Shown in pieces: positions 1 to 64,000 of a stretch of DNA of 64,000 nucleotides. Numbering within the stretch: the first letter of the stretch is position 1; every line of letters starts with the position of its first letter. This DNA comes from Tolumonas osonensis. GTDB taxonomy: Bacteria > Pseudomonadota > Gammaproteobacteria > Enterobacterales > Aeromonadaceae. A program made the translations under genes and the position numbers. Below the pieces are notes generated by a model. It ran no database searches. It was not told where the DNA came from and worked only from the letters and a program-made list of their open reading frames with translations. The DNA is taken from assembly GCF_014202415.1 (NCBI RefSeq), contig NZ_JACHGR010000002.1, positions 248,001 to 312,000 of the forward strand. The letters are read 5' to 3'.

Positions 1-818
1 CTGACGAAGCGATTGAGCTGCTGGTTCGTACCTTCTGTGAACCAGGAAAAGAAGAGATCCTGATTTGCCCGCCGACTTACGGCATGTATTCCATCAGTGC
101 CGAAACATGCGGTGTCGGCATCCGTACTGTTGCGCCATTGCCAGATTTTCAACCGAATGTGCCTGCTATTCTGGAACAGCTGGATGGTGTGAAGGTTATT
201 TTCTTCTGTTCACCGAATAACCCAACCGGCACTGTGCTGGATCGCGAGAAATTGATCACGGTACTGAATGCCACTCAGGATAAAGCCATCGTGGTAGTGG
301 ATGAAGCCTATATCGAGTTCTGTCCGCAGTTCAGCATGATCGATCTGATCAACAATTACCCTAACCTGGTGATCACCAGAACCTTATCCAAAGGCTTTGC
401 GCTGGCTGGCCTGCGTTGTGGCTTCACCATTGCCAATCCGGAAGTGATCGGACTGCTGCTGAAAGTGATCGCGCCTTACCCTATTGCGGAACCGGTCGCT
501 CAGATCGCGGCACAGGCGTTAAGTCCTGCCGGTCTGGAAACGATGCGTCAGCGTATTCAGTGGCTGAACGGATTGAAACAGAAATTCAAAGCCGACATCG
601 CTGCATTGCCATGCGTGAAAGATATTTATGACGATAACGGTAACTTTGTTCTGATTCGTTTTACCGACAGCGCAAAAGTGTTTGCCGCTATGGTCGAACA
701 AGGCATTATTCTGCGTGATTTCGCTAATAAGCCGATGCTGGATAATTCCGTGCGTGTCACTATCGGTGACGAAGCGGAAATGCAGGCGGTATTAACCGTG
801 CTGCAATCATTGGCCTGA
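1..818 (+). CDS. hisC: Histidinol-phosphate aminotransferase, 5' end missing
   Basis: PLP-dependent aminotransferase of histidine synthesis (imidazole-acetol phosphate + glutamate to histidinol phosphate), cytosolic. The reading frame is open from base 3 to the TGA at 816-818, so the gene enters the window from the left and its start is not visible. The first visible residues, [15 protein letters not shown], then [16 protein letters not shown], the PLP-lysine region [16 protein letters not shown] and the C-terminal [14 protein letters not shown] are all typical of HisC. An internal ATG at 84 is not the true start, because conserved HisC sequence precedes it in frame. hisB follows 13 bp later. 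The gene is the first visible member of a his operon in the usual gammaproteobacterial order. Confidence 0.97.
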
Positions 819-831
819 CAGGGAGAACGCC

Positions 832-1905
832 GTGAGCCAAAAACAAAAATTTCTATTCATTGACCGTGACGGTACTTTGATTGAAGAGCCTGTGATTGAT
901 AAACAGGTAGATAGCCTGGATAAACTGCGTTTTGAACCGATGGTCATTCCGGCGCTGCGTGATTTACAAGCCGCTGGCTATGTATTAGTGATGGTGACCA
1001 ATCAGGATGGTCTCGGCACTGAGAGTCTGCCACTGGAAAACTTCCAGCCGCCACAAGACCTGATGATGCATATCTTTGAATCGCAGGGCGTGACCTGGGA
1101 AGCCGTACTGATTTGCCCGCACTTCCCGCATGATGACTGTACCTGCCGCAAACCGAAACTGGGTATTGTGAAAGACTATATGCACTCTGGTCGCATTGAT
1201 CATGCTAACTCCTATGTGATCGGCGATCGTATCACTGATGTACAACTGGCGGAAAACATGGGTATCCATGGTATCCGTTACAATCCGGAAACCTGCAACT
1301 GGGTTCAGATCCGTGACATGCTGCTGAATAAAGGCCGCAAGGCACACGTGATCAGAAATACCAAGGAAACCCAGATCAGCGTGGATGTCGATCTGGATAA
1401 ATCCGGTGGAAATCAAATTGATACCGGTATTGGCTTCTTTGATCACATGCTGGATCAGATCGCGACGCACGCTGGTTTCAGCCTGCAGCTGAGCGTGAAA
1501 GGCGATCTGCACATTGATGATCATCACACGGTAGAAGATACCGCCATTGCACTGGGCGAAGCGCTGAAAAAAGCACTCGGTAATAAGCGCGGTGTGGGTC
1601 GTTTTGGTTTCCTGTTGCCGATGGATGAATGCCTGGCTCAGGTCGCAATTGATTTGTCGGGTCGTCCTTTCCTGGTATTTGAAGCCAACTTTGGTCGTGA
1701 GCAGGTGGGTGAATTCAACACTGAAATGGTTGAGCATTTCTTCCGCTCACTGACAGATGCCATGGCGATCACGCTGAATCTGTCTGTCACTGAAGGTAAT
1801 ACGCATCATCAGGTTGAAGCGCTGTTCAAAGGCTTTGGTCGTGCATTGCGTCAAGCAATCAAGGTAGAAGGCAACGAACTGCCCTCTTCCAAAGGTGTTC
1901 TGTAA
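832..1905 (+). CDS. hisB: Bifunctional histidinol-phosphatase / imidazoleglycerol-phosphate dehydratase
   Basis: The 357-residue protein carries out two steps of histidine synthesis. The N-terminal HAD-type phosphatase (about residues 1-165) has the nucleophile motif FIDRDGTL (Asp11/Asp13) and a zinc-binding loop, [11 protein letters not shown]. The C-terminal dehydratase (about 168-357) has the metal-binding motif [15 protein letters not shown] and a second histidine motif near [13 protein letters not shown]. The fused form and its length are those of enterobacterial-type HisB. The start is GTG at 832, preceded by GGGAG at 821-825. hisH follows immediately, with its ribosome site overlapping the hisB stop. 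Confidence 0.97.
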
Positions 1906-1915
1906 GGAGTTCAGC

Positions 1916-4002
<2,087 letters not shown>

Positions 4003-4010
<8 letters not shown>

Positions 4011-4623
4011 GATGAAAATTGTTGATCCAAATCGTCTGGATTGGGAAAAGACTGACGGCATGATCCCGGCGATTGTGCAGCATGTCTATACCGGCGAAGT
4101 TCTGATGCAGGGCTACATGACCCGTGAAGCATTGGAAAAAACCATCGAAACCGGACATGTGACTTTCTTCAGCCGCAGCAAAGGTCGTCTGTGGACTAAA
4201 GGCGAGACTTCCGGCCATGTGCTGCAACTGCGCGCGATCACCACCGACTGCGATAACGACAGTTTGCTGGTTGCGGCTGATCCAATCGGCCCAACCTGCC
4301 ACCGTGGTTGCCCGTCCTGCTTTGATGAACACCCTGCTCTGCCACTGGGCTTTTTAGCTGAACTGGAACAGATTCTGGCTGGTCGCAAAAATGCGGATCC
4401 GGAGTCCAGCTATACAGCACGTCTGTATGCCAAAGGCACCAAACGTATTGCTCAGAAAGTGGGTGAAGAAGGTGTGGAAGTTGCTCTGGCGGCCATGGCA
4501 AAAGATCGTGAAGAACTGATCAATGAATCAGCCGATCTGCTGTATCACCTGACCGTTCTGCTGCAAAACGAAGGCCTGCAACTGGCTGACGTCGTGAATT
4601 GTCTGAAAGAGCGTCACAAGTAA
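4003..4623 (+). CDS. hisI: Bifunctional phosphoribosyl-AMP cyclohydrolase / phosphoribosyl-ATP pyrophosphatase
   Basis: The 206-residue fused HisIE protein carries out steps 2 and 3 of histidine synthesis. The N-terminal cyclohydrolase has the metal-binding motif [10 protein letters not shown] followed by CHRGCPSC. The C-terminal MazG-like pyrophosphatase (about residues 120-206) has [13 protein letters not shown]. The GTG at 4003 is preferred because AAGGAG at 3988-3993 is well spaced for it. The ATG at 4012 is a possible alternative, three codons shorter. This is the last gene of the operon, and a terminator begins 8 bp after the stop. Confidence 0.95.
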
Positions 4624-4630
4624 TTATCCA

Positions 4631-4660
4631 GGCAGAACAGAATTTTTCTGTTCTGCCTTT
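4631..4660 (+). terminator. Intrinsic terminator of the his operon
   Basis: A perfect 10-bp inverted repeat, GGCAGAACAG (4631-4640) and CTGTTCTGCC (4648-4657), with a 7-nt loop and a short T run, lies directly after hisIE. Confidence 0.88.
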
Positions 4661-4822
4661 CAAATCCCTTCCCTCTCTTTTTATTCCTTTATTTTCAATA
4701 AATTATATTTAACCCTTTAATTCTCTATGCAAAATCCGGGGATTCAAGGTAAGCACTTCCTGCTGGTGAGTTTATAATCAATTTAATAGATCACTCAATT
4801 TTGCTGACCGTATTCTGAGTCT

Positions 4823-6073
4823 ATGAACAAGATATTATTGATTGAAGATAGCCCGATGTTTTCCCGTGCTCTCAGTTCGGGGATCACTCAGGAGCTCACT
4901 ACCAAAGTGGACTGTGCTTATACCCTGTCGGAAGCCAGCGCCCTGCTGGCGGCCAATCATGAGTACTTCGTCATACTGGCCGATCTGACGCTCCCCGATG
5001 CAACCGAAAGTGACATTTTGGACGAAGTGCTGCAGTGGCATATTCCGGTGATTGCCATGGCCACCGGTTTTAGTGAAGAAAAGCGTGATGATTTGCTGGA
5101 TCGCGGCGTGCTGGATTACGTTATCAAAGGCACGAAAACGTCATTTCATTATGTGATTAACCTGTTACACCGGCTTTTCCTTAACCGGTTTATTTCTGTG
5201 CTGGTTGTGGAAGATACCTTCAACAGTATGCCATTTGTTACGCGACAGCTAAGACACTGGCAACTCATCGTGCATGAGGCAGCAACGGGGGCGGATGCAC
5301 TTGCTATTCTCGGTAAACATCCGGAAATCAAACTGGTCCTTACCGATTATCATACGCAGGGTATGAACGGGACCGATTTGATAAAAAGCTTACGGGAAAA
5401 GCGGAGCAAAGAGGATTTAGCCATTATCGGTATTTCCGCTATTAATGAAAAATCACTGGCTGCCCGCTTTATCAAGTACGGCGCGAACGACTTTCTGACG
5501 AAACCTTTTGCGCCGGAAGAACTGCTGTGTCGGGTAAATCAGAACCTGGAACAGCTTGAACTGCTTACAAAGTTACGTGAGATGACATATCGCGATTACC
5601 TGACACAATTATTCAATCGCCGTTATCTGTTTGAAAAAGTTGAAAAACAATTTCATGCCGCCAAATCGGCAGGCCAACAGGTGACGCTCTGTGTCATGGA
5701 TATTGACCACTTTAAACGGATCAACGACGCCTATGGTTCTCACTCCGGCGATACCATCCTGCGAACCATTGCTGCGCTGTTTGCAAAACACTTTCCCGAC
5801 TTTATTACCTTCCGTTTAGGAGGTGAAGAATTCGGGTTGATTGCATTCAATACCTCATTTGAACTTACGCTGAACCGGATTGAACAATTCAGAACCAGCC
5901 TGAAGAACACACCGATGGATCTTGGACATCCGGTGTACGTGACCGCCAGTTTCGGGATCACCGATGAGCTAACCGACAAGCTGGATGACATGGTTCAGGC
6001 GGCTGATCGGTTGCTCTATCTGGCGAAACAACAAGGCCGAGATCAGGTCTGTTCTAATACAGATACAGACTAA
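4823..6073 (+). CDS. Tandem-receiver diguanylate cyclase (REC-REC-GGDEF)
   Basis: The 416-residue signalling protein probably makes cyclic di-GMP. Receiver 1 (about 1-115) has Asp9, the phospho-acceptor Asp54 (LADLTLP) and Lys102. Receiver 2 (about 122-240) has Glu130/Asp131, Asp175 (VLTDYH) and Lys227 (LTKPF). Both receivers look phosphorylatable. The GGDEF domain (about 255-412) carries metal-ligand Asp293 (MDIDHFK) and the active signature GGEEF at 333-337. The RxxD product-inhibition site expected just before GGEEF is absent. The architecture is that of PleD. No sensor kinase lies nearby. A clear Shine-Dalgarno sequence is not obvious before ATG 4823. The end lies 6 bp from the convergent gpmA. 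Confidence 0.9.
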   Translation: MNKILLIEDSPMFSRALSSGITQELTTKVDCAYTLSEASALLAANHEYFVILADLTLPDATESDILDEVLQWHIPVIAMATGFSEEKRDDLLDRGVLDYVIKGTKTSFHYVINLLHRLFLNRFISVLVVEDTFNSMPFVTRQLRHWQLIVHEAATGADALAILGKHPEIKLVLTDYHTQGMNGTDLIKSLREKRSKEDLAIIGISAINEKSLAARFIKYGANDFLTKPFAPEELLCRVNQNLEQLELLTKLREMTYRDYLTQLFNRRYLFEKVEKQFHAAKSAGQQVTLCVMDIDHFKRINDAYGSHSGDTILRTIAALFAKHFPDFITFRLGGEEFGLIAFNTSFELTLNRIEQFRTSLKNTPMDLGHPVYVTASFGITDELTDKLDDMVQAADRLLYLAKQQGRDQVCSNTDTD

Positions 6074-6079
6074 TGTTCA

Positions 6080-6832
6080 TCACGCAGCTTTGCCCTGGCT
6101 GGCGACGGCATGGGATTTCGCGGCAATTTCTTCCGGATTGCCTAGATAATAGTGTTTGACCGGATTCATGTTGTCATCGAACTCATACACCAGCGGTACC
6201 CCTGTCGGAATATTCAATTCCAGAATGTCTTTCTCGCTGATGCCATCGAGGTGCTTCACCAGCGCACGTAATGAATTGCCATGAGCAGCAATAATGACCC
6301 GTTCGCCTGATGCCACCCGAGGCTTAATGACTGCATTCCAGAATGGGATGACACGATCAATGGTGATCGCCAGACTTTCGGTCAGCGGCAACTGTTCCCG
6401 GTTCAATTGGCTGTACCGGGGATCATGTCCGGGAAAGCGTTCATCATCCTCCGTCAGTGCCGGCGGTGTGATCGCAAAGCCCCGGCGCCAGAGCAGCACC
6501 TGTTCATCGCCATATTTCTGCGCGGTCTCCGCTTTGTTCAGGCCCTGCAACGCTCCGTAGTGACGTTCATTCAGCCGCCACTCTTTTTCGACCGGAATCC
6601 ACTCCAGCCCCATCTCCTCCTGAATATACCAGAGTGTGGCGATGGCACGTTTAAGCACAGACGTGTAGGCGTAGTCGAAGGTATACCCTTCTGCCTTGAG
6701 CAGTTTTCCGGCCTGATGGGCCTCTTCTACCCCTTTCGCGGAAAGCGCCACGTCGGTCCAGCCGGTGAAACGGTTTTCCTGATTCCAGGTGCTTTCACCA
6801 TGACGGATTAATACTAATTTTTTGATCGCCAT
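6080..6832 (-). CDS. gpmA: 2,3-bisphosphoglycerate-dependent phosphoglycerate mutase
   Basis: Glycolytic and gluconeogenic enzyme that interconverts 3- and 2-phosphoglycerate. The 250-residue protein has the phospho-histidine motif [10 protein letters not shown] near the N-terminus, the [11 protein letters not shown] and RRGF segments, and the second catalytic histidine in [14 protein letters not shown]. Start ATG 6832 gives MAIKKLVL, with GAGAGG upstream. An in-frame ATG at 6847 would add five residues without a better ribosome site. A perfect Fur-type palindrome lies 32 bp upstream. Confidence 0.96.
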
Positions 6833-6860
6833 AATATTGCCTCTCATTACTATCCCTTCT

Positions 6861-6880
6861 TAATGATAATTATTATCAAT
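6861..6880 (-). promoter_or_regulatory. Fur box upstream of gpmA
   Basis: TGATAAT (6864-6870), one T, ATTATCA (6872-6878) is a perfect 7-1-7 inverted repeat, the core arrangement recognised by the iron repressor Fur. It sits where the gpmA promoter should be. E. coli gpmA has been reported as Fur-controlled, so iron control is a reasonable inference here. Confidence 0.75.
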
Positions 6881-7310
6881 AACGTAAATGAGAAGCAATT
6901 TTATTTGGCCTATTTATCTGAAAAGTTTTTCCTATCGATGTCACCGGTTTTCTGTGCTCATGATGACATTGCCTGAAGACGGAGATTATCGATTTTCTGA
7001 GGGAAGATGTGGGGAGTGTTCGGAGAGCCGCTTGGGTGAAGGCCTACATTATTGAACATAACATTTGCGACACTGAATATCACTCTCCCCTGCGCATCAC
7101 GGTCAGATCCGCAGTCCAAAGCCTGATACGGCCACCAGCGTTACAGTGATATCCACTAGCCATCTCTTTAAGGAACCATCGGCTTACTCCTCTGCCTCTT
7201 CTCGAAATCTGGGAAAAATTGCGAAATACCAGTGAATTATCCTGTCGCGCAGCTTCCGAGACAGAATATTGCTTTCTTGTGTATTGCTATGCCCGAAACA
7301 GAAGCGCATA
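6881..7310. other. Intergenic stretch with no recognised gene
   Basis: About 430 bp between the divergent gpmA and marR-type genes. I find no convincing reading frame with a ribosome site, no strong hairpin and no repeat. It presumably holds the gpmA promoter at its left end and the regulator promoter at its right end. Confidence 0.5.
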
Positions 7311-7332
7311 ATTAGTTGCATAGGCAACTAAT
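7311..7332 (+). promoter_or_regulatory. Palindromic operator of the MarR-type efflux operon
   Basis: ATTAGTTGC (7311-7319), spacer ATAG, GCAACTAAT (7324-7332) is a perfect 9-bp inverted repeat 28 bp before the MarR start codon. A further half-site, CAACTAAT (7355-7362), overlaps the ATG itself. Dyads of this size are typical MarR-family operators, so autoregulation of the operon is the likely function. Confidence 0.65.
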
Positions 7333-7360
7333 GCCTAATCAATTATTGTGAGGTCAACTA

Positions 7361-7861
7361 ATGTCTAAGCAAGAATCAGGAAAGATGGAACCTTTATCGG
7401 AAAGCCTGGGTTTTCTGATCGGGCACACTAACCTGCTGAAAGATCGCTTACTGGATAAACATCTGGAACCGGAAGACATTACTGCGGGTCAGGCTAAAGC
7501 CTTATTTAATATCTATCGGTTTAATAAAAACCGTCCCAGCGATATCGGTAAATCACTCGGCGTGGATAACAGCGCCATAACCAGAATGCTGGACCGCCTA
7601 GAAAAGAAAGAGCTGATTTGTCGTTATCCGGCACCGGAAGATCGCCGGGCCCAGCTCATCGGATTAACCGATAAAGGGTATGAGACGATTCGTCGCGCTC
7701 AGCCATTAGCCGTCGATGCCATTGCCGAATTAACTCATAGCCTGACAGAAGAAGAGAAATCTCAGCTGAAACATTGTCTGAGAAAAATTCTGGCCTCCTC
7801 GGGTTGTGCGTTCGCGAAAGAACACTATTCAGTACCAGAATCATCCGATCCGCAGGAATAA
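7361..7861 (+). CDS. MarR-family repressor of the adjacent efflux operon
   Basis: The 166-residue winged-helix regulator has the MarR core at about residues 50-110: PSDIGKSLGVDNSAITRMLDRLEKKELI (recognition helix) followed by the wing PAPEDRRAQLIGLTDKG. It is the first gene of a tight operon, with 3 bp to the outer-membrane lipoprotein gene and then emrA and emrB homologues. This matches the emrRAB arrangement. It probably represses its own operon through the palindrome at 7311-7332 and releases when it binds an effluxed aromatic compound. The ligand is unknown. Confidence 0.9.
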   Translation: MSKQESGKMEPLSESLGFLIGHTNLLKDRLLDKHLEPEDITAGQAKALFNIYRFNKNRPSDIGKSLGVDNSAITRMLDRLEKKELICRYPAPEDRRAQLIGLTDKGYETIRRAQPLAVDAIAELTHSLTEEEKSQLKHCLRKILASSGCAFAKEHYSVPESSDPQE

Positions 7862-7864
7862 AAA

Positions 7865-9316
7865 ATGCGTCCGTATTTTCTTTTATCTTCATTTACAGCC
7901 GCGATTCTCTTGTCCGGATGTGCAGCACCTGATGATATCCGTCCGCAAAATACCTTAGCGGATACCGTTATTCTGAATCACAGCCAGAGCCTGAACACGG
8001 GCACACTGTCACCGGCGAACTGGCCACAACAGGATTGGTGGAATAGCTTTGGTGATCAGAATCTGAACGCATTGATTACGGAAGCGCTGAAAAACAGTCC
8101 GGACACGCAACTGGCCGCCGCCCGGTTAAATCAGGCCAATGCGCAGGTCGCTGCCGCAGATAGCCGTTTTGATCCAACTTTGAGCGCCGATGCCAGTCTG
8201 CAGCGTGCCCTTCTTTCTCGTCTGGAAGACCCTCAGGGTGAAGGCAACCGTTACTCGACGACGCGTTCACTCGGGTTAACGTTTAACTACAGTTTCGATT
8301 TATGGGGCGGAAAGCGTGCAGCCTGGGAAGCTAGCGTCAATAACCTGAAAGCGGCCGAGATCGATCAACAAGCGGCCCGTATCGCGCTTTCAACCAGTAT
8401 TACCCAGACTTATGTGCAACTGGCTAATGCGTATGCACTGGAAGATCTGGCGAAAAAGGATCTGGAACGAAATCAGGGTATCGCAGATATCACCGAGCGG
8501 TTACTCAAGAATGGTCTGACTTCCGAGGATCGGCTTTACGCTGCACAAAGCGGCGCCGCCAGTGCGAAACAATCGCTGAAACAACATTCACTGACAGTCG
8601 CTCAGCTTAAAAATGCCCTGGCTGCGTTGACCGGAACAGGGCCGGACCGCGCGCAAAGCATCCCTCGCCCGGCGATTTTTGTTCAGGCCGATTTCCGTTT
8701 ACCAAAAAATCTGCCGGCATCTTTGCTCAGTCACCGACCTGACATTACCGCTGCCCGCTGGCGTGCAGAAGCGGCTGGCAAACAGATCGATGCGGCTAAA
8801 ACCCGTTTCTATCCCGATTTTAATCTGACCGCGATGGCCGGGTTTAAATCAGTATTGGGCGATGCCGTCTTTGCCGATGTCAGTCGTTCCTGGAATGTGA
8901 CGCCCGCTATTTCTCTGCCGATCTTTACGTCCGATCTGAAAGCCGATCTGATGTCCAAGACCGCGGATTACGATGCGGCCGTCGCGCAATATAACAAGAC
9001 GTTAATCACCGCACTGAATGATGTCAGCGATAACGTGCTTTCACTGCAATCAATGGAACAGCAGTTACTGGATGCCAGAGAGAGTATGGACCTGGCAGAG
9101 AAAAGTTATCAAATCACGGAAAAACGCTATCAGGCAGGAATGGGAAGCCAGCTGGAAGTGCTGATGGCAGAGCAACAGTTGCTGCAGGCTGAATCGGCAT
9201 TTACAACATTGAAAAATCAGCAGCAGACAACGCAGGTCCGGTTGATCCAGTCCTTAGGGGGCGGATTCTCGGATCAGCAGCAGACAACTTCCGCAAATAA
9301 TAAACAGAATAGCTAG
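7865..9316 (+). CDS. Outer-membrane efflux channel lipoprotein (NodT/TolC type)
   Basis: The 483-residue protein is the outer-membrane component of a tripartite pump. A lipoprotein signal, with lipobox LLSGC and acylated Cys19, is followed by the two OEP repeats typical of the NodT family: SFGDQNLNALITEALKNSPDTQLAAARLNQANAQ in the first half and LLSHRPDITAARWRAEAAGKQIDAAKTRFYPDFNL in the second. Long helical stretches rich in Ala, Gln and Leu fit the periplasmic barrel. AGGA lies 8 bp before ATG 7865. The C-terminus is Gln/Asn rich. Confidence 0.92.
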   Translation: MRPYFLLSSFTAAILLSGCAAPDDIRPQNTLADTVILNHSQSLNTGTLSPANWPQQDWWNSFGDQNLNALITEALKNSPDTQLAAARLNQANAQVAAADSRFDPTLSADASLQRALLSRLEDPQGEGNRYSTTRSLGLTFNYSFDLWGGKRAAWEASVNNLKAAEIDQQAARIALSTSITQTYVQLANAYALEDLAKKDLERNQGIADITERLLKNGLTSEDRLYAAQSGAASAKQSLKQHSLTVAQLKNALAALTGTGPDRAQSIPRPAIFVQADFRLPKNLPASLLSHRPDITAARWRAEAAGKQIDAAKTRFYPDFNLTAMAGFKSVLGDAVFADVSRSWNVTPAISLPIFTSDLKADLMSKTADYDAAVAQYNKTLITALNDVSDNVLSLQSMEQQLLDARESMDLAEKSYQITEKRYQAGMGSQLEVLMAEQQLLQAESAFTTLKNQQQTTQVRLIQSLGGGFSDQQQTTSANNKQNS

Positions 9317-9331
9317 TTTTTGAGGTTTCCT

Positions 9332-10522
9332 ATGAATCAGACAACATCTGAAAAACACGTCGCGGCACATGCCAGACAACGTAAAAAAGGCCTGACAATC
9401 TTTGCCGCAGCGCTGCTGATCGCAGGTGCCGGTTCCGCTTACTGGTATCTGAATTTTGGTACAGGTTCGGAATCGACCGATGACGCTTATGTAAATGGCA
9501 ATTTAGTTCAGCTTACTCCGGAAATAGCCGGTACCGTCACCCGTATCGCCGCCGATGATGGCGATTATGTCACGCAGGGACAGGAGCTGGTGCGTTTCGA
9601 CAGCAGTGATGCCGATATCGCTTTTGATAATGCCGAAGCCAGTCTGGCACAGGCAGTCCGTCAGGTACGGGCCATGTTCAATAACGCCGAGCAGGCCCGG
9701 GCCGTCGTGGCAGAACAGAAAATCGCATTACGCAAGGCCGAGTCTGATCTGGCCCGTCGTAAAAATATGGTGAAAGCCGGCGGTTTATCGCAGGAAGAGT
9801 TAAGTCACGCGCAGGAAATGGCGAATTCCGCCGAAAAAGCACTGGCGGTCGCGGAACAGCAACTGAAATCACAGGAAGCGTTAGTCCGCAATACCACCGT
9901 GGAGACTCATCCACTGGTTAAAAGTGCGATTGGTCAGTTACGTCAGGCTTATCTGGCCAAACAGCGCACCAGTCTGGTTGCGCCGGTATCCGGTTACGTG
10001 GCCCGCCGGAATGTTCAGGTCGGTCAGCGTATGACGCCGGGCGCGACACTGATGGCGGTGGTACCGCTGGATCAGGTCTGGGTGGATGCCAACTTTAAAG
10101 AAACGCAGCTGAAAACCATGCGTATCGGTCAGCCGGCAACCATTATTGCCGATTTGTACGGTGATAAAGTCGAGTATCACGGCAAAGTGGAAAGTCTGGG
10201 GATCGGTACCGGCAGTGCCTTCTCCTTACTGCCGGCACAGAATGCGACCGGTAACTGGATCAAAGTCGTACAACGTCTGCCTGTCCGTATTCAGCTGGAT
10301 GAGAAAGATCTGAAAGAACATCCGCTGCGGATTGGTTTATCCATGATGGTGGATGTCGATACTCAGGATACACAGGGTGAATTGTTATCCCGGGCAGCGC
10401 CGGCCAAACCCCGTTATCAGACGGATGTGTATACCCGTCAGCTGGATGGCATTGACAGTATTGTGTCGCAGATCATCGCGGCCAACGATACTGCCTCATC
10501 CAGCCTGTACGCCAAGCAATAA
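9332..10522 (+). CDS. emrA: EmrA-type membrane fusion protein
   Basis: The 396-residue periplasmic adaptor belongs to the HlyD/EmrA family. One N-terminal membrane helix (about residues 17-38) is followed by the lipoyl-like half STDDAYVNGNLVQLTPEIAGTVTRI, a coiled-coil hairpin (about 80-190), the second lipoyl half RTSLVAPVSGYVARRNVQVGQ and a beta-barrel segment. ATG 9332 with TGAGGT upstream is chosen. An upstream TTG at 9320 would add four residues ahead of that ribosome site. It links the EmrB-type pump to the NodT-type channel encoded on either side. Confidence 0.92.
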   Translation: MNQTTSEKHVAAHARQRKKGLTIFAAALLIAGAGSAYWYLNFGTGSESTDDAYVNGNLVQLTPEIAGTVTRIAADDGDYVTQGQELVRFDSSDADIAFDNAEASLAQAVRQVRAMFNNAEQARAVVAEQKIALRKAESDLARRKNMVKAGGLSQEELSHAQEMANSAEKALAVAEQQLKSQEALVRNTTVETHPLVKSAIGQLRQAYLAKQRTSLVAPVSGYVARRNVQVGQRMTPGATLMAVVPLDQVWVDANFKETQLKTMRIGQPATIIADLYGDKVEYHGKVESLGIGTGSAFSLLPAQNATGNWIKVVQRLPVRIQLDEKDLKEHPLRIGLSMMVDVDTQDTQGELLSRAAPAKPRYQTDVYTRQLDGIDSIVSQIIAANDTASSSLYAKQ

Positions 10523-10534
10523 CAGGGTTTCAGT

Positions 10535-12052
10535 ATGAGTCAGCAACAAGGATTCCAGCCGGCGAATCTCGCGCTCTGTACATTTGCGATTGCATTGGGT
10601 GTTTTCATGCAGGTGCTCGACAGCACTATCGCAAACGTATCTCTGCCAACGATAGCCGGCAACATGGGTGTCAGCCTGAATCAGGGTACCTGGGTTATTA
10701 CCTCCTTTACGGTGAGTAATGCGATCGGATTACCGGTCACTGCCTGGTTGAGCCGCCGGATTGGTGAAGTACATCTGTATGTGGGCGCCCTGATTTTCTT
10801 CCTGATCACCTCATTCTTATGCGGCATTGCACAGTCCATGAATGAATTGGTGATCTACCGTACGCTACAGGGCTTTGCCGCGGCGCCGCTGTTTCCGATG
10901 AGCCAGGTGCTGTTGATGTCTATCTTCCCGGCAGCTAAACGCAGTATGGCACTGGCACTGCTGGGGATGGTTGCCGTCGTCGGTCCGATTGTCGGACCGA
11001 TCCTGGGTGGCTGGCTGACCTATGATTACAGCTGGCCATGGATCTTCTTCATCAACATTCCGATTGGTATTTTTGCGGTAATGGTAGTGCTGTCTCAGCT
11101 CAAGGATCGTCCGCATAAACCTGTCAAAGCGCCATTGGATTACATTGGCTTTACCGCGCTGGTATTAGGTGTCGGTGCGCTGCAGGTTGTGCTGGATAAA
11201 GGGAATGATCTGGACTGGTTCAGTGATCCGTGGATTATTGGAGGCTCCGTCTTCGCGGCCATCATGCTGGTGTTTCTGGTGATCTGGGAACTGACCGACG
11301 ATCATCCGATCATTAATTTGCGTCTGTTTGCCAACCGGAATTTCCGGCTGGGTACGATCATCCTGACATTGGGATACGCCGGATTTTTCAGTATTAACCT
11401 GATCCTGCCGCAGTGGTTACAAAGCCAGATGGGGTATACCTCGGTGTGGGCGGGTCTGGCAGCGGCGCCAATGGGCATGATCCCGCTGTTTCTGACGCCA
11501 ATCCTGGGTCGTCTCGGCCCCCGGCTGGACATGCGCAAACTGGCGGCATCATCGTTTGTCGTGATCAGTCTGAGCTGCTTTATGCGGTCGAATTTCACCA
11601 CCGATGTGGACTTTTATACGATAGCAAGCATCCAGCTGTTTATGGGGATCGGTATTTCACTGTTCTTCATGCCTATGACTACTATTCTGCTGTCTGATCT
11701 GAATGGTCCGGCTATTGCGGATGCGGCTTCGCTTTCCACATTTATCCGGACGTTGGGCGCCAGTTTTGCGTCATCGGTGACGACCTGGTTCTGGACCCAT
11801 AACGCCAGCCTGCATCATTCGGTATTAACAGAGCATATTAATCCGTATAACCCGCTGGCCGCGTCATTCAGTGGTGAGAACTCAACCAGCGCGCTGATGA
11901 GTATCAATAATACGATCGATCATCAGTCCTACATGCTGTCTACACTGGATCTGTTTAATATCCTGATGTGGATGTTTGTCGTGCTGATCCCGTTTGTGTT
12001 CCTCACTGTCCGCCCACGGCCTGCACCGGCGCATGGTGGTGCCGCACATTAG
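10535..12052 (+). CDS. emrB: EmrB-type MFS drug:H+ antiporter (DHA2, 14 TM)
   Basis: The 505-residue inner-membrane antiporter has motif C-like GMVAVVGPIVGPILGGWL and the DHA2 features QVLDSTIANVSLPTIAGN (motif D1) and the QGTWVITSF and RTLQGFAAAPLFPMSQ segments, spread over about 14 hydrophobic helices. It follows emrA by 12 bp and ends the operon. Its stop codon directly abuts the stop of the convergent MerR-type gene. Its substrates are likely hydrophobic or aromatic toxins. Confidence 0.93.
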   Translation: MSQQQGFQPANLALCTFAIALGVFMQVLDSTIANVSLPTIAGNMGVSLNQGTWVITSFTVSNAIGLPVTAWLSRRIGEVHLYVGALIFFLITSFLCGIAQSMNELVIYRTLQGFAAAPLFPMSQVLLMSIFPAAKRSMALALLGMVAVVGPIVGPILGGWLTYDYSWPWIFFINIPIGIFAVMVVLSQLKDRPHKPVKAPLDYIGFTALVLGVGALQVVLDKGNDLDWFSDPWIIGGSVFAAIMLVFLVIWELTDDHPIINLRLFANRNFRLGTIILTLGYAGFFSINLILPQWLQSQMGYTSVWAGLAAAPMGMIPLFLTPILGRLGPRLDMRKLAASSFVVISLSCFMRSNFTTDVDFYTIASIQLFMGIGISLFFMPMTTILLSDLNGPAIADAASLSTFIRTLGASFASSVTTWFWTHNASLHHSVLTEHINPYNPLAASFSGENSTSALMSINNTIDHQSYMLSTLDLFNILMWMFVVLIPFVFLTVRPRPAPAHGGAAH

Positions 12053-12484
12053 TTAACCGAGGTGGCTGTGCCGTTCTGTACGTTCAGGTAACGTCAGGTT
12101 GGCCAGCCCCTGCACTATCCTGCACTCATCCACCCCTTGCTGCTGATGGCATTGCTGACGCAGTGTTTTCAGTTGCCCCACCAGCATCGTCAGTTCGGAT
12201 ATCCGATCTTCAATATGATGGATATGCTCATCCAGGATCTCATTGACCGACTGACAGCTCTCGGCATGAGCATCCACCAGCGCGATCAGCTGACGGATCT
12301 CATCGTGCGACATATCGAAAGCACGGCAGTTACGGATAAACCGCAGTCGTTCCAAATGTAGCGGCTCATAATCACGGTAATTACTCTCCGTACGCAACGC
12401 TTCCGGTAATAACCCTGTTTTCTCGTAAAAGCGAATCGTCTCTACCGGACAATTGGTCAGTCTGGCTAATTCACCGATTTTCAT
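12053..12484 (-). CDS. cadR: MerR-family Cd/Pb-responsive regulator (CadR/PbrR type)
   Basis: The 143-residue regulator has the MerR helix-turn-helix MKIGELARLTNCPVETIRFYEKTGLLPEA, a dimerisation helix and the metal-binding cysteines Cys77, Cys112 and Cys121. That spacing is characteristic of CadR/PbrR proteins. The tail ERTERHSHLG adds histidines, as in CadR. ATG 12484 gives the standard MerR N-terminus. Longer in-frame starts up to 12592 would run through the divergent promoter. It should activate the ATPase gene 12584-14668 through the shared intergenic operator. Confidence 0.9.
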   Translation of the reverse strand: MKIGELARLTNCPVETIRFYEKTGLLPEALRTESNYRDYEPLHLERLRFIRNCRAFDMSHDEIRQLIALVDAHAESCQSVNEILDEHIHHIEDRISELTMLVGQLKTLRQQCHQQQGVDECRIVQGLANLTLPERTERHSHLG

Positions 12485-12503
12485 TTTTTTCTCCGCAGAA
12501 AAC

Positions 12504-12534
12504 TTGACCCTGTAGTTACTATAGGGTGTTAAAT
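12504..12534 (+). promoter_or_regulatory. MerR-type promoter/operator driving the metal ATPase
   Basis: The -35 TTGACC (12504-12509) and a -10-like TTAAAT (12529-12534) are separated by 19 bp, the overlong spacer that MerR activators correct by twisting DNA. The spacer is filled by the imperfect dyad ACCCTGTAG...CTATAGGGT (12507-12527), close to known CadR/PbrR/ZntR operators. Confidence 0.88.
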
Positions 12535-12583
12535 GATAAAAGATATCATTTATATGTAAATTTGTATTCTCAGGAGATGTGGT

Positions 12584-14668
12584 ATGGGACAACCGGAAAT
12601 AAAAAAAATCAGCAGGATCACACCGCTATCTCCCGGAAAAAACAATGCTGTTCGCCGGGATCCCTCCCCAGCTTCCGCCTCTGGAAAAAAGCCAGCGCTT
12701 AAAATTAGCGGTATCGCCTGCGGATGCGGCTCTTGCGAGACTGAAACACCAAAGCAGGAACTACCGCCTTCTGAACCAAAGCTCACCAGCACGATCAGCT
12801 GTGGTTGTGATTCCCAACTTCTCACATCTAATCAGAAACTGGTATTAGCTGGTATTTTTGCGATCGCCGCCGAGGCTATCGACTGGTTCGGTTTGTCTGA
12901 ATGGCTGGCTGCGCTCTTTGCCTTGATCGCCGTTGCGTTAAGCGGTGTGGCGACCTACAAAAAAGGCTGGCAGGCATTACGTCGTTTTGACCCTAACATG
13001 CATGCCTTAATGAGTATTGCCGTGACGGGAGCCTTTCTGATTGGCCAGTGGCCGGAAGCCGCGATGGTCATGGTGCTGTTTAATATTGCCGAATTTTTGG
13101 AAAGCAAATCGCTGGAACGGGCCCGTAACGCAATACAGGAACTGATGACACTGACGCCGGAACAGGCATTGGTGCAACAATCTGACAACACGTGGAAAGA
13201 ACTGTATATAAATACAGTAGGCGTCAATCAGGTCATAAGAATCAAGCCCGGCGCGCGAATTCCGCTGGACGGAATTGTTATTCGTGGCAGTTCAAGTATC
13301 GATCAGGCCCCTATTACCGGTGAAAGTCTGCCTGCTGAAAAAAATGAAGGCGATGTGGTGTATGCCGGTACGATTAATCAGCAAGGATCGTTCGATTACC
13401 GGGTCACTGCAACAACGAAAAATACCCTGCTCGCCCGGATAATTCACTCGGTGGAAGAGGCACAGGGAAAACGTGCCCCGATCCAACGTCTGGTTGATCG
13501 TTTTGCCCGTATCTATACGCCAATCATTCTGACTATTGCGCTATTGGTGGCGCTAGTTCCGCCATTATTCTTTGCGGCGCCCTGGTTTGATTGGCTTTAT
13601 AAAGCACTGGTATTGCTGGTGATTGGCTGCCCATGTGCACTGGTACTCTCTACACCGGTAGCGATAGTTACCGCGCTGTCGGTTGCCGCGCGTCATGGCA
13701 TCCTGATTAAAGGCGGTCATTACCTTGAGATGGGGCGTAAACTGCAGGTGCTGGCGCTGGATAAAACCGGCACGATCACTACCGGAAAACCCGAACTCAC
13801 GGATATGATTCCGCTAGCTGATATCAGCATCACAGAATGTCAGCAGATAGCCGTGGCGTTGGCTTCACATTCCGACCACCCGGTTTCACAGACGATTGTC
13901 CGTGCCTACCCGCAAACCGCAGACTTAGCGGTTCAGGATATTACGTCATTAACCGGTGCGGGTATTCAAGGTATCATCGCCGGAGAAACATTTCGCTTAA
14001 TCAGCCCGAGAGCTTTTTCCGCTAATGACACGCTGATGCCTCAGGTTGCTCAGCAGATCGGCCAGTCAGAAGCACAAGGTAAAACGGTAGTTTTGTTAGT
14101 GAAAGGCAGTCATCCTCTGGCGCTGTTTGCTGTCGCTGATACGATAAAAACCAGCAGTCAGCAGGCCATTGCCGAATTACATCACCTGCATATTCATACT
14201 GTCATGCTGACCGGCGATAACGCCCATACCGCGACCCGGATTGCGGCGCAAGCCGGCATAGATCAGGTTTACAGTAATCAGTTGCCGGAAGACAAGCTGA
14301 ATCAGATAGATGCCATGAGTAAACAGCAGATCGTCGGCATGGTGGGTGACGGGATCAATGATGCGCCTGCGTTAGCGCGTGCCAGTATCGGTTTCGCGAT
14401 GGGTAGCATGGGAAGTGATACCGCGATCGAAACGGCAGATATTGCGCTGATGGATGACGACTTGCGCAAAGTGCCGCTGTTTGTCCGGCTGTCACAGGCA
14501 ACCTGGCGCAACATAGTGCAAAACATCACCGTGGCGCTCGGAATCAAGGTCGGATTCCTGCTGGCGACACTGCTGGGATTTGGTACGTTGTGGATGGCTG
14601 TCTTTGCCGATATGGGAACCAGCCTGCTGGTGGTGGCGAATGCCTTGCGGTTGCTGCGGTTTAAGTAG
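12584..14668 (+). CDS. cadA: Heavy-metal (Cd/Pb/Zn) efflux P1B-type ATPase
   Basis: The 694-residue metal exporter in the inner membrane has the actuator TGES motif (PITGESLPAEK), transmembrane CPC (Cys349-Pro-Cys351 in VIGCPCALVLSTP), phosphorylation Asp393 in DKTGTIT, the HP motif SDHPVS and the hinge GDGINDAPALA. These place it in the P1B-2 (ZntA/CadA) group. The N-terminus lacks the usual HMA fold with GMTCxxC. Instead there are short Cys clusters, CGCGSC (46-51) and CGC (73-75), in a Pro/Lys-rich segment. AGGAG precedes ATG 12584. It is divergent from the CadR-type regulator and controlled by the promoter at 12504-12534. Confidence 0.93.
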   Translation: MGQPEIKKISRITPLSPGKNNAVRRDPSPASASGKKPALKISGIACGCGSCETETPKQELPPSEPKLTSTISCGCDSQLLTSNQKLVLAGIFAIAAEAIDWFGLSEWLAALFALIAVALSGVATYKKGWQALRRFDPNMHALMSIAVTGAFLIGQWPEAAMVMVLFNIAEFLESKSLERARNAIQELMTLTPEQALVQQSDNTWKELYINTVGVNQVIRIKPGARIPLDGIVIRGSSSIDQAPITGESLPAEKNEGDVVYAGTINQQGSFDYRVTATTKNTLLARIIHSVEEAQGKRAPIQRLVDRFARIYTPIILTIALLVALVPPLFFAAPWFDWLYKALVLLVIGCPCALVLSTPVAIVTALSVAARHGILIKGGHYLEMGRKLQVLALDKTGTITTGKPELTDMIPLADISITECQQIAVALASHSDHPVSQTIVRAYPQTADLAVQDITSLTGAGIQGIIAGETFRLISPRAFSANDTLMPQVAQQIGQSEAQGKTVVLLVKGSHPLALFAVADTIKTSSQQAIAELHHLHIHTVMLTGDNAHTATRIAAQAGIDQVYSNQLPEDKLNQIDAMSKQQIVGMVGDGINDAPALARASIGFAMGSMGSDTAIETADIALMDDDLRKVPLFVRLSQATWRNIVQNITVALGIKVGFLLATLLGFGTLWMAVFADMGTSLLVVANALRLLRFK

Positions 14669-14780
14669 TTACCGGTTAATGTTTATTTTGACCGGAGCCC
14701 ATCGTTCAGGATGACAGTTTCGTTTATTCTGAATTATGGGCATCCGGGCTGATACGCTGAAGACAAGGAGACGAAGATAT

Positions 14781-15194
14781 ATGGATATTCAATACGCGGT
14801 AAACAAACCCATTTCCGCAGCGCAGTTTATCGGTTTATTAAAAGAAACCACGCTAGGTGGTCGCCGTCCCATCGATAAACTCGATCGCATTCAGGGCATG
14901 CTGGATAACGCCGATCTGATTGTCACTGCCTGGGCCGGTGAAAAACTGGTTGGCATCGCCCGTTCAGTGACCGACTTTAACTTCTGTTGTTATCTCTCCG
15001 ACCTGGCGGTATCAGAAACCGTTCAGGCCAGCGGTATCGGCAAAGAGTTGATCCGTAAAACATTTCTTGAATTAAAAGAAGGCTGTACGCTTTACCTTGT
15101 CGCTGCGCCACAGGCGGTCAACTATTACCCGAAAATCGGTATGACACAGCATCACAGCGCCTGGACACTGTCGGATATTGCGGCGCTGAAGTAA
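14781..15194 (+). CDS. GNAT-family N-acetyltransferase
   Basis: The 137-residue protein has the acetyl-CoA binding motif A as LSDLAVSETVQASGIGKELI and a C-terminal YYPKIGMTQHHSAWTL segment typical of small GNAT enzymes. ATG 14781 is preferred, with AAGGAG at 14765-14770. An in-frame ATG at 14736 lies upstream of that site. The substrate cannot be read from the sequence. The gene stands alone and converges on the amidotransferase-like gene. Confidence 0.85.
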   Translation: MDIQYAVNKPISAAQFIGLLKETTLGGRRPIDKLDRIQGMLDNADLIVTAWAGEKLVGIARSVTDFNFCCYLSDLAVSETVQASGIGKELIRKTFLELKEGCTLYLVAAPQAVNYYPKIGMTQHHSAWTLSDIAALK

Positions 15195-15213
15195 GCAGAA
15201 TCGGGGAAGAATA

Positions 15214-15235
15214 CAGTGCCGGGTTACCGGCACTG
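15214..15235. terminator. Hairpin between convergent genes
   Basis: CAGTGCCGG (15214-15222), loop GTTA, CCGGCACTG (15227-15235) is a perfect 9-bp stem between two convergent genes, overlapping the end of the minus-strand gene. Neither side has a strong T run, so termination strength is uncertain. Confidence 0.45.
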
Positions 15236-15967
15236 ATAGGGTTTCGGATTTATCGTCTTTTCATGTATATGTGCGACAAGATTATCCAGAAAGGTAAAAA
15301 GTAATTCATTCATATTTTTCGTGTCGCTATTCAAAATAGTTTCTTTATCCTGAACCCACTTTTTGTGGCCAACGTGTTGAGGTTCGAAAGCAAACTCAAT
15401 CAGTTCGGAAACGCTCGCTCTGGTGAACTCCAGGTGACACTGAAATCCGTAAACCAGATCCATGAACTTCACTATTTGTCGTGGGCATCCCTGACTTTCC
15501 GCAAGCACTTTGAATGAGGGTAATAATCCCGGCATATCGTTATGCCAGTGTCCGACTAATTCAGTATTTTTGAAGTGTTTCAACAGCGGATCCTTCCGGC
15601 CTTCCAGAGTTAGCTCAATCGGAAAATAGCCGATTTCTTTCTCGGGACTGTGACTGTATTTCGCCCCCAGTGCATCACCGATCAATTGCGCGCCTAAGCA
15701 CACACCAATCACGGCTTTACCCGCACTGATACTCCGGACAATCAAATTCTTCTCTGCTTCTGCATCAAAATGCGCACATTCTGCCTGTGGTGTGTCAGGT
15801 GACTGCGGGCCGCCTAACACCACTAACATATCAAAATTCAAATCCTGCGGCAGGGTTTCACCGCAATAGAGCCGGGTCGCCGTTTGTTGAAAACCTTTAC
15901 GTTCCACCCACTGGCTGAATGCACCGGGGCCTTCATACGACTCATGAATGACAAAATGAACACGCAT
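15224..15967 (-). CDS. Class I glutamine amidotransferase-like protein
   Basis: The 247-residue protein resembles the GMP-synthase-like stand-alone amidotransferases. The nucleophile elbow is AVIGVCLGAQLIGDALG (Cys90), and the second motif is QCHLEFT in place of the usual QFHPE, so His and Glu are kept. LVVLGGPQSP supplies the oxyanion region. No synthetase partner lies nearby, and the acceptor substrate is unknown. Confidence 0.85.
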   Translation of the reverse strand: MRVHFVIHESYEGPGAFSQWVERKGFQQTATRLYCGETLPQDLNFDMLVVLGGPQSPDTPQAECAHFDAEAEKNLIVRSISAGKAVIGVCLGAQLIGDALGAKYSHSPEKEIGYFPIELTLEGRKDPLLKHFKNTELVGHWHNDMPGLLPSFKVLAESQGCPRQIVKFMDLVYGFQCHLEFTRASVSELIEFAFEPQHVGHKKWVQDKETILNSDTKNMNELLFTFLDNLVAHIHEKTINPKPYQCR

Positions 15968-16092
15968 CTTTTTACCTCATCCGTTTCTTGATTTTGACTA
16001 TCAATCTGACTCTGCGTATATCCATGCATTTAAACAAATGTTCAGGCTGACTCCAAACCAATACAGGAAAATGCATTTAACCCTCCCCTGAT

Positions 16093-16935
16093 TCAAGGGA
16101 GGGAATTTGTTTTCTCTTCCAGTGTTTCTTTCAGAAACGCGACTGTTCTCGCCCAGCCATCTGTCGCTGCTTTGAGGTTGGCGCCATTCATGCCGTTTTG
16201 CTGACGTAAAAAGGCATGTCCGGCTCCCTCATAGATTTTCACATCATAGCGTTTGCCCAGTCGTTTCATTTCTTCCTGTGTCGGTGGCACGGTATTGGTG
16301 ACGCGGGCATCATCACCGCCATATAAGCCGAGCACGGGTGCTTTGATGGTGCTCAGTGTTTCCGCTTTCGGGGATACGCCGTAATAGACGATGGATGCCC
16401 CCAGTTCCGGCTGCTGAGTCACCCAGTTAAATGCCACACCGCCGCCCCAGCAGAAACCGACTACACCGTATTTTTTACCTCCTGCCGGCTGGCTGGTTGC
16501 CCATGCTGCGGTAGCATCCAACCGACGTTTCAGCTCTGCCGGATCAAGATTACGGATTGCGGTACGCACATCATCGCCTTTGAATGACGGTGTTCCGGCT
16601 CCGCCCTCACCTTTGCCGCTGAGGAAATCTGGAGCAATAACCAGAAAACCTTCCGCAGCCAGTTGATCGGCGGTGGCCCGGGCCCAATCAGTCAGACCGA
16701 AGATTTCATGGATCAAAATCACCACTGGCGCTTTATCGCCGCGTTCCGGATAAACCACCCACGCATCAACTTTGTCGCCTTGTCCGGCATCGTATTTCAC
16801 CCATTCACCATGACGTGGTGAAGCCTTCAAAGCTGCCATTGCATCCACTTCTACTGGTGGGAGTTTTAACGGTTGAGCATTCACCGATATTGCACAAAAA
16901 AATATCAGGGCAAGTGCTGATATGAACTGGCGCAT
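16093..16935 (-). CDS. Exported dienelactone hydrolase-family protein
   Basis: The 280-residue alpha/beta hydrolase has a Sec signal peptide (MRQFISALALIFFCAISVNA, cut near residue 20), so it is probably periplasmic. The catalytic triad is visible: Cys162 in VVGFCWGGG, Asp in LYGGDDARV (about 208) and His240 in EGAGHAFL. IHEIFGLTDW is the family's oxyanion loop. No aromatic-degradation genes are near, so the substrate is open. It stands alone, and an inverted repeat lies 14 bp upstream of its start. Confidence 0.88.
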   Translation of the reverse strand: MRQFISALALIFFCAISVNAQPLKLPPVEVDAMAALKASPRHGEWVKYDAGQGDKVDAWVVYPERGDKAPVVILIHEIFGLTDWARATADQLAAEGFLVIAPDFLSGKGEGGAGTPSFKGDDVRTAIRNLDPAELKRRLDATAAWATSQPAGGKKYGVVGFCWGGGVAFNWVTQQPELGASIVYYGVSPKAETLSTIKAPVLGLYGGDDARVTNTVPPTQEEMKRLGKRYDVKIYEGAGHAFLRQQNGMNGANLKAATDGWARTVAFLKETLEEKTNSLP

Positions 16936-16949
16936 GTGAAACCTCGCAG

Positions 16950-16970
16950 AATCTGAATGAGAATCAGATT
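16950..16970 (-). promoter_or_regulatory. Inverted repeat before the dienelactone hydrolase gene
   Basis: AATCTGA (16950-16956), 7-nt spacer, TCAGATT (16964-16970) is a perfect 7-bp dyad 14 bp upstream of the start codon, where an operator could lie. The cognate regulator is unknown. Confidence 0.3.
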
Positions 16971-17043
16971 TATTATAGGTTATATCTGCGAGGACGCTGA
17001 GGATGCAAAACAGCTATGGTTAATTGTGCGAAAAGACCACCAA

Positions 17044-17466
17044 TCACGCCGGTGTCACCCAACGCAACGAGCCGTCGGTCAAGCGTTCCTTTTTCCAGAA
17101 CGGCGCACTGGTTTTCAGCTCATCGATCAGAAACTCGCAAGCTGCAAACGCCGCTTTGCGGTGGGCACTGGCGACTAGAATCAACACTATCTGATCGTTG
17201 ATGGTGAGATCCCCTACCCGATGGATCAATGTGCAGCCTTGAATCGGCCAGCGTTCATACGCCTGTGCCACCAGCCTTTCCAGACTTAACTGTGTCATCG
17301 CTGGATAATGTTCCAGATGTAATCCGGCTACATCGCTGTTTTGGTTAAAGTTACGCACCTTCCCAATAAAGCTGACGATAGCGCCGGTTTCCGGGTTATC
17401 ACTAAGGTGCGCATATTCTGCCGCCACATCAAAATCTGCTACCTGCACCAGAATTCTGTCGGTCAT
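17044..17466 (-). CDS. moaE: Molybdopterin synthase catalytic (large) subunit
   Basis: The 140-residue MoaE uses the MoaD thiocarboxylate to insert the dithiolene sulfurs into cyclic pyranopterin phosphate. Typical segments are AIVSFIGKVRNFN, LEHYPAMTQ, IHRVGDL, SAHRKAAFAA and TSAPFWKKE with the catalytic lysines. It is the last gene of the minus-strand moa cluster, 1 bp after moaD. Confidence 0.96.
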   Translation of the reverse strand: MTDRILVQVADFDVAAEYAHLSDNPETGAIVSFIGKVRNFNQNSDVAGLHLEHYPAMTQLSLERLVAQAYERWPIQGCTLIHRVGDLTINDQIVLILVASAHRKAAFAACEFLIDELKTSAPFWKKERLTDGSLRWVTPA

Positions 17467-17467
17467 C

Positions 17468-17710
17468 TCAGCCTCCCGTTACCGGAGGGAAAAAGGCGAC
17501 TTCATCGTCAGCGGATAAAGGTGTATTCCACGGCACCAGGCACTGATTGACGGCCACCAGCAGCGCCGAATCCTGTAAGGCCAGTTGCCATTTATCGCCG
17601 CGACCGGCCAGAGCATCTCTCAGCTGTTGTGCGGTGAAATAAGGTTCATCGATCGTGAGTCCATCAACGCCCACCAGTTCGCGGGTTTGGGCAAAAAACA
17701 GTACTTTCAT
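17468..17710 (-). CDS. moaD: Molybdopterin synthase sulfur-carrier subunit
   Basis: The 80-residue ubiquitin-like protein ends in the essential Gly-Gly (FFPPVTGG), the site of adenylation by MoeB and thiocarboxylation. MKVLFFAQTRELVG is the standard N-terminus. It is adjacent to moaE in the usual order. Confidence 0.96.
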   Translation of the reverse strand: MKVLFFAQTRELVGVDGLTIDEPYFTAQQLRDALAGRGDKWQLALQDSALLVAVNQCLVPWNTPLSADDEVAFFPPVTGG

Positions 17711-17749
17711 ATCTTCCTCCGGCTTGCCTACTTTTAGGTGATCGGGTTA

Positions 17750-18229
17750 CTAAACCTGAAAATCGCCGGATTTACCGCCGGTTTTACTCAGCAGCCGCAC
17801 TGACTCAATCACCATGTCTTTCTGTAATGCCTTGCACATGTCATAGATGGTCAGCGCGGCGACTGAGGCTGCCGTCAGCGCTTCCATCTCCACGCCGGTT
17901 TTGCCGTTGAGTTTGCACAGTGTTTCGATCCGTACCTGATTACGCTCCGTGTCAGCGGTTAACTCCACTTCCACCTTGCTCAGTGCCAACGGATGACACA
18001 GCGGGATCAGATCGGACGTCTTTTTCGCCGCCATGATCCCGGCAATACGGGCGGTGGCGAAAACATCGCCTTTGTGGTGATCACCCGCCATCACGATCCG
18101 CAGTGTTTCGGCGGACATCGAAACGATCGCCTCGGCACGTGCTGTGCGGGTGGTGATCGCCTTTTCGCTGACATCCACCATGTGTGCTTCGCCACTACTG
18201 TTGATATGCGTTAATTGGTTCAGCTGCAT
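17750..18229 (-). CDS. moaC: Cyclic pyranopterin monophosphate synthase accessory protein
   Basis: The 159-residue MoaC acts with MoaA to convert GTP to cyclic pyranopterin monophosphate, the first step of molybdenum cofactor synthesis. [19 protein letters not shown], the [10 protein letters not shown] motif, [14 protein letters not shown] and the C-terminal [12 protein letters not shown] are all present. It lies between moaB and moaD. Confidence 0.97.
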
Positions 18230-18238
18230 AATAATTCC

Positions 18239-18751
18239 TTAGCGACGCAGATGGGGCACGAAGTTACATGGCTTGTGACGAGAATCGAGTTGCGACTGGA
18301 TGATGTGATCCCATGCCGTACGGCAAGCGTTGGTCGAACCCGGCATACAAAAAATCAGCGTCTTATTGGCCATGCCTGCCAGCGCGCGGCTCTGGATGGT
18401 AGAAGTGCCAATTTCATTGAAAGAAACCTGACGAAACAGCTCGCCAAAACCTTCAATGGTTTTATCAAACAGCGGAGCGACTGCTTCAGGCGTGGTGTCA
18501 CGACCGGTAAAACCCGTGCCGCCCGTCACCAGCACTACCTGTACATTTTTATCCGCGATCCAGCGTGACAGAATGGCGCGGATATCATATTTGTCATCAA
18601 TGACGATCTGCTTTTCGATCAGATGATGGCCGACAGATTGCAGATTATCGACTAGCGAACGACCGGAGGTGTCGGTCTCCTCGTTACGCGTATCCGATAC
18701 GGTCAATACAGCAATATTCAGTGGTACAAATTCAGTAGCAGCATGCGTCAT
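18239..18751 (-). CDS. moaB: Molybdenum cofactor biosynthesis protein B (MogA/MoaB family)
   Basis: The 170-residue MoaB-family protein binds or adenylates molybdopterin. [18 protein letters not shown], the [14 protein letters not shown] phosphate loop and [17 protein letters not shown] identify it. ATG 18751, with AAGGA upstream, overlaps the mobA stop as ATGA. A longer in-frame start at 18832 would lie inside mobA and is rejected. Confidence 0.94.
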
Positions 18752-19332
18752 AGTGATATTCCTTGATAAGTTCCATTTAACAGAAGCTGGCACTGGCACC
18801 ACTCTTCCGGGGTATTGGTATTGTTGAAGCAATGGCGGTATTTGGGTGATACCGGTAATTTGGTGATATGTGCGTTACGATAAAATTGCGTGATGCTGCG
18901 TTGGTTAGGCGGCGTATCGGATGACAGCAATTCGGTGAGGATCTCGCGGTTGCTTTCATTATTTATCAGCAACAGTGGGAACTGGGCATCCGCGTAGCTG
19001 ACGCCACTGCCTTCAAAGCGAAAATGCATCAATAGTTGCACCAGCGCACTGGTCATATATGGCATATCGACCGGCAGGATCAGTAATCTCTCCGTCTGGC
19101 AGGCTTCCAACCCAGCAGCGATCCCGGAAAGTGGCCCGAGTGGCGCGGTATCAATGACACAGCGATAACCATCATAGTTCCCACTGATTAGCACCTGGCT
19201 ACAGCCCGCTTGTTCCAATAACCGCATTGTTCTGTGCAGCAAGGTTTCGCCGTTAATCTCCAGTAAGGCTTTGTTGGTGCCCATCCGGCTGGATCGACCG
19301 CCGGCGAGCACTAATCCAGTTACGTTGTGCAT
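18748..19332 (-). CDS. mobA: Molybdenum cofactor guanylyltransferase
   Basis: The 194-residue enzyme attaches GMP to molybdopterin to give the guanine dinucleotide cofactor used by DMSO-reductase-family enzymes such as NasA. The nucleotide-binding start GLVLAGGRSSRMGTNKALL, PLGPLSGIAAGLEA and ILPVDMPYM are diagnostic. No mobB is present here. The stop overlaps the moaB start, which suggests coupling. Confidence 0.93.
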   Translation of the reverse strand: MHNVTGLVLAGGRSSRMGTNKALLEINGETLLHRTMRLLEQAGCSQVLISGNYDGYRCVIDTAPLGPLSGIAAGLEACQTERLLILPVDMPYMTSALVQLLMHFRFEGSGVSYADAQFPLLLINNESNREILTELLSSDTPPNQRSITQFYRNAHITKLPVSPKYRHCFNNTNTPEEWCQCQLLLNGTYQGISL

Positions 19333-19333
19333 A

Positions 19334-20311
19334 TCAGCCCCCGATTGATGCCAGATGTGGTGTCACACCACTGTTTCCTTCATGCAGGAAGTGGGTTTCA
19401 CGTTTATGGGTTAAGCCCTGCAAAATGCGGCTTTGTAATTCACTATTCTGTTCATCGACTTGCAGCAAATCGCGCAGTGGCACACCTTCTTCGCCGAACA
19501 GACAAAGGTGCAATTTGCCGACTGACGAAACCCGCAGCCGATTGCAGTTAGCACAGAAATCCTTGCTGTACGGCATGATGAGACCGATCTGCCCCTGATA
19601 ATCTGGATGAGAAAACACTTCAGCTGGGCCATCAGTCAGATCACGGCTTTGCTGAATCCAGCCTTCGCGTAACAGACGCGCTTTTACCGGCAGGCCGCTC
19701 TGATGGTGTTTCTGAAAACGGGCATCCATTTCGCCGGTTTGCATCAGTTCGATTAAACGCAGTTGGATCGGCTGATTTTTCAGCCAGAACAGGAATTGCG
19801 ACAGCTCATGATCATTGAGGTTTTTCAGCAATACGGTGTTCACTTTGATTTTGCGAACCCCAGCCTGCTGTGCGGCATCCAGCCCGGCTAAGATCTCAGC
19901 CAGTTTGTTTTCACCAGTAATGAGCTGGAACTGGCGTGGGTCGAGGCTGTCAATGCTGACATTGAGGGAACGTAACCCGGCATCAAACCACTGCTGCGCT
20001 CGATCTTTCAGACGATAGCCGTTGGTGGTCATCGCCACGTTATCAATGCCGCTGATATTGGCGACCGTCTCAATAATCGCCGGCAGATCACGGCGCATCG
20101 ACGGCTCACCGCCGGTCAGGCGGATCTTCTTTACGCCCAATTCGGCAAAGGTAGTCGCCACCCGTCGAATTTCGTCGACAGTGAGGAAGGATTTGCGTCC
20201 GTCGGGGCGATAGCCGTCCGGCAGACAATAGGTGCAGCGAAAATTACAGGCTTCTGTTACTGACAGACGCAGGTAATGAAAGCGGCGGGAAAAACCGTCT
20301 TGTAACATCAT
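19334..20311 (-). CDS. moaA: GTP 3',8-cyclase (radical SAM)
   Basis: The 325-residue enzyme starts molybdenum cofactor synthesis. The N-terminal radical-SAM cluster is CNFRCTYC, followed by [12 protein letters not shown]. The C-terminal 4Fe-4S cluster is [11 protein letters not shown] with a later Cys in LHLCLFG, and the last residues are HLASIGG, the C-terminal double glycine MoaA needs. Two adjacent ATGs (20311 and 20308) follow AAAGG. Starts further upstream (20383) would extend into a structured leader and are rejected. Confidence 0.95.
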
Positions 20312-20425
20312 ATACACCTTTCCAAATTCGGGAGGCCAGTGCATTTCTTTACTGACCCTCGCAGGGCAACTGCTCGGCTGCATGGCCTTATCAGAGACTT
20401 AGGCGATGCAGCTCGGTGTGTTGTT
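20312..20425 (-). ncRNA. Structured moaA leader, candidate molybdenum-cofactor riboswitch
   Basis: The transcript between moeB and moaA folds strongly. GCTGCAT and ATGCAGC (plus-strand 20377-20412) form a 7-bp stem capped by GCCT/AGGC, and CCCTGCGAGGG makes a second hairpin. A final GGCCTCCCG segment lies just before the AAAGG ribosome site. Moco-sensing RNAs are known upstream of moaA in gammaproteobacteria, so position and complexity fit. I could not match the full consensus by eye. Confidence 0.5.
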
Positions 20426-20466
20426 TGTGTTTTGAATCCGTTGTCTCATTTGTAAAGACAACAGAT

Positions 20467-21255
20467 TCATCTCGTTTGAGTATCTAATTCCTGATCCCCA
20501 CATACTGCACAGCTACTATTTTTCTTTAATTTCATTGATCTAAACTGCCCACTTAATCCATCAATTACCAACAACTGACTACTCATTGGTGTTCCGGCCT
20601 TCGTCAGCAGTTTCAACGCTTCCATCGCCTGTAAACTGCCGACCACCCCCACTATCGGGGCCAGCACGCCAGCTTCGACGCAGCTTTGGCCTTGATTGGA
20701 GGAAGATGGAGAAGAAAAAAACTGGCTGAAGCAGTGGTAGCAGGGTTCGTCTTGCAGCCAGCGAAAAACGGCAACCTGACCTTCAAAGCGGATCGCCGCA
20801 CCAGAAACCAACGGGGTTTGCTGATGAAAGCAGGTCAGATTTAATAAATTACGGGTATCCAGATTGTCACTGCAATCGAGCACCAGATCGTGCGCAGCTA
20901 CCAGTGACAAAGCCGAGGATTCATCCAAATAACGCGGTATCACTTCAAACTGACAGGTTGGATTCAAAACCGCCAAGGTCTGACGCGCGGATTCCGCCTT
21001 GTTCATGCCGATCCGGGCATCATGATGTAATACCTGCCGTTGCAGATTAGACACATCAACGGTATCGCCATCCACCAGCGTGAGTTGCCCGACACCGGCA
21101 GTGGTCAGATATTGCGCGGCAGCACAACCAAGACCGCCCAGACCGACCACCAGCACACGCGCATTTTTCAACGCCATCTGACCATCAATATCCACACTAC
21201 GCAGATTGATCTGACGGTGATAACGCAGCAGTTCCTGATCAGTCAGTTCTTTCAT
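20467..21255 (-). CDS. moeB: Molybdopterin-synthase adenylyltransferase
   Basis: The 262-residue E1-like enzyme activates the MoaD C-terminal glycine. The nucleotide loop VLVVGLGGLGCAAAQYL, the DGDTVDVSNLQRQVLH segment, the DCSDNLDTR motif and zinc-binding pairs CYHC and CAVC are visible. It follows moeA by 8 bp in the usual moeAB order. The C-terminal third is noticeably Ser/Lys rich. Confidence 0.95.
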   Translation of the reverse strand: MKELTDQELLRYHRQINLRSVDIDGQMALKNARVLVVGLGGLGCAAAQYLTTAGVGQLTLVDGDTVDVSNLQRQVLHHDARIGMNKAESARQTLAVLNPTCQFEVIPRYLDESSALSLVAAHDLVLDCSDNLDTRNLLNLTCFHQQTPLVSGAAIRFEGQVAVFRWLQDEPCYHCFSQFFSSPSSSNQGQSCVEAGVLAPIVGVVGSLQAMEALKLLTKAGTPMSSQLLVIDGLSGQFRSMKLKKNSSCAVCGDQELDTQTR

Positions 21256-21263
21256 TCGTCACC

Positions 21264-22484
21264 TCAGCTCACGATCTCGTTAAACAATTCAATGGTGACG
21301 ATTTCACCGACAGTGACTTCCTTTTCCACGATGACGAAACAATTGGCAGCACACAGCGAGGTAAACATGCCGGAGCCCTGAGCACCGGTCGAACGTACGC
21401 TGATCTGCCCTTCGGCATTCACACTGATCACACCACGTTGGAAGTCGACACGATTTTTGGCACTGCGGAAATGGTGTTCCGCAATGGCAGGAATGCGTAA
21501 TGGCGAGACAGAAATTTCACCCGCCAGTTTGCGCAGCGCCGGCTGAACCAGCTGGTAAAAAGTGACAAACGCCGATACCGGATTCCCCGGCAAACCAAAG
21601 AAATGTTTATTGCGGATCGAGCCAAACGCGAACGGTTTGCCCGGTTTCATTGCCACCGACCAGAACCCCACTTCGCCCAACTCCAGCAGCAGATCTTTGG
21701 TGTAATCCGCCTCACCGACTGAGACTCCACCGGAGGTAATAATGGCGTCGGCTTCCTGTGCCGCCTGAATAAAAGTGTCCCGCAGTTGCGCCGGATCATC
21801 CGGAATAATGCCGTAGTTCAGGCATTCGATGCCCATCCGATTCAGCATGGCTTCGATGCCGTAACGGTTGGAATCGTAGATTTCACCATCTTGCAGCGCT
21901 GTTCCCGGCACTTTTAATTCATCGCCGGTGCTGAAAATCGCGACTTTCAGGCGACGTACCACCTTCAATTCCGGCAACCCCAGCGTCGCCAGTAACGGTA
22001 ACGCGCGGGCATGCAGACGAGAGCCTGCTTTTAACACCACATCACCGGTACGAATTTCTTCACCCAGATAACGGATATTCGCTTTGGCTTTGGGTGGCTG
22101 AGTAAACAGCACCCCCTCCAGTGTCTGCGCAGTTTGTTCCTGCATGATCACCGAATCCAGCCCGTCAGGCACCTGTGCACCGGTCATGATCCGCAGACAA
22201 GCACCAACTGGGATCTCACCGCTAAAGGGTTGTCCGGCTAAAGCGGTGCCAGCAACCGGCATCGCACAACCATCCTGCCATTCAGCAAAACGGAAGGCGT
22301 AACCGTCCATGGCGGAATTATCAAACGGAGGCATATTCAGCGGAGACAACACGTTCTCCGCTAAGATATGCCCCTGTGCGGTTGCCAGTGGCACAGTCAT
22401 GAACGCTTGTACTGGTGCTATCTGCGCCAGCATGGTCGTTAATGCATCCTGAACTCTCATTGCACCTGCATCACAGCAACTCAT
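21264..22484 (-). CDS. moeA: Molybdopterin molybdenumtransferase
   Basis: The 406-residue enzyme inserts molybdate into adenylylated molybdopterin. MPPFDNSAMDGYAF, RIMTGAQVPDG, FSTGDEL, YDSNRYG, TSGGVSVGEADYTKDLL, MKPGKPFAFG and GLPGNPVSAFVTF are the standard MoeA motifs. Start ATG 22484, with AAGGAA upstream, lies 10 bp after nirD. Molybdenum cofactor synthesis is thus placed directly behind the nitrite reductase genes. Confidence 0.96.
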   Translation of the reverse strand: MSCCDAGAMRVQDALTTMLAQIAPVQAFMTVPLATAQGHILAENVLSPLNMPPFDNSAMDGYAFRFAEWQDGCAMPVAGTALAGQPFSGEIPVGACLRIMTGAQVPDGLDSVIMQEQTAQTLEGVLFTQPPKAKANIRYLGEEIRTGDVVLKAGSRLHARALPLLATLGLPELKVVRRLKVAIFSTGDELKVPGTALQDGEIYDSNRYGIEAMLNRMGIECLNYGIIPDDPAQLRDTFIQAAQEADAIITSGGVSVGEADYTKDLLLELGEVGFWSVAMKPGKPFAFGSIRNKHFFGLPGNPVSAFVTFYQLVQPALRKLAGEISVSPLRIPAIAEHHFRSAKNRVDFQRGVISVNAEGQISVRSTGAQGSGMFTSLCAANCFVIVEKEVTVGEIVTIELFNEIVS

Positions 22485-22494
22485 AACGACTTCC

Positions 22495-22824
22495 TTATTC
22501 CGCTTTTAACCAGACTTCGTCACCGCGAACATCTACCGGCCAGCTTTTTACGGCGATCCCCGGTGCATCTAGGCAACGCCCGTCGGCCAGTGCGAAATGC
22601 TGCTTATACAGCGGTGATGCCACACAGAGTTCATCCTGAATATCGCCGATGATGCCGCGGGAAAGCACGAAGGCTTCACCCAGCGGATCCCAGTTATCCA
22701 GTGCATACACCGATGGAATTTCATTCGGAATATAAAACACTGCCACCTGCTTGCCATTGACCAGGGCTGTCCGGCCGGAATGCTCAACCAGGTCGTTCAA
22801 TTCACAAATTTTCTGCCAGCTCAT
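22495..22824 (-). CDS. nirD: Nitrite reductase (NADH) small subunit
   Basis: The 109-residue Rieske-like protein lacks the Rieske Cys/His ligands, as is normal for NirD. WQKICELNDL, DNWDPLGEAFVLSRGIIGD and VASPLYKQHFALADGRCL match the family. It overlaps the end of nirB by 4 bp (ATGA). Confidence 0.95.
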   Translation of the reverse strand: MSWQKICELNDLVEHSGRTALVNGKQVAVFYIPNEIPSVYALDNWDPLGEAFVLSRGIIGDIQDELCVASPLYKQHFALADGRCLDAPGIAVKSWPVDVRGDEVWLKAE

Positions 22825-25340
22825 ACCAACTCCTTGATCAGAATTAACTCTTCGTCAGCTTTAGGGATCGCCTGCTCACGCACGATCTGACGCGGTGGCA
22901 TATACGCCTCGTCACTGTTGAGGAACGGCGCAAAACGTTTCAATTTTTCGGGATCTTCAATGGTGGTTTTCCATTCGCATTGATAGGTGTCAATCAGGTG
23001 CAGCATCTGGTCTTCCAGTTCCGCCGCAATGCCGAGTTTGTCGTCGATGATGACCGATTTCAGGTAATCCAGACCGCCTTCCATGTTTTCCATCCATACG
23101 GAAGTACGTTGCAGACGGTCGCCGGTACGGATGTAGAACACCATCAGGCGATCGATGTATTTGATCAGATCTTCATCGCTGAGATCGGTGGCGAACAGGT
23201 CGGCATGGCGTGGGCGCATCCCGCCGTTACCACAGACATACAGGTTCCAGCCTTTTTCGGTGGCAATCACGCCAAAATCTTTGCTTTGCGCTTCGGCACA
23301 TTCACGGGTGCAACCGGAAACGGCAAATTTGATTTTGTGCGGCGCACGGATGCCCTTGTAGCGGTTCTCTAGTGTGACTGCCATGCCGGCAGAATCTTTG
23401 ACGCCGTAACGGCACCAGGTTGAACCAACACACGATTTCACAGTACGCAGTGATTTGCCGTAGGCATGACCGGTTTCAAAACCGGCATCAACCAGTTCCT
23501 TCCAGATCACAGGCAGTTGATCGACACGGGCACCAAACAAGTCAACACGCTGACCACCAGTGATTTTGGTGTAGAGGTTGTATTTCTTCGCCACCTGCCC
23601 CAGCACGATCAGCTTGTCGGGGGTGATTTCACCACCGGCGATACGTGGCACGATGGAATAGGTGCCATCTTTTTGCAGGTTACCGAGGAAAGCATCGTTA
23701 GTGTCCTGCAGTGGCTGATGAGGCTTTTCCAGAATATGGTCGTTCCACAATGACGCCATGATGGAACCAATCATTGGTTTGCAGATATCGCAGCCACGAC
23801 CTTTGCCATGCTTGCTCAATACCTGTTCAAACGTTTTCAGCTCACCAACACGGATCTGATGAAACAACTCCTGACGGGTAAAAGCAAAGTGTTCACAGAC
23901 ATGGTTGTTGGCTTCCATACCCATTTCGGTCAACGTCTGATCAACCACCTGTTTCAGCAGGTTTGAACAACCACCACAACCGGTACCGGCCTTGGTGCAA
24001 GCTTTGATATCCGCCACGGTGTGATTGCCGGCTTTAACGGCCGCCACTACATCGCCTTTGGTGACGTTATGGCAGGAACAGATGGTCGCGGTATCGGGCA
24101 GCGCCAGAGAAGTCGGTTTCGCGCTACCGCCTTCCGGCAGCAGCAATGACAGTGTAGGATCAGGCAGTTCCATCTTGTTCAGATAGAATTGCAGCAGTTG
24201 ATCGTAATCGCTGTTATCACCAATCAGGATCGCACCGAGCAGAATTTTGCCGGTTTCATCGGTGACCAGTTTTTTGTAGATGCCGGATGGACGATCCAGC
24301 AGCAGTAACTCTTGTGAGCCCGCAGTGGCGGCATGGCTGTCACCGATGGCGCCCACATCAACGCCCATCAGTTTCAGCTTGGTGCTCATGTCGGCACCTT
24401 TAAAGCGGGTTTCACCACCCAGAAGGGTACTGACCGCAGAGCGTGCCATCTGGTAGCCCGGCGCGACCAGACCAAAAATTTTACCTGACCACAGCGCACA
24501 TTCACCGATAGCCAGTACATCAGGATGCGAGGTCACACACTGTTCATCAATGGTGATACCACCGCGTTCGCCCACGGTCAGACCGGCTTGGCGTGCCAGA
24601 CGATCTTCCGGGCGGATACCGGCAGAGAACAGAATGACATCGGTTTCGAGATGAGTGCCGTCTTTAAACATCATGCGATGCAGCGCGCCTTCGCCATCGA
24701 CGATTTTGTCGGTCGCGGTATCAACATGCACTTTTACACCCAGGCTTTCGATTTTGTTTTTCAGCATGTCCCCGGCGACTGGATCCAGCTGCACCGGCAT
24801 CAGACGCGGGGCGAATTCGATGACATGCGTTTCCAGCCCGAGCAGACGCAACGCATTAGCCGCTTCCAGACCCAGCAGACCGCCACCAACAACCACACCG
24901 GTGCGGCCACCAGCACAGGCATCACGGATTTCATCCAGATCAGCCAGTGTGCGATAGACATAGCAGCCCTTACGCTCGTGACCAGGAATAGGTGGAACGA
25001 ACGGATAAGAACCGGTTGCCAGTACCATTTTGTCAAAAACATAAGATTCGCCCTGTTCGGAAATAATTGTCTTGTTTGCCAGATCCAGCGATTCCGCTTT
25101 GCAGCTCAGGATCAGCGACACACCTTTTTCGGCATACCATTCCGGATCGGCCATCTGCAGTTCTTTCGGTGCGCGACCGCCGAAAACTTCGGACAGATGT
25201 ACCCGGTCATACGCACTGTCTGGCTCTGCGCCTAATACGGTGACTTCGAATTGTTCCAGACCACCGGCGTTGACCAGCTGTTCCACAAAATGGTGACCAA
25301 CCATGCCGTTCCCGACGACTAACAGACGTTGCTTGCTCAT
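22821..25340 (-). CDS. nirB: Nitrite reductase (NADH) large subunit
   Basis: The 839-residue cytosolic siroheme enzyme reduces nitrite to ammonium. In order it has an FAD/NAD(H) half (VVGNGMVGHHFVEQL, then GVVVGGGLLGLEAANAL), a BFD-type [2Fe-2S] site (CSCHNVTKGD and CGGC), and the siroheme/4Fe-4S ligands SCVGSTWCRYG and SGCTRECAEA. The start has AAGGAA upstream. It follows a terminator-containing leader (25431-25657) that resembles the nrtA leader, so transcription into nirBD-moeAB is probably controlled by NasT antitermination. Confidence 0.97.
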   Translation of the reverse strand: MSKQRLLVVGNGMVGHHFVEQLVNAGGLEQFEVTVLGAEPDSAYDRVHLSEVFGGRAPKELQMADPEWYAEKGVSLILSCKAESLDLANKTIISEQGESYVFDKMVLATGSYPFVPPIPGHERKGCYVYRTLADLDEIRDACAGGRTGVVVGGGLLGLEAANALRLLGLETHVIEFAPRLMPVQLDPVAGDMLKNKIESLGVKVHVDTATDKIVDGEGALHRMMFKDGTHLETDVILFSAGIRPEDRLARQAGLTVGERGGITIDEQCVTSHPDVLAIGECALWSGKIFGLVAPGYQMARSAVSTLLGGETRFKGADMSTKLKLMGVDVGAIGDSHAATAGSQELLLLDRPSGIYKKLVTDETGKILLGAILIGDNSDYDQLLQFYLNKMELPDPTLSLLLPEGGSAKPTSLALPDTATICSCHNVTKGDVVAAVKAGNHTVADIKACTKAGTGCGGCSNLLKQVVDQTLTEMGMEANNHVCEHFAFTRQELFHQIRVGELKTFEQVLSKHGKGRGCDICKPMIGSIMASLWNDHILEKPHQPLQDTNDAFLGNLQKDGTYSIVPRIAGGEITPDKLIVLGQVAKKYNLYTKITGGQRVDLFGARVDQLPVIWKELVDAGFETGHAYGKSLRTVKSCVGSTWCRYGVKDSAGMAVTLENRYKGIRAPHKIKFAVSGCTRECAEAQSKDFGVIATEKGWNLYVCGNGGMRPRHADLFATDLSDEDLIKYIDRLMVFYIRTGDRLQRTSVWMENMEGGLDYLKSVIIDDKLGIAAELEDQMLHLIDTYQCEWKTTIEDPEKLKRFAPFLNSDEAYMPPRQIVREQAIPKADEELILIKELV

Positions 25341-25430
25341 GTTTATGTTCCTTAAACTACGGCACTATTTTCAGTGGATCCGTTTCAGGGGGTCCGTTTC
25401 AGTGGTGTTCCCCCTGTTGGTGTAATACTC

Positions 25431-25468
25431 AAAAAAAAACGCCCCACTGGTAAATTCCAGTGAGGCGT
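25431..25468 (-). terminator. Leader terminator upstream of nirB
   Basis: Read on the minus strand, ACGCCTCACTGG, loop AATTTA, CCAGTGGGGCGT forms a 12-bp stem with one G-U pair, followed by nine T. The stem is the same as in the nrtA leader. It lies 91 bp upstream of the nirB start with no gene between, so it acts as an attenuator rather than a gene-end terminator. Confidence 0.88.
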
Positions 25469-25657
25469 CATTGCCTGAGTGACCAAATTGTTGGGTAGCC
25501 CGTTTGACTAATCCGTTAACAATTTAGATACATTCAGCTTTCATGCCAGTTTTTAAAGTCTCTTAAAACATGGCATTTAGATGTATTTTTAACGATTTTA
25601 CGGAGTTTTCGTGACTCACGACGGTGCAACTGCACCAGATCAGTCAACCAGCATGGC
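25469..25657 (-). promoter_or_regulatory. nirB leader, diverged copy of the nasT-nrtA intergenic region
   Basis: In transcript sense the leader has an upper hairpin (ATGCCA...TGGCAT with an inner GTTTTAA/TTAAAAAC stem), the conserved GGCATGAA...TGTATC stretch, and a lower hairpin (AATTGTT...AACAATT enclosing TAGTC-AAACG-GGCTA), then the terminator. The whole segment aligns with 32229-32415. Its upstream end (25640-25657) matches the last codons and stop of nasT, and the following GGTGC...GCACC hairpin is also kept. The spacing to the kinase gene stop (25695) is about 40 bp. Confidence 0.75.
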
Positions 25658-25694
25658 GAAGTTTTTGTGAGTCAGATCGCACGAAAAGTGTATT

Positions 25695-27422
25695 TTAGCC
25701 AGCATGGAAAATCCGGTAAAACAGCTGAATCAAGTTTCCCAGCAGCAAAATCAGCGCAGTTAGCTTCCAGAATAAAACCGGATTCTGTTCCAGGATCGGC
25801 CGATGCTGTAAATCGGCTTCCAGCTCCCGGTTGGGTGCCGATATATCAGTAAAAAACTCGGAAAATGCCTCATAGCGGTTTTCCGGATCAGGCTGTAGCG
25901 CTTTTTGAAGCGCAGCATCGACCCAGACCGGCAGATCTTGGCGAAAATACTTTGCGGGGGTGTAAGTCAGTTCAGCATAACTTTTAAGCTTTCCGGCACG
26001 TGGTGAGCGTTCTTTATACGGCAGTTTGCCCGTTAGCATTTCATAGACAATGACGGCCAGCGAGAACAGATCTGAACGCATACTGCCAGTGAACCCCATC
26101 AGGTATTCCGGCGCGATGTAATTCACACTGCCCTGCGGGATCGATTTATCCAATGGCGAATTCTTCTCTTGGCTGCCCGCGATCAGCACAGTGCCAAAAT
26201 CGAGAATTTTGACCTTGCCCTCGGTGGTAAGCATGATGTTTTCCGGTTTCAGATCCTGATGCACCATGTCGTTGCGCTGAAAAGCGCGTAATCCGGCAAT
26301 GACTTGTTTGGTGATGTCTCTAACATCGGCCAATGCCGGTTCCGGGTGTTCGTTGATCCAGGTTCTGAGATCACAACCCACGATGTATTCACCCAGATAA
26401 TACATAAACTGTTTCGGTCGCAGCGGCTTATAGGTCTTCATCACATTGGGATGATCGATGGTGAGCCCAACCCACTCTTCGCGGATAAAACCATCCAGAT
26501 ACAGCAGATCTTCGGTGAAATATTCTGACGGCGCTTTCAGCACAAACAGCGCACCGGTTTCCATGTCTCTGACTTTGTACATATGACTGCGGGTGCCGCT
26601 GAAGATAATATCCAGCACCTCATAACCGTCGATTTTATTGCCCACTTGCAGTACAGGCGGAATGGGCAATTGCGTCAGCCGCTGCTGCGTTTCATCCAGT
26701 GTTTCATTAGGCAGCGAATCCACCGCGAGAATCAGTGCCGTGAGATTATCGTCACTGGCTTTATACAACGCCAGATTGACCAACGCCTTGGCTTGTGCCT
26801 CCGGGTCATGTTCACGGTCAAGTACATCCCGCATCATTTCCGGTGTCAGCACACTATGCACACCATCGGAGGTGAGAATGATGCGATCACCTTCACTGAG
26901 CAGACGTTTTAAATAATCAACTTCAAGGTGAGAATCAGCCCCTAGTGCGCGGGTCAGATGCGTGCGTTTGCCGCTGGTTGCAACATGATCAGTGGTTAGT
27001 TTTTCGAGTTGTTGATTGCTATAAAGATAGATGCGGGTGTCGCCGACATGAAACGCATGCAGCGTGGACGATTTAATCACAGCAGCGGTGAAGGTGGTCA
27101 GCATGCTGTCTTTGATGCCGTGGTTTTGCTGATTTTTTTGATATAACCAGCGATTCAGGCTGGTGATCACTTTGGAAGCGCTGGTGCTGACACTCCAGTT
27201 TGGTGAGGTGCTCAGATAATCATTGATGAAGCTGGTGACGGCAGTCTGGCTGGCAATATGCGAGTCTTCACAGCTGCTGACGCCATCAGCAATAACTGCG
27301 ACTATCCCCTTATAATCTAATTCATGACTGTCGGGGATCTTGACGGCAAACGCATCCTGATTGCTGGCTTTTTGTCCGGCGATTGAATACCCGCCAACCC
27401 GGATCTGAAGGGATTTTGCCAT
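25695..27422 (-). CDS. PP2C phosphatase / Ser-Thr protein kinase fusion, membrane anchored
   Basis: The 575-residue protein joins two opposing activities. The PP2C domain (about 1-235) keeps metal ligands in SNQDAF (Asp23), IADGVSS (Asp46), LTSDGVHS (Asp186) and SDDNLTAL (Asp224/225). The kinase domain (about 265-525) keeps the ATP lysine (Lys296), DFG (408-410) and APE (437-439). Its catalytic loop reads HQDLKPEN instead of HRD, and the glycine loop is degenerate. One C-terminal helix (about 548-570) should anchor it in the inner membrane. It lies between the NarK-type transporter and nirB, so control of nitrate assimilation is plausible. The substrate is unknown. Confidence 0.9.
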   Translation of the reverse strand: MAKSLQIRVGGYSIAGQKASNQDAFAVKIPDSHELDYKGIVAVIADGVSSCEDSHIASQTAVTSFINDYLSTSPNWSVSTSASKVITSLNRWLYQKNQQNHGIKDSMLTTFTAAVIKSSTLHAFHVGDTRIYLYSNQQLEKLTTDHVATSGKRTHLTRALGADSHLEVDYLKRLLSEGDRIILTSDGVHSVLTPEMMRDVLDREHDPEAQAKALVNLALYKASDDNLTALILAVDSLPNETLDETQQRLTQLPIPPVLQVGNKIDGYEVLDIIFSGTRSHMYKVRDMETGALFVLKAPSEYFTEDLLYLDGFIREEWVGLTIDHPNVMKTYKPLRPKQFMYYLGEYIVGCDLRTWINEHPEPALADVRDITKQVIAGLRAFQRNDMVHQDLKPENIMLTTEGKVKILDFGTVLIAGSQEKNSPLDKSIPQGSVNYIAPEYLMGFTGSMRSDLFSLAVIVYEMLTGKLPYKERSPRAGKLKSYAELTYTPAKYFRQDLPVWVDAALQKALQPDPENRYEAFSEFFTDISAPNRELEADLQHRPILEQNPVLFWKLTALILLLGNLIQLFYRIFHAG

Positions 27423-27454
27423 TTTGCTTTGCCCATGATTTCTGAAAAGAGAAA

Positions 27455-27476
27455 CGGCTATTCATGAGAATAGCCG
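27455..27476 (-). terminator. Hairpin between the nitrate transporter and kinase genes
   Basis: On the minus strand CGGCTATTC, loop TCAT, GAATAGCCG is a perfect 9-bp stem followed by a pyrimidine run (TTTCTCTTTT). It lies between the NarK-type gene and the kinase gene, so it probably lowers expression of the kinase relative to the transporter. Confidence 0.7.
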
Positions 27477-27492
27477 CTTTTATCCCGATAAC

Positions 27493-28962
27493 TTAACTCA
27501 CTTTGATAAGTTCTACCGAACCGTCATCGTTAATTTCAGCCATATGACCACGCGGTTCATTCATGAACAGGATGGCGATGATGCCAAGAATCGCAGTTGC
27601 TGCAATCACGATGAAAAAGGTTGCGTAATCAACGAACGACAGCACCGTCAGGAAGAACACACCACCGGTATTGCCATACGCACCGGTCATACCCGCGATT
27701 TGGCCGGTCAGACGACGCTTAATCAGTGGCACCACCGCAAACACGGCACCACACCCCGCCTGCACACAAAACGAACAGGTGATCACCACCAGCACCGCGA
27801 GCAATAACGGCCATGCACTCGTGATCATCGACATCGCGCAATAACCCGCCGCTAGCCCAGCAATGACAAACATCAAGGTCTTTTTACGGCCAAAATGGTC
27901 ACTCAACCAGCCACCATAAGGCCGCGCAATCAGGTTCATAATGGCAAACAACGACCCGACTAAACCGGCATAGACCATATCTAGCTTATACACATCGGCA
28001 AAAAACATTGGCAGCATGGAAACGACCGCTAACTCAGAGCCAAATGTGGTGAAATAGAGAATGTTAACTGCCGCAACTTGCTTAAATTGGTAACGCTGAA
28101 TTTCTGGTACGGGTGTATGAAAGATCTCTTTATTGACTTTATAAACACAGAAACAGTCGTAAACCAGAATCGCCGCGAGAACTGCATACACACCAGAGGC
28201 CATGGAATCAGTTATCAGCGCGACACCGTGCGGTGACAATTTCCAGGTCACCAGCACCAGCGCGATATACATCGGCAGTTTCATCAGCAGCAAGAAGAAG
28301 AAGTCACCCTTACTGGTCACTTCCAGACCGCCCATCTTTTTGGATTTAAAATAGGTGGAACCTTTCGGTGAATCAGACACGTTGAAATACCAGATAAAGC
28401 TGAACGCCAGACAAACCAGACCTGACATGGCGACCGCATAACGCCAGCCGTCATCGCCACCAAAGAATAACGCAACGGTTGGCAGCAAAATCGCAGCAGC
28501 AGCGGAACCAAAGTTGCCCCAGCCGCCGTAGATCCCTTCGGCGATCCCTAATTCATTGGCCGGAAACCATTCACTGACCATGCGGATGCCGATAACAAAG
28601 CCGGCACCGACAAAGCCAAGCAGCAAACGAGCCATCGCCAGCTGCGCAAAATCGGTCGCGAAAGCAAACCAGAAGCAGGGAATGCTGCCTGCAAACAGCA
28701 AAAAGCTGTAGGTCAGACGCGGGCCGAATTTATCGGTCAGCATCCCGATAATGATACGGGCCGGAATAGTTAACGCCACGTTCAGGATCAGCAGCGTTTT
28801 TACTTCCGCCATGCTGATATTGAGGGATTCTGCAATCAAACCCAGCAACGGTGCATGGTTAAACCACACCACAAAGGTGATAAAAAAGGCCATCCAACTC
28901 AGATGAAGAATCTTCATTTTGCCGGTAAATGACAGCATATTAAATTTATTATCTTGATTCAT
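27493..28962 (-). CDS. NarK/NasA-type nitrate transporter (MFS, NNP family)
   Basis: The 489-residue inner-membrane transporter has 12 predicted helices and the two nitrate-signature glycine motifs, GGWGNFGSAAAAILLP and GMTGAYGNTGGVFFL. WMAFFITFVVWFNHAPL is the typical NNP first helix. It lies directly after the ATP-binding subunit gene of the nitrate ABC transporter (9 bp gap), with AGGGAA before ATG 28962. Two unlike nitrate importers are thus encoded side by side. Its place in an assimilatory cluster favours uptake over nitrate/nitrite exchange. Confidence 0.9.
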   Translation of the reverse strand: MNQDNKFNMLSFTGKMKILHLSWMAFFITFVVWFNHAPLLGLIAESLNISMAEVKTLLILNVALTIPARIIIGMLTDKFGPRLTYSFLLFAGSIPCFWFAFATDFAQLAMARLLLGFVGAGFVIGIRMVSEWFPANELGIAEGIYGGWGNFGSAAAAILLPTVALFFGGDDGWRYAVAMSGLVCLAFSFIWYFNVSDSPKGSTYFKSKKMGGLEVTSKGDFFFLLLMKLPMYIALVLVTWKLSPHGVALITDSMASGVYAVLAAILVYDCFCVYKVNKEIFHTPVPEIQRYQFKQVAAVNILYFTTFGSELAVVSMLPMFFADVYKLDMVYAGLVGSLFAIMNLIARPYGGWLSDHFGRKKTLMFVIAGLAAGYCAMSMITSAWPLLLAVLVVITCSFCVQAGCGAVFAVVPLIKRRLTGQIAGMTGAYGNTGGVFFLTVLSFVDYATFFIVIAATAILGIIAILFMNEPRGHMAEINDDGSVELIKVS

Positions 28963-28971
28963 AATGATTCC

Positions 28972-29802
28972 CTAAGCTACGGCACTGCTTTGGTTGTGTT
29001 TGCTGCTTTTCAGCCGGGTAACCTTGCTCTGTTTTTCATAGAGGAAGCTCAGTACCTGCTGGCGTAAATGGTGATAATGCGGGTTATCTGCCAGCTCGAC
29101 GCGGTCACGCGGACGCGGCAGATCAATATGCAGGATCTCGCCAATGGTCGCGGCCGGACCGTTGGTCATCATCACGATGCGATCCGATAGCAGCACGGCT
29201 TCATCGACGTCATGCGTGATCATGATGACGGTGTTGTTCAGCTCGGCCTGGATCTCCATCACCGAATCCTGCAGATGAGCGCGAGTCAGTGCATCCAGCG
29301 CACCGAACGGTTCGTCCATCAGCAACACTTTGGGTGACAGTGACAATGCTCGGGCGATACCGACGCGCTGTTTCATCCCGCCGGAGATCTCATGTGGTTT
29401 CTTATCCAACGCATGGTCCATCTGCACCAGCGACAGGTAGTAACGCACTTTCTCGTCTACGTCCTTTTTGCTGGCTTCTTTCATCACCTGACGTACCGCC
29501 AGCTCGACGTTTTGATACACAGTCAGCCATGGCAGCAGTGCGTGGTTTTGAAAGACGACCGAGCGCTCCGGGCCGGGACCATCGACTTCACGACCATCGA
29601 GAATGATGCCGCCGGAAGTCGCTTCGGTCAGACCAGCGACCAGATTCAGCACGGTACTTTTACCGCAACCGGAGTGACCGATCAGAGAGATAAACTCGCC
29701 TTTGGCAATCTTCAAGTTCACATCCACCAATGCTTCAAAGAAGCCCTTGTCGGTTTTGAAACGCATGCCCACGGCACTTAAATCGAGATAGGTTTTGCTC
29801 AT
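28972..29802 (-). CDS. nrtD: Nitrate ABC transporter ATP-binding protein
   Basis: The 276-residue ATPase has Walker A GHSGCGKST, Q-loop VFQNHALLPW, signature ISGGMKQRVGIARALS, Walker B VLLMDEPFGALD and the H-loop MITHDVDEA. It belongs to the NrtD/SsuB/TauB group, and the neighbours fix the nitrate assignment. ATG 29802 has GGGGA well placed. The in-frame ATG at 29817 adds five residues without a ribosome site. Confidence 0.92.
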   Translation of the reverse strand: MSKTYLDLSAVGMRFKTDKGFFEALVDVNLKIAKGEFISLIGHSGCGKSTVLNLVAGLTEATSGGIILDGREVDGPGPERSVVFQNHALLPWLTVYQNVELAVRQVMKEASKKDVDEKVRYYLSLVQMDHALDKKPHEISGGMKQRVGIARALSLSPKVLLMDEPFGALDALTRAHLQDSVMEIQAELNNTVIMITHDVDEAVLLSDRIVMMTNGPAATIGEILHIDLPRPRDRVELADNPHYHHLRQQVLSFLYEKQSKVTRLKSSKHNQSSAVA

Positions 29803-29820
29803 TTTCAATATCCCCATTAA

Positions 29821-30759
29821 TCAGCGCAGTTCACTGCGTTTATCCCACGAAAACCATTTCTGCAGTTGCAGCATGCCGCGATCCAGCATGAAGCCGATGA
29901 CACCGATGGTGACGACCGCGACCATGATGCGCGCCAGCGATTGCGAGCTGCCGTTCTGGAATTCATCCCACACGAATTTGCCCAAGCCCGGATTTTGCGC
30001 CAGCATCTCGGCAGCAATCAGTACCATCCACGCCACCCCCAGAGACAGACGCAGTCCGGTGAAGATCATTGGCACCGCTGACGGCAGAATGATTTTGCGA
30101 ACATGAGTGATTGGGTCGAGTTTCAGCACACGGCTGACGTTTTTCAGGTCCGGATCAATATTGGCAACACCAACCGTGGTGTTCAGCAGTGTCGGCCACA
30201 GGCTGCACAGCGTGACGGTGAACGCCGAGTTGATGAATGACTTCGCCACCACCGGGCTGTCACTGACATAGACCGCACTCACCACCATGGTCACCAGCGG
30301 CAGCCAGGCCAGCGGCGAGATAGGTTTCAGGATCTGAATCACCGGATTCAACGCCTGATACATCCACTGATTCAGACCCAGAATGATGCCCATCGGGATC
30401 GCGATCAGACTCGCGACCAGAAAGCCGGTGGCTACCGTGATCAGACTGGTTTTGATCTGATCAAAGAAGGTTGGCCGTCCGGTATACGGGCGGATGGTGA
30501 CTTTCGCCGTCGGATCGGCTTTCAGCTTGTCCGCATTACGCTGTTCCTGCCGCTGATAAAATGCGGACTTTTTATCCTGTTCGGTCTCATGTTCATCCAC
30601 CAGCCCCATAAACTGCTGGGCGGTAGCAACCGGGCCCGGTAAAGAGCCCAGCGTGGTCGTTACCTGACTGGCCGCGATTTGCCAGAAGAACAGGAAGGCC
30701 AGCAAACCCACCAACGGGAACGCCATGTTTTGCCATTTGATTTTCAATAATGCTGACAT
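29821..30759 (-). CDS. nrtB: Nitrate ABC transporter permease
   Basis: The 312-residue inner-membrane permease of the NrtB/NtrB family has about six hydrophobic helices and the EAA-type loop with RVLKLDPITHVRKIILPSAVPMIFTGLRLSLGVAWMVLIAAEML. A hydrophilic insertion (about residues 55-95) follows the first helix, as is usual for NtrB. It lies between nrtA and nrtD in the same operon. Confidence 0.93.
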   Translation of the reverse strand: MSALLKIKWQNMAFPLVGLLAFLFFWQIAASQVTTTLGSLPGPVATAQQFMGLVDEHETEQDKKSAFYQRQEQRNADKLKADPTAKVTIRPYTGRPTFFDQIKTSLITVATGFLVASLIAIPMGIILGLNQWMYQALNPVIQILKPISPLAWLPLVTMVVSAVYVSDSPVVAKSFINSAFTVTLCSLWPTLLNTTVGVANIDPDLKNVSRVLKLDPITHVRKIILPSAVPMIFTGLRLSLGVAWMVLIAAEMLAQNPGLGKFVWDEFQNGSSQSLARIMVAVVTIGVIGFMLDRGMLQLQKWFSWDKRSELR

Positions 30760-30814
30760 GGTTTAAATCTCCTCAGCTTCAGCCTTAACCCTAATCTCAA
30801 CCTATACCTGACAT

Positions 30815-32179
30815 TTAAAGTTTCTGATCGCCTTTCAAACCAATCGGGAATTGCTTCAGATAGTCGTTCGGTTTGTGACCATCGTAGGTAATGCCATCAA
30901 TGAACTTGTTGTCTGGCGCTTTGTAGCCGGTCTCTTTGGCAAAATCAGGGAAGTCGCTCGCCTTCATCTTGCCTTCGGCAATCAGCTCTTCTGCGGCCTG
31001 ACGGTACACTTCCGGTTTGTAAACCTGCTTCGCCAGATCGGCATACCAGCTGTCTGGTTTCGCTTCCGGGATTTGTCCCCAGCGACGCATTTGGGTCAGA
31101 TACCAGATCGCATCGGAGTAATACGGGTAGGTCGCGTTATGACGGAAGAAGATGTTGAAGTCGGCAGCCGGACGTTTGTCGCCTTTCTCAAACTCAAAGG
31201 TGCCGGTCATGGAGTTCGCAATCACTTTGGCATCGGCGCCGACATATTCCGGTTTTGCCAGCAGATTGACGGCTTCCTGACGGTTAGCGTTGTTGTTTTC
31301 ATCCAGCCAGTAAGCGGCACGGATCAGTGCTTTCACCAGATGAATGTGCGTATTCGGGTATTTTTCTGCCCATGATTTGGAAACCCCGAATACTTTCTCT
31401 GGGTTGTTATGCCAGATTTCATCGTCAGTCACGACCGGCACGCCAATTCCCTTAAAGACCGCAGCCTGGTTCCACGGCTCACCAACGCTGTAACCGAGGA
31501 TAGTGCCTGCTTCCAAGGTAGCCGGCATTTGTGGTGGTGGCGTTACCGACAGCAGCACATCGGCCTGTTGCTGGCCGGTGTTATCACCTTTCAGTGGCGC
31601 ATAAAAGCCAGGGTTCAAACCACCCGCCGCCAGCCAGTAACGCAGCTCGTAGTTGTGAGTAGAGACCGGGAACACCATACCCATGTTGAACGGCTTACCC
31701 TGATCTTTGTAAGACTTAACGACCGGTTTCAGCGCATCCGCCTTGATTGGATGCACTGGTTTACCATCAGCACCCACTGGTACGTTGGCTTTCATCGCCT
31801 CCCACACCTTGTTGGAAACGGTGGTGGCATTACCGTTCAGATCCATGCTGAAGGCAGTCACTACATCGGCTTTTGTTCCTACGCCTGCAGTAGCACCCAG
31901 CGGCTGACCAGCCAGCATATGCGCACCATCCAGTTCACCGGTGATCACGCGATCGAGCAGCACCTTCCAGTTGGCCTGCGCTTCCAGCGTGACATACAGC
32001 CCTTCATCTTCGAAATAGCCCTTCTCATAAGCGACGGCCAGTGGCGCCATGTCGGTTAACTTGATAAAGCCTAATTTCAGCTCTTCTTTCTCAGGGGCAC
32101 CTGTCTGTGCCTGCACCGCCGTTGAAGCCAGCACCGCACTTACCATCCAAGCTACTGCATTGCGTTTTAATGTGATCAT
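30815..32179 (-). CDS. nrtA: Nitrate ABC transporter periplasmic binding protein
   Basis: The 454-residue NrtA/NasF-type binding protein has a Sec signal (about residues 5-26, ending ASTAVQA). The mature start [28 protein letters not shown] and the [11 protein letters not shown] loop are typical of nitrate-binding proteins. ATG 32179 is chosen, with GGAG just after the leader terminator. Starting at 32206 would place the coding start inside the terminator's T run. It is first in the transporter operon, downstream of nasT and the attenuating leader. Confidence 0.93.
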
Positions 32180-32190
32180 TCCATTGCTCC

Positions 32191-32228
32191 AAAAAAAACG
32201 CCTCACTGGTTAATTCCAGTGAGGCGTC
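32191..32228 (-). terminator. Leader terminator upstream of nrtA
   Basis: In transcript sense GACGCCTCACTGG, loop AATTAA, CCAGTGAGGCGT and eight T. The 11- to 12-bp stem is perfect and sits 12 bp before the nrtA start codon, so it must be read through for nrtA-nrtB-nrtD to be expressed. Confidence 0.9.
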
Positions 32229-32397
32229 ATTGCCTGAGTACCAAATTGTTGGGCAGCCGCCGTTGGCTAATCCGTTAACATATTTGATACATTCAGCATT
32301 CGTGCCAGTTTTGAAAGTTGTCAAAACATGGCTTTTTTATGCATTTTTAGTGGATTTAATGGATTCCCATGATTCAGAACGGTGCAGCCGCACCGGA
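32229..32397 (-). promoter_or_regulatory. nrtA leader with two hairpins, probable NasT target
   Basis: After the nasT stop the transcript contains a CGGTGC-GGCT-GCACCG hairpin, then an upper hairpin GCCA..GTTTTGA-CAACTT-TCAAAAC..TGGC, the stretch GGCACGAATGCTGAATGTATC, and a lower hairpin TAGCC-AACGGC-GGCTG. The last loop has A at position 1 and G at position 4 of six, the signature of ANTAR-bound RNA hairpins. The terminator follows. The arrangement matches known NasR/NasT-controlled leaders. Confidence 0.75.
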
Positions 32398-32958
32398 TCA
32401 GTCAGCCAGTGTGGCGAGAATTCGGCGCGCCAGATCAGCCATCGACTGGCTGTTTTTCATCGCGGTAGAACGCATCACTTTATAGGCAGTTTCTTCATCC
32501 AGCCCCTGCACTTTCATCAGGCGCGCTTTGGCCTGCTGGATGAGTTTGTTTTCTTCCAGACGCTGCGTCAGATCATCGACCGCCAGTTGCTGTTTACGCA
32601 TCACCTCTTGCTGCAGACGCGCCTGTTTCAGCCAACCTTCTACCGGCTCTTTTTCTTCGACCCGGTGCGGCACCAGCGTCACGCCCGCTTCCAATAAGAG
32701 TTGCTGCTGATTTTCCGGCAGGTTTTCCATAAACAACACCACCGGCAAGCCCTGACTGGCCAGTGTCGTCGCAATTAATCGCCATTCCGCCGTTAACCGC
32801 CGGCAATCGAGCATCACCCCATGGATATCACCCGGCGGGTGCATAGGATCGATCTGTTTGACCAAATAAGGCTCATGACCATAGCGGCTCAATAGCAAAC
32901 CCAGGCGGTTGGCCTGGGCTATATCGTCGCTATAAATCAGGATCTTCGAATAACTCAT
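32398..32958 (-). CDS. nasT: ANTAR-domain transcription antiterminator (NasT type)
   Basis: The 186-residue RNA-binding regulator has an N-terminal receiver-like fold (about 1-115). It keeps Asp11/Asp12 and Asp51 (VMLDCRRL), but the conserved lysine after strand 5 is missing (VTLVPHRVEE). A coiled-coil linker leads to a C-terminal ANTAR domain (about 125-182), AVDDLTQRLEENKLIQQAKARLM...AYKVMRSTAMKNSQSMADLARRIL. ANTAR proteins bind paired hairpins in leaders and prevent termination. It lies upstream of nrtA, whose leader carries such hairpins. No nasS-like sensor gene is visible in this window. Confidence 0.92.
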   Translation of the reverse strand: MSYSKILIYSDDIAQANRLGLLLSRYGHEPYLVKQIDPMHPPGDIHGVMLDCRRLTAEWRLIATTLASQGLPVVLFMENLPENQQQLLLEAGVTLVPHRVEEKEPVEGWLKQARLQQEVMRKQQLAVDDLTQRLEENKLIQQAKARLMKVQGLDEETAYKVMRSTAMKNSQSMADLARRILATLAD

Positions 32959-32980
32959 CCATGATTCCTAAATAGAAGAT

Positions 32981-33745
32981 CTAGGCTACCGATTGCAGCA
33001 AAGTTTCCGCCATATCACCTAACTCAGCACGCAACTGAACCACCTCACCCATGATCATTAAAACGGGCGTTAATCCGCTTAAAGTATGAGTGGTTTGTTC
33101 CAGACACGCGAGTGTCGTCACTTCAACGCGCTGCTGACGTGTCGTTCCTGCCACTACCAGTGCAATTGGCAAATTTGCCGGCGCACCGGCCTGCAATAAG
33201 CCGCGGCGCAATTCCGTTGCCCGCTCTAACCCCATGTAAAATACCAGGGTGCCACCACTTTTAACCAACCCACTCCAGCCGTGAAATTCACCACCGTCTT
33301 GCACATGCCCGGTCACCAATGTGACCGAACGAGATAGACCACGATGCGTCAACGGAATACCGGTTGCGGCAGCACAGCCAATCGCCGCCGTGATCCCTGG
33401 TACTACTTCAAATGGCACATTGTTCGCCACCAGCAATAGCGCTTCTTCACCACCACGACCGAACACATAGGGATCGCCACCTTTAAGACGCACAATCCGT
33501 TTGTGTTTCCCGGCCAGTGTCACCAGCAGTTCTGAAATGGCTTCCTGTTTCAAACTGGGTTGCCCGCAACGTTTACCCACGTCATAACGGGCAGCCGAAG
33601 CCGGGATCAGATCCAGAATTTCATCACTGACCAGTCGGTCATACACCACGACATCGGCCTGCTGAATGCTGCGCAATGCTTTAACTGTCAACAGATCCGG
33701 ATCTCCGGGGCCGGCGCCCACTAACGAAACAAAACCGTTCATCAT
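32981..33745 (-). CDS. cobA: Uroporphyrinogen-III C-methyltransferase
   Basis: The 254-residue SAM-dependent methyltransferase makes precorrin-2 on the way to siroheme, the prosthetic group of NirB. VGAGPGDPDLLTVKAL, YDRLVS, LKGGDPYVFGRGGEE, PGITAAIGCAAATGIPLTHRG and VLMIMGEVV are present. ATG 33745 follows GAGGAG. The in-frame ATG at 33778 overlaps nasA and has no ribosome site. It lacks the CysG dehydrogenase/ferrochelatase half. Confidence 0.94.
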   Translation of the reverse strand: MMNGFVSLVGAGPGDPDLLTVKALRSIQQADVVVYDRLVSDEILDLIPASAARYDVGKRCGQPSLKQEAISELLVTLAGKHKRIVRLKGGDPYVFGRGGEEALLLVANNVPFEVVPGITAAIGCAAATGIPLTHRGLSRSVTLVTGHVQDGGEFHGWSGLVKSGGTLVFYMGLERATELRRGLLQAGAPANLPIALVVAGTTRQQRVEVTTLACLEQTTHTLSGLTPVLMIMGEVVQLRAELGDMAETLLQSVA

Positions 33746-33767
33746 GCCCACTCCTCTTGCTTCGTTA

Positions 33768-36386
33768 TCAGGCTTCATTGCTGCTGGTGTGTTTATGCAG
33801 CAATTTCTTCAATTCCACCACGCAGGTGCCGCAGTTCGTGCCACAACGCAGCAGACTCTGCAAACCGCTCAGCTCACTGATGCCCTGTTCGCCAATCGCA
33901 TCGACAATCTGTTTTTCACTGACACGGAAGCAGGAACAAATCATGCGACTATCACCCGCCAGCGCCTGTTCCAAGGTGGTGGACAGCGCCGTGCTATTCA
34001 TCGGCAGACCGAGTAATCCGGCCAATAAATCGATATTCACCTGCTGATGCGTGGTGCTAACCAGCAATAAACCGATGATGCGTCCCTGGTTCAGTTTCAC
34101 GGCCAGCCAGCCGCCTTTCAGTGGCAGACGTAACCAGCGACCCTGTTGGGCTAACTGGAACCAGACTTGCTCGGCAGTACGGGTTTCATCGGTCAGACGA
34201 CGGCATTCACCGGCATCCAGCGGACGACGCGCCCACCAGCTTACCTCTAATTCCGGTTCATGCTGACCGACCCAGAGGCCATGCCATTTCACATTGACCG
34301 CTTCCGCCATTACTTCGGTTTGCTTGAATTGTGGCTGACCAGACACAGCATCCACAACTGGCGCTACCAACCGGTTCACACCGGAACAGGAAGAAAAATC
34401 ATCCGACCAGTGCATCGGCATAAATGCTTCGCCATCACGCAGGCCGTCATCACGGCCTAACAAGGTCATCACCGATCCCTGCAGCGAATTGATGCGGATC
34501 AGCGCACCTTCGCTAAAGCCGCTCGCCTGTAACGTATGCTGATTGACATAGACTTTCGGCAGCGGTTCAGTTTCCATCAGACGCGGCAGATGCCCAGTAC
34601 GTGTCATGGTGTGCCATTGATCACGCAGGCGACCGGTATTTAACAACCAGCTACCTTCCTGTCGTTCCGCCTTACGCTTCAGAACCGGCTCCTGCGGCAC
34701 AACGGTCAACAAATTAGCTTTGCCATTCGGCGTAGAGAAACAGCCATCACCGAATAAACGCTGGCTGGCAGCATTTTTACCGGCCGGTAACGGCCATTGC
34801 CGCGGTGTGAATTGTTCATATTCGTCATCGGTCAGCGTTGCCAGTGCGGAAATATCAAATTGACGGCTGCTATTTTCAAAACCTGATAGCGCCGCATGTT
34901 CGCGGAAAATATCGACGGTATCATTGTAGTTAAATGCATCAGCAAAACCGAGGCGCTTGCCTAGTTCTGCCATGGCCCACCAGTCCGGTTTCGCTTCACC
35001 GGGCGCGTTGGTAAAGGCACGCTGACGAGTGATACAACGTTCAGAATTGGTCACCGTACCACCGCGTTCGCCCCAACCTGCGGCAGGCAGCAGCAAGTCG
35101 GCAAACTGGGCCGTATCAGTTTTCGGTGTCATTTCAGAAACCACCAAAAACTCACACTTGGCTAAGGCCTCGCGCACCATCACCGAATCCGGTAAAGAAA
35201 CCGCCGGGTTGGTCGCCACCACCCACAGTGCGCGAATTTTACCGCTGCGCACCGCTTCAAACATGTCTACCGCTTTCAAACCCGGCTTGCGGGCAATATT
35301 AGGTGCATTCCAGAAACGGGCAACCCGATCGCAGTTTTCATCGCTGAAAGTCATGTGTGATGCTAACTGAGTTGCCAGCCCACCCACTTCTCGGCCACCC
35401 ATCGCATTCGGCTGGCCGGTCATCGAAAACGGTGATGCCCCCGGCTTACCCACCCGTCCGGTCAGCAGATGGGTGTTGATCAGCGCATTGCCTTTATCAG
35501 TACCCTGATTGGATTGATTGATCCCCTGACAGAACAACGTCACTGCTTTTTCGTTCTCACCAAACCAGCGATAGAAGGTTTGCAGTTCACTGACACTCAA
35601 GCCGCATTTTTGCGCCACATTCGCCAGTTCATAATCCGGCGTCATCAGCTGGGCATGTAGCTCGCTGAAACCGTTAACGTGCTCTTCGATATAGGCGTTA
35701 TCGATCAGATCATGATCCAACAGATAACGGCTTAAGCCATTAAACAGCCAGACATCGCTACCCGGCCGCAGCGCCAGATGCAGATCAGCCTGCTCCGCGG
35801 TCATGGTCTTGCGTGGATCAATCACCACCATTTTCATTTCTGGACGACGTGCCCGCGCTTGTTGGATGCGACGGAAAATTACCGGGTGTGTCCAAGCCGT
35901 ATTGGCACCGGTGATCACCAGCAGATCGGTAATTTCCAGATCGTCATAACAGCCCGGCACCACATCTTCACCAAAAGCACGGCTGTGTGCCATGACGGCG
36001 GATGACATACACAAACGGGAATTGGTATCAATATTGGCCGCGCCGATGAAACCTTTCATCAGCTTGTTGGCGATATAATAATCTTCGGTCAGCAACTGGC
36101 CGGAGACATAAAAAGCAACGGACTCTGGCCCGGTTTCAGCGATGATACGACCAAACTGCGCGGCCATTTCATCCAGCGCCGTATCCCAGCTCACCTGCTG
36201 GCCGTGCAGCCGCGGATAAAGCAGCCGGTTTGGAAAAGCCAGCGTCTCCATCAAACTGCCGCCTTTGACACACAACGCCCCGCCATTCGCCGGGTGTTCC
36301 GTATCGCCAGCTAAGGTCTTGGCATCATCTACCGTAATGCCACAACCGACTCCACAATAAGCGCAACTGGTATGAACACGACTCAT
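33768..36386 (-). CDS. nasA: Assimilatory nitrate reductase catalytic subunit
   Basis: The 872-residue cytosolic molybdoenzyme reduces nitrate to nitrite. An N-terminal 4Fe-4S site (Cys8, 11, 15 and 39) precedes the bis-MGD domain with the probable Mo-ligand Cys126 (NSRLCMSS). A C-terminal BFD-type [2Fe-2S] domain, ICSCFRVSEKQIV...CGTNCGTCVVELKKLL, marks the Klebsiella-like NasA form that takes electrons from a separate reductase. No such reductase gene (nasB) is visible here. It is the first gene of the minus-strand cluster and lies behind its own leader terminator. Confidence 0.95.
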   Translation of the reverse strand: MSRVHTSCAYCGVGCGITVDDAKTLAGDTEHPANGGALCVKGGSLMETLAFPNRLLYPRLHGQQVSWDTALDEMAAQFGRIIAETGPESVAFYVSGQLLTEDYYIANKLMKGFIGAANIDTNSRLCMSSAVMAHSRAFGEDVVPGCYDDLEITDLLVITGANTAWTHPVIFRRIQQARARRPEMKMVVIDPRKTMTAEQADLHLALRPGSDVWLFNGLSRYLLDHDLIDNAYIEEHVNGFSELHAQLMTPDYELANVAQKCGLSVSELQTFYRWFGENEKAVTLFCQGINQSNQGTDKGNALINTHLLTGRVGKPGASPFSMTGQPNAMGGREVGGLATQLASHMTFSDENCDRVARFWNAPNIARKPGLKAVDMFEAVRSGKIRALWVVATNPAVSLPDSVMVREALAKCEFLVVSEMTPKTDTAQFADLLLPAAGWGERGGTVTNSERCITRQRAFTNAPGEAKPDWWAMAELGKRLGFADAFNYNDTVDIFREHAALSGFENSSRQFDISALATLTDDEYEQFTPRQWPLPAGKNAASQRLFGDGCFSTPNGKANLLTVVPQEPVLKRKAERQEGSWLLNTGRLRDQWHTMTRTGHLPRLMETEPLPKVYVNQHTLQASGFSEGALIRINSLQGSVMTLLGRDDGLRDGEAFMPMHWSDDFSSCSGVNRLVAPVVDAVSGQPQFKQTEVMAEAVNVKWHGLWVGQHEPELEVSWWARRPLDAGECRRLTDETRTAEQVWFQLAQQGRWLRLPLKGGWLAVKLNQGRIIGLLLVSTTHQQVNIDLLAGLLGLPMNSTALSTTLEQALAGDSRMICSCFRVSEKQIVDAIGEQGISELSGLQSLLRCGTNCGTCVVELKKLLHKHTSSNEA

Positions 36387-36402
36387 CCTTGCCTCTCAGA
36401 AT

Positions 36403-36438
36403 AAAAAAACGCCCGGCCCTTCAAGAGAGCGCGGACGT
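36403..36438 (-). terminator. Leader terminator upstream of nasA
   Basis: On the minus strand ACGTCCG-C-GCTCT, loop CTTGA, AGGGC-CGGGCGT makes a 12-bp stem with one bulge and G-U pairs, followed by seven T. It lies 16 bp before the nasA start with no gene between. Its sequence differs from the nrtA and nirB leader terminators but its position is the same. Confidence 0.82.
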
Positions 36439-36510
36439 CGGTGTCCCAAATCTAATTTAATATTTTAGATACAAGTTTCATGCCTGATTTAAACAAGCTG
36501 ATAACACAGG
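36439..36510 (-). promoter_or_regulatory. nasA leader, third putative antitermination leader
   Basis: Transcript sense: CCTG...CAGG hairpin, then GGCATGAAACTTGTATCTAA, a stretch shared with the other two leaders (GGCAYGAA...TGTATC), then ATCTAA...TTAGAT, then the terminator. The spacing is shorter than in the other leaders and the hairpin loops do not show the canonical ANTAR sequence. Confidence 0.5.
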
Positions 36511-36665
36511 ATTTTTCTGAGGAAAGGAAAGAAAATGCACCAGAATTGAACAATAAAAAGGAAGGCGCGCCCTACGGGAGCACAAATTCCACTATCCCTT
36601 CATTACGCAATGCGTCTCTGAACAGATATATTAGACATATATAACTCTCTGATCGTTAGCCCCCC

Positions 36666-37270
36666 ATGACCTCTCTCGAATCGCTGCTCACCGATGTCCG
36701 TGCCTGCACGCTTTGCGCGGAGCACTTACCGCTCGGCCCTCGCCCGGTAGTGCAGATCCACGAATCTGCACGAATTCTGATCGCAGGACAGGCGCCGGGA
36801 AGAAAGGTGCATGAAACAGGTATTCCGTTCAATGATGCCAGCGGTGACAGGCTGCGCGCCTGGCTGGGTGTTTCACGCGACGTGTTCTATGACGCCAGCC
36901 AGATCGCCATCTTGCCGATGGGTTTCTGCTTCCCCGGAACCGGCAAATCCGGTGATCTGCACCGAGACCGGAATGCGCTCTGGCCTGGCGGGCACCATTG
37001 CTGTCGCATCTGAAAAATCTCAAGCTGACACTGGTCATCGGCCAGTACGCCATGGCCTATCACTTTCCGGATGAAACAGGGACGCTGACAGAGATCGTTC
37101 AGGCTTGGCACAAATACTGGCCGCATACTGTTCCCCTGCCACATCCCAGCCCGCGAAATAATCTCTGGCTCAAGCACAACCCCTGGTTTGAGCAAGAACT
37201 GGTGCCACTGCTGCAAAATCGGGTAGCGGAAATCCTTGCAGGTGATGCACCCCGGGCAATGTTGGAATAG
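36666..37270 (+). pseudogene. Uracil-DNA glycosylase-family gene with a frameshift
   Basis: Two reading frames together encode one protein of about 200 residues. The first (36666-about 36960) gives CTLCAEHLPLGPRPVVQ, LIAGQAPGRKVHETGIPFNDASGD and LPMGFCFPGTGKSGDL. The second (from about 36961, frame shifted) gives PRPECALAWRAPLLSHLKNLKLTLVIGQYA and LPHPSPRNN. The family's GDLPPRPECA stretch is interrupted at 36960-36961, where one base (probably a C) is missing. Either the gene is inactivated or there is a sequencing error. The GQAPG and HPSPRN motifs are those of the UDG superfamily. Confidence 0.85.
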
Positions 37271-37325
37271 TCCGTCGTCTGCTGCTATCTTCAAATAGAG
37301 GATCCATCCACTTAGGGAGGCGAGT

Positions 37326-37547
37326 ATGAACAGTCGTGAAAAGGTTCTCGATTATCTGGCCACCGATTACCACGTAAATGGCCTTACCGCCGGTGAAGCT
37401 TTTATCGGCATAACACCTGATATGGCGATGTACTTGACTCAGGACGACAAGCACTTCTTCCAGGTCCACTGCGATGACCCTTGTCATGAGGTTGCCAAAG
37501 CATGTCATGCCGGGCATGTATGGCACGGTGACGAGAACATGAAATAG
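37326..37547 (+). CDS. Small protein of unknown function
   Basis: The 73-residue acidic, His/Cys-containing protein has a good ribosome site (AGGGAGG before ATG 37326). MNSREKVLDYLATDYHVNGLTAGEAFIGITPDMAMYL is amphipathic, and the tail carries three Cys and several His (VHCDDPCHEVAKACHAGHVWH), which could bind metal. I do not recognise the family. It follows the broken glycosylase gene on the same strand and is followed by two hairpins. Confidence 0.6.
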   Translation: MNSREKVLDYLATDYHVNGLTAGEAFIGITPDMAMYLTQDDKHFFQVHCDDPCHEVAKACHAGHVWHGDENMK

Positions 37548-37596
37548 CGTAGCCAAATCGGCACTAGTTCATTAGTACGTGCAAGACAGTATGTTC

Positions 37597-37665
37597 AAGG
37601 CCGTCGCTCGTCAGAGCTGCCGGCCTTACCCTTCTTTCAAACCGGCATCAACAGTAAGCCGGTTT
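37597..37665 (+). terminator. Two tandem hairpins
   Basis: AAGGCCG (37597-37603) pairs with CGGCCTT (37621-37627), followed by a T-rich CCCTTCTTT. AAACCGGC (37639-37646) then pairs with GCCGGTTT (37658-37665). Together they probably end transcription of the small gene at 37326-37547. Confidence 0.4.
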
Positions 37666-37783
37666 CGCCCGCACATGAAAGCCGATAGCACTACACCACA
37701 CAAATGACACCCACTGAGACTGTTACTCTGCAGCAATTCTTTTTATAGTGGTCTTAAAATCAACCAGATAAAGAGGTTCAGCA

Positions 37784-38731
37784 ATGAAAGTGCTCTTTGC
37801 TGCGGAAGAACACGCCTGGGGCGGTATCCTTGGTAAATTCCGTCAGGCGTTGCCCGATGTGGAGTTTGTGGCAGCAGGTGGTTACGGAACGCAGTCACTG
37901 CAAGGTTTTGATGTGCTCATCCCCACCATGACCAAAATTGACGCCCGTTTGCTGGCAACCGCTGACCAGTTGCAGCTTATTCAACAGATTGGTGCCGGTC
38001 TGGAAGGTGTCGACCTTGATGCCGCCAAACAGCATCAAATCGCCGTGGCAAATGTGCCGACCGATATTTCCGGTAATGCCGATTCTGTCGCGGAGTTAGG
38101 CATCTACATGATGCTGGCGCTGGCGCGTAACGCACATGGAATTCCCCGCCATTTTCAGCAACGTGAATCAGGGCGGCCCATGGGCCTCGGGCTGAAAGGC
38201 AAAACTGTCGGTCTGATCGGCTTAGGCGGCATCGGTAAAGCACTGGCGAAACGCCTGGCTGCGTTTGATATGCGACTGATCGGCATCAAACAGCATATTG
38301 ATCCTGATTTTGCCAAAGCCCATCATCTGGACTGGCTCGGTACACTGAACGAACTGCCAACCTTACTGCATCAAGCCGATTTTGTGGTGCTCAGTCTGCC
38401 GGATAGTCCGGAGACCCATCATATTCTGAATTCACAAACCTTCAGCCAGATGAAGCCGGGAAGTTTTCTGGTCAATCTCGGACGAGGTGGTTTAATTGAG
38501 AAAGATGCGCTCGAAGCTGCATTGAAAAGAGGGCATCTTGCCGGTGCCGGGCTGGATGTGTTCTGGCAGGAGCCGCCGGATCCGGCCGATCCGATCTTCC
38601 AGCAAAACATCATTGCGACACCGCATATAGGTGGAGTGACAGATATTTCCGTACAAGGGATATTCGAAGCCGCATGTGACAATATCCGCCGGTTACAAGC
38701 CGGAGAACCGATTCTTCATCGTCATGCCTGA
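37784..38731 (+). CDS. D-2-hydroxyacid dehydrogenase family protein
   Basis: The 315-residue NAD(P)-dependent oxidoreductase has a Rossmann motif, GLIGLGGIGKALAKRL, and the catalytic Arg (NLGRGGLIE), Glu (WQEPPDP) and His (TPHIGG). The substrate is not evident, and the catalytic half resembles glyoxylate/hydroxypyruvate reductase-like enzymes. A GhrB-type gene follows 33 bp downstream, and the pair may form an operon. A GCCTGAT/ATCAGGC hairpin overlaps the stop codon (38726-38743). Confidence 0.87.
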   Translation: MKVLFAAEEHAWGGILGKFRQALPDVEFVAAGGYGTQSLQGFDVLIPTMTKIDARLLATADQLQLIQQIGAGLEGVDLDAAKQHQIAVANVPTDISGNADSVAELGIYMMLALARNAHGIPRHFQQRESGRPMGLGLKGKTVGLIGLGGIGKALAKRLAAFDMRLIGIKQHIDPDFAKAHHLDWLGTLNELPTLLHQADFVVLSLPDSPETHHILNSQTFSQMKPGSFLVNLGRGGLIEKDALEAALKRGHLAGAGLDVFWQEPPDPADPIFQQNIIATPHIGGVTDISVQGIFEAACDNIRRLQAGEPILHRHA

Positions 38732-38764
38732 TGCAGATCAGGCAAATTTATTGCCGAGGTATTA

Positions 38765-39727
38765 ATGAAACCAAACGTCGTGCTTTACCGCAAAATTCCC
38801 GATGACCTGTTAGCAAAATTGCAGGAGCAATGTCAGGTCACTTTTTTCGATGGCATCAATGCAGATAACCGTGCTGCTTTTATCAAAGCGTTAGCTGAGG
38901 CAGAAGGTGTTATCGGTGTTGGTGTCAAATTTACCGATGAAGTGCTGGCCGCCGCGCCAAAACTCCGGGCCGCTTCGACTATTTCAGTCGGTTATGACGA
39001 CTTTGACGTGGCAAAACTGTCTGCACGCAGTATTGCGCTGATGCATACTCCCGGTGTGCTGACCGAAACTACTGCAGATACCATTTTTACGCTGGTGCTC
39101 TGCGCGGCCCGCCGTATCACCGAACTGGCAGATAAAGTGAAAAACGGTGAATGGCAAGGCAGTATAGGGCCTGACTGGTACGGGTCAAATGTGCATGGCA
39201 AAACCATCGGTATCCTGGGGATGGGACGTATCGGCTATGCCGTGGCGAAACGTGCGCATTTCGGTTTTGATATGAACGTGATCTATTACAACCGTTCCGC
39301 CAAACCGGAGGCCGAACAGCAATTAAACGCCCGTCGTTGCTCACTGGACGAAGTGCTGGCCGAAGCCGATTTTGTCTGTAACGTACTGCCGCTCATGCCG
39401 GAAACCCGCCATATAATTAATCGTGAAACGCTGGCAAAAATGAAACCGTCTGCCTTTTTCATTAACGGTGGCCGGGGTGCTTCAGTAGATGAAGCTGCGC
39501 TGGTTGACGCCTTAAAATCAGGCGTGATCAAAGGTGCCGGGTTAGATGTGTTTGAAACAGAACCGCTGCCAGTCAGCTCGGAATTGCTGTCGTTGCCGAA
39601 TGTCGTCGCCCTGCCCCATATCGGCTCTGCCACCCACGAAACCCGTTATGAAATGTCAAAAATGGCGGTAGAAAACCTGCTGGCAGCACTGAACGGTGAT
39701 CGCTCAAAAAATTGCGTGAATCCGTAG
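38765..39727 (+). CDS. ghrB: 2-ketoacid (glyoxylate/2-ketogluconate) reductase, GhrB type
   Basis: The 320-residue D-isomer dehydrogenase has [19 protein letters not shown] at its start, the Rossmann motif [16 protein letters not shown], and the catalytic Arg ([10 protein letters not shown]), Glu (FETEPLP) and His ([15 protein letters not shown]). It is closely related along its whole length to the kguD gene at 48624-49601 in the same window. A strong hairpin follows. Confidence 0.9.
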
Positions 39728-39745
39728 GTTTCACGAGGATTTTCC

Positions 39746-39773
39746 AGGGTGATCAGGGTTGCCTGATCACCTT
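39746..39773 (+). terminator. Intrinsic terminator after ghrB
   Basis: GGTGATCAGG (39748-39757), loop GTTG, CCTGATCACC (39762-39771) is a perfect 10-bp stem with flanking AG/TT pairs and a TTATATT tail. Confidence 0.78.
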
Positions 39774-39930
39774 ATATTGCTACCTGTTCTGCACCCATTC
39801 TGAACACACATACACGTCACCTGAAAGCAATTCACTGATAAATAAGCGTCATTTTTTCTATCAATCGGTTCCCATATGCCATGCTTAAGGAGGATACTTC
39901 TCTGGCATACATCTCAACATGGAGCGAGTG

Positions 39931-42660
39931 ATGACTGATCCTGCATTCTCTTCTTCTGATTTCCATGCTCAATCTTCTGAACACGTCTTAATCAATATTC
40001 AGTCCCAGACTGATGGCCTTTCCGGCGAACAAGTTAAACAGCGACAACAGCAATACGGTCCCAACCGCCTGACTCCGCCGGCAGGTGAAAGCAATTGGCA
40101 AAAATTTCTCCGGCAATTTAAAAATGTGCTGCTTTATGTGTTGATCGTGGCGGCCATAATGAGCTGGATATTAGGGCGCTGGACAGACGGCGCCGTCATT
40201 CTGGCCGTCGTCGTGATCAACGGCATCTTTGGTTTTATTCAGGAAGGCAAGGCCGAACAGGCGCTGGCCTCGATCCGCAATATGTTACGGGTGCATACCC
40301 ATGTATTGCGGGATGGTGTCCGCCAGCAGGTGGATGCCGAGGAGTTAGTCCCCGGTGATATCGTATTACTGGAATCCGGCGATCGGGTTCCGGCCGATCT
40401 GCGCCTGATTGAATCCATCAACCTGGGCGTTCAGGAAAGTGCGTTAACCGGCGAATCATTCAGCGTACAAAAAAATACTGATCCGGTCAGTGCCGAGGCA
40501 CCACTGGCAGAACGTTTTTGTATGCTCTATGCCGGCACGCTGGTCACACAGGGGCGCGCCCGTGGTGTCACCATCGGTACCGGAGATAACACCGAAATCG
40601 GGAAAATCGGCAACATGCTACGTGCGGTCGAACCCCTGGCCACCCCCCTGATGAAACAGCTGGGTGATTTGGGACATACCCTGACCAGAGCGATTCTGGT
40701 ACTGACCGTATTTACCTTCCTTTTTGGCTGGATCTGGCGCGACTACCCGGTCGATGAGCTGTTTATGGCGGCCGTGGGCCTGGCGGTAGCCGCCATTCCG
40801 GAAGGTTTACCGGCCGTGATAACTATCACACTGGCGATCGGGGTACAACGAATGGCCAGTCATAATGCCATCATCCGCCGTCTGCCAGCCGTGGAAACCT
40901 TGGGTTCTGTCTCCGTCATCTGTACCGATAAAACCGGCACGCTGACCCGTAACGAAATGAGCGCGCAATCGGTCCGGCTCAGTACCGGTGAACTGGCGGT
41001 CAGTGGTGTTGGATATCATCCGGAGGGCGATATTACGTCGGATGAACAACTGCCAACCGACGCTCAGAACCAGACCCTGCAACGGTTAGCGACTGCTGCC
41101 ATTCTCTGTAATGATGCCCGTTTTGATCAGGAAACGTTGCCCTGGCAGCTTCACGGCGATCCGACCGAAGGGGCATTACTGATTCTGGCTGCGAAAGCCG
41201 GGCTGGATCCGGCATCAGTGCAACAATCCACACCGCGTCTGGCGGAGATCCCGTTTGAGTCAAGCCACGGTTATATGGCGACCCTGCATCCTGCGCCGGA
41301 AGGGAATACGACACTGTATCAGCTCCTGCTGAAAGGCGCCCCTGAAAAGGTGCTGGGTATGTGCTCCCGGGTCTGGACGCCAACCGGTTCACGCCCATTG
41401 CATCTGGATGAATGGCAGCAGGCGATTGACAGTTTCGCCGCCCGTGGCCAGCGGGTACTTGCGCTGGCGGAAGCCGACACAGCGGACGCGGATATTGCCA
41501 TGATCGATAATCCGGACGGTTCCCCGGATCTCTCCGCTTATCAGTTTAGTCTGCTGGGCCTCGTTGGCATCATGGATCCACCGCGCGAAGAGGCTCGCCA
41601 TGCCATCGCTCAGTGTCAGCAGGCAGGGATCCGCGTCATTATGGTCACCGGTGATCATGCCAGTACGGCAGCGGCCATCGGTTCCCAGTTAGGATTAAGT
41701 GAACCGCTGCAGGTTATTACCGGTTCGGAACTGGAAAACATGTCGGACGCGGAGTTGCAGCAGAAAGCGGCACAGCTGGATATTGTTGCCCGCGCAACAC
41801 CGGCGCACAAACTCAAACTCGTTGCCGCATTGCAGGCCGATCAGCAGGTGGTTGCCATGACCGGTGACGGCGTGAATGATGCGCCGGCACTGAAGCGTGC
41901 CGATATCGGCGTCGCCATGGGCATGAAAGGTACGGAGGCCGCGAAAGAAGCGGCAGAAATGGTACTGGCAGACGACAACTTTGCCACACTGCGTACGGCA
42001 GTGCTCGAAGGGCGTACTGTGTATGACAATCTGCGCAAAGCGCTGGTATTCCTGCTGCCCACCAATGGTGGCCAGGCACTGGTGATGATCGCCGCCATTC
42101 TGCTGGGCATTACCCTGCCTATCACGCCGGTCCAGATTTTATGGATCAACATGGTCAGCGCCATCACCCTGTCCCTGCCGCTGGTGTTTGATAAGGCAGC
42201 GACCAACCTGATGCAGCGTTCACCACGGCAGAGTAACGAAGCGTTATTGAACAATGTTCTGCTGTTCCGCATTGCCTTTGTCTCCGTATTGCTGATGGCG
42301 CTGACATTAGTGCTCTATAATTGGAGTACATCCCAGCAGCCTGATCTGGCGCGGGCCAGAACGGTTGCCATAAATTGCCTGGTAGGCGCGGAAATGGTGT
42401 ATCTGATCAGTTGCCGCTCACTAGTGAGCTCGACGCTTTCGCTGACCAGCTGGTTGGAAAACGGCTATGCGCTACTGGCTATTTTCCTGTTAACCCTGAT
42501 GCAACTGGCGCTGACCTATATGCCGTTTATGCACATGCTGTTCGGGACAGCCGCCATCGACCTGTCTGACTGGCTCATGATTATTGCCAGCTGTCTGCTG
42601 ATTTATCTGCTGATGGAAGCAGAAAAACAGCTCACACCCCGTCTGTTTTTCAGGAAGTAA
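39931..42660 (+). CDS. P2-type cation-transporting ATPase
   Basis: The 909-residue inner-membrane pump has an N-terminal cation-ATPase domain, actuator TGES (ALTGESFSVQK), M4 motif AVAAIPEGLPAVITI, phosphorylation Asp333 in CTDKTGTLTRNEM, the KGAPEKVL nucleotide site and hinge GDGVNDAPALKRADIG. M6 reads LWINMVSAITLSLPLVFD, where Ca2+ pumps carry an Asp after Thr. That Asp is replaced by Ala, so the ion is uncertain. ATG 39931 follows GGAG at 39922-39925. The ATG at 39919 lacks a ribosome site. An MFS gene follows after 5 bp. Confidence 0.9.
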   Translation: MTDPAFSSSDFHAQSSEHVLINIQSQTDGLSGEQVKQRQQQYGPNRLTPPAGESNWQKFLRQFKNVLLYVLIVAAIMSWILGRWTDGAVILAVVVINGIFGFIQEGKAEQALASIRNMLRVHTHVLRDGVRQQVDAEELVPGDIVLLESGDRVPADLRLIESINLGVQESALTGESFSVQKNTDPVSAEAPLAERFCMLYAGTLVTQGRARGVTIGTGDNTEIGKIGNMLRAVEPLATPLMKQLGDLGHTLTRAILVLTVFTFLFGWIWRDYPVDELFMAAVGLAVAAIPEGLPAVITITLAIGVQRMASHNAIIRRLPAVETLGSVSVICTDKTGTLTRNEMSAQSVRLSTGELAVSGVGYHPEGDITSDEQLPTDAQNQTLQRLATAAILCNDARFDQETLPWQLHGDPTEGALLILAAKAGLDPASVQQSTPRLAEIPFESSHGYMATLHPAPEGNTTLYQLLLKGAPEKVLGMCSRVWTPTGSRPLHLDEWQQAIDSFAARGQRVLALAEADTADADIAMIDNPDGSPDLSAYQFSLLGLVGIMDPPREEARHAIAQCQQAGIRVIMVTGDHASTAAAIGSQLGLSEPLQVITGSELENMSDAELQQKAAQLDIVARATPAHKLKLVAALQADQQVVAMTGDGVNDAPALKRADIGVAMGMKGTEAAKEAAEMVLADDNFATLRTAVLEGRTVYDNLRKALVFLLPTNGGQALVMIAAILLGITLPITPVQILWINMVSAITLSLPLVFDKAATNLMQRSPRQSNEALLNNVLLFRIAFVSVLLMALTLVLYNWSTSQQPDLARARTVAINCLVGAEMVYLISCRSLVSSTLSLTSWLENGYALLAIFLLTLMQLALTYMPFMHMLFGTAAIDLSDWLMIIASCLLIYLLMEAEKQLTPRLFFRK

Positions 42661-42665
42661 ATATC

Positions 42666-43862
42666 ATGAAATCAGAGATGAAACATCCTCCGTTACGGAA
42701 AATTCCGGCCGCAGTCTGGATTCTGGGATTTGTCAGCATGCTGATGGATGTTTCGTCGGAGTTGATCCACAGTCTGCTCCCGCTGTTCATGGTCACCTCA
42801 CTCGGTGCCAGTGCGCTGATGGTCGGCTTTATTGAGGGCCTGGCACAATCAACAGCACTGATCGTGAAAATTTTCTCCGGGATGCTGAGCGACTATCTGG
42901 GAAAACGAAAATGGCTGGCAGTAACAGGCTATGCGCTGGGCGCTTTTACCAAACCCGTCTTTGCGCTCGCCAGCAGCATTGATCTGGTACTGACCGCCCG
43001 TCTATTGGATCGCGTCGGAAAAGGCATCCGCGGTACCCCCCGCGACGCATTGGTTGCTGACCTGACCCCTCCTGAAGTTCGCGGGGCCGCGTTCGGTCTT
43101 CGCCAATCGCTGGATAGCGTGGGTGCCTTTGTGGGCCCCCTGCTGGGTGTGGGGTTGATGTTGCTCTGGGCGAACGATTTCCGGGCCGTATTCTGGGTAG
43201 CGGTCATACCCGGCATGCTATCGGTATTGCTATTGATCTTCGGTGTTTCAGAACCGGATACCCCGGCGACACATAAACGGACCAATCCACTGATTATGGC
43301 CAATCTGCGTCGTCTGGACAGCCGCTACTGGTGGGTTGTCGGCATTGGCAGCATCTTCACCCTCGCCCGTTTCAGCGAGGCATTTCTGATCCTGCGGGCG
43401 CACGACAGTGGTATCCCGATTGCCTATATCCCGCTGGTATTGGTACTGATGAGTATGGTGTATGCGCTCTCTGCTTATCCGTTTGGTCACCTGTCCGATC
43501 AAATCAGCCGTTATAAATTACTGAGTTATGGCTTACTGATGCTGATTGCCGCAGACATTGCGCTGGCCATCAATGGACACTGGAGCGTGCTCCTGCTGGG
43601 TATCGTGTTCTGGGGGCTGCATATGGGCGCAACGCAGGGCATTCTCGCTGCGCTGGTTGCCGATACCGCACCCGATGATTTGCGCGGTACCGCCTTTGGC
43701 TTTTTCAATTTGGCCAGTGGCATTGCACTGCTGGCCGCCAGTGTGATTGCCGGCTGGTTGTGGGATAGTTTCGGCGCCTCAGCCACTTTTCTGACGGGCG
43801 CCGGATTTTGCGGAATAACATTACTGCTGGTGACTTTAAATAGCCGATTAAGCCCGCGCTGA
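42666..43862 (+). CDS. MFS transporter
   Basis: The 398-residue protein has 12 predicted helices. GMLSDYLGKRKWLAVTGYALG is the inter-helix 2-3 motif, and RVGKGIRGTPRDALVADLTPPEVRGAAFGLRQSLDSVGAFVGPLLG is a distinctive segment of a family of uncharacterised bacterial MFS proteins. It lies 5 bp after the P-type ATPase gene and is very likely co-transcribed. The substrate is unknown. Confidence 0.88.
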   Translation: MKSEMKHPPLRKIPAAVWILGFVSMLMDVSSELIHSLLPLFMVTSLGASALMVGFIEGLAQSTALIVKIFSGMLSDYLGKRKWLAVTGYALGAFTKPVFALASSIDLVLTARLLDRVGKGIRGTPRDALVADLTPPEVRGAAFGLRQSLDSVGAFVGPLLGVGLMLLWANDFRAVFWVAVIPGMLSVLLLIFGVSEPDTPATHKRTNPLIMANLRRLDSRYWWVVGIGSIFTLARFSEAFLILRAHDSGIPIAYIPLVLVLMSMVYALSAYPFGHLSDQISRYKLLSYGLLMLIAADIALAINGHWSVLLLGIVFWGLHMGATQGILAALVADTAPDDLRGTAFGFFNLASGIALLAASVIAGWLWDSFGASATFLTGAGFCGITLLLVTLNSRLSPR

Positions 43863-43864
43863 AA

Positions 43865-44386
43865 TTATTTTATTAGCTTGGATATAAAGGGCATGTTCCG
43901 ATATTTATCATTCCAGGGTAATCCGTAACCCACCAGCAAGTCATCGTTTTCCATTTCATAGGCGAAGTGCTGGTCAACCGGAATATTTACCCGGCCCGGT
44001 TTGACAAACAGAGTCGCAACCGAAATGGATTTCACGTTGAAATTTTGTGCTAAAAATTCAACGATCCGTTTCATGGTGCCACCAGATTCAATGGCATCAT
44101 CAACCAAAACCACATGCCGGTTAGCTATGTTTATATTTTGATGATAGATGATTGCTGATGTGTTGTTTTTTTCTCCGGGTGTATGCGGACAAGAAATGTA
44201 ATCCATGGAAACATCAAATTTTAACTGTCTGACCAAATCAGCAGTAAACAAAATACCACCCGGTACAACCGTGATAATAACGACATCATCATTACTGAAT
44301 TTTTTGTTTAGTTGATCCGCGACCTGACTCACACCTTCTTTAATTTGATCTGAGTTGAAAACTGTTTTACCAATATGCTTATTCAT
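43865..44386 (-). CDS. Phosphoribosyltransferase-family protein (hypoxanthine PRTase-like)
   Basis: The 173-residue type I PRTase has the PRPP-binding motif VVLVDDAIESGGTMKRI and the N-terminal loop VVPGGILFTADLVRQL. The hood residues (VGYGLPWNDKYRN) are those of Hpt-like enzymes. ATG 44386 is preferred because it gives the family's usual start. The frame is open to 44458, overlapping the DeoR gene. It is more AT-rich than its neighbours. It could be a purine salvage enzyme or a regulator of that fold. Confidence 0.8.
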   Translation of the reverse strand: MNKHIGKTVFNSDQIKEGVSQVADQLNKKFSNDDVVIITVVPGGILFTADLVRQLKFDVSMDYISCPHTPGEKNNTSAIIYHQNINIANRHVVLVDDAIESGGTMKRIVEFLAQNFNVKSISVATLFVKPGRVNIPVDQHFAYEMENDDLLVGYGLPWNDKYRNMPFISKLIK

Positions 44387-44432
44387 AATGTAATTCTCAA
44401 ATATCCTCTGTCTCATTGAGTAATTCAGATAA

Positions 44433-45215
44433 TCAGACTGCACGATGGATCTGAACATCCGGCCCGCACAGTGATTTCAGTAATTGTTCATCGGCATCCG
44501 CTTCGGCCACGAGTGCAGTCAGAATGTCGGTTCCGGCAATCCGGAACGGTGCAGTGGTCTCAAATTTATCGTTTGTTATGGCCGTCACTACCGACCTGGC
44601 CTGCGAGGCAACGAGGCGCTTGAATTCGGCATCTTCCAGATCAAACGCAGTCAGTCCCATATCTGCATCCAGCGCACAAACACCGAGAATGTAGAGATCA
44701 GCACGAATATTGGCGGCATCGCGCAAAGTCTGAGCACCAAGAGCCGCACCGGTGTTCCGGTTGATTGTTCCACCCAGTAGAACAAGATGAATGTTTTCCC
44801 GCTCCGCCAATACCGCGGCAATAGATGGTGCATTGGTAACCACTGTGATGTTCAAATCGTCCGGTAATGCCTGAACTACCGCCAGATTCGTGGAACCCGC
44901 ATCAATAAACACCACCTGCTCGGGCTTAATGAGATTGACTAAACACGCAGCTAAAGCCTGTTTCCGTTCCGGGTTTTTTGTTGCACGTTCGGTCAGTGAA
45001 CCCGACGCCGGAGAAACCGGTAATGCTCCACCATAAACCCGCTTGCATAAACCTGCCGCGGCAAGCTCACGTAAATCACGCCGGATAGTATCTTCTGAGG
45101 TATTGAATTTACGGGCCAGTTCAGAAGCGACTACCCGCCCCTGTTCCGTCAGTAAATCCAGAATGGAACGCTGCCGCTCTTCCGGTAAACAATCGATCAC
45201 ATCGATGGAACTCAT
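44433..45215 (-). CDS. DeoR-family transcriptional regulator
   Basis: The 260-residue regulator has an N-terminal winged helix (RQRSILDLLTEQGRVVASELARKFNTSEDTIRRDLRELAAAG) and a sugar-phosphate-binding DeoR C-terminal domain (VFIDAGSTNLAVVQAL, NAPSIAAVL, LLGGTINRNTGAALG, DLYILGVCALDADMGLT). It is divergent from the kgu operon and upstream of the PRTase gene. It may control the PRTase gene or sense a sugar phosphate, but its target is not evident. Confidence 0.9.
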   Translation of the reverse strand: MSSIDVIDCLPEERQRSILDLLTEQGRVVASELARKFNTSEDTIRRDLRELAAAGLCKRVYGGALPVSPASGSLTERATKNPERKQALAACLVNLIKPEQVVFIDAGSTNLAVVQALPDDLNITVVTNAPSIAAVLAERENIHLVLLGGTINRNTGAALGAQTLRDAANIRADLYILGVCALDADMGLTAFDLEDAEFKRLVASQARSVVTAITNDKFETTAPFRIAGTDILTALVAEADADEQLLKSLCGPDVQIHRAV

Positions 45216-45398
45216 AAAATTCTCGTTTCTGCCTATTCAGCCTGAATGAATCATAATAAAAAACGCGCAAACATGCAAAAACAAGATCAAACGTGCACAA
45301 GGTTCACGTTTATCAAAATCATCTAGTCGGAATGTTTTATTTACGGGCTCATTTGTTACCAGTAACTAACAAAAACACCTATTTTTGCCATGGAATAG

Positions 45399-45410
45399 TG
45401 ACCGGTCTCA
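45399..45410 (+). promoter_or_regulatory. PtxS-like operator O2
   Basis: TGACCGGTCTCA is an imperfect dyad with the GACCGGTC core shared with O1. Confidence 0.5.
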
Positions 45411-45440
45411 TATTTTTAAATTCCTGAAATGGATCTTTTG

Positions 45441-45456
45441 ATGGGACCGGTCCCAT
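45441..45456 (+). promoter_or_regulatory. PtxS-like operator O1
   Basis: ATGGGACCGGTCCCAT is a perfect 16-bp palindrome. Pseudomonas PtxS binds TGAAACCGGTTTCA. The ACCGGT centre and dyad size are the same, which points to the LacI-family protein encoded at 56830-57861. Confidence 0.75.
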
Positions 45457-45555
45457 AATCATCTCATCGAGCATAACAGCTCCCCATAAATATCCTCTGC
45501 CGATGAACAGACCCAGATGGTATTTACTCTATTTATCTGATTAATAAGGACTTGT

Positions 45556-46305
45556 ATGAGCAAGGAAATCGTTATCGTCACCTCGGCTTATGGTGCTGAT
45601 ACCGTCAGACAGTTTGGTGGACAAGCTGCCCTGCTGCCGATGATTAAGGCCAGCGGCGCTGACGGGGTTGAGATCCGCCATGAACTGTTAACACCAGCCG
45701 ACCAGCTGGATGATCTGGCTGCTCAGATCAGCGCGCATAACCTGTTTGCCGTTTATTCCGTACCGGAATCGCTGCTGACAGACGATGGTCAGCCAGAACT
45801 GGAACGACTGGCACTGCATTTGAAAAATGCCGCACGTCTGAAAGCCCGCACGCTGAAGTTGCCACTAGGCTCAATTACCAACGATACCGATTTGTCCGGA
45901 ATTACTGCAGTGATCAAATCACAGCCAGTTAAGTTGTTGATTGAAAACGATCAAACGCAGGAAGGTGGTCGCATCAGCCCGTTGATCACGTTCTTCGGCA
46001 TGGTAGTTTCACAGAAATTACCGGTTTCCATGACCTTTGATATGGCGAACTGGAACTGGCTGGATGAAGACGCTTTTGTCGCCGCCAGAGCACTGGCCGC
46101 GCAGGTTGCTTATGTGCATGTCAAAGCCAGCCATACCGATCAGGGCAAAGTAAAAGCCATTGCACTGGATAACAGCGATGGCAGTTGGAAAGACCTGCTG
46201 GCAATGCTGCCAACCGACGTGCCACGCGGTATCGAATTCCCACTGGAAGGCGACGATCTGACTGAAGTGACCCGTTATTACGTGGCTAAATTAAAAGAGG
46301 TGTAA
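45556..46305 (+). CDS. kguE: KguE-type TIM-barrel epimerase/isomerase-like protein
   Basis: The 249-residue xylose-isomerase-like TIM-barrel protein is the first gene of the 2-ketogluconate operon. DGVEIRHELL, LLIENDQTQEGGRISP, MTFDMANWNW and YVHVKASH carry the acidic and His residues expected for a metal site. In Pseudomonas kguE heads the same operon but its reaction is not firmly established. The gap to kguK is 6 bp. Confidence 0.85.
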   Translation: MSKEIVIVTSAYGADTVRQFGGQAALLPMIKASGADGVEIRHELLTPADQLDDLAAQISAHNLFAVYSVPESLLTDDGQPELERLALHLKNAARLKARTLKLPLGSITNDTDLSGITAVIKSQPVKLLIENDQTQEGGRISPLITFFGMVVSQKLPVSMTFDMANWNWLDEDAFVAARALAAQVAYVHVKASHTDQGKVKAIALDNSDGSWKDLLAMLPTDVPRGIEFPLEGDDLTEVTRYYVAKLKEV

Positions 46306-46311
46306 CGATAA

Positions 46312-47310
46312 ATGACTACTCAAGCAATCAATACCACCGATGACCTGGATGTGGTGACATTTGGTGAAGCCATGATGATGTTTGTGGCCACCCAAACCGG
46401 TGATCTGCATCGCGTAGAACAATTTGTTCGTCGTGCCGCCGGTGCAGAATTAAATGTCGCCATTGGTCTGGCGCGTCTGGAACTGAAATGTGGCTGGGTC
46501 AGCCGTCTGGGTAATGACTCTTTTGGCCGGTTTATCCTGGATACACTGGATAAAGAAAGCGTCGATCGTCGTGCAGTGACCATTGATAACACCTACCCTA
46601 CCGGCTTTCAGCTTAAATCCAAAGCCGAAAATGGGACCGATCCCATAGTGGAGTATTTCCGCAAAGGATCGGCTGCCAGCCACCTCTCGCTGGCTGATTT
46701 TAACGAGGCCTATTTCGGCGGTGCCCGTCATCTGCATTTAAGTGGTGTTGCAGCAGCGTTGTCACCAACGTCATACGAATTATCCGCCTATGCCGCACAG
46801 TGGATGCGGGCACATGGTAAAACGGTCTCCTTTGATCCGAACCTGCGCCCTGTGCTGTGGCGCTCCGAAAAAGAGATGGTGACGCAGCTGAACAAACTGG
46901 CTTTTGCCGCTGACTGGGTACTGCCCGGTATGAAAGAAGGCCGCATTCTGACTGGCTTTACCACACCGGAATCGGTTGCCGATTTTTACCTCGATGGTGG
47001 TGTTAAAGCAGTCGTAATTAAAACCGGTGAAGATGGTGCTTATTACAAAACAGCAGAGGGCGAAAAAGGCGTCGTTCCTGCTGTCTTCGTGAAAAATGTG
47101 GTGGATACCGTAGGTGCTGGTGATGGTTTCGCGGTTGGCGTTATCAGCGCATTACTGGAAGGAAAAACAATAAAAAATGCTGTCGCTCGCGGTAACTTTA
47201 TCGGAGCCCGGGCAATTCAGGTAATTGGTGATAGTGAAGGTCTTCCGACAAGAAAAGCTCTGATTGCAGAGATGACGATGACAGAAGAAACCGCTACGGT
47301 TTCTGTATAA
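46312..47310 (+). CDS. kguK: 2-ketogluconokinase (PfkB family)
   Basis: The 332-residue PfkB sugar kinase phosphorylates 2-ketogluconate at C6. The N-terminal VVTFGEAMMMFVA, the AGAELNVAIGLARL segment and the C-terminal DTVGAGDGFAVGVISALL signature (catalytic Asp in GAGDGF) are present. It resembles KDG kinases, but the neighbouring kguT and kguD favour 2-ketogluconate. An operator-like palindrome lies inside the coding sequence at 46631-46646. Confidence 0.88.
   Translation: MTTQAINTTDDLDVVTFGEAMMMFVATQTGDLHRVEQFVRRAAGAELNVAIGLARLELKCGWVSRLGNDSFGRFILDTLDKESVDRRAVTIDNTYPTGFQLKSKAENGTDPIVEYFRKGSAASHLSLADFNEAYFGGARHLHLSGVAAALSPTSYELSAYAAQWMRAHGKTVSFDPNLRPVLWRSEKEMVTQLNKLAFAADWVLPGMKEGRILTGFTTPESVADFYLDGGVKAVVIKTGEDGAYYKTAEGEKGVVPAVFVKNVVDTVGAGDGFAVGVISALLEGKTIKNAVARGNFIGARAIQVIGDSEGLPTRKALIAEMTMTEETATVSV
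46631..46646 (+). promoter_or_regulatory. PtxS-like operator O3 inside kguK
   Basis: ATGGGACCGATCCCAT differs from O1 by one base and lies within kguK, about 1.2 kb downstream of O1. An intragenic auxiliary operator for DNA looping or roadblock repression is possible. Confidence 0.6.
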
Positions 47311-47330
47311 CGAATTAAAGAGGAACAAGT

Positions 47331-48611
47331 ATGACTACTAAGCTCCCTGCCCCATCCAGATGGTGGCACATCATGCCGATTGTGTTTATTACCTACAGTC
47401 TGGCCTATCTCGACCGGGCCAATTACAGTTTTGCCGCGGCAGCCGGTATTAACGAAGACCTGGGCATCACCAAAGGGATGTCCTCCCTGCTTGGTTCGCT
47501 GTTTTTCCTGGGTTATTTTTTCTTTCAGATCCCTGGCGCAATTTACGCTGAAAAGCGCAGTGTCCGAAAACTGATTTTCCTGTGTGTGCTGTTATGGGGT
47601 GCCTGCGCCACATTAACTGGCCTCGTCAGTAATATTCCGATGCTGATCATCATTCGCTTCACGCTCGGGGTGGTGGAAGCGGCGGTCATGCCAGCGATGC
47701 TGATTTATATCAGTAACTGGTTTACTAAATCGGAACGTTCACGGGCCAATACCTTCCTGATCCTGGGCAACCCGGTCACCGTGCTGTGGATGTCAGTGCT
47801 CTCCGGCTATCTGATCCAGGCACTGGGCTGGCGTGAAATGTTCATTCTGGAAGGTTTCCCTGCTGTACTGTGGGCCTTCTACTGGTGGAAGACCGCGCGT
47901 GACAAACCACAGCAAGTTAGCTGGCTGACTCAGCAAGAAAAAGATGATCTGGACGAGATCATGGTTAACGAGCAGAAGAATATCAAACCGGTTCGTAACT
48001 ATGCCGAAGCGTTCAAATCCAAAAATGTGATCCTACTGTGTGCACAATATTTCTGCTGGAGTATCGGTGTGTATGGTTTCGTGCTCTGGTTGCCATCCAT
48101 CATCCGTGGTGCCTCCAATATGGGCATGGTTGAAACCGGCTGGTTGTCATCTGTTCCTTATCTGGCAGCAACTATCGCGATGATCACCGTGTCCTGGCTG
48201 TCTGATCGCATGCAGAACCGCAAACTGTTTGTGTGGCCAATGCTGCTGATCGGCGCGACCTGTTTCCTCGGCTCCTTCCTGCTGGGTGCAGACAATTTCT
48301 GGTTATCTTACACGCTGCTGGTGATTGCCGGTGCTTCCATGTATGCCCCGTATGGCCCGTTCTTCGCCATCATTCCTGAAATGCTGCCGAAAAATGTCGC
48401 TGGTGGCGCAATGGCGCTGATCAACAGTATGGGTGCGTTGGGTTCCTTCATCGGTTCATGGGTCGTGGGTTATCTGAATGGTGCGACCGGTGGCCCAGGT
48501 GCGTCTTATATCTTCATGGGTAGTGCGCTGTTTGTCTCTGTGCTGTTAACCATCATCGTTAAACCGAATGCCGATAAAGAGAGTGCTCAGCCGCTGCCTC
48601 AGGCTGCCTAA
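47331..48611 (+). CDS. kguT: 2-ketogluconate transporter (MFS, anion:cation symporter family)
   Basis: The 426-residue inner-membrane symporter has YLDRANYSFAAAAGINEDLGITKG at helix 1 and GSLFFLGYFFFQIPGAIYAEKRS in the loop 2-3 region, typical of the GudP/KguT hexuronate and aldonate carriers. It is third in the kgu operon, with AAGAGGAA upstream. Confidence 0.88.
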   Translation: MTTKLPAPSRWWHIMPIVFITYSLAYLDRANYSFAAAAGINEDLGITKGMSSLLGSLFFLGYFFFQIPGAIYAEKRSVRKLIFLCVLLWGACATLTGLVSNIPMLIIIRFTLGVVEAAVMPAMLIYISNWFTKSERSRANTFLILGNPVTVLWMSVLSGYLIQALGWREMFILEGFPAVLWAFYWWKTARDKPQQVSWLTQQEKDDLDEIMVNEQKNIKPVRNYAEAFKSKNVILLCAQYFCWSIGVYGFVLWLPSIIRGASNMGMVETGWLSSVPYLAATIAMITVSWLSDRMQNRKLFVWPMLLIGATCFLGSFLLGADNFWLSYTLLVIAGASMYAPYGPFFAIIPEMLPKNVAGGAMALINSMGALGSFIGSWVVGYLNGATGGPGASYIFMGSALFVSVLLTIIVKPNADKESAQPLPQAA

Positions 48612-48623
48612 AAGGAAACCGTC

Positions 48624-49601
48624 ATGAAACCGAATGTTGTACTGTACAAAAAAATTCCTGCTGACCAGCTGGAACGTCTGCAAAGCCACTTCAATGTGGC
48701 TTTCTTTGAAGGCATTACCGATGACAATCGTGCGGATTTTATCGGTGCACTCAGTAACGCTGAAGGATTGATTGGGGCGAGTTGCCCCATCACCGCCGAT
48801 TATCTGGATGCAGCCCCGGCATTACGCGCTATCTCGACCATCTCTGTCGGTGTTGACCAGTTTAATGTGCCGGATTTAACCAGCCGGAAAATCAACCTGA
48901 TGCATACTCCGAGCGTACTGACTGAAACCACCGCCGATACCATTTTCACGCTGGTGTTAAACAGTGCTCGCCGGGTCATTGAAATGGCAGAAATGGTGAA
49001 AGAAGGCCGCTGGACCCGCAGTATCGGCGTCGATTGTTATGGCACCGATGTGAACGGTAAAACTATAGGCATTCTTGGTATGGGTCGCATCGGTTACGCC
49101 GTTGCCAAGCGCGCCTATGCCGGTTTTGGCATGTCGGTACTGTATTACAACGATATCCCAAACCCGATGGCAGAACAGGATTTTAAAGCCCGCCGCTGTG
49201 AGCTGGATGAACTGCTGGCGCAATCCGATTTTGTCTGTGTGGTGCTGCCACTATTGCCGGAAACCGAAAAATTTATCGGCAAAACACAGCTGCAGAAGAT
49301 GAAACCGAGCGCTTTTTTAATCAATGGTTCGCGCGGCAAAATTGTCGATGAAGCTGCACTGATTGAAGCCTTACAGCAAGGTGTGATCCGTGGTGCCGGG
49401 TTGGATGTTTTTGAAAAAGAACCGCTGCCGGCTGATTCACCGCTTGTGTCTCTGCCTAATGTCGTCGCCCTGCCGCATATTGGCTCCGCCACGCATGAAA
49501 CCCGTTATGCGATGGTGCGTTGTGCCGTCGATAACCTGATTTCCGCACTCAACAACGATGTTTCGGTGAACTGTGTTAATCCGAAAGCCCGTCAACGCTG
49601 A
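48624..49601 (+). CDS. kguD: 2-keto-6-phosphogluconate reductase (GhrB family)
   Basis: The 325-residue D-isomer dehydrogenase is predicted to reduce 2-keto-6-phosphogluconate to 6-phosphogluconate, the substrate of the next gene product, Edd. [16 protein letters not shown] (NADP site), [10 protein letters not shown] (Arg), FEKEPLP (Glu) and [15 protein letters not shown] (His) are present. It is paralogous to the gene at 38765-39727, with differences concentrated in the substrate-binding half (for example [14 protein letters not shown] in place of [14 protein letters not shown]). Confidence 0.87.
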
Positions 49602-49625
49602 TATTTATCTGAAAGGAGCTGAAGT

Positions 49626-51434
49626 ATGCATCCTGTAATCCGGCAGGTAACGGAGCGGATCCGTCAACGTAGTGCACAGAGTCGTCAGCAATATATCGCG
49701 CTGATGCAACAGCAGGCGATGGAAGGAAGACCGCGGGCCCAACTGGCCTGCGGCAATCTGGCGCACGTGGTTGCCGCTTGCCCGCAGGCACAAAAATCCA
49801 CTTTGCTGGATATGACGCGTTGTAATGTTGCGATTATCACCGCCTACAATGACATGCTGAGTGCCCACCAGCCTTATGCCGACTATCCGGCACAGATCAA
49901 AGCAGTGGTCAGTGCGTTAGGCCACTCCGCACAAGTGGCCGGTGGTGTACCGGCAATGTGTGATGGCGTCACCCAGGGGCAGCCGGGGATGGATCTGTCG
50001 CTGTTTTCCCGCGATGTCATCGCACAGGCCACGGCCGTGTCATTGAGTCACAACGCCTTTGACGCCACTTTACTACTGGGGATCTGCGATAAGATCGCCC
50101 CCGGCCAACTGATGGGGGCACTGGCCTTTGGTCATCTGCCGACAGCGTTTATACCGGCGGGCCCGATGAGCACCGGCATCAGCAACGAAGAAAAAGTAAA
50201 CATCCGCCAACAGTATGCCGCCGGGAAACTCGGTCGTGATGCGCTGCAAAATATGGAGAATCAGGCTTATCACAGCCATGGCACCTGTACTTTTTATGGT
50301 ACAGCCAATACCAATCAGCTGGTCTTTGAAGCCATGGGCCTGATGCTACCGGGCTCGGCTTTTGTCCATCCGGATGATCCACTGCGGCTGGCACTGACGG
50401 AAAAAGCCTCATCCTTAATCACCTCGCAAGTGGCTGGCAGTTCACAATATCGTCCACTCTGGCAAATCGTGGATGAACGTTCACTGGTTAACGGACTGGT
50501 CGCACTACTGGCTTCAGGCGGCAGCACCAATCACACCCTGCATATGGTGGCGGTGGCCCGTGCCGCGGGTTTACTACTGACGTGGGATGATTTCAGCGAT
50601 CTTTCCGACGTAGTGCCGCTATTGGCCCGGGTCTACCCGAATGGTCCGGCGGATATTAACGCCTTCCATCAGGCTGGCGGTGTGCCGTTACTGCTGAAAC
50701 GACTGGCTGATCGCGGGCTGTTGAACACCGATGCACAAACATTCAGTGGTGATTTCAGTGCTCATTTCCACCAGCCATTTTTGGATAACGGCAAACTTTA
50801 CTGGCAGGAAGTGGGTGAATCAAAACACCCCGATGTGATTGCCGCAAAAGATCAGGCCTTTAATGTATCCGGCGGTCTGAAACTGCTCTCCGGCAATCTG
50901 GGCCGCGCGGTCATTAAAGTCAGTGCGGTAGCGCCTGAACACCAGATCGTGGAAGCGGATGCGCTGATTTTTGATTCACAACACGACGTCGAAACTGCTT
51001 ATAAAGCCGGTCAATTAAATCGCGACGCCATCATTGTCGTGCGCTTTAGCGGCCCGGCCGCGAATGGTATGCCGGAGCTGCACAAGTTAATGCCGATCCT
51101 CGGCAATGTGCAGAAAGCCGGCTACAAAGTCGCATTGGTCACCGATGGGCGGTTATCGGGTGCTTCCGGGAAAATTCCTGCCGCTATTCATGTCACCCCG
51201 GAAGCCGCTAAAGGCGGTCCGCTGGCGCATCTGAAAACCGGTGATCGCATTTTGCTGGATGCCACCGAAGGCAAGCTGGAAGTGCTAACCGATATCAGCC
51301 AACGAGCCACCGCAAAACCCGATTTGCATAACCAACACCGAGGAATGGGGCGCGAGTATTTTTCATTATTCCGCCAAAACGTCTCCAGCGCCGAACAAGG
51401 TGCCTGTGTGCTGTTTGCTGACAATACCGATTAA
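49626..51434 (+). CDS. edd: 6-phosphogluconate dehydratase
   Basis: The 602-residue Entner-Doudoroff dehydratase of the IlvD/Edd family converts 6-phosphogluconate to KDPG. Fe-S cysteines lie in PAMCDGVTQG and HSHGTCTFYGTANTNQ, and the family motifs LSHNAFDATLLLGICDKIAPG, ASGGSTNHTLH and VTDGRLSGASGKIPAAIHVTPEA are present. AAGGAG precedes ATG 49626. It is fifth in the operon. Confidence 0.97.
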   Translation: MHPVIRQVTERIRQRSAQSRQQYIALMQQQAMEGRPRAQLACGNLAHVVAACPQAQKSTLLDMTRCNVAIITAYNDMLSAHQPYADYPAQIKAVVSALGHSAQVAGGVPAMCDGVTQGQPGMDLSLFSRDVIAQATAVSLSHNAFDATLLLGICDKIAPGQLMGALAFGHLPTAFIPAGPMSTGISNEEKVNIRQQYAAGKLGRDALQNMENQAYHSHGTCTFYGTANTNQLVFEAMGLMLPGSAFVHPDDPLRLALTEKASSLITSQVAGSSQYRPLWQIVDERSLVNGLVALLASGGSTNHTLHMVAVARAAGLLLTWDDFSDLSDVVPLLARVYPNGPADINAFHQAGGVPLLLKRLADRGLLNTDAQTFSGDFSAHFHQPFLDNGKLYWQEVGESKHPDVIAAKDQAFNVSGGLKLLSGNLGRAVIKVSAVAPEHQIVEADALIFDSQHDVETAYKAGQLNRDAIIVVRFSGPAANGMPELHKLMPILGNVQKAGYKVALVTDGRLSGASGKIPAAIHVTPEAAKGGPLAHLKTGDRILLDATEGKLEVLTDISQRATAKPDLHNQHRGMGREYFSLFRQNVSSAEQGACVLFADNTD

Positions 51435-51449
51435 TCATAAGGAAAGAGA

Positions 51450-52097
51450 ATGAATTGGAATTTATCTCCGGCCGCGATTTTCGCCGCCTCCCCGCTGGTC
51501 CCGGTTATGGTGATCGATGACTTGAATCAGGCGGTACCGATGACACAGGCACTGGCTGCCGGTGGCATCACCGTATATGAAGTAACCCTGCGCACCCCTG
51601 CCGCTCTGCAAGCCATCAAGGCAATTCGGGAAGCATTGCCGGATGCGCTGGTCGGTGCCGGCACCGTGCTGAATCCGCAACAATACGATGCCGCCGTTGA
51701 AGCTGGCGCACAATTTGTGATTTCACCGGGTTGTACCACGGAATTACTGGCACATGCCAAGCAGCGAACCGTCCCGTTAATTCCGGGTGTTGCCACGCCG
51801 AGTGAAATCATGACGGCATATAGTATGGGTTATGACCATCTGAAGTTTTTCCCGGCAGAAGCCAACGGCGGTGCACCGGCATTAAAGGCAATCTCAGCGC
51901 CATTGCCACAAATAAAATTCTGCCCAACCGGCGGGATCAGTCCGAAAAACGTGCATGAGTATCTGGCACTTTCTTGCGTGGGAACAGTGGGCGGATCGTG
52001 GATGTTACCGGCGGATGCACTGAAACAAGGGGACTGGCAACGCGTAACACAATTGTCGAAAGAAGCCGTTGAGCTGGTTAAATCACTACGCGGTTAA
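51450..52097 (+). CDS. eda: KDPG aldolase
   Basis: The 215-residue class I aldolase splits KDPG into pyruvate and glyceraldehyde-3-phosphate. GGITVYEVTLRTPAAL (Glu), GAGTVLNPQQYDAAVEAGAQFVISPG and the Schiff-base lysine in YDHLKFFPAE identify it. It is the last gene of the kgu-edd-eda operon. Confidence 0.97.
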   Translation: MNWNLSPAAIFAASPLVPVMVIDDLNQAVPMTQALAAGGITVYEVTLRTPAALQAIKAIREALPDALVGAGTVLNPQQYDAAVEAGAQFVISPGCTTELLAHAKQRTVPLIPGVATPSEIMTAYSMGYDHLKFFPAEANGGAPALKAISAPLPQIKFCPTGGISPKNVHEYLALSCVGTVGGSWMLPADALKQGDWQRVTQLSKEAVELVKSLRG

Positions 52098-52159
52098 TCA
52101 TTTCGGTGATCAGAACGGTAGGAGATGAATAAAGTTTCATACTTGTAGTGGCATACTGG

Positions 52160-52191
52160 AATGGCAGAAGTAGCAACAACTTGCTGCCATT
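52160..52191 (+). terminator. Possible weak terminator after eda
   Basis: AATGGCAG (52160-52167) pairs with CTGCCATT (52184-52191) over an interrupted loop, followed by TCTAAC. The stem is perfect but there is no long T run. Confidence 0.4.
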
Positions 52192-52483
52192 TCTAACACG
52201 AAAATGCCCCATTGTGTGTTTGCATCAACTATCACCCATATATTCTCTTCTCTAGTCATACAATAAATACATGTCACGCGTGGTTATTGGCGGTAGATGA
52301 GGATAGCTATGTCAGTTTGACACAAATCAGAAAAAGCTAAAATACATGTAGTTTTCGGTTGCTATCAATCAGCTTCATCCGGCATCATGATGTCAAATGA
52401 AATTATCACCTTTATAAACTTAATGATTTTACTCTGATAATTGGTGAATTACATCGTATAACTCACAATAATACGGATGAATT
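52192..52483 (+). promoter_or_regulatory. AT-rich upstream region of the Hachiman genes
   Basis: About 290 bp without a convincing gene. Base composition drops to AT-rich here, before hamA. A candidate sigma-70 promoter is TTGACA (52317-52322), 17 bp, AAATAC (52340-52345), leaving a leader of about 130 nt. No repeat or tRNA end suggestive of an attachment site was seen. Confidence 0.35.
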
Positions 52484-53314
52484 ATGAACGCTAAGAATCA
52501 ATTAACAGCCCAAAGTAATTTGATAGGTGAACATCCTAAGTCGGGCTTTTTCTTCGATTGGTTTGAATGTGAAGATACTCCAACGACAGCTAATAAAAAA
52601 CATAGAAAGCTCACTAATAAAGGGATTAACAGATCGACTTTAGTTGACCATTTATCTCAATGGATAATTAAACATCATGCAAATGAAAATCGTATGGCTA
52701 GGATCGAGAGAAAAAAACTGATCTTAGATAAGCATGGCTTTGCTGAGTATATGGAAGGAAGAGTTCCTTTTCCTATTAAGTCTGCAACAACGCAGAAAGG
52801 TAACCTAGGAGAAATAATTCTTGCTGAATACCTCACAGAAACATCAGGTTTAGAAATCCTTGTATATAAGTTGAGGTACAATCCAAATGTAGAGCAATCC
52901 ATGAAAGGAGACGATTTATTACTTTTTGAAAAACAAAATATTCAGAATAAAATAATATTGGGAGAGGCAAAGTTCCGAGAAATCAAAAGCAAAAAAGCTT
53001 TAGACGATATTGTTGAATCACTATCTAAGGAAAAACTTCCAATATCTTTGACTTTTATTAGCGATAGATTAGAAGAAATGGGAGATGATGTTTTAGCGAA
53101 TGAAATAGATAATTTAATCACAAACCTCCATTCCAAAAAAACACCAGTAACATATGTTGGTTTTTATCATAGTGAAGCTGCTGTATATAAGACCATAGAG
53201 AACAACTTAAACTCTAATAATAATAATCTTGTAATAGTATCGTATGGTGAAAATAACCCCTCTGAACTTGTTAAGAATAGCTTTGACGAGGCTCTAAGAA
53301 TGGTAATGAAATAG
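52484..53314 (+). CDS. hamA: Hachiman anti-phage system nuclease HamA (DUF1837)
   Basis: The 276-residue protein resembles DUF1837. The core KGNLGEIILAEYLTETSGLEILVYKLRY...MKGDDLLLF...IILGEAKFREI gives a PD-(D/E)xK-like set: Glu110, Asp143/Asp144 and Glu161-x-Lys163. HamA is the nuclease effector of Hachiman, held in check by the HamB helicase. The next gene is such a helicase, 2 bp downstream, so translation is probably coupled. The gene is strongly AT-rich, unlike the kgu operon beside it, which indicates horizontal transfer. Confidence 0.86.
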   Translation: MNAKNQLTAQSNLIGEHPKSGFFFDWFECEDTPTTANKKHRKLTNKGINRSTLVDHLSQWIIKHHANENRMARIERKKLILDKHGFAEYMEGRVPFPIKSATTQKGNLGEIILAEYLTETSGLEILVYKLRYNPNVEQSMKGDDLLLFEKQNIQNKIILGEAKFREIKSKKALDDIVESLSKEKLPISLTFISDRLEEMGDDVLANEIDNLITNLHSKKTPVTYVGFYHSEAAVYKTIENNLNSNNNNLVIVSYGENNPSELVKNSFDEALRMVMK

Positions 53315-53316
53315 AT

Positions 53317-56300
53317 ATGGATATTATAAAGGCTCAAGAACTTTTTGAGACGCTTGAAAGCGATGAGTTTGCTCAAAACTTGATTGCACAATCCAATGCA
53401 AAGAGTATTCTTTTAGCTGTCAAAGAAGATAGAAATAATTTTCCAAATTTCACAGAAGGGTTAATAGATAGAATAAATAGCATTGCCTTCGCATATTTGT
53501 CTATAGGTTGTGCTATAGCTGAAAAAAATGAAATTAATGATATTGCTCTGCAATCATTTGAGAAAGCTGGAGATGCAATATATTACATTCACGCCCCGAA
53601 TATTGATTTTAACGAACAGAGTAGTTTCTACTTAGTTGTCAGTAGTTTATCATTTTACTTGGCGACTCAATATTCAAAATCGTTTATAGCCATAAAAAAT
53701 ATTAAAGAAGATTTGCCATTAATTAAGCTAGTTAGCAATTTTTTGAAGAAAGACCTACAATCACTCATTCACGAAATTAACAGCATTCAGTTCAATGATA
53801 AATATGACGAAGTATCTGAGGATGAACTAGAACAGAATAACAAGTATTATGTGGTTATTTTATCAAAATCCCTAAATTTAGTATTGGAGTATATTTACTC
53901 AGGTAAAGAAGAATATCTCACTCTCGGTCAAGAATTTCTAACTGACTTGAAAGAGTTAGCATCTATCGATGACGAACCTGTTGTATGGTGGTTGTCAAGG
54001 TTGTTAAATATATTGTTTGGAGTATTCAAGCAGTACTCCTTTTGGAATGTATTACCAAAATTAATTGATAGTAATATCATCGATAATTATGTAGCGCAAT
54101 TAGCATTGCGAACACCGGCAATTACAGAGTTATTCTTTGCTCAATATAATGCACTACAGGTTATGCAAAATAAAAGTGATATTGTCTTAAGTCTACCAAC
54201 AAGTAGTGGCAAAACAAGAATTGCCGAGATCGCTATTTTAGAAGCTTTGATTGATAAACCTTTTTCTAAAGTGCTATACCTTGCTCCTTTCCGTTCGTTA
54301 TCTTATGAGGTAGAAGAGTCAATGGAGAAAACGCTCACGCCTTTGGGATTTTCTACCACGTTCCTATATGGCGGAGGACAGTATAGTAAGCTAGATAAAA
54401 CATTAATCGAGAACTCCAATGTAATTATTGCAACCCCCGAAAAAGCTAAGGCAATAGTCAGAGCTGATGAGAATATCGCCAATGAAATTAGCTTACTGAT
54501 TATAGATGAGGGGCACCTACTTGGAGCAGAAGAAAGACTAATTAAAATTGAGTTATTTATCGAGGAGTTAAAGCATCATGTTAATAAAAATGACGGCAAG
54601 ATTATGCTTCTTTCTGCCGTTCTCCCAAATACAAATGATATTGCTCAATGGATAGCCAAAGACAGTAGTAATGTTTATGAAACAGATAAGAAAATTTCAA
54701 ACAAGCGATTCGGCGTAATTAAATGGACTCACTCTAAAAATATAACAATTGAATGGTTTGGAGAACCAACCTCCTTTAACAGAAATTTCGTGGAAAAATT
54801 CTTACCACCCAAAGCAAAAACTAAATATTTCCCCAATGATAAAAATGAAGGTATTGCTGCTACAGCATTAAAACTATCGCAACTTGGGACTGTCTTGATG
54901 TTCGTTGCTCAGGCTAGGTATGTTGTTTCTTCAGCTAATAGAGTGTTAAAAGCAATGGGGAGTACTCCCGAATTACACAACTATAAAAATGAAGCGCTTT
55001 TTGCGTCATTTAGGCTCGCATGTGATGAAGCAGGTGTTAGCGAAATATACAATTTAGCTCGATTCGGAATTCTATGCCATTACGGAAAATTGCCTACGGA
55101 AGTTCGAATTTTGCTTGAGCAATTAATGCGATCAGAAAATGTAAAAATTATCGTTTCGACCACAAGCCTAGGTCAAGGAGTAAATATCGGCATATCAACA
55201 GTGATCTTCGCAGATGTTTTTATGAATCATCAAGACGAAACAAGAATTGACTCAAAAGACTTTTGGAATATTGCTGGGCGAGCGGGAAGAGCATTTACCG
55301 ATATCGAAGGCAAAGTTTTGTACTGCATTGACGAGACTAGTTGGAGCTATCAACGGGATCTTGGTTTTTGTCGTGAATACTTTGATCCATCAAAAATGGA
55401 GCAAGCTAAGAGTGGGCTGTTAGCTCTAGTTAAATATATAAAAAATATATCTAAAGAATGTAATGTTAATTTTGATTTGTTGCTACAACTAATTGCTGAC
55501 AATGATTTTTCTCAACTAAAGTCTGGTGATGAAGATTACTCAGATATATCTAGACAATTATTTGACTGGCTTGATGACACATTATTAGCATTAAACTACA
55601 AAAACAAAGCAAATGAATTAAAAGCCCCTTCGGATTGGATTGATACAGTTTTCAGAAATTCATTGGCTTATATACAAGCTAAAGAAGATGGTGACGTATC
55701 TCAAGAAGACATTATCAAATTTATTAAGAGTAGAAATCAAGCTGTTCTCAACATGGCAGGGGATTATGAAAACTGGGAGAATATGGTTAAGTCAGGTATT
55801 CCATTAAGATCTTCCATAGCATTAGATGATTACATTGAACCAATAAAAGATAGCATAAAAATTTACAACGATTCCGAAGGTAATCCTGACGATTTGGCAA
55901 TATTTTCAAAAAGTATTGAAGAGTTAATTCAAAAACTGCCCACAGTTACTTTTAAACATCATTTTGAAGAAGCAGAGTTGAATCAGGTGAGATTGAAGTG
56001 GTTTAGTGCAATACCATTATCAGAAATAGCTGTTCATGAGAACGGTCAAGATATATGTGTTTCATATTTTTCGATGACGCTACCTTGGGCAATTAATGCA
56101 ATTACAAGAAAGTTACTTGATTTAAAGCTAAATTATGAAGCTGAAATACTGGAGGGATTAGCTCTTTATTGCGAAATAGGTGTTCCTAATATGGATTCAG
56201 TGAAAATCTATTTGGCTGGGTTGAAATCACGAGTGGCAGCATTTGATATTTCTAAAGTACTGGTAGGCAAGCTTACCAATTTAAACAAGTCCACATTATT

Positions 56301-56640
56301 AACGTTACTTAAAGTCAATGCGCTAGAAATTGAATTTTTATGCGATGAAACAACAAATAAATGGGTAGACACCTTTACTATGGAACAAGAGGGAAAAACA
56401 GAAGATGAACTTACTAAAATTAGTGACTTTGTCTTAGTAGATATAATGCCTAAAAGCCATCAGTTAAATGTCCGAAGCTTCAATGACAAGCTATATTTAT
56501 GCAACGCAGATATGAATGAGAAAATATCAATAACTTCTAGTGATGAGTTTCCTTTTGGTACAATTGCGGATAACCCTAAAGTTTACTTCGAAAATGAAGA
56601 TTCTCACTGGACTATGAGAATTAGAACCAATCGATACTAG
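53317..56640 (+). CDS. hamB: Hachiman anti-phage system helicase HamB
   Basis: The 1107-residue superfamily 2 (Ski2-like) helicase has Walker A LPTSSGKT (293-300), motif Ia LAPFRSLSYEV, DEGH box (397-400), motif III LLSAVLPNT, a helicase-C domain with ATPEKAK and VSTTSLGQGVNIG, and motif VI NIAGRAGRAF (near 651-660). A long N-terminal helical region (about 1-280) and a C-terminal region of about 400 residues have no motif I can name. The pairing with hamA and the size match Hachiman HamB, which senses or unwinds damaged or invading DNA. It is AT-rich like hamA. Confidence 0.88.
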   Translation: MDIIKAQELFETLESDEFAQNLIAQSNAKSILLAVKEDRNNFPNFTEGLIDRINSIAFAYLSIGCAIAEKNEINDIALQSFEKAGDAIYYIHAPNIDFNEQSSFYLVVSSLSFYLATQYSKSFIAIKNIKEDLPLIKLVSNFLKKDLQSLIHEINSIQFNDKYDEVSEDELEQNNKYYVVILSKSLNLVLEYIYSGKEEYLTLGQEFLTDLKELASIDDEPVVWWLSRLLNILFGVFKQYSFWNVLPKLIDSNIIDNYVAQLALRTPAITELFFAQYNALQVMQNKSDIVLSLPTSSGKTRIAEIAILEALIDKPFSKVLYLAPFRSLSYEVEESMEKTLTPLGFSTTFLYGGGQYSKLDKTLIENSNVIIATPEKAKAIVRADENIANEISLLIIDEGHLLGAEERLIKIELFIEELKHHVNKNDGKIMLLSAVLPNTNDIAQWIAKDSSNVYETDKKISNKRFGVIKWTHSKNITIEWFGEPTSFNRNFVEKFLPPKAKTKYFPNDKNEGIAATALKLSQLGTVLMFVAQARYVVSSANRVLKAMGSTPELHNYKNEALFASFRLACDEAGVSEIYNLARFGILCHYGKLPTEVRILLEQLMRSENVKIIVSTTSLGQGVNIGISTVIFADVFMNHQDETRIDSKDFWNIAGRAGRAFTDIEGKVLYCIDETSWSYQRDLGFCREYFDPSKMEQAKSGLLALVKYIKNISKECNVNFDLLLQLIADNDFSQLKSGDEDYSDISRQLFDWLDDTLLALNYKNKANELKAPSDWIDTVFRNSLAYIQAKEDGDVSQEDIIKFIKSRNQAVLNMAGDYENWENMVKSGIPLRSSIALDDYIEPIKDSIKIYNDSEGNPDDLAIFSKSIEELIQKLPTVTFKHHFEEAELNQVRLKWFSAIPLSEIAVHENGQDICVSYFSMTLPWAINAITRKLLDLKLNYEAEILEGLALYCEIGVPNMDSVKIYLAGLKSRVAAFDISKVLVGKLTNLNKSTLLTLLKVNALEIEFLCDETTNKWVDTFTMEQEGKTEDELTKISDFVLVDIMPKSHQLNVRSFNDKLYLCNADMNEKISITSSDEFPFGTIADNPKVYFENEDSHWTMRIRTNRY

Positions 56641-56790
56641 AATGGTATGGCAGGACAGTTGTTTTAAGTCTTAATGTACTTTCTTTAGTGGGTATTAGAT
56701 AAGTTTGCTTTTTTCTAGCTTATTTTTGTCCAGAAACGCTCTACGACGAGTACGAGACTTTATTCCTCTCCCACCTCCCACAAGAACGCT

Positions 56791-56817
56791 TATCTCCGGC
56801 TGAATTTGCCGGAGATA
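56791..56817. terminator. Hairpin at the 3' end of ptxS
   Basis: TATCTCCGGC (56791-56800), loop TGAATTT, GCCGGAGATA (56808-56817) is a perfect 10-bp stem 13 bp beyond the ptxS stop. It lies between convergent hamB and ptxS and could serve both directions, although T runs are weak. Confidence 0.6.
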
Positions 56818-56829
56818 TTTCAGACTTTG

Positions 56830-57861
56830 TTATAGCGTTGTCGAACCGCGAATAATCAGTTCGCCGTTAAACAGATATTGCGACGGCTGATGATCCGGTT
56901 TATCCAGTTTATCCAGCAGACAGGTCACCGCTTTTCGTCCCATTTCCGACGTTGGTTGTGAGACGGAGGTGATCCCCTTCCCGGCTAAAGCGGCCCATTC
57001 CAGATTATCAAAACTCAAAAAGCCGATATCGGAACCCCAGTTCAGCCCTAAGCGGCTTAACGCCTGTGCCACTTGTAAGGTCAGCACACCATTAGCCGCA
57101 ATCACGGCTTTACGCATTCCCCGGTGACTGGCACAAAACTCGGCTATCAGACGTTCAATTTCATCGGGTGCCGGTAGCACCACTTCATGACTTTCCCCCT
57201 TGATATGCGGATGTTGTTCCAGCATCTGATGGAAAGTCTGCAGACGCTCCTGCCGCGCACTGATATAACGGACTGGCTCCGTCAGAAACAATAACGCTTC
57301 AAAACCCTGTTCAATCAGGTGATTTGTGGCCAGCGTAGCGGCCTGCGGGTTATCCAGCCCCACCATGTCACAAGGGAAATCGTCGATTTTTCGATCGAGT
57401 AATACGAACGGCAGCGTGGTGGCTTTCAGTGCCTGCAAAAAATGCGCATTGATGCCGGCGGAATTGATGATCAGACCATCGACCCGGTAGCCATTCAGCA
57501 GATTCAGGAATTCACATTCCAGCTCAATACTGTTACGGGCATTACAGACCACTGTCATGAAGCCCTGTTTGATCGACTCGGCCTCAACACCTTTCAACAC
57601 TTCGACCGAAAACGGGTTGCTGATATCAGCGATGATCAGCCCAATCAGACGGGTACGGCCATATTTCAGGCTGCGCGCCATCTGGTTCGGGCGGTATTCC
57701 AGCTCCTGTATCGCGCTTTCAATGCGCTGGCGCAGATCATCCGATAACAGATGATATTCACCATTCAGATAGCGCGAAATACTGGTCTTTCCTGCCTTTG
57801 CTTTGGCAGCAACATCCCGAATGGTGGCATAAGAACGTTTACGGTTTGTTGGTTCGCTCAC
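56830..57861 (-). CDS. ptxS: LacI-family regulator, probable PtxS (2-ketogluconate repressor)
   Basis: The 343-residue LacI/GalR regulator has the helix-turn-helix ATIRDVAAKAKAGKTSISRYLNGEYHLLSDDLRQRI, hinge helix YRPNQMARSLKYGRT and a periplasmic-binding-type domain (LIGLIIADISNPFSVEVLKGVE, GYRVDGLIINSAG, DIGFLSFDNLEWAAL). In Pseudomonas ptxS is next to the kgu operon and binds an ACCGGT-centred palindrome. Here such palindromes precede kguE. The gene is separated from the operon by the two Hachiman genes. Confidence 0.82.
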   Translation of the reverse strand: MSEPTNRKRSYATIRDVAAKAKAGKTSISRYLNGEYHLLSDDLRQRIESAIQELEYRPNQMARSLKYGRTRLIGLIIADISNPFSVEVLKGVEAESIKQGFMTVVCNARNSIELECEFLNLLNGYRVDGLIINSAGINAHFLQALKATTLPFVLLDRKIDDFPCDMVGLDNPQAATLATNHLIEQGFEALLFLTEPVRYISARQERLQTFHQMLEQHPHIKGESHEVVLPAPDEIERLIAEFCASHRGMRKAVIAANGVLTLQVAQALSRLGLNWGSDIGFLSFDNLEWAALAGKGITSVSQPTSEMGRKAVTCLLDKLDKPDHQPSQYLFNGELIIRGSTTL

Positions 57862-57891
57862 TCTCAGCTCCCGGTCTTAACATCAATGATG

Positions 57892-59433
57892 TCAGCATCG
57901 GGCTATATTACCTGAAAAATCCACAACATACCGAGTTGCCCGTCGGGCCAGGCGCCAAAATACCCACGCATAAAGGATTGCCGCCAGATCTATCCAGAGG
58001 AAACCGGTTTTCAGGGTGATAAATCCGGCCAGTAATTGTTCCTGATTCATCCACAAATCAATCAGCGGAATGAATGCGGTCAATACCGCACAGCCATACA
58101 GCAATTCGCTTCGCCCTTGGCTCATGGGGCGGACAACACTGAACATCATGGCTGCTCCCCATGCCGTGAAAAATACTTTCGTCTGCAAAGACGCGATCTC
58201 CGGGTGATCGGCCATCACCGCAGAAAACACAAACAGAAACGAGATCGCGGCACAACAACCCAGCGTGAATCCGTTGGTGAGTTTGGCCATGGCAACACCC
58301 TGCCGCTGAATTTTGAGCTGGCGGTTTTTCAGTTGCGTGTTGATCCAGAGTTGATTGCCGGAATAGAACAGGAAACAACCGCCAATGCCCAACACGGCAT
58401 ACAACAAACGGATAGCGATGCCGCCAAAATCACCAAAATGCAGGGAATAAAGCCCCATCATCATGCCATGGTTCAGCGATTCGTTATCGCCGGTTTGATC
58501 TTGCAATAACTGACCATTGATGGCGTTAAGCACCACCAGTTTGCTCTGGCTTAATTGTTTGTCCTGATGCGCGACAATTTCTACCTGCGCCGCACTGTCA
58601 CCGTAGTATTTGTAATGCAGCCATTTCGGCGTAAATTCAGCGGTATCCGGTAATTTCTGCAGCAGCACATCGGCTGGCAAAGGCGCCTGCATCACACCAC
58701 TTCGTTGTACACTGCTCATCGGCATAAAGGTTTGTCCGGTGGCGGTATACAATTGCTGATCAAAAATGACGCTGTTAAACAGACCATACAATAACGCCGA
58801 CAACCCCCAGATAGCGCCGGTCCAGGCAAAAATCAGGTGAAACGGCAGACTGATCACACCAACCAGATTGTGCAGATCCAGCCAGTGCCGGCGTTCCCCC
58901 TGCTTGTTGCGCAGCAGCCAGAAATCTTTTGTTAACCGCGGCAGATGAATCACAATTCCGGTGATTAATGCCAGCCCGTAAAGCAGGCTGATCACACCTA
59001 AAAAGGTACGGCCCACGCCCGGAATAGCTAGTGAAAAATGAATCTCGTTGATCAGGTGCGCCAGCTTCCCATTTTGCTGTTTTTTATCCGGTTCAGCGCC
59101 CAGCTCAGATTGCGTGACCGATTGTCGGCCATGTTTTCCCGCCTCCATCCACATAAACCGTAATGGCCGATCTGACTCGCCCGGCAACATCATCCAGAAT
59201 TCATCCCGCGCCTGCGGATGCAATGCGAGAAAACGATCCAACCAGGTCTGATAGTCAACCGGAGAAACCGTGGACTGCTGCCTTAATTCCGGTTGTTGCC
59301 ACTGCGTGACTTCACCACGAAACAGCGTGATCACGCCGGCATAAAAAGCCACGAACAGCACCATACCGGCAATCAGGCCTGCCCAGGTATGCAACCGACG
59401 GAAAACAGAGATATCAGAAGATGGCATCGCCAT
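57892..59433 (-). CDS. PepSY-domain inner-membrane protein (iron-uptake associated)
   Basis: The 513-residue PepSY-associated membrane protein has N-terminal FRRLHTWAGLIAGMVLFVAFYAGVITLF, a second helix set around LLYGLALITGIVIHLPRL, HNLVGVISLPFHLIFAWTGAIWG and several C-terminal helices. Conserved membrane histidines (RLHTWAG, LHNLVG) could bind haem. Members near TonB systems are thought to reduce ferric siderophores. ATG 59433 is chosen because the longer start at 59562 lies inside the upstream small gene. It is the last gene of the tonB operon. Confidence 0.85.
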   Translation of the reverse strand: MAMPSSDISVFRRLHTWAGLIAGMVLFVAFYAGVITLFRGEVTQWQQPELRQQSTVSPVDYQTWLDRFLALHPQARDEFWMMLPGESDRPLRFMWMEAGKHGRQSVTQSELGAEPDKKQQNGKLAHLINEIHFSLAIPGVGRTFLGVISLLYGLALITGIVIHLPRLTKDFWLLRNKQGERRHWLDLHNLVGVISLPFHLIFAWTGAIWGLSALLYGLFNSVIFDQQLYTATGQTFMPMSSVQRSGVMQAPLPADVLLQKLPDTAEFTPKWLHYKYYGDSAAQVEIVAHQDKQLSQSKLVVLNAINGQLLQDQTGDNESLNHGMMMGLYSLHFGDFGGIAIRLLYAVLGIGGCFLFYSGNQLWINTQLKNRQLKIQRQGVAMAKLTNGFTLGCCAAISFLFVFSAVMADHPEIASLQTKVFFTAWGAAMMFSVVRPMSQGRSELLYGCAVLTAFIPLIDLWMNQEQLLAGFITLKTGFLWIDLAAILYAWVFWRLARRATRYVVDFSGNIARC

Positions 59434-59435
59434 GA

Positions 59436-59696
59436 TTAACCAACCAGATGAAGATGTTTTACAATCAGAAAAAAGGGAACCAGCACACCATGCGCGATAC
59501 CCAGCCAGATGAGCGATTTTTGCGGTTTCTGAGCCAGTGCCCAGCCTGTCAGTCCGAGCCACAGCGGAAAGAACAACAGCAGCGACGGCACCCAGAGTTG
59601 CTGCCAGTTGCCCGGTGGCAAGTAAGCCAGCAAGCCACAGATCAGCGCAGCCAGCGAGAATCCCGGTACACTACCGGCCAGCAGACGCCACCACAT
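59436..59696 (-). CDS. Small membrane protein of the tonB operon
   Basis: The 86-residue protein has three hydrophobic segments: GFSLAALICGLLAYL, LWVPSLLLFFPLWLGLTGWAL and LIWLGIAHGVLVPFFLI. Its ATG overlaps the preceding stop (TGATG). Short proteins of this kind (DUF3325/DUF3649-type) commonly accompany PepSY proteins in iron-uptake operons, but I cannot fix the family. The reading frame is open further upstream to 60104, but that part overlaps exbD out of frame and is not coding. Confidence 0.75.
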   Translation of the reverse strand: MWWRLLAGSVPGFSLAALICGLLAYLPPGNWQQLWVPSLLLFFPLWLGLTGWALAQKPQKSLIWLGIAHGVLVPFFLIVKHLHLVG

Positions 59697-59956
59697 CAGT
59701 GCTGCTCCCGTGGGCTGAAAAAACGGGTAAACACAAACGGTATCAGCACCGCTGCGGCCATCAGCATCGCGATCAGCGTGAACACGCCCGCCCAGAATCC
59801 GAGGCGAAAAATACTGACCAGCAACCCCAGCCCGAACGCCATCCGTGCGACACCTTTGGCGGCACGTTGCTGCAAAGGCCAGATGAGGCGTTTCTGCTGC
59901 AACAGATAAAGCGCCGTTACGGTGATGATCACGCATACTGTGATGAAGGTGATCAT
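59696..59956 (-). CDS. Small membrane protein of the tonB operon
   Basis: The 86-residue protein starts with a membrane helix, MITFITVCVIITVTALYLL, then a basic segment (QQKRLIWPLQQRAAKGVAR) and two more helices ending FFSPREQH. The ATG overlaps the exbD stop (ATGA). It is probably one of the small DUF3325/DUF3649-like partners of PepSY iron-uptake proteins. Function unknown. Confidence 0.75.
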   Translation of the reverse strand: MITFITVCVIITVTALYLLQQKRLIWPLQQRAAKGVARMAFGLGLLVSIFRLGFWAGVFTLIAMLMAAAVLIPFVFTRFFSPREQH

Positions 59957-60378
59957 GGTTGATCTCCAGTCGGTTCGCTGACAAAGGCGATTTTGCTGAC
60001 ACCGGAACGCGATGACAGCGCCATGATGTCGGCGATTTTTCCATAGTCGAGATTGCGATCCGCATGCAGATGCAATTCTGGCACCGGTTGCAGCTTCGCG
60101 GCATTAATCAGACGGATTTCCAGCTCTTCTCGACTGATCGCTTCCCTGTTCCAGAACAGCTCACCGCCGGCTTTCATCGCTAACTTAATATCATCATTTT
60201 TGATCTCTTCCGGCGAACTGCTTGCCTGCGGCAAATCCACCTTGACCGCATTGCTCAGCAGTGGCGCGGTGATCATAAAGACGATCAGCAATACCAGCAT
60301 AACGTCGATCAGCGGGATCATGTTGATTTCGCTTTGGGGCTGTCCGCCGCCCTCGTCAGATAATTTGCCAAATGCCAT
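59953..60378 (-). CDS. exbD: TonB-system proton channel component ExbD
   Basis: The 141-residue protein has one membrane helix with the essential acid, INMIPLIDVMLVLLIVFMITAPL (Asp25), and a periplasmic domain ending VSKIAFVSEPT. With ExbB it powers TonB from the proton gradient. It overlaps exbB by one base. Confidence 0.96.
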   Translation of the reverse strand: MAFGKLSDEGGGQPQSEINMIPLIDVMLVLLIVFMITAPLLSNAVKVDLPQASSSPEEIKNDDIKLAMKAGGELFWNREAISREELEIRLINAAKLQPVPELHLHADRNLDYGKIADIMALSSRSGVSKIAFVSEPTGDQP

Positions 60379-61139
60379 TACGCTTCTCCCGCCTGCAGTT
60401 CAGTCACCACCGCACGGGACACCGCCTTGACGGCCGGTTGAGATGCTGTTTTGGCCTGTCCTGTGGTCAGCAGTGCAAAGACGTCATGCGCAAAACCATC
60501 CAGTTCCGCCAGATACACCCGGTTCATCCGGACAAAGGCGTTATACGCCAGCACCGCCGGTAAGGCGACCGCCAGACCAAAGGCAGTCATGATCAGCGCT
60601 TCACCGACCGGACCGGCCACTTTATCCAGCGTGCTCTGTCCGGAAACACTGATGCCAATTAGGGCGTTATAGATACCCCATACGGTACCGAACAAACCGA
60701 CAAACGGCGCGGCAGAACCAACCGAAGCCAGCAAGGTCAAGCCCGCCTCCAGCCGCAGCGTACTGCGGGTGACAGAGCGGCGCAGCGCACGCAATACAAA
60801 CTCTTCGCGCGATCCCATCGCCACCAGCCCCTGATCCGGATTCTGAACCTGACGGGCAGCCTGTAATCCGCTGTTCATCAGTTCGGCACACGGTTCAGGT
60901 TTTGCCTGTTTCAGTACCTGCTCTTCGACCTGTTTCAGGTTGCGGCACGCCCAGAACGCGTCAAGAAATGCTTTGGTATTCCGGCGCAGTTTCCAGTTTT
61001 GATAAACCTTCAGCACAATCCAGTACCAGGTGGCAACCGACATCAGCAGCAACAAAATAGCCGGTACCAGCCCCATTCCTGTGGTCTGAGTCAATACATG
61101 GGCCAATCCCATCTGGGTTACTTCTGGTTGATTTTCCAT
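60378..61139 (-). CDS. exbB: TonB-system proton channel component ExbB
   Basis: The 253-residue MotA/TolQ/ExbB protein has three membrane segments: GLVPAILLLLMSVATWYWIVLK, LTLLASVGSAAPFVGLFGTVWGIYNAL (with the conserved polar residues) and EALIMTAFGLAVALPAVLAYNAFVR. It lies between tonB and exbD, 6 bp after tonB. Confidence 0.95.
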   Translation of the reverse strand: MENQPEVTQMGLAHVLTQTTGMGLVPAILLLLMSVATWYWIVLKVYQNWKLRRNTKAFLDAFWACRNLKQVEEQVLKQAKPEPCAELMNSGLQAARQVQNPDQGLVAMGSREEFVLRALRRSVTRSTLRLEAGLTLLASVGSAAPFVGLFGTVWGIYNALIGISVSGQSTLDKVAGPVGEALIMTAFGLAVALPAVLAYNAFVRMNRVYLAELDGFAHDVFALLTTGQAKTASQPAVKAVSRAVVTELQAGEA

Positions 61140-61145
61140 CTTTCA

Positions 61146-61856
61146 TCAGCTCCTTAACTTGAACGAAACGGGCACAATCACCCAGCCTTCAATCGATTGA
61201 TTACCCTGCTTCGCAGGTACAAAACGCCAGTTCCGTACGGCCGTTAATGCCGCATCATCCAGACGGGAAAACCCGCTGCTTTTAAACAATTGCACGCTCA
61301 ATGCCTTGCCTACGGTCGAAACATGGACTCTGAGTTTTACGATCCCCTCTTCTTCCAGCATCCGCGAACGACGCGGATAGACAGGGGCCGGATTTGATAA
61401 GTAGGCCGCATTAAATCTGGGGGCTTCCACCGGTGCCGACGCTGTTTCGGCTTTCACCGGCGCCGGTTTTGCCGGCTGAACCGGTGCAGAAACGGCCGGT
61501 GTCACTATCGGTTTTTGCTGCAGCGGAGCCTGTGTCACGACAGGTTTCGGTTTTTTGAGTGGTTTCGGTTTCACCTTGACCGGAGATGGCTTTTTCACTT
61601 CCGGTGGTGGTAATGGCAGAGATTCAGGTTCGGCCTCTGCGACCGGTTGAGGCTCAACAACCGGCTCAGGTTTAGGATCTTCCACTGGCGTTACCCAGCG
61701 CACGGTTAATGGCATAGCCACCGTCATTTCCGGTTTAACCGCCGCTGACTGATAGTGCAGCATGCCGGCCAACACCAGTCCGTGCAGGAGCACAACGCCA
61801 CCGAACACCGGCAAGCCCAATCGATTTTGTGGATAAGAAACAGCGTCGTAGATCAT
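61146..61856 (-). CDS. tonB: Energy transducer TonB
   Basis: The 236-residue protein has an N-terminal anchor (LPVFGGVVLLHGLVLAGML), a long periplasmic Pro/Lys/Glu-rich spacer (about 50-145, with repeated KPKP and EPEP) and the C-terminal TonB domain with NPAPVYPRRSRMLEEEGIVKLRVHVSTVGKALSVQLFKSSGFSRLDDAAL and VRNWRFVPA. It leads the tonB-exbB-exbD operon, and a Fur box lies 57 bp upstream. Confidence 0.95.
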   Translation of the reverse strand: MIYDAVSYPQNRLGLPVFGGVVLLHGLVLAGMLHYQSAAVKPEMTVAMPLTVRWVTPVEDPKPEPVVEPQPVAEAEPESLPLPPPEVKKPSPVKVKPKPLKKPKPVVTQAPLQQKPIVTPAVSAPVQPAKPAPVKAETASAPVEAPRFNAAYLSNPAPVYPRRSRMLEEEGIVKLRVHVSTVGKALSVQLFKSSGFSRLDDAALTAVRNWRFVPAKQGNQSIEGWVIVPVSFKLRS

Positions 61857-61912
61857 GATTGCCGGATCGGATGTCGATTAAATCTGTGAGGCAAATCATA
61901 TGACAAACAATC

Positions 61913-61931
61913 AATAATGAGAACCATTATT
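61913..61931 (-). promoter_or_regulatory. Fur box upstream of tonB
   Basis: AATAATGAGAACCATTATT matches the 19-bp Fur consensus at 15 positions and is itself a near-palindrome. It lies where the tonB promoter is expected, so the whole tonB-exbBD-PepSY operon is probably iron-repressed. Confidence 0.75.
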
Positions 61932-62081
61932 ATTTGCAACAATAGAGAAGTCAGTTTCGATTGAACAAAAAAACATCATTCAGGGCAAAAATCGGAATTT
62001 TTTTGATCTAAAACAGATACAAGTGATGCCATAAGCGTACGCTGATCACAGTTTTTCTGGTGCATAAGAAAGGAGGTTAAT

Positions 62082-62282
62082 ATGGCTAAAATTTATGACC
62101 GGAATCGCAACCTGCTGTCAGCAGGACAACGAGTAATGATTGTGGGTACCGGTGAAATTGATGTGCTGGAAACAGCGCTCACCGATGGTCTTACATCATC
62201 TCAGGCTGAACGCTCAAAATGTGTTCTGCTAACTCACGCTCAGGAAAGGTATGCACCGATTGAATTAGTCAAACTTGGCTGA
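62082..62282 (+). CDS. Small protein of unknown function
   Basis: The 66-residue protein has a near-perfect ribosome site (AAAGGAGG, 8 bp before ATG 62082). It opens MAKIYDRNRNLLSAGQRVMIVGTG and ends ERYAPIELVKLG, a pattern reminiscent of small beta-barrel domains. I do not recognise the family. It stands alone, divergent from tonB. Confidence 0.65.
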   Translation: MAKIYDRNRNLLSAGQRVMIVGTGEIDVLETALTDGLTSSQAERSKCVLLTHAQERYAPIELVKLG

Positions 62283-62371
62283 ATCAATCCACTCATGATT
62301 TCAGGCCGGTTTTCTCCTGATTGATCAAAACAACAGCCTGAAAGCTGAGACATACATTCCAAGCTGTATCA

Positions 62372-62410
62372 ACCTGACAGTGACTGCCTTCTACGACGTA
62401 ACTGTCAGGT
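62372..62410. repeat. 10-bp inverted repeat
   Basis: ACCTGACAGT (62372-62381) and ACTGTCAGGT (62401-62410) form a perfect stem with a 19-nt loop between the convergent small gene and the NTF2-like gene. It may terminate transcription. Confidence 0.45.
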
Positions 62411-62429
62411 CATGAAGTCTGATATCCGC

Positions 62430-62870
62430 TTATGGGTTTATGCGTACGGCCTGACGAGCCAGCAACTTCCACTCACCCGCCGCCTGTTTTTGCCACACTT
62501 GCAACACTTTCAGCGCCACCTGGCCTGGTTTACCGGAATCATTGGTCGTCGCAGATAAGGTATGACGAATAACTGCAGTATCTCCGGTCACTTTTACGGT
62601 TTGATCCATAATGTTCAGCGTTACAAAATCAGAGGCGCCTTTCATCAGATCACCAATAAAACTTTCTTTGGTATCCAGTCTGCCGCTGGAATGACCATAG
62701 CTCAGATCATCCAGCACCAACGCGTTCAGTCCATCCGTTGTCGGGTCGACCATCTGCACTCTTAACTGTTCAGCCGCTGAAGTCACATCCGTATTTTGTG
62801 CGTTTGCAACAGGAATAAACCAGGCAGCAGAGCAAATAGAAGCAACACACAGAAATTTCTTTAACATCAT
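62430..62870 (-). CDS. Exported NTF2-like (DUF4440-type) protein
   Basis: The 146-residue protein has a Sec signal peptide (MMLKKFLCVASICSAAWFIPVANA, cut near residue 24) and an NTF2-like cone fold suggested by LNALVLDDLSYGHSSGRLDTKESFIGDL, VTGDTAVIRHTLSATT and VLQVWQKQAAGEWKLLARQAVRI. Such proteins are small periplasmic or lipid-free binding or enzyme folds. The ligand is unknown. Confidence 0.82.
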   Translation of the reverse strand: MMLKKFLCVASICSAAWFIPVANAQNTDVTSAAEQLRVQMVDPTTDGLNALVLDDLSYGHSSGRLDTKESFIGDLMKGASDFVTLNIMDQTVKVTGDTAVIRHTLSATTNDSGKPGQVALKVLQVWQKQAAGEWKLLARQAVRINP

Positions 62871-63135
62871 GATTCTCCGAATCTGTATCTATTAATGAAT
62901 AAGTTTTTTTGCCGGCAGAAGAACCATACACAAAATGAAATAATGGATCGATATTTATAAAACGTTGTTTCATAAATTTGTGATGCACGATGTCTTTTGT
63001 ACTGTCAGACATCACTCAACAAGAAGCAGACACACATGTTCCCCACTTCTGCTTTGTTAAATTCATATAAATTTTCTGCATCACCAGCACAAAAGCGTAT
63101 TATTTCAGTCTGGAATAGCACAGATTGGAACCACC

Positions 63136-64000
63136 ATGCTCAACGGTAACTACCGACCTGAAAATATGAAGCCGGTTATTCAGTGGCCATTGCTAATGAT
63201 CCTCTCGGCAGTTTTTGCGTTTTGTCTGCAATGGATAAAACTGCCGGGTGCGCTACTGCTGGGCCCGATGCTGGCCGGTATTGTCTGGAGTTTAAATGGC
63301 GGTACGCTGCAGCTTCCCCGTAAATTATTTATCGCCGCACAAGCCATCATCGGTTGTCTGGTGGCGCAGTCGATCTCATCCGGGATGCTTTCCACCTTTG
63401 CCCAGCACTGGCTACTGTTTCCATTTATTGTGTTCTCGACTATCGCCGCCAGCAGCCTGATGGGCTGGGTGATCAGTAAACTCAATGTACTGCCGGGGAC
63501 CACCGCGATCTGGGGTTCCTCGCCCGGTGCCGCAGCAGCCATGGTCCTGATGGCCGAAGAATTTGGTGCCGATTCCCGGCTGGTCGCCTTTATGCAATAT
63601 CTGCGGGTGATTGTGGTGGCCAGTGCCGCATCCATTATTGCCCGCTTCTGGGTTGATACCGGTGACATAACCGCTACGCCGATCGTCTGGTTCCCGCCCT
63701 TACAATGGGCCACCCTCCACACGCTGTTGCTGGCATTCGCAGGGATCATCATTGGTCGTCTGGCCCGTATTCCGTCCGGCGCCATGCTGGTTCCCATGAT
63801 GCTGGGCATGGCACTGCAAAGCCGTCAGCTGATGACGATCGATCTGCCGGAATGGCTGCTCAGTATTGCTTATGCATTGATGGGCTGGCGTATCGGGCTA
63901 AGTTTTACCCGCGCGGTTCTGCAGCATGCAATCCGCGGGTTACCACAAATCATCCTTTCCATCGTGCTGCTGGTTGGGTTTTGTGGCGGCCTGGCCTGGC
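63136..64000 (+). CDS. AbrB-family membrane protein (ammonia monooxygenase-like), 3' end missing
   Basis: The frame is open from ATG 63136 to the window end, giving at least 288 residues. WPLLMILSAVFAFCLQWIKLPGALLLGPMLAGIVW is the typical N-terminal AbrB duplication unit, and PGTTAIWGSSPGAAAAMVLMAEEFGADSRLVAFMQYLRVIVVASAA the conserved central motif. It is highly hydrophobic, with about nine helices visible. ATG 63166 (MKPVIQW) is an alternative start. Function in bacteria is uncertain, and a transporter or regulator role has been proposed for the family. Confidence 0.88.
   Translation, partial: MLNGNYRPENMKPVIQWPLLMILSAVFAFCLQWIKLPGALLLGPMLAGIVWSLNGGTLQLPRKLFIAAQAIIGCLVAQSISSGMLSTFAQHWLLFPFIVFSTIAASSLMGWVISKLNVLPGTTAIWGSSPGAAAAMVLMAEEFGADSRLVAFMQYLRVIVVASAASIIARFWVDTGDITATPIVWFPPLQWATLHTLLLAFAGIIIGRLARIPSGAMLVPMMLGMALQSRQLMTIDLPEWLLSIAYALMGWRIGLSFTRAVLQHAIRGLPQIILSIVLLVGFCGGLAW

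Follow-up and report, generated by a model that had tools for sequence, protein, structure and literature searches.

Control cassettes beside nrtA and nirB

The window, i.e. the whole stretch of 64,000 nucleotides from Tolumonas osonensis that was analysed, carries on its minus strand, in this order, a nasA-like nitrate reductase gene, cobA, nasT, a control cassette (copy A), nrtA, nrtB, nrtC, narK, a gene for a PP2C-phosphatase/protein-kinase fusion, a second control cassette (copy B), nirB, nirD, moeA and moeB. The eight proteins from nasA to nirB (cobA excepted) were checked against Pfam and NCBIfam; cobA, nirD, moeA and moeB are tentatively named from their translations, the last three also by their position. 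The cassettes and the genes that adjoin them are:

22821-25340, minus strand: nirB, the first gene 3' of copy B, with nirD, moeA and moeB next (NCBIfam TIGR02374, 1061 bits)
25428-25659, minus strand: copy B, the control cassette before nirB (83% identity to 32187-32417)
25640-25659, minus strand: nasT-derived end piece TCGCCATGCTGGTTGACTGA, non-coding here (alignment with the nasT end)
30815-32206, minus strand: nrtA, the first gene 3' of copy A (Pfam NMT1_2, 331 bits)
32187-32417, minus strand: copy A, the control cassette from the nasT end to the nrtA start (local alignment with copy B)
32398-32958, minus strand: nasT, encoding an ANTAR RNA-binding regulator (Pfam PF03861, 60.6 bits, cut-off 27.3)

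The nrtA coordinates are those of the longest open frame, and the true start is probably located downstream, beyond the terminator.

NasT is the sole ANTAR match in the genome (E <= 0.001), and the search gave no match in any of 14 control genomes. The protein has 186 residues and a C-terminal ANTAR domain to which its Pfam matches are confined; a NIT domain match was not found in Pfam. Its best match among solved structures is 4akk, a 'nitrate regulatory protein' (residues 117-183, E 2e-7). A NasS-like partner was not found in the genome, where NrtA (332.8 bits) is the sole strong NMT1_2 protein and just one other protein matches, weakly (35.9 bits). NtrC (768.8 bits, above cut-off) and RpoN are both encoded. 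The PP2C/kinase fusion (25695-27422) may be a conceivable candidate for a nitrate sensor.

In the family, which we take to be Aeromonadaceae, nasT was matched in 31 of 75 genomes, three of these being weak matches in genus g2. At the level of the order the same NasT was found in 15 of 394 genomes (E <= 1e-20), of which 14 belong to the family, including the window's own, and G288 is the sole relative outside it; among 369 genomes of the class only the window's own matched (E <= 1e-12). From two other genera, g4 (presumably Aeromonas) and g5, 15 and 2 loci were fetched out of 17 and 2 genomes with a match, g4 genomes G057 and G067 being left out. The motif AY..(M/L)R..AM is present in all 27 NasT sequences, the window's included, which were picked by a script using a similar motif that missed one of 28 loci (L037). 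By eye, it was paired with Tyr164 and Met172 of EutV, which contact the hexaloop according to excerpts of PMC8934654.

An earlier note on this DNA had claimed that the nirB leader is a diverged duplicate of the nasT-nrtA junction. Indeed, local alignment of copy B (25659-25428, minus strand) with copy A (32417-32187, minus strand) gave identity in 197 of 236 columns (83%) with a score of 262, and blastn an E-value of 5e-61. Chance resemblance was ruled out, the best of 300 shuffles reaching 27. A whole-genome DNA search with the nirB copy (E <= 0.001) had copies A and B as sole matches. The match enters the nasT coding end by ~20 bp, TCGCCATGCTGGTTGACTGA (25659-25640) corresponding to TCGCCACACTGGCTGACTGA (32417-32398, minus strand), the final codons and stop of nasT, just as had been claimed; past this piece, similarity amounts to a weak gapped extension at most. 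At the other end the match terminates just 3' of the T run of the terminator, ahead of the likely nrtA start. Pairwise alignment thus excluded a similarity limited to the terminator stem, and the coordinates reported before (25431-25657 and 32191-32415) were correct to within a few bases. The duplication of a leader was rightly recognised but its scope was drawn too narrowly, since operator, promoter and terminator are also included, and the features are on the minus strand, not on the plus strand where they had been placed.

Elements of the cassette

Cassette copies were aligned from 11 Tolumonas genomes including the window; the alignment comprises 21 copies, nine of them A, nine B and three of a further kind, C, which stands before narK. 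The elements identified in the window are:

25612-25647, minus strand: candidate operator of copy B, two back-to-back NtrC-like sites TTGACT-N5-GGTGCA and TGCACC-N5-GAGTCA (motif scan, conservation)
25533-25549, minus strand: sigma54-like promoter of copy B, CTGGCATG-AAAG-CTGAA, with a good -24 and a variant -12 element (strongly conserved, 21 copies)
25485-25525, minus strand: P1 stem-loop of copy B with a loop of 5 bases and without a strong A1/G4 hexaloop; the outer stem is AAATTGTT:AACAATTT and the inner one TAGTC:GGCTA (fold, pair counts, hexaloop scan)
25463-25476, minus strand: P2 hexaloop of copy B, AGGC-AATGAC-GCCT, with A1 and G4 (hexaloop scan)
25431-25468, minus strand: intrinsic terminator of copy B, 5' arm shared with P2, then a T run (leader fold z = -5.99)
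32370-32405, minus strand: candidate operator of copy A, overlapping the last nasT codons (motif scan)
32292-32308, minus strand: sigma54-like promoter of copy A, CTGGCACG-AATG-CTGAA (alignment of copies)
32254-32269, minus strand: P1 hexaloop of copy A, TAGCC-AACGGC-GGCTG (hexaloop scan)
32222-32235, minus strand: P2 hexaloop of copy A, AGGC-AATGAC-GCCT (hexaloop scan)
32191-32227, minus strand: intrinsic terminator of copy A (fold)
36403-36446, minus strand: third ANTAR-type leader, before nasA, P2 GGAC-ACCGAC-GTCC at 36433-36446 and terminator at 36403-36437 (hexaloop scan)

Across the copies, the -24 element is preceded at ~60-100 bases by a back-to-back pair of sites, TTGACT-N5-GGTGCA and TGCACC-N5-GAATCA (or similar). 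The GGTGC..GCACC element had been read as a leader hairpin, but since it is located ~60-100 bp upstream of the sigma54-like promoter it is better read as a DNA operator than as leader RNA. In eight B copies (without G008) the operator segment is invariant in 37 of 41 columns, versus 40 of 72 in the spacer after it. The NtrC consensus is an inverted TGCACY-N5-RGTGCA. Excerpts of PMC5424462 quote a related consensus and report NtrC control of nitrate-assimilation genes in Paracoccus. Both candidate sites match mostly 9-10 of 12 consensus positions at a nearly fixed place, scores of at least 9 and at least 10 being reached in 20% and 2.6% of shuffles of one B upstream region, respectively. For the 15 g4 loci the mean score was 9.1, versus 8.45 in shuffles.

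GGTGCA was found between the nasT stop and the -24 element in all 15 g4 loci, beginning at -88 or -89 relative to the -24 element in ten of them; the remaining ones have it at -78, -101 or -124. It lies 7-56 bases past the nasT stop in 12 loci and 164-179 bases past it in three with an extra segment. This segment of ~140 bp stands between the nasT stop and the operator in L061, L067 and L070; L061 and L067 share 131 of 150 bases of it, L070 only the first part (ACTGCGAGGCCGTGATCAAGGCTCATGTGCTGCTCG). The operator-like element of the g4 loci thus lies 3' of the nasT stop, outside the coding sequence; for most Tolumonas copies the start of this half-site is at about -87, and here the final nasT codons enter the element. 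When nasT was compared between nine species, 32 of 131 degenerate codons with a conserved amino acid were identical, and the last Leu, Asp and stop codons are all identical, a constancy that fits, and on these few codons suggests, a role in the operator. We infer that the copies probably kept the nasT stop because the final nasT codons make up the outer portion of the operator. The stop before nirB, lying within a conserved operator-like element, is then probably more than a mere relic.

The promoter form YTGGCAYGAAAGCTGAAT is common to the copies, apart from deviations in G008 and in copy A of the window. Its -24 element is good and strongly conserved, but the -12 element CTGAA deviates from the TTGC of the consensus, which is given as TGGCAC-N5-7-TTGCT in excerpts of PMC12316311. 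Upstream of nasA in several g4 loci, TTGGCGCAGGCTTTGCAG or a near form fits the sigma54 standard.

The leader is arranged as P1, a linker (7-8 bases long in the majority of copies), P2 and a terminator sharing the 3' arm of P2. A P1 hexaloop, defined by a stem of at least three pairs, at least two of them G-C, and a 6-base loop with A1 and G4, was present in 9/9 A copies and in both g5 leaders; a strong P1 hexaloop was not found in any of the nine B copies, the three C copies or the 15 g4 nrtA leaders. Its lack before nirB had gone unnoticed in the earlier note. The P2 hexaloop (A1, G4) overlaps the terminator in 21/21 Tolumonas copies, A and B of the window included, and was also kept in all 15 g4 and both g5 nrtA leaders. 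Locus L084 of G288, the one usable control from outside the family, has both hexaloops; in the g2 loci L055 and L056, which have longer ANTAR-matching frames, the leader scan found none.

Six of the B copies have a P1 loop of ~16 bases; the three others (G000, G002 and G008) and all C copies have one of 4 or 5 bases. Since loop lengths differ, the alignment is uncertain within the P1 loop. For the B copy of G007, the single one folded of these six, the fold adds an inner hairpin within the ~16-base loop. Under relaxed rules, a weak alternative hexaloop of the type GTTA-ACGGAT-TAGC could be drawn in 10 of the 12 B and C copies, and one of the 15 g4 leaders offers a different one. The P1 hexaloop of B and C may therefore have moved instead of being lost, but with an energy of +0.5 kcal/mol, versus -4.4 for the P1 of the A type, and with 4-pair hexaloop matches arising in ~10% of shuffles, little weight is put on the alternative.

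The terminator helix is paired in 99.6% of alignment cells and the outer stem of P1 in 90.7%. Both-side changes were seen at two terminator pairs, in one sequence each, and a structure of P1 plus terminator is modestly above shuffles (covariation score reached in 2 of 500). P1 plus P2 showed no covariation beyond shuffles, because the letters are nearly constant. Linker, P2 and terminator together are invariant in 53 of 65 columns in B and 55 of 65 in A (eight copies each, G008 left out, as in all segment counts).

Spread and origin of the copies

A DNA search of 40 relatives found the cassette in 10/10 genomes of the same genus and in 0/30 others. B copies are present in eight further Tolumonas genomes, and the same pair of A and B was found wherever both sites were recovered; in fragmented genomes B (G001), B and C (G004) or A (G006 and G010) were not recovered. 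C copies occur in G001, G007 and G006, the last one assigned by similarity as its contig stops short of narK. In G008, copy B is located between nrtC and nirB, and narK and the kinase gene are absent there. In G007, nrtC and copy C are separated by three genes, which, judged by their translations, are presumably one for a LysR-type regulator, a small gene and one for an old yellow enzyme. Within L022 (9616-12308) of that genome, copy C begins ~16 bases past the LysR stop.

The loci of the two other genera have nirB behind nrtC throughout (15/15 in g4, 2/2 in g5), and 16 of the 17 have nasT upstream of nrtA with both genes on one strand. In g4 the leader stands between nasT and nrtA in 15/15 loci, and a scan for an ANTAR P2 plus terminator detected it before nrtA in each of them. 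The same scan found nothing between nrtC and nirB in the 15 g4 and two g5 loci; it missed the nrtA leaders of g5, which have 3-pair P2 stems and were found by reading and a looser scan. In g5, ~1.1 kb separates nasT from nrtA in L057, and nasA-cobA-nasT is divergent from nrtABC-nirB in L058. Comparison of the region upstream of nirB revealed no nasT beside it in these 17 loci.

The earlier note had left two histories open, a copied regulatory cassette or a nasT gene that once stood before nirB, and the comparison supports the former: copy B starts inside the nasT coding sequence, stops after the terminator and recurs together with A in Tolumonas. Since B carries the coding end of nasT without nasT and ends before the nrtA start, the direction was from the nasT-nrtA junction to nirB. 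The alignments show the copying, its direction and its spread through the genus.

In a tree of the copies, all A copies fall on one side of a branch with a support of 100/98, opposite B and C. B and C are intermixed and B is not one clade (four changes); G002_B stands beside the A clade and the long-branched G008_B among the C copies. Mean identity was 0.874 among A copies (28 pairs) and 0.924 among B copies (28 pairs), and A-B identity was 0.804 between different genomes (58 pairs) and 0.80 within the same genome (6 pairs); pairs with G008 were kept apart and range from 0.65 to 0.76. As A and B of the same genome are no more alike than those of different genomes, the duplication is old and shows no homogenisation; it would predate the split of most sampled species, the placement of G008 being less sure because of long branches. 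For the same reason, ongoing gene conversion between A and B within a genome was unsupported. G000_B and G002_B have A-like stretches at P1 and terminator, which are only slightly closer to the A copy of the same genome than to those of other genomes. C copies have a mean identity of 0.90 to B (22 pairs) versus 0.787 to A (22 pairs), and are therefore derived from B or from the source of B.

Proposed switch and alternative explanations

Taken as a whole, we consider it likely that the control region of nrtABC was copied before nirB and there gives a switch controlled by NtrC/sigma54 and NasT. In an ancestor of the sampled Tolumonas the region from the 3' end of nasT to past the terminator would have been copied, and nirBD and the genes behind would have acquired a promoter and a NasT-controlled terminator of their own. 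The anatomy and the absence of a strong P1 hexaloop from the copies can be read directly from the DNA; from it we infer the action of NtrC, sigma54 and NasT, and the signals. When nitrogen is short, NtrC at the operator would drive the sigma54 promoter, and transcription would end at the terminator as long as the P2 hexaloop is not bound by NasT. In the presence of nitrate or nitrite, NasT on P2 would block the terminator, since P2 shares an arm with it. The copies would have kept the P1 stem-loop with the hexaloop replaced by a loop of 4, 5 or ~16 bases. Since the P1 hexaloop is absent from the nirB copy, NasT would have to act there through P2 alone, or its control would have been lost.

In the EutV system, mutation of A1 or G4 in either loop lowers induction (excerpts of PMC3369931), and each hexaloop must be contacted to prevent termination (excerpts of PMC8934654, 2022), which speaks against the NasT switch being functional in the B and C copies. 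The cassette could thus have been copied but its B and C leaders be unresponsive to NasT, with a constitutive or partly read-through terminator behind the NtrC/sigma54 promoter, as the lack of the P1 hexaloop from 9/9 B and 3/3 C copies would fit. We regard this as possible but unlikely: an unrelieved terminator should decay, yet P2 and terminator are conserved about as in A, which favours P2 being enough, and in the 15 g4 loci a single-hexaloop leader, presumably workable, is the only one found between nasT and nirBD, which points the same way.

Two further explanations concern how the leader came to stand before nirB. A former nasT gene immediately upstream of nirB, deleted except for its 3' end and leader, would account for the ~20 bp of coding end and stop in the nirB copy, but the position of nirB directly behind nrtC and the lack of nasT beside it in all 17 loci of two genera leave this history unsupported. 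Further, the remnant extends 5' beyond the operator by ~12 bp in B and by less in C, as for a copied unit, and the C copies before narK would demand a second loss of nasT; we hold the deletion to be highly improbable. Alternatively, the second leader could have been placed by recombination at leader repeats, e.g. by a circle carrying narK and the kinase gene that integrated between direct repeats. Copies A and B are indeed direct repeats flanking nrtABC-narK-kinase, and copy C of G007 directly follows the inserted LysR/old-yellow-enzyme segment, but nirB is already behind nrtC in other genera, and G008 has copy B between nrtC and nirB without narK and kinase gene (which could have been lost), making this route quite improbable.

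ANTAR leaders before nitrate and nitrite genes are already known, and nitrite reductase is among the computed ANTAR-leader hits in excerpts of PMC3369931. Like the dual-hexaloop leaders (EutV/eutP, NasR/nasF, AmiR/amiE; excerpts of PMC3369931 and PMC8934654), the cassette has an A1/G4 P2 at the base of the terminator, mutually exclusive with it, and its regulator gene is close by; the P1 hexaloop is present as well in copy A and both g5 leaders, whereas B, C and the 15 g4 nrtA leaders have an upstream stem-loop without a strong hexaloop. An ANTAR protein encoded beside nitrate-assimilation genes and a leader terminator are shared with the NasS-NasT systems of Paracoccus, Pseudomonas and Azotobacter (excerpts of PMC5424462; see also PMC3795266), but the Tolumonas genome has no NasS-like second binding protein of comparable score. 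For NasR of Klebsiella, a NIT-ANTAR fusion, the match to 4akk lets a similar role be expected, but NasT differs in its size of 186 residues and in having no NIT domain match in Pfam.

In the part of the literature searched, we found no report of a copied NasT cassette with a captured nasT piece, nor of natural antitermination leaders without a P1 hexaloop. With a little more doubt than trust, we propose a single-hexaloop class of ANTAR leaders in the presumed Aeromonadaceae, in which the P1 stem would serve as a scaffold, its hexaloop would have been lost separately in the two genera, before nirB and narK in the Tolumonas copies and before nrtA in g4, and one hexaloop would suffice. If true, single-hexaloop antitermination would overturn the rule of two obligatory hexaloops. 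According to excerpts of PMC8934654, P1 or P2 alone binds EutV with an affinity not significantly different from that of the pair, single-hexaloop motifs may exist and need further work, and the question is asked why both hairpins are needed if the dimer binds only one. Copies A (two hexaloops) and B (one) are a pair within one genome facing the same regulator, which makes that question, as posed in these excerpts, directly testable. Further, an apparently complete switch of ~230 bp (operator, promoter, antitermination leader and terminator) has been copied in one piece to genes nearby, on two occasions as it seems, and the captured piece of nasT still reveals where it came from.

The third leader, before nasA, showed neither a P1 hexaloop 5' of its P2 nor any resemblance to the cassette in BLAST; its region (36403-36485, minus strand) has a sigma54-like AGGCATGAAACTTGTA. 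Rfam at gathering score returned for the window only a Moco (molybdenum cofactor) riboswitch (20299-20430, minus strand, 88.5 bits), which stands where a moaA-like gene of this cluster begins. In L077, a perfect NtrC-type site, TGCACC-TTATT-GGTGCA (1501-1517), stands before the gene of a likely amino-acid transporter binding protein, and 3' of it, near 1603, is a promoter, TGGCACTTTTATTGAT, whose -12 element again is TTGA and not TTGC.
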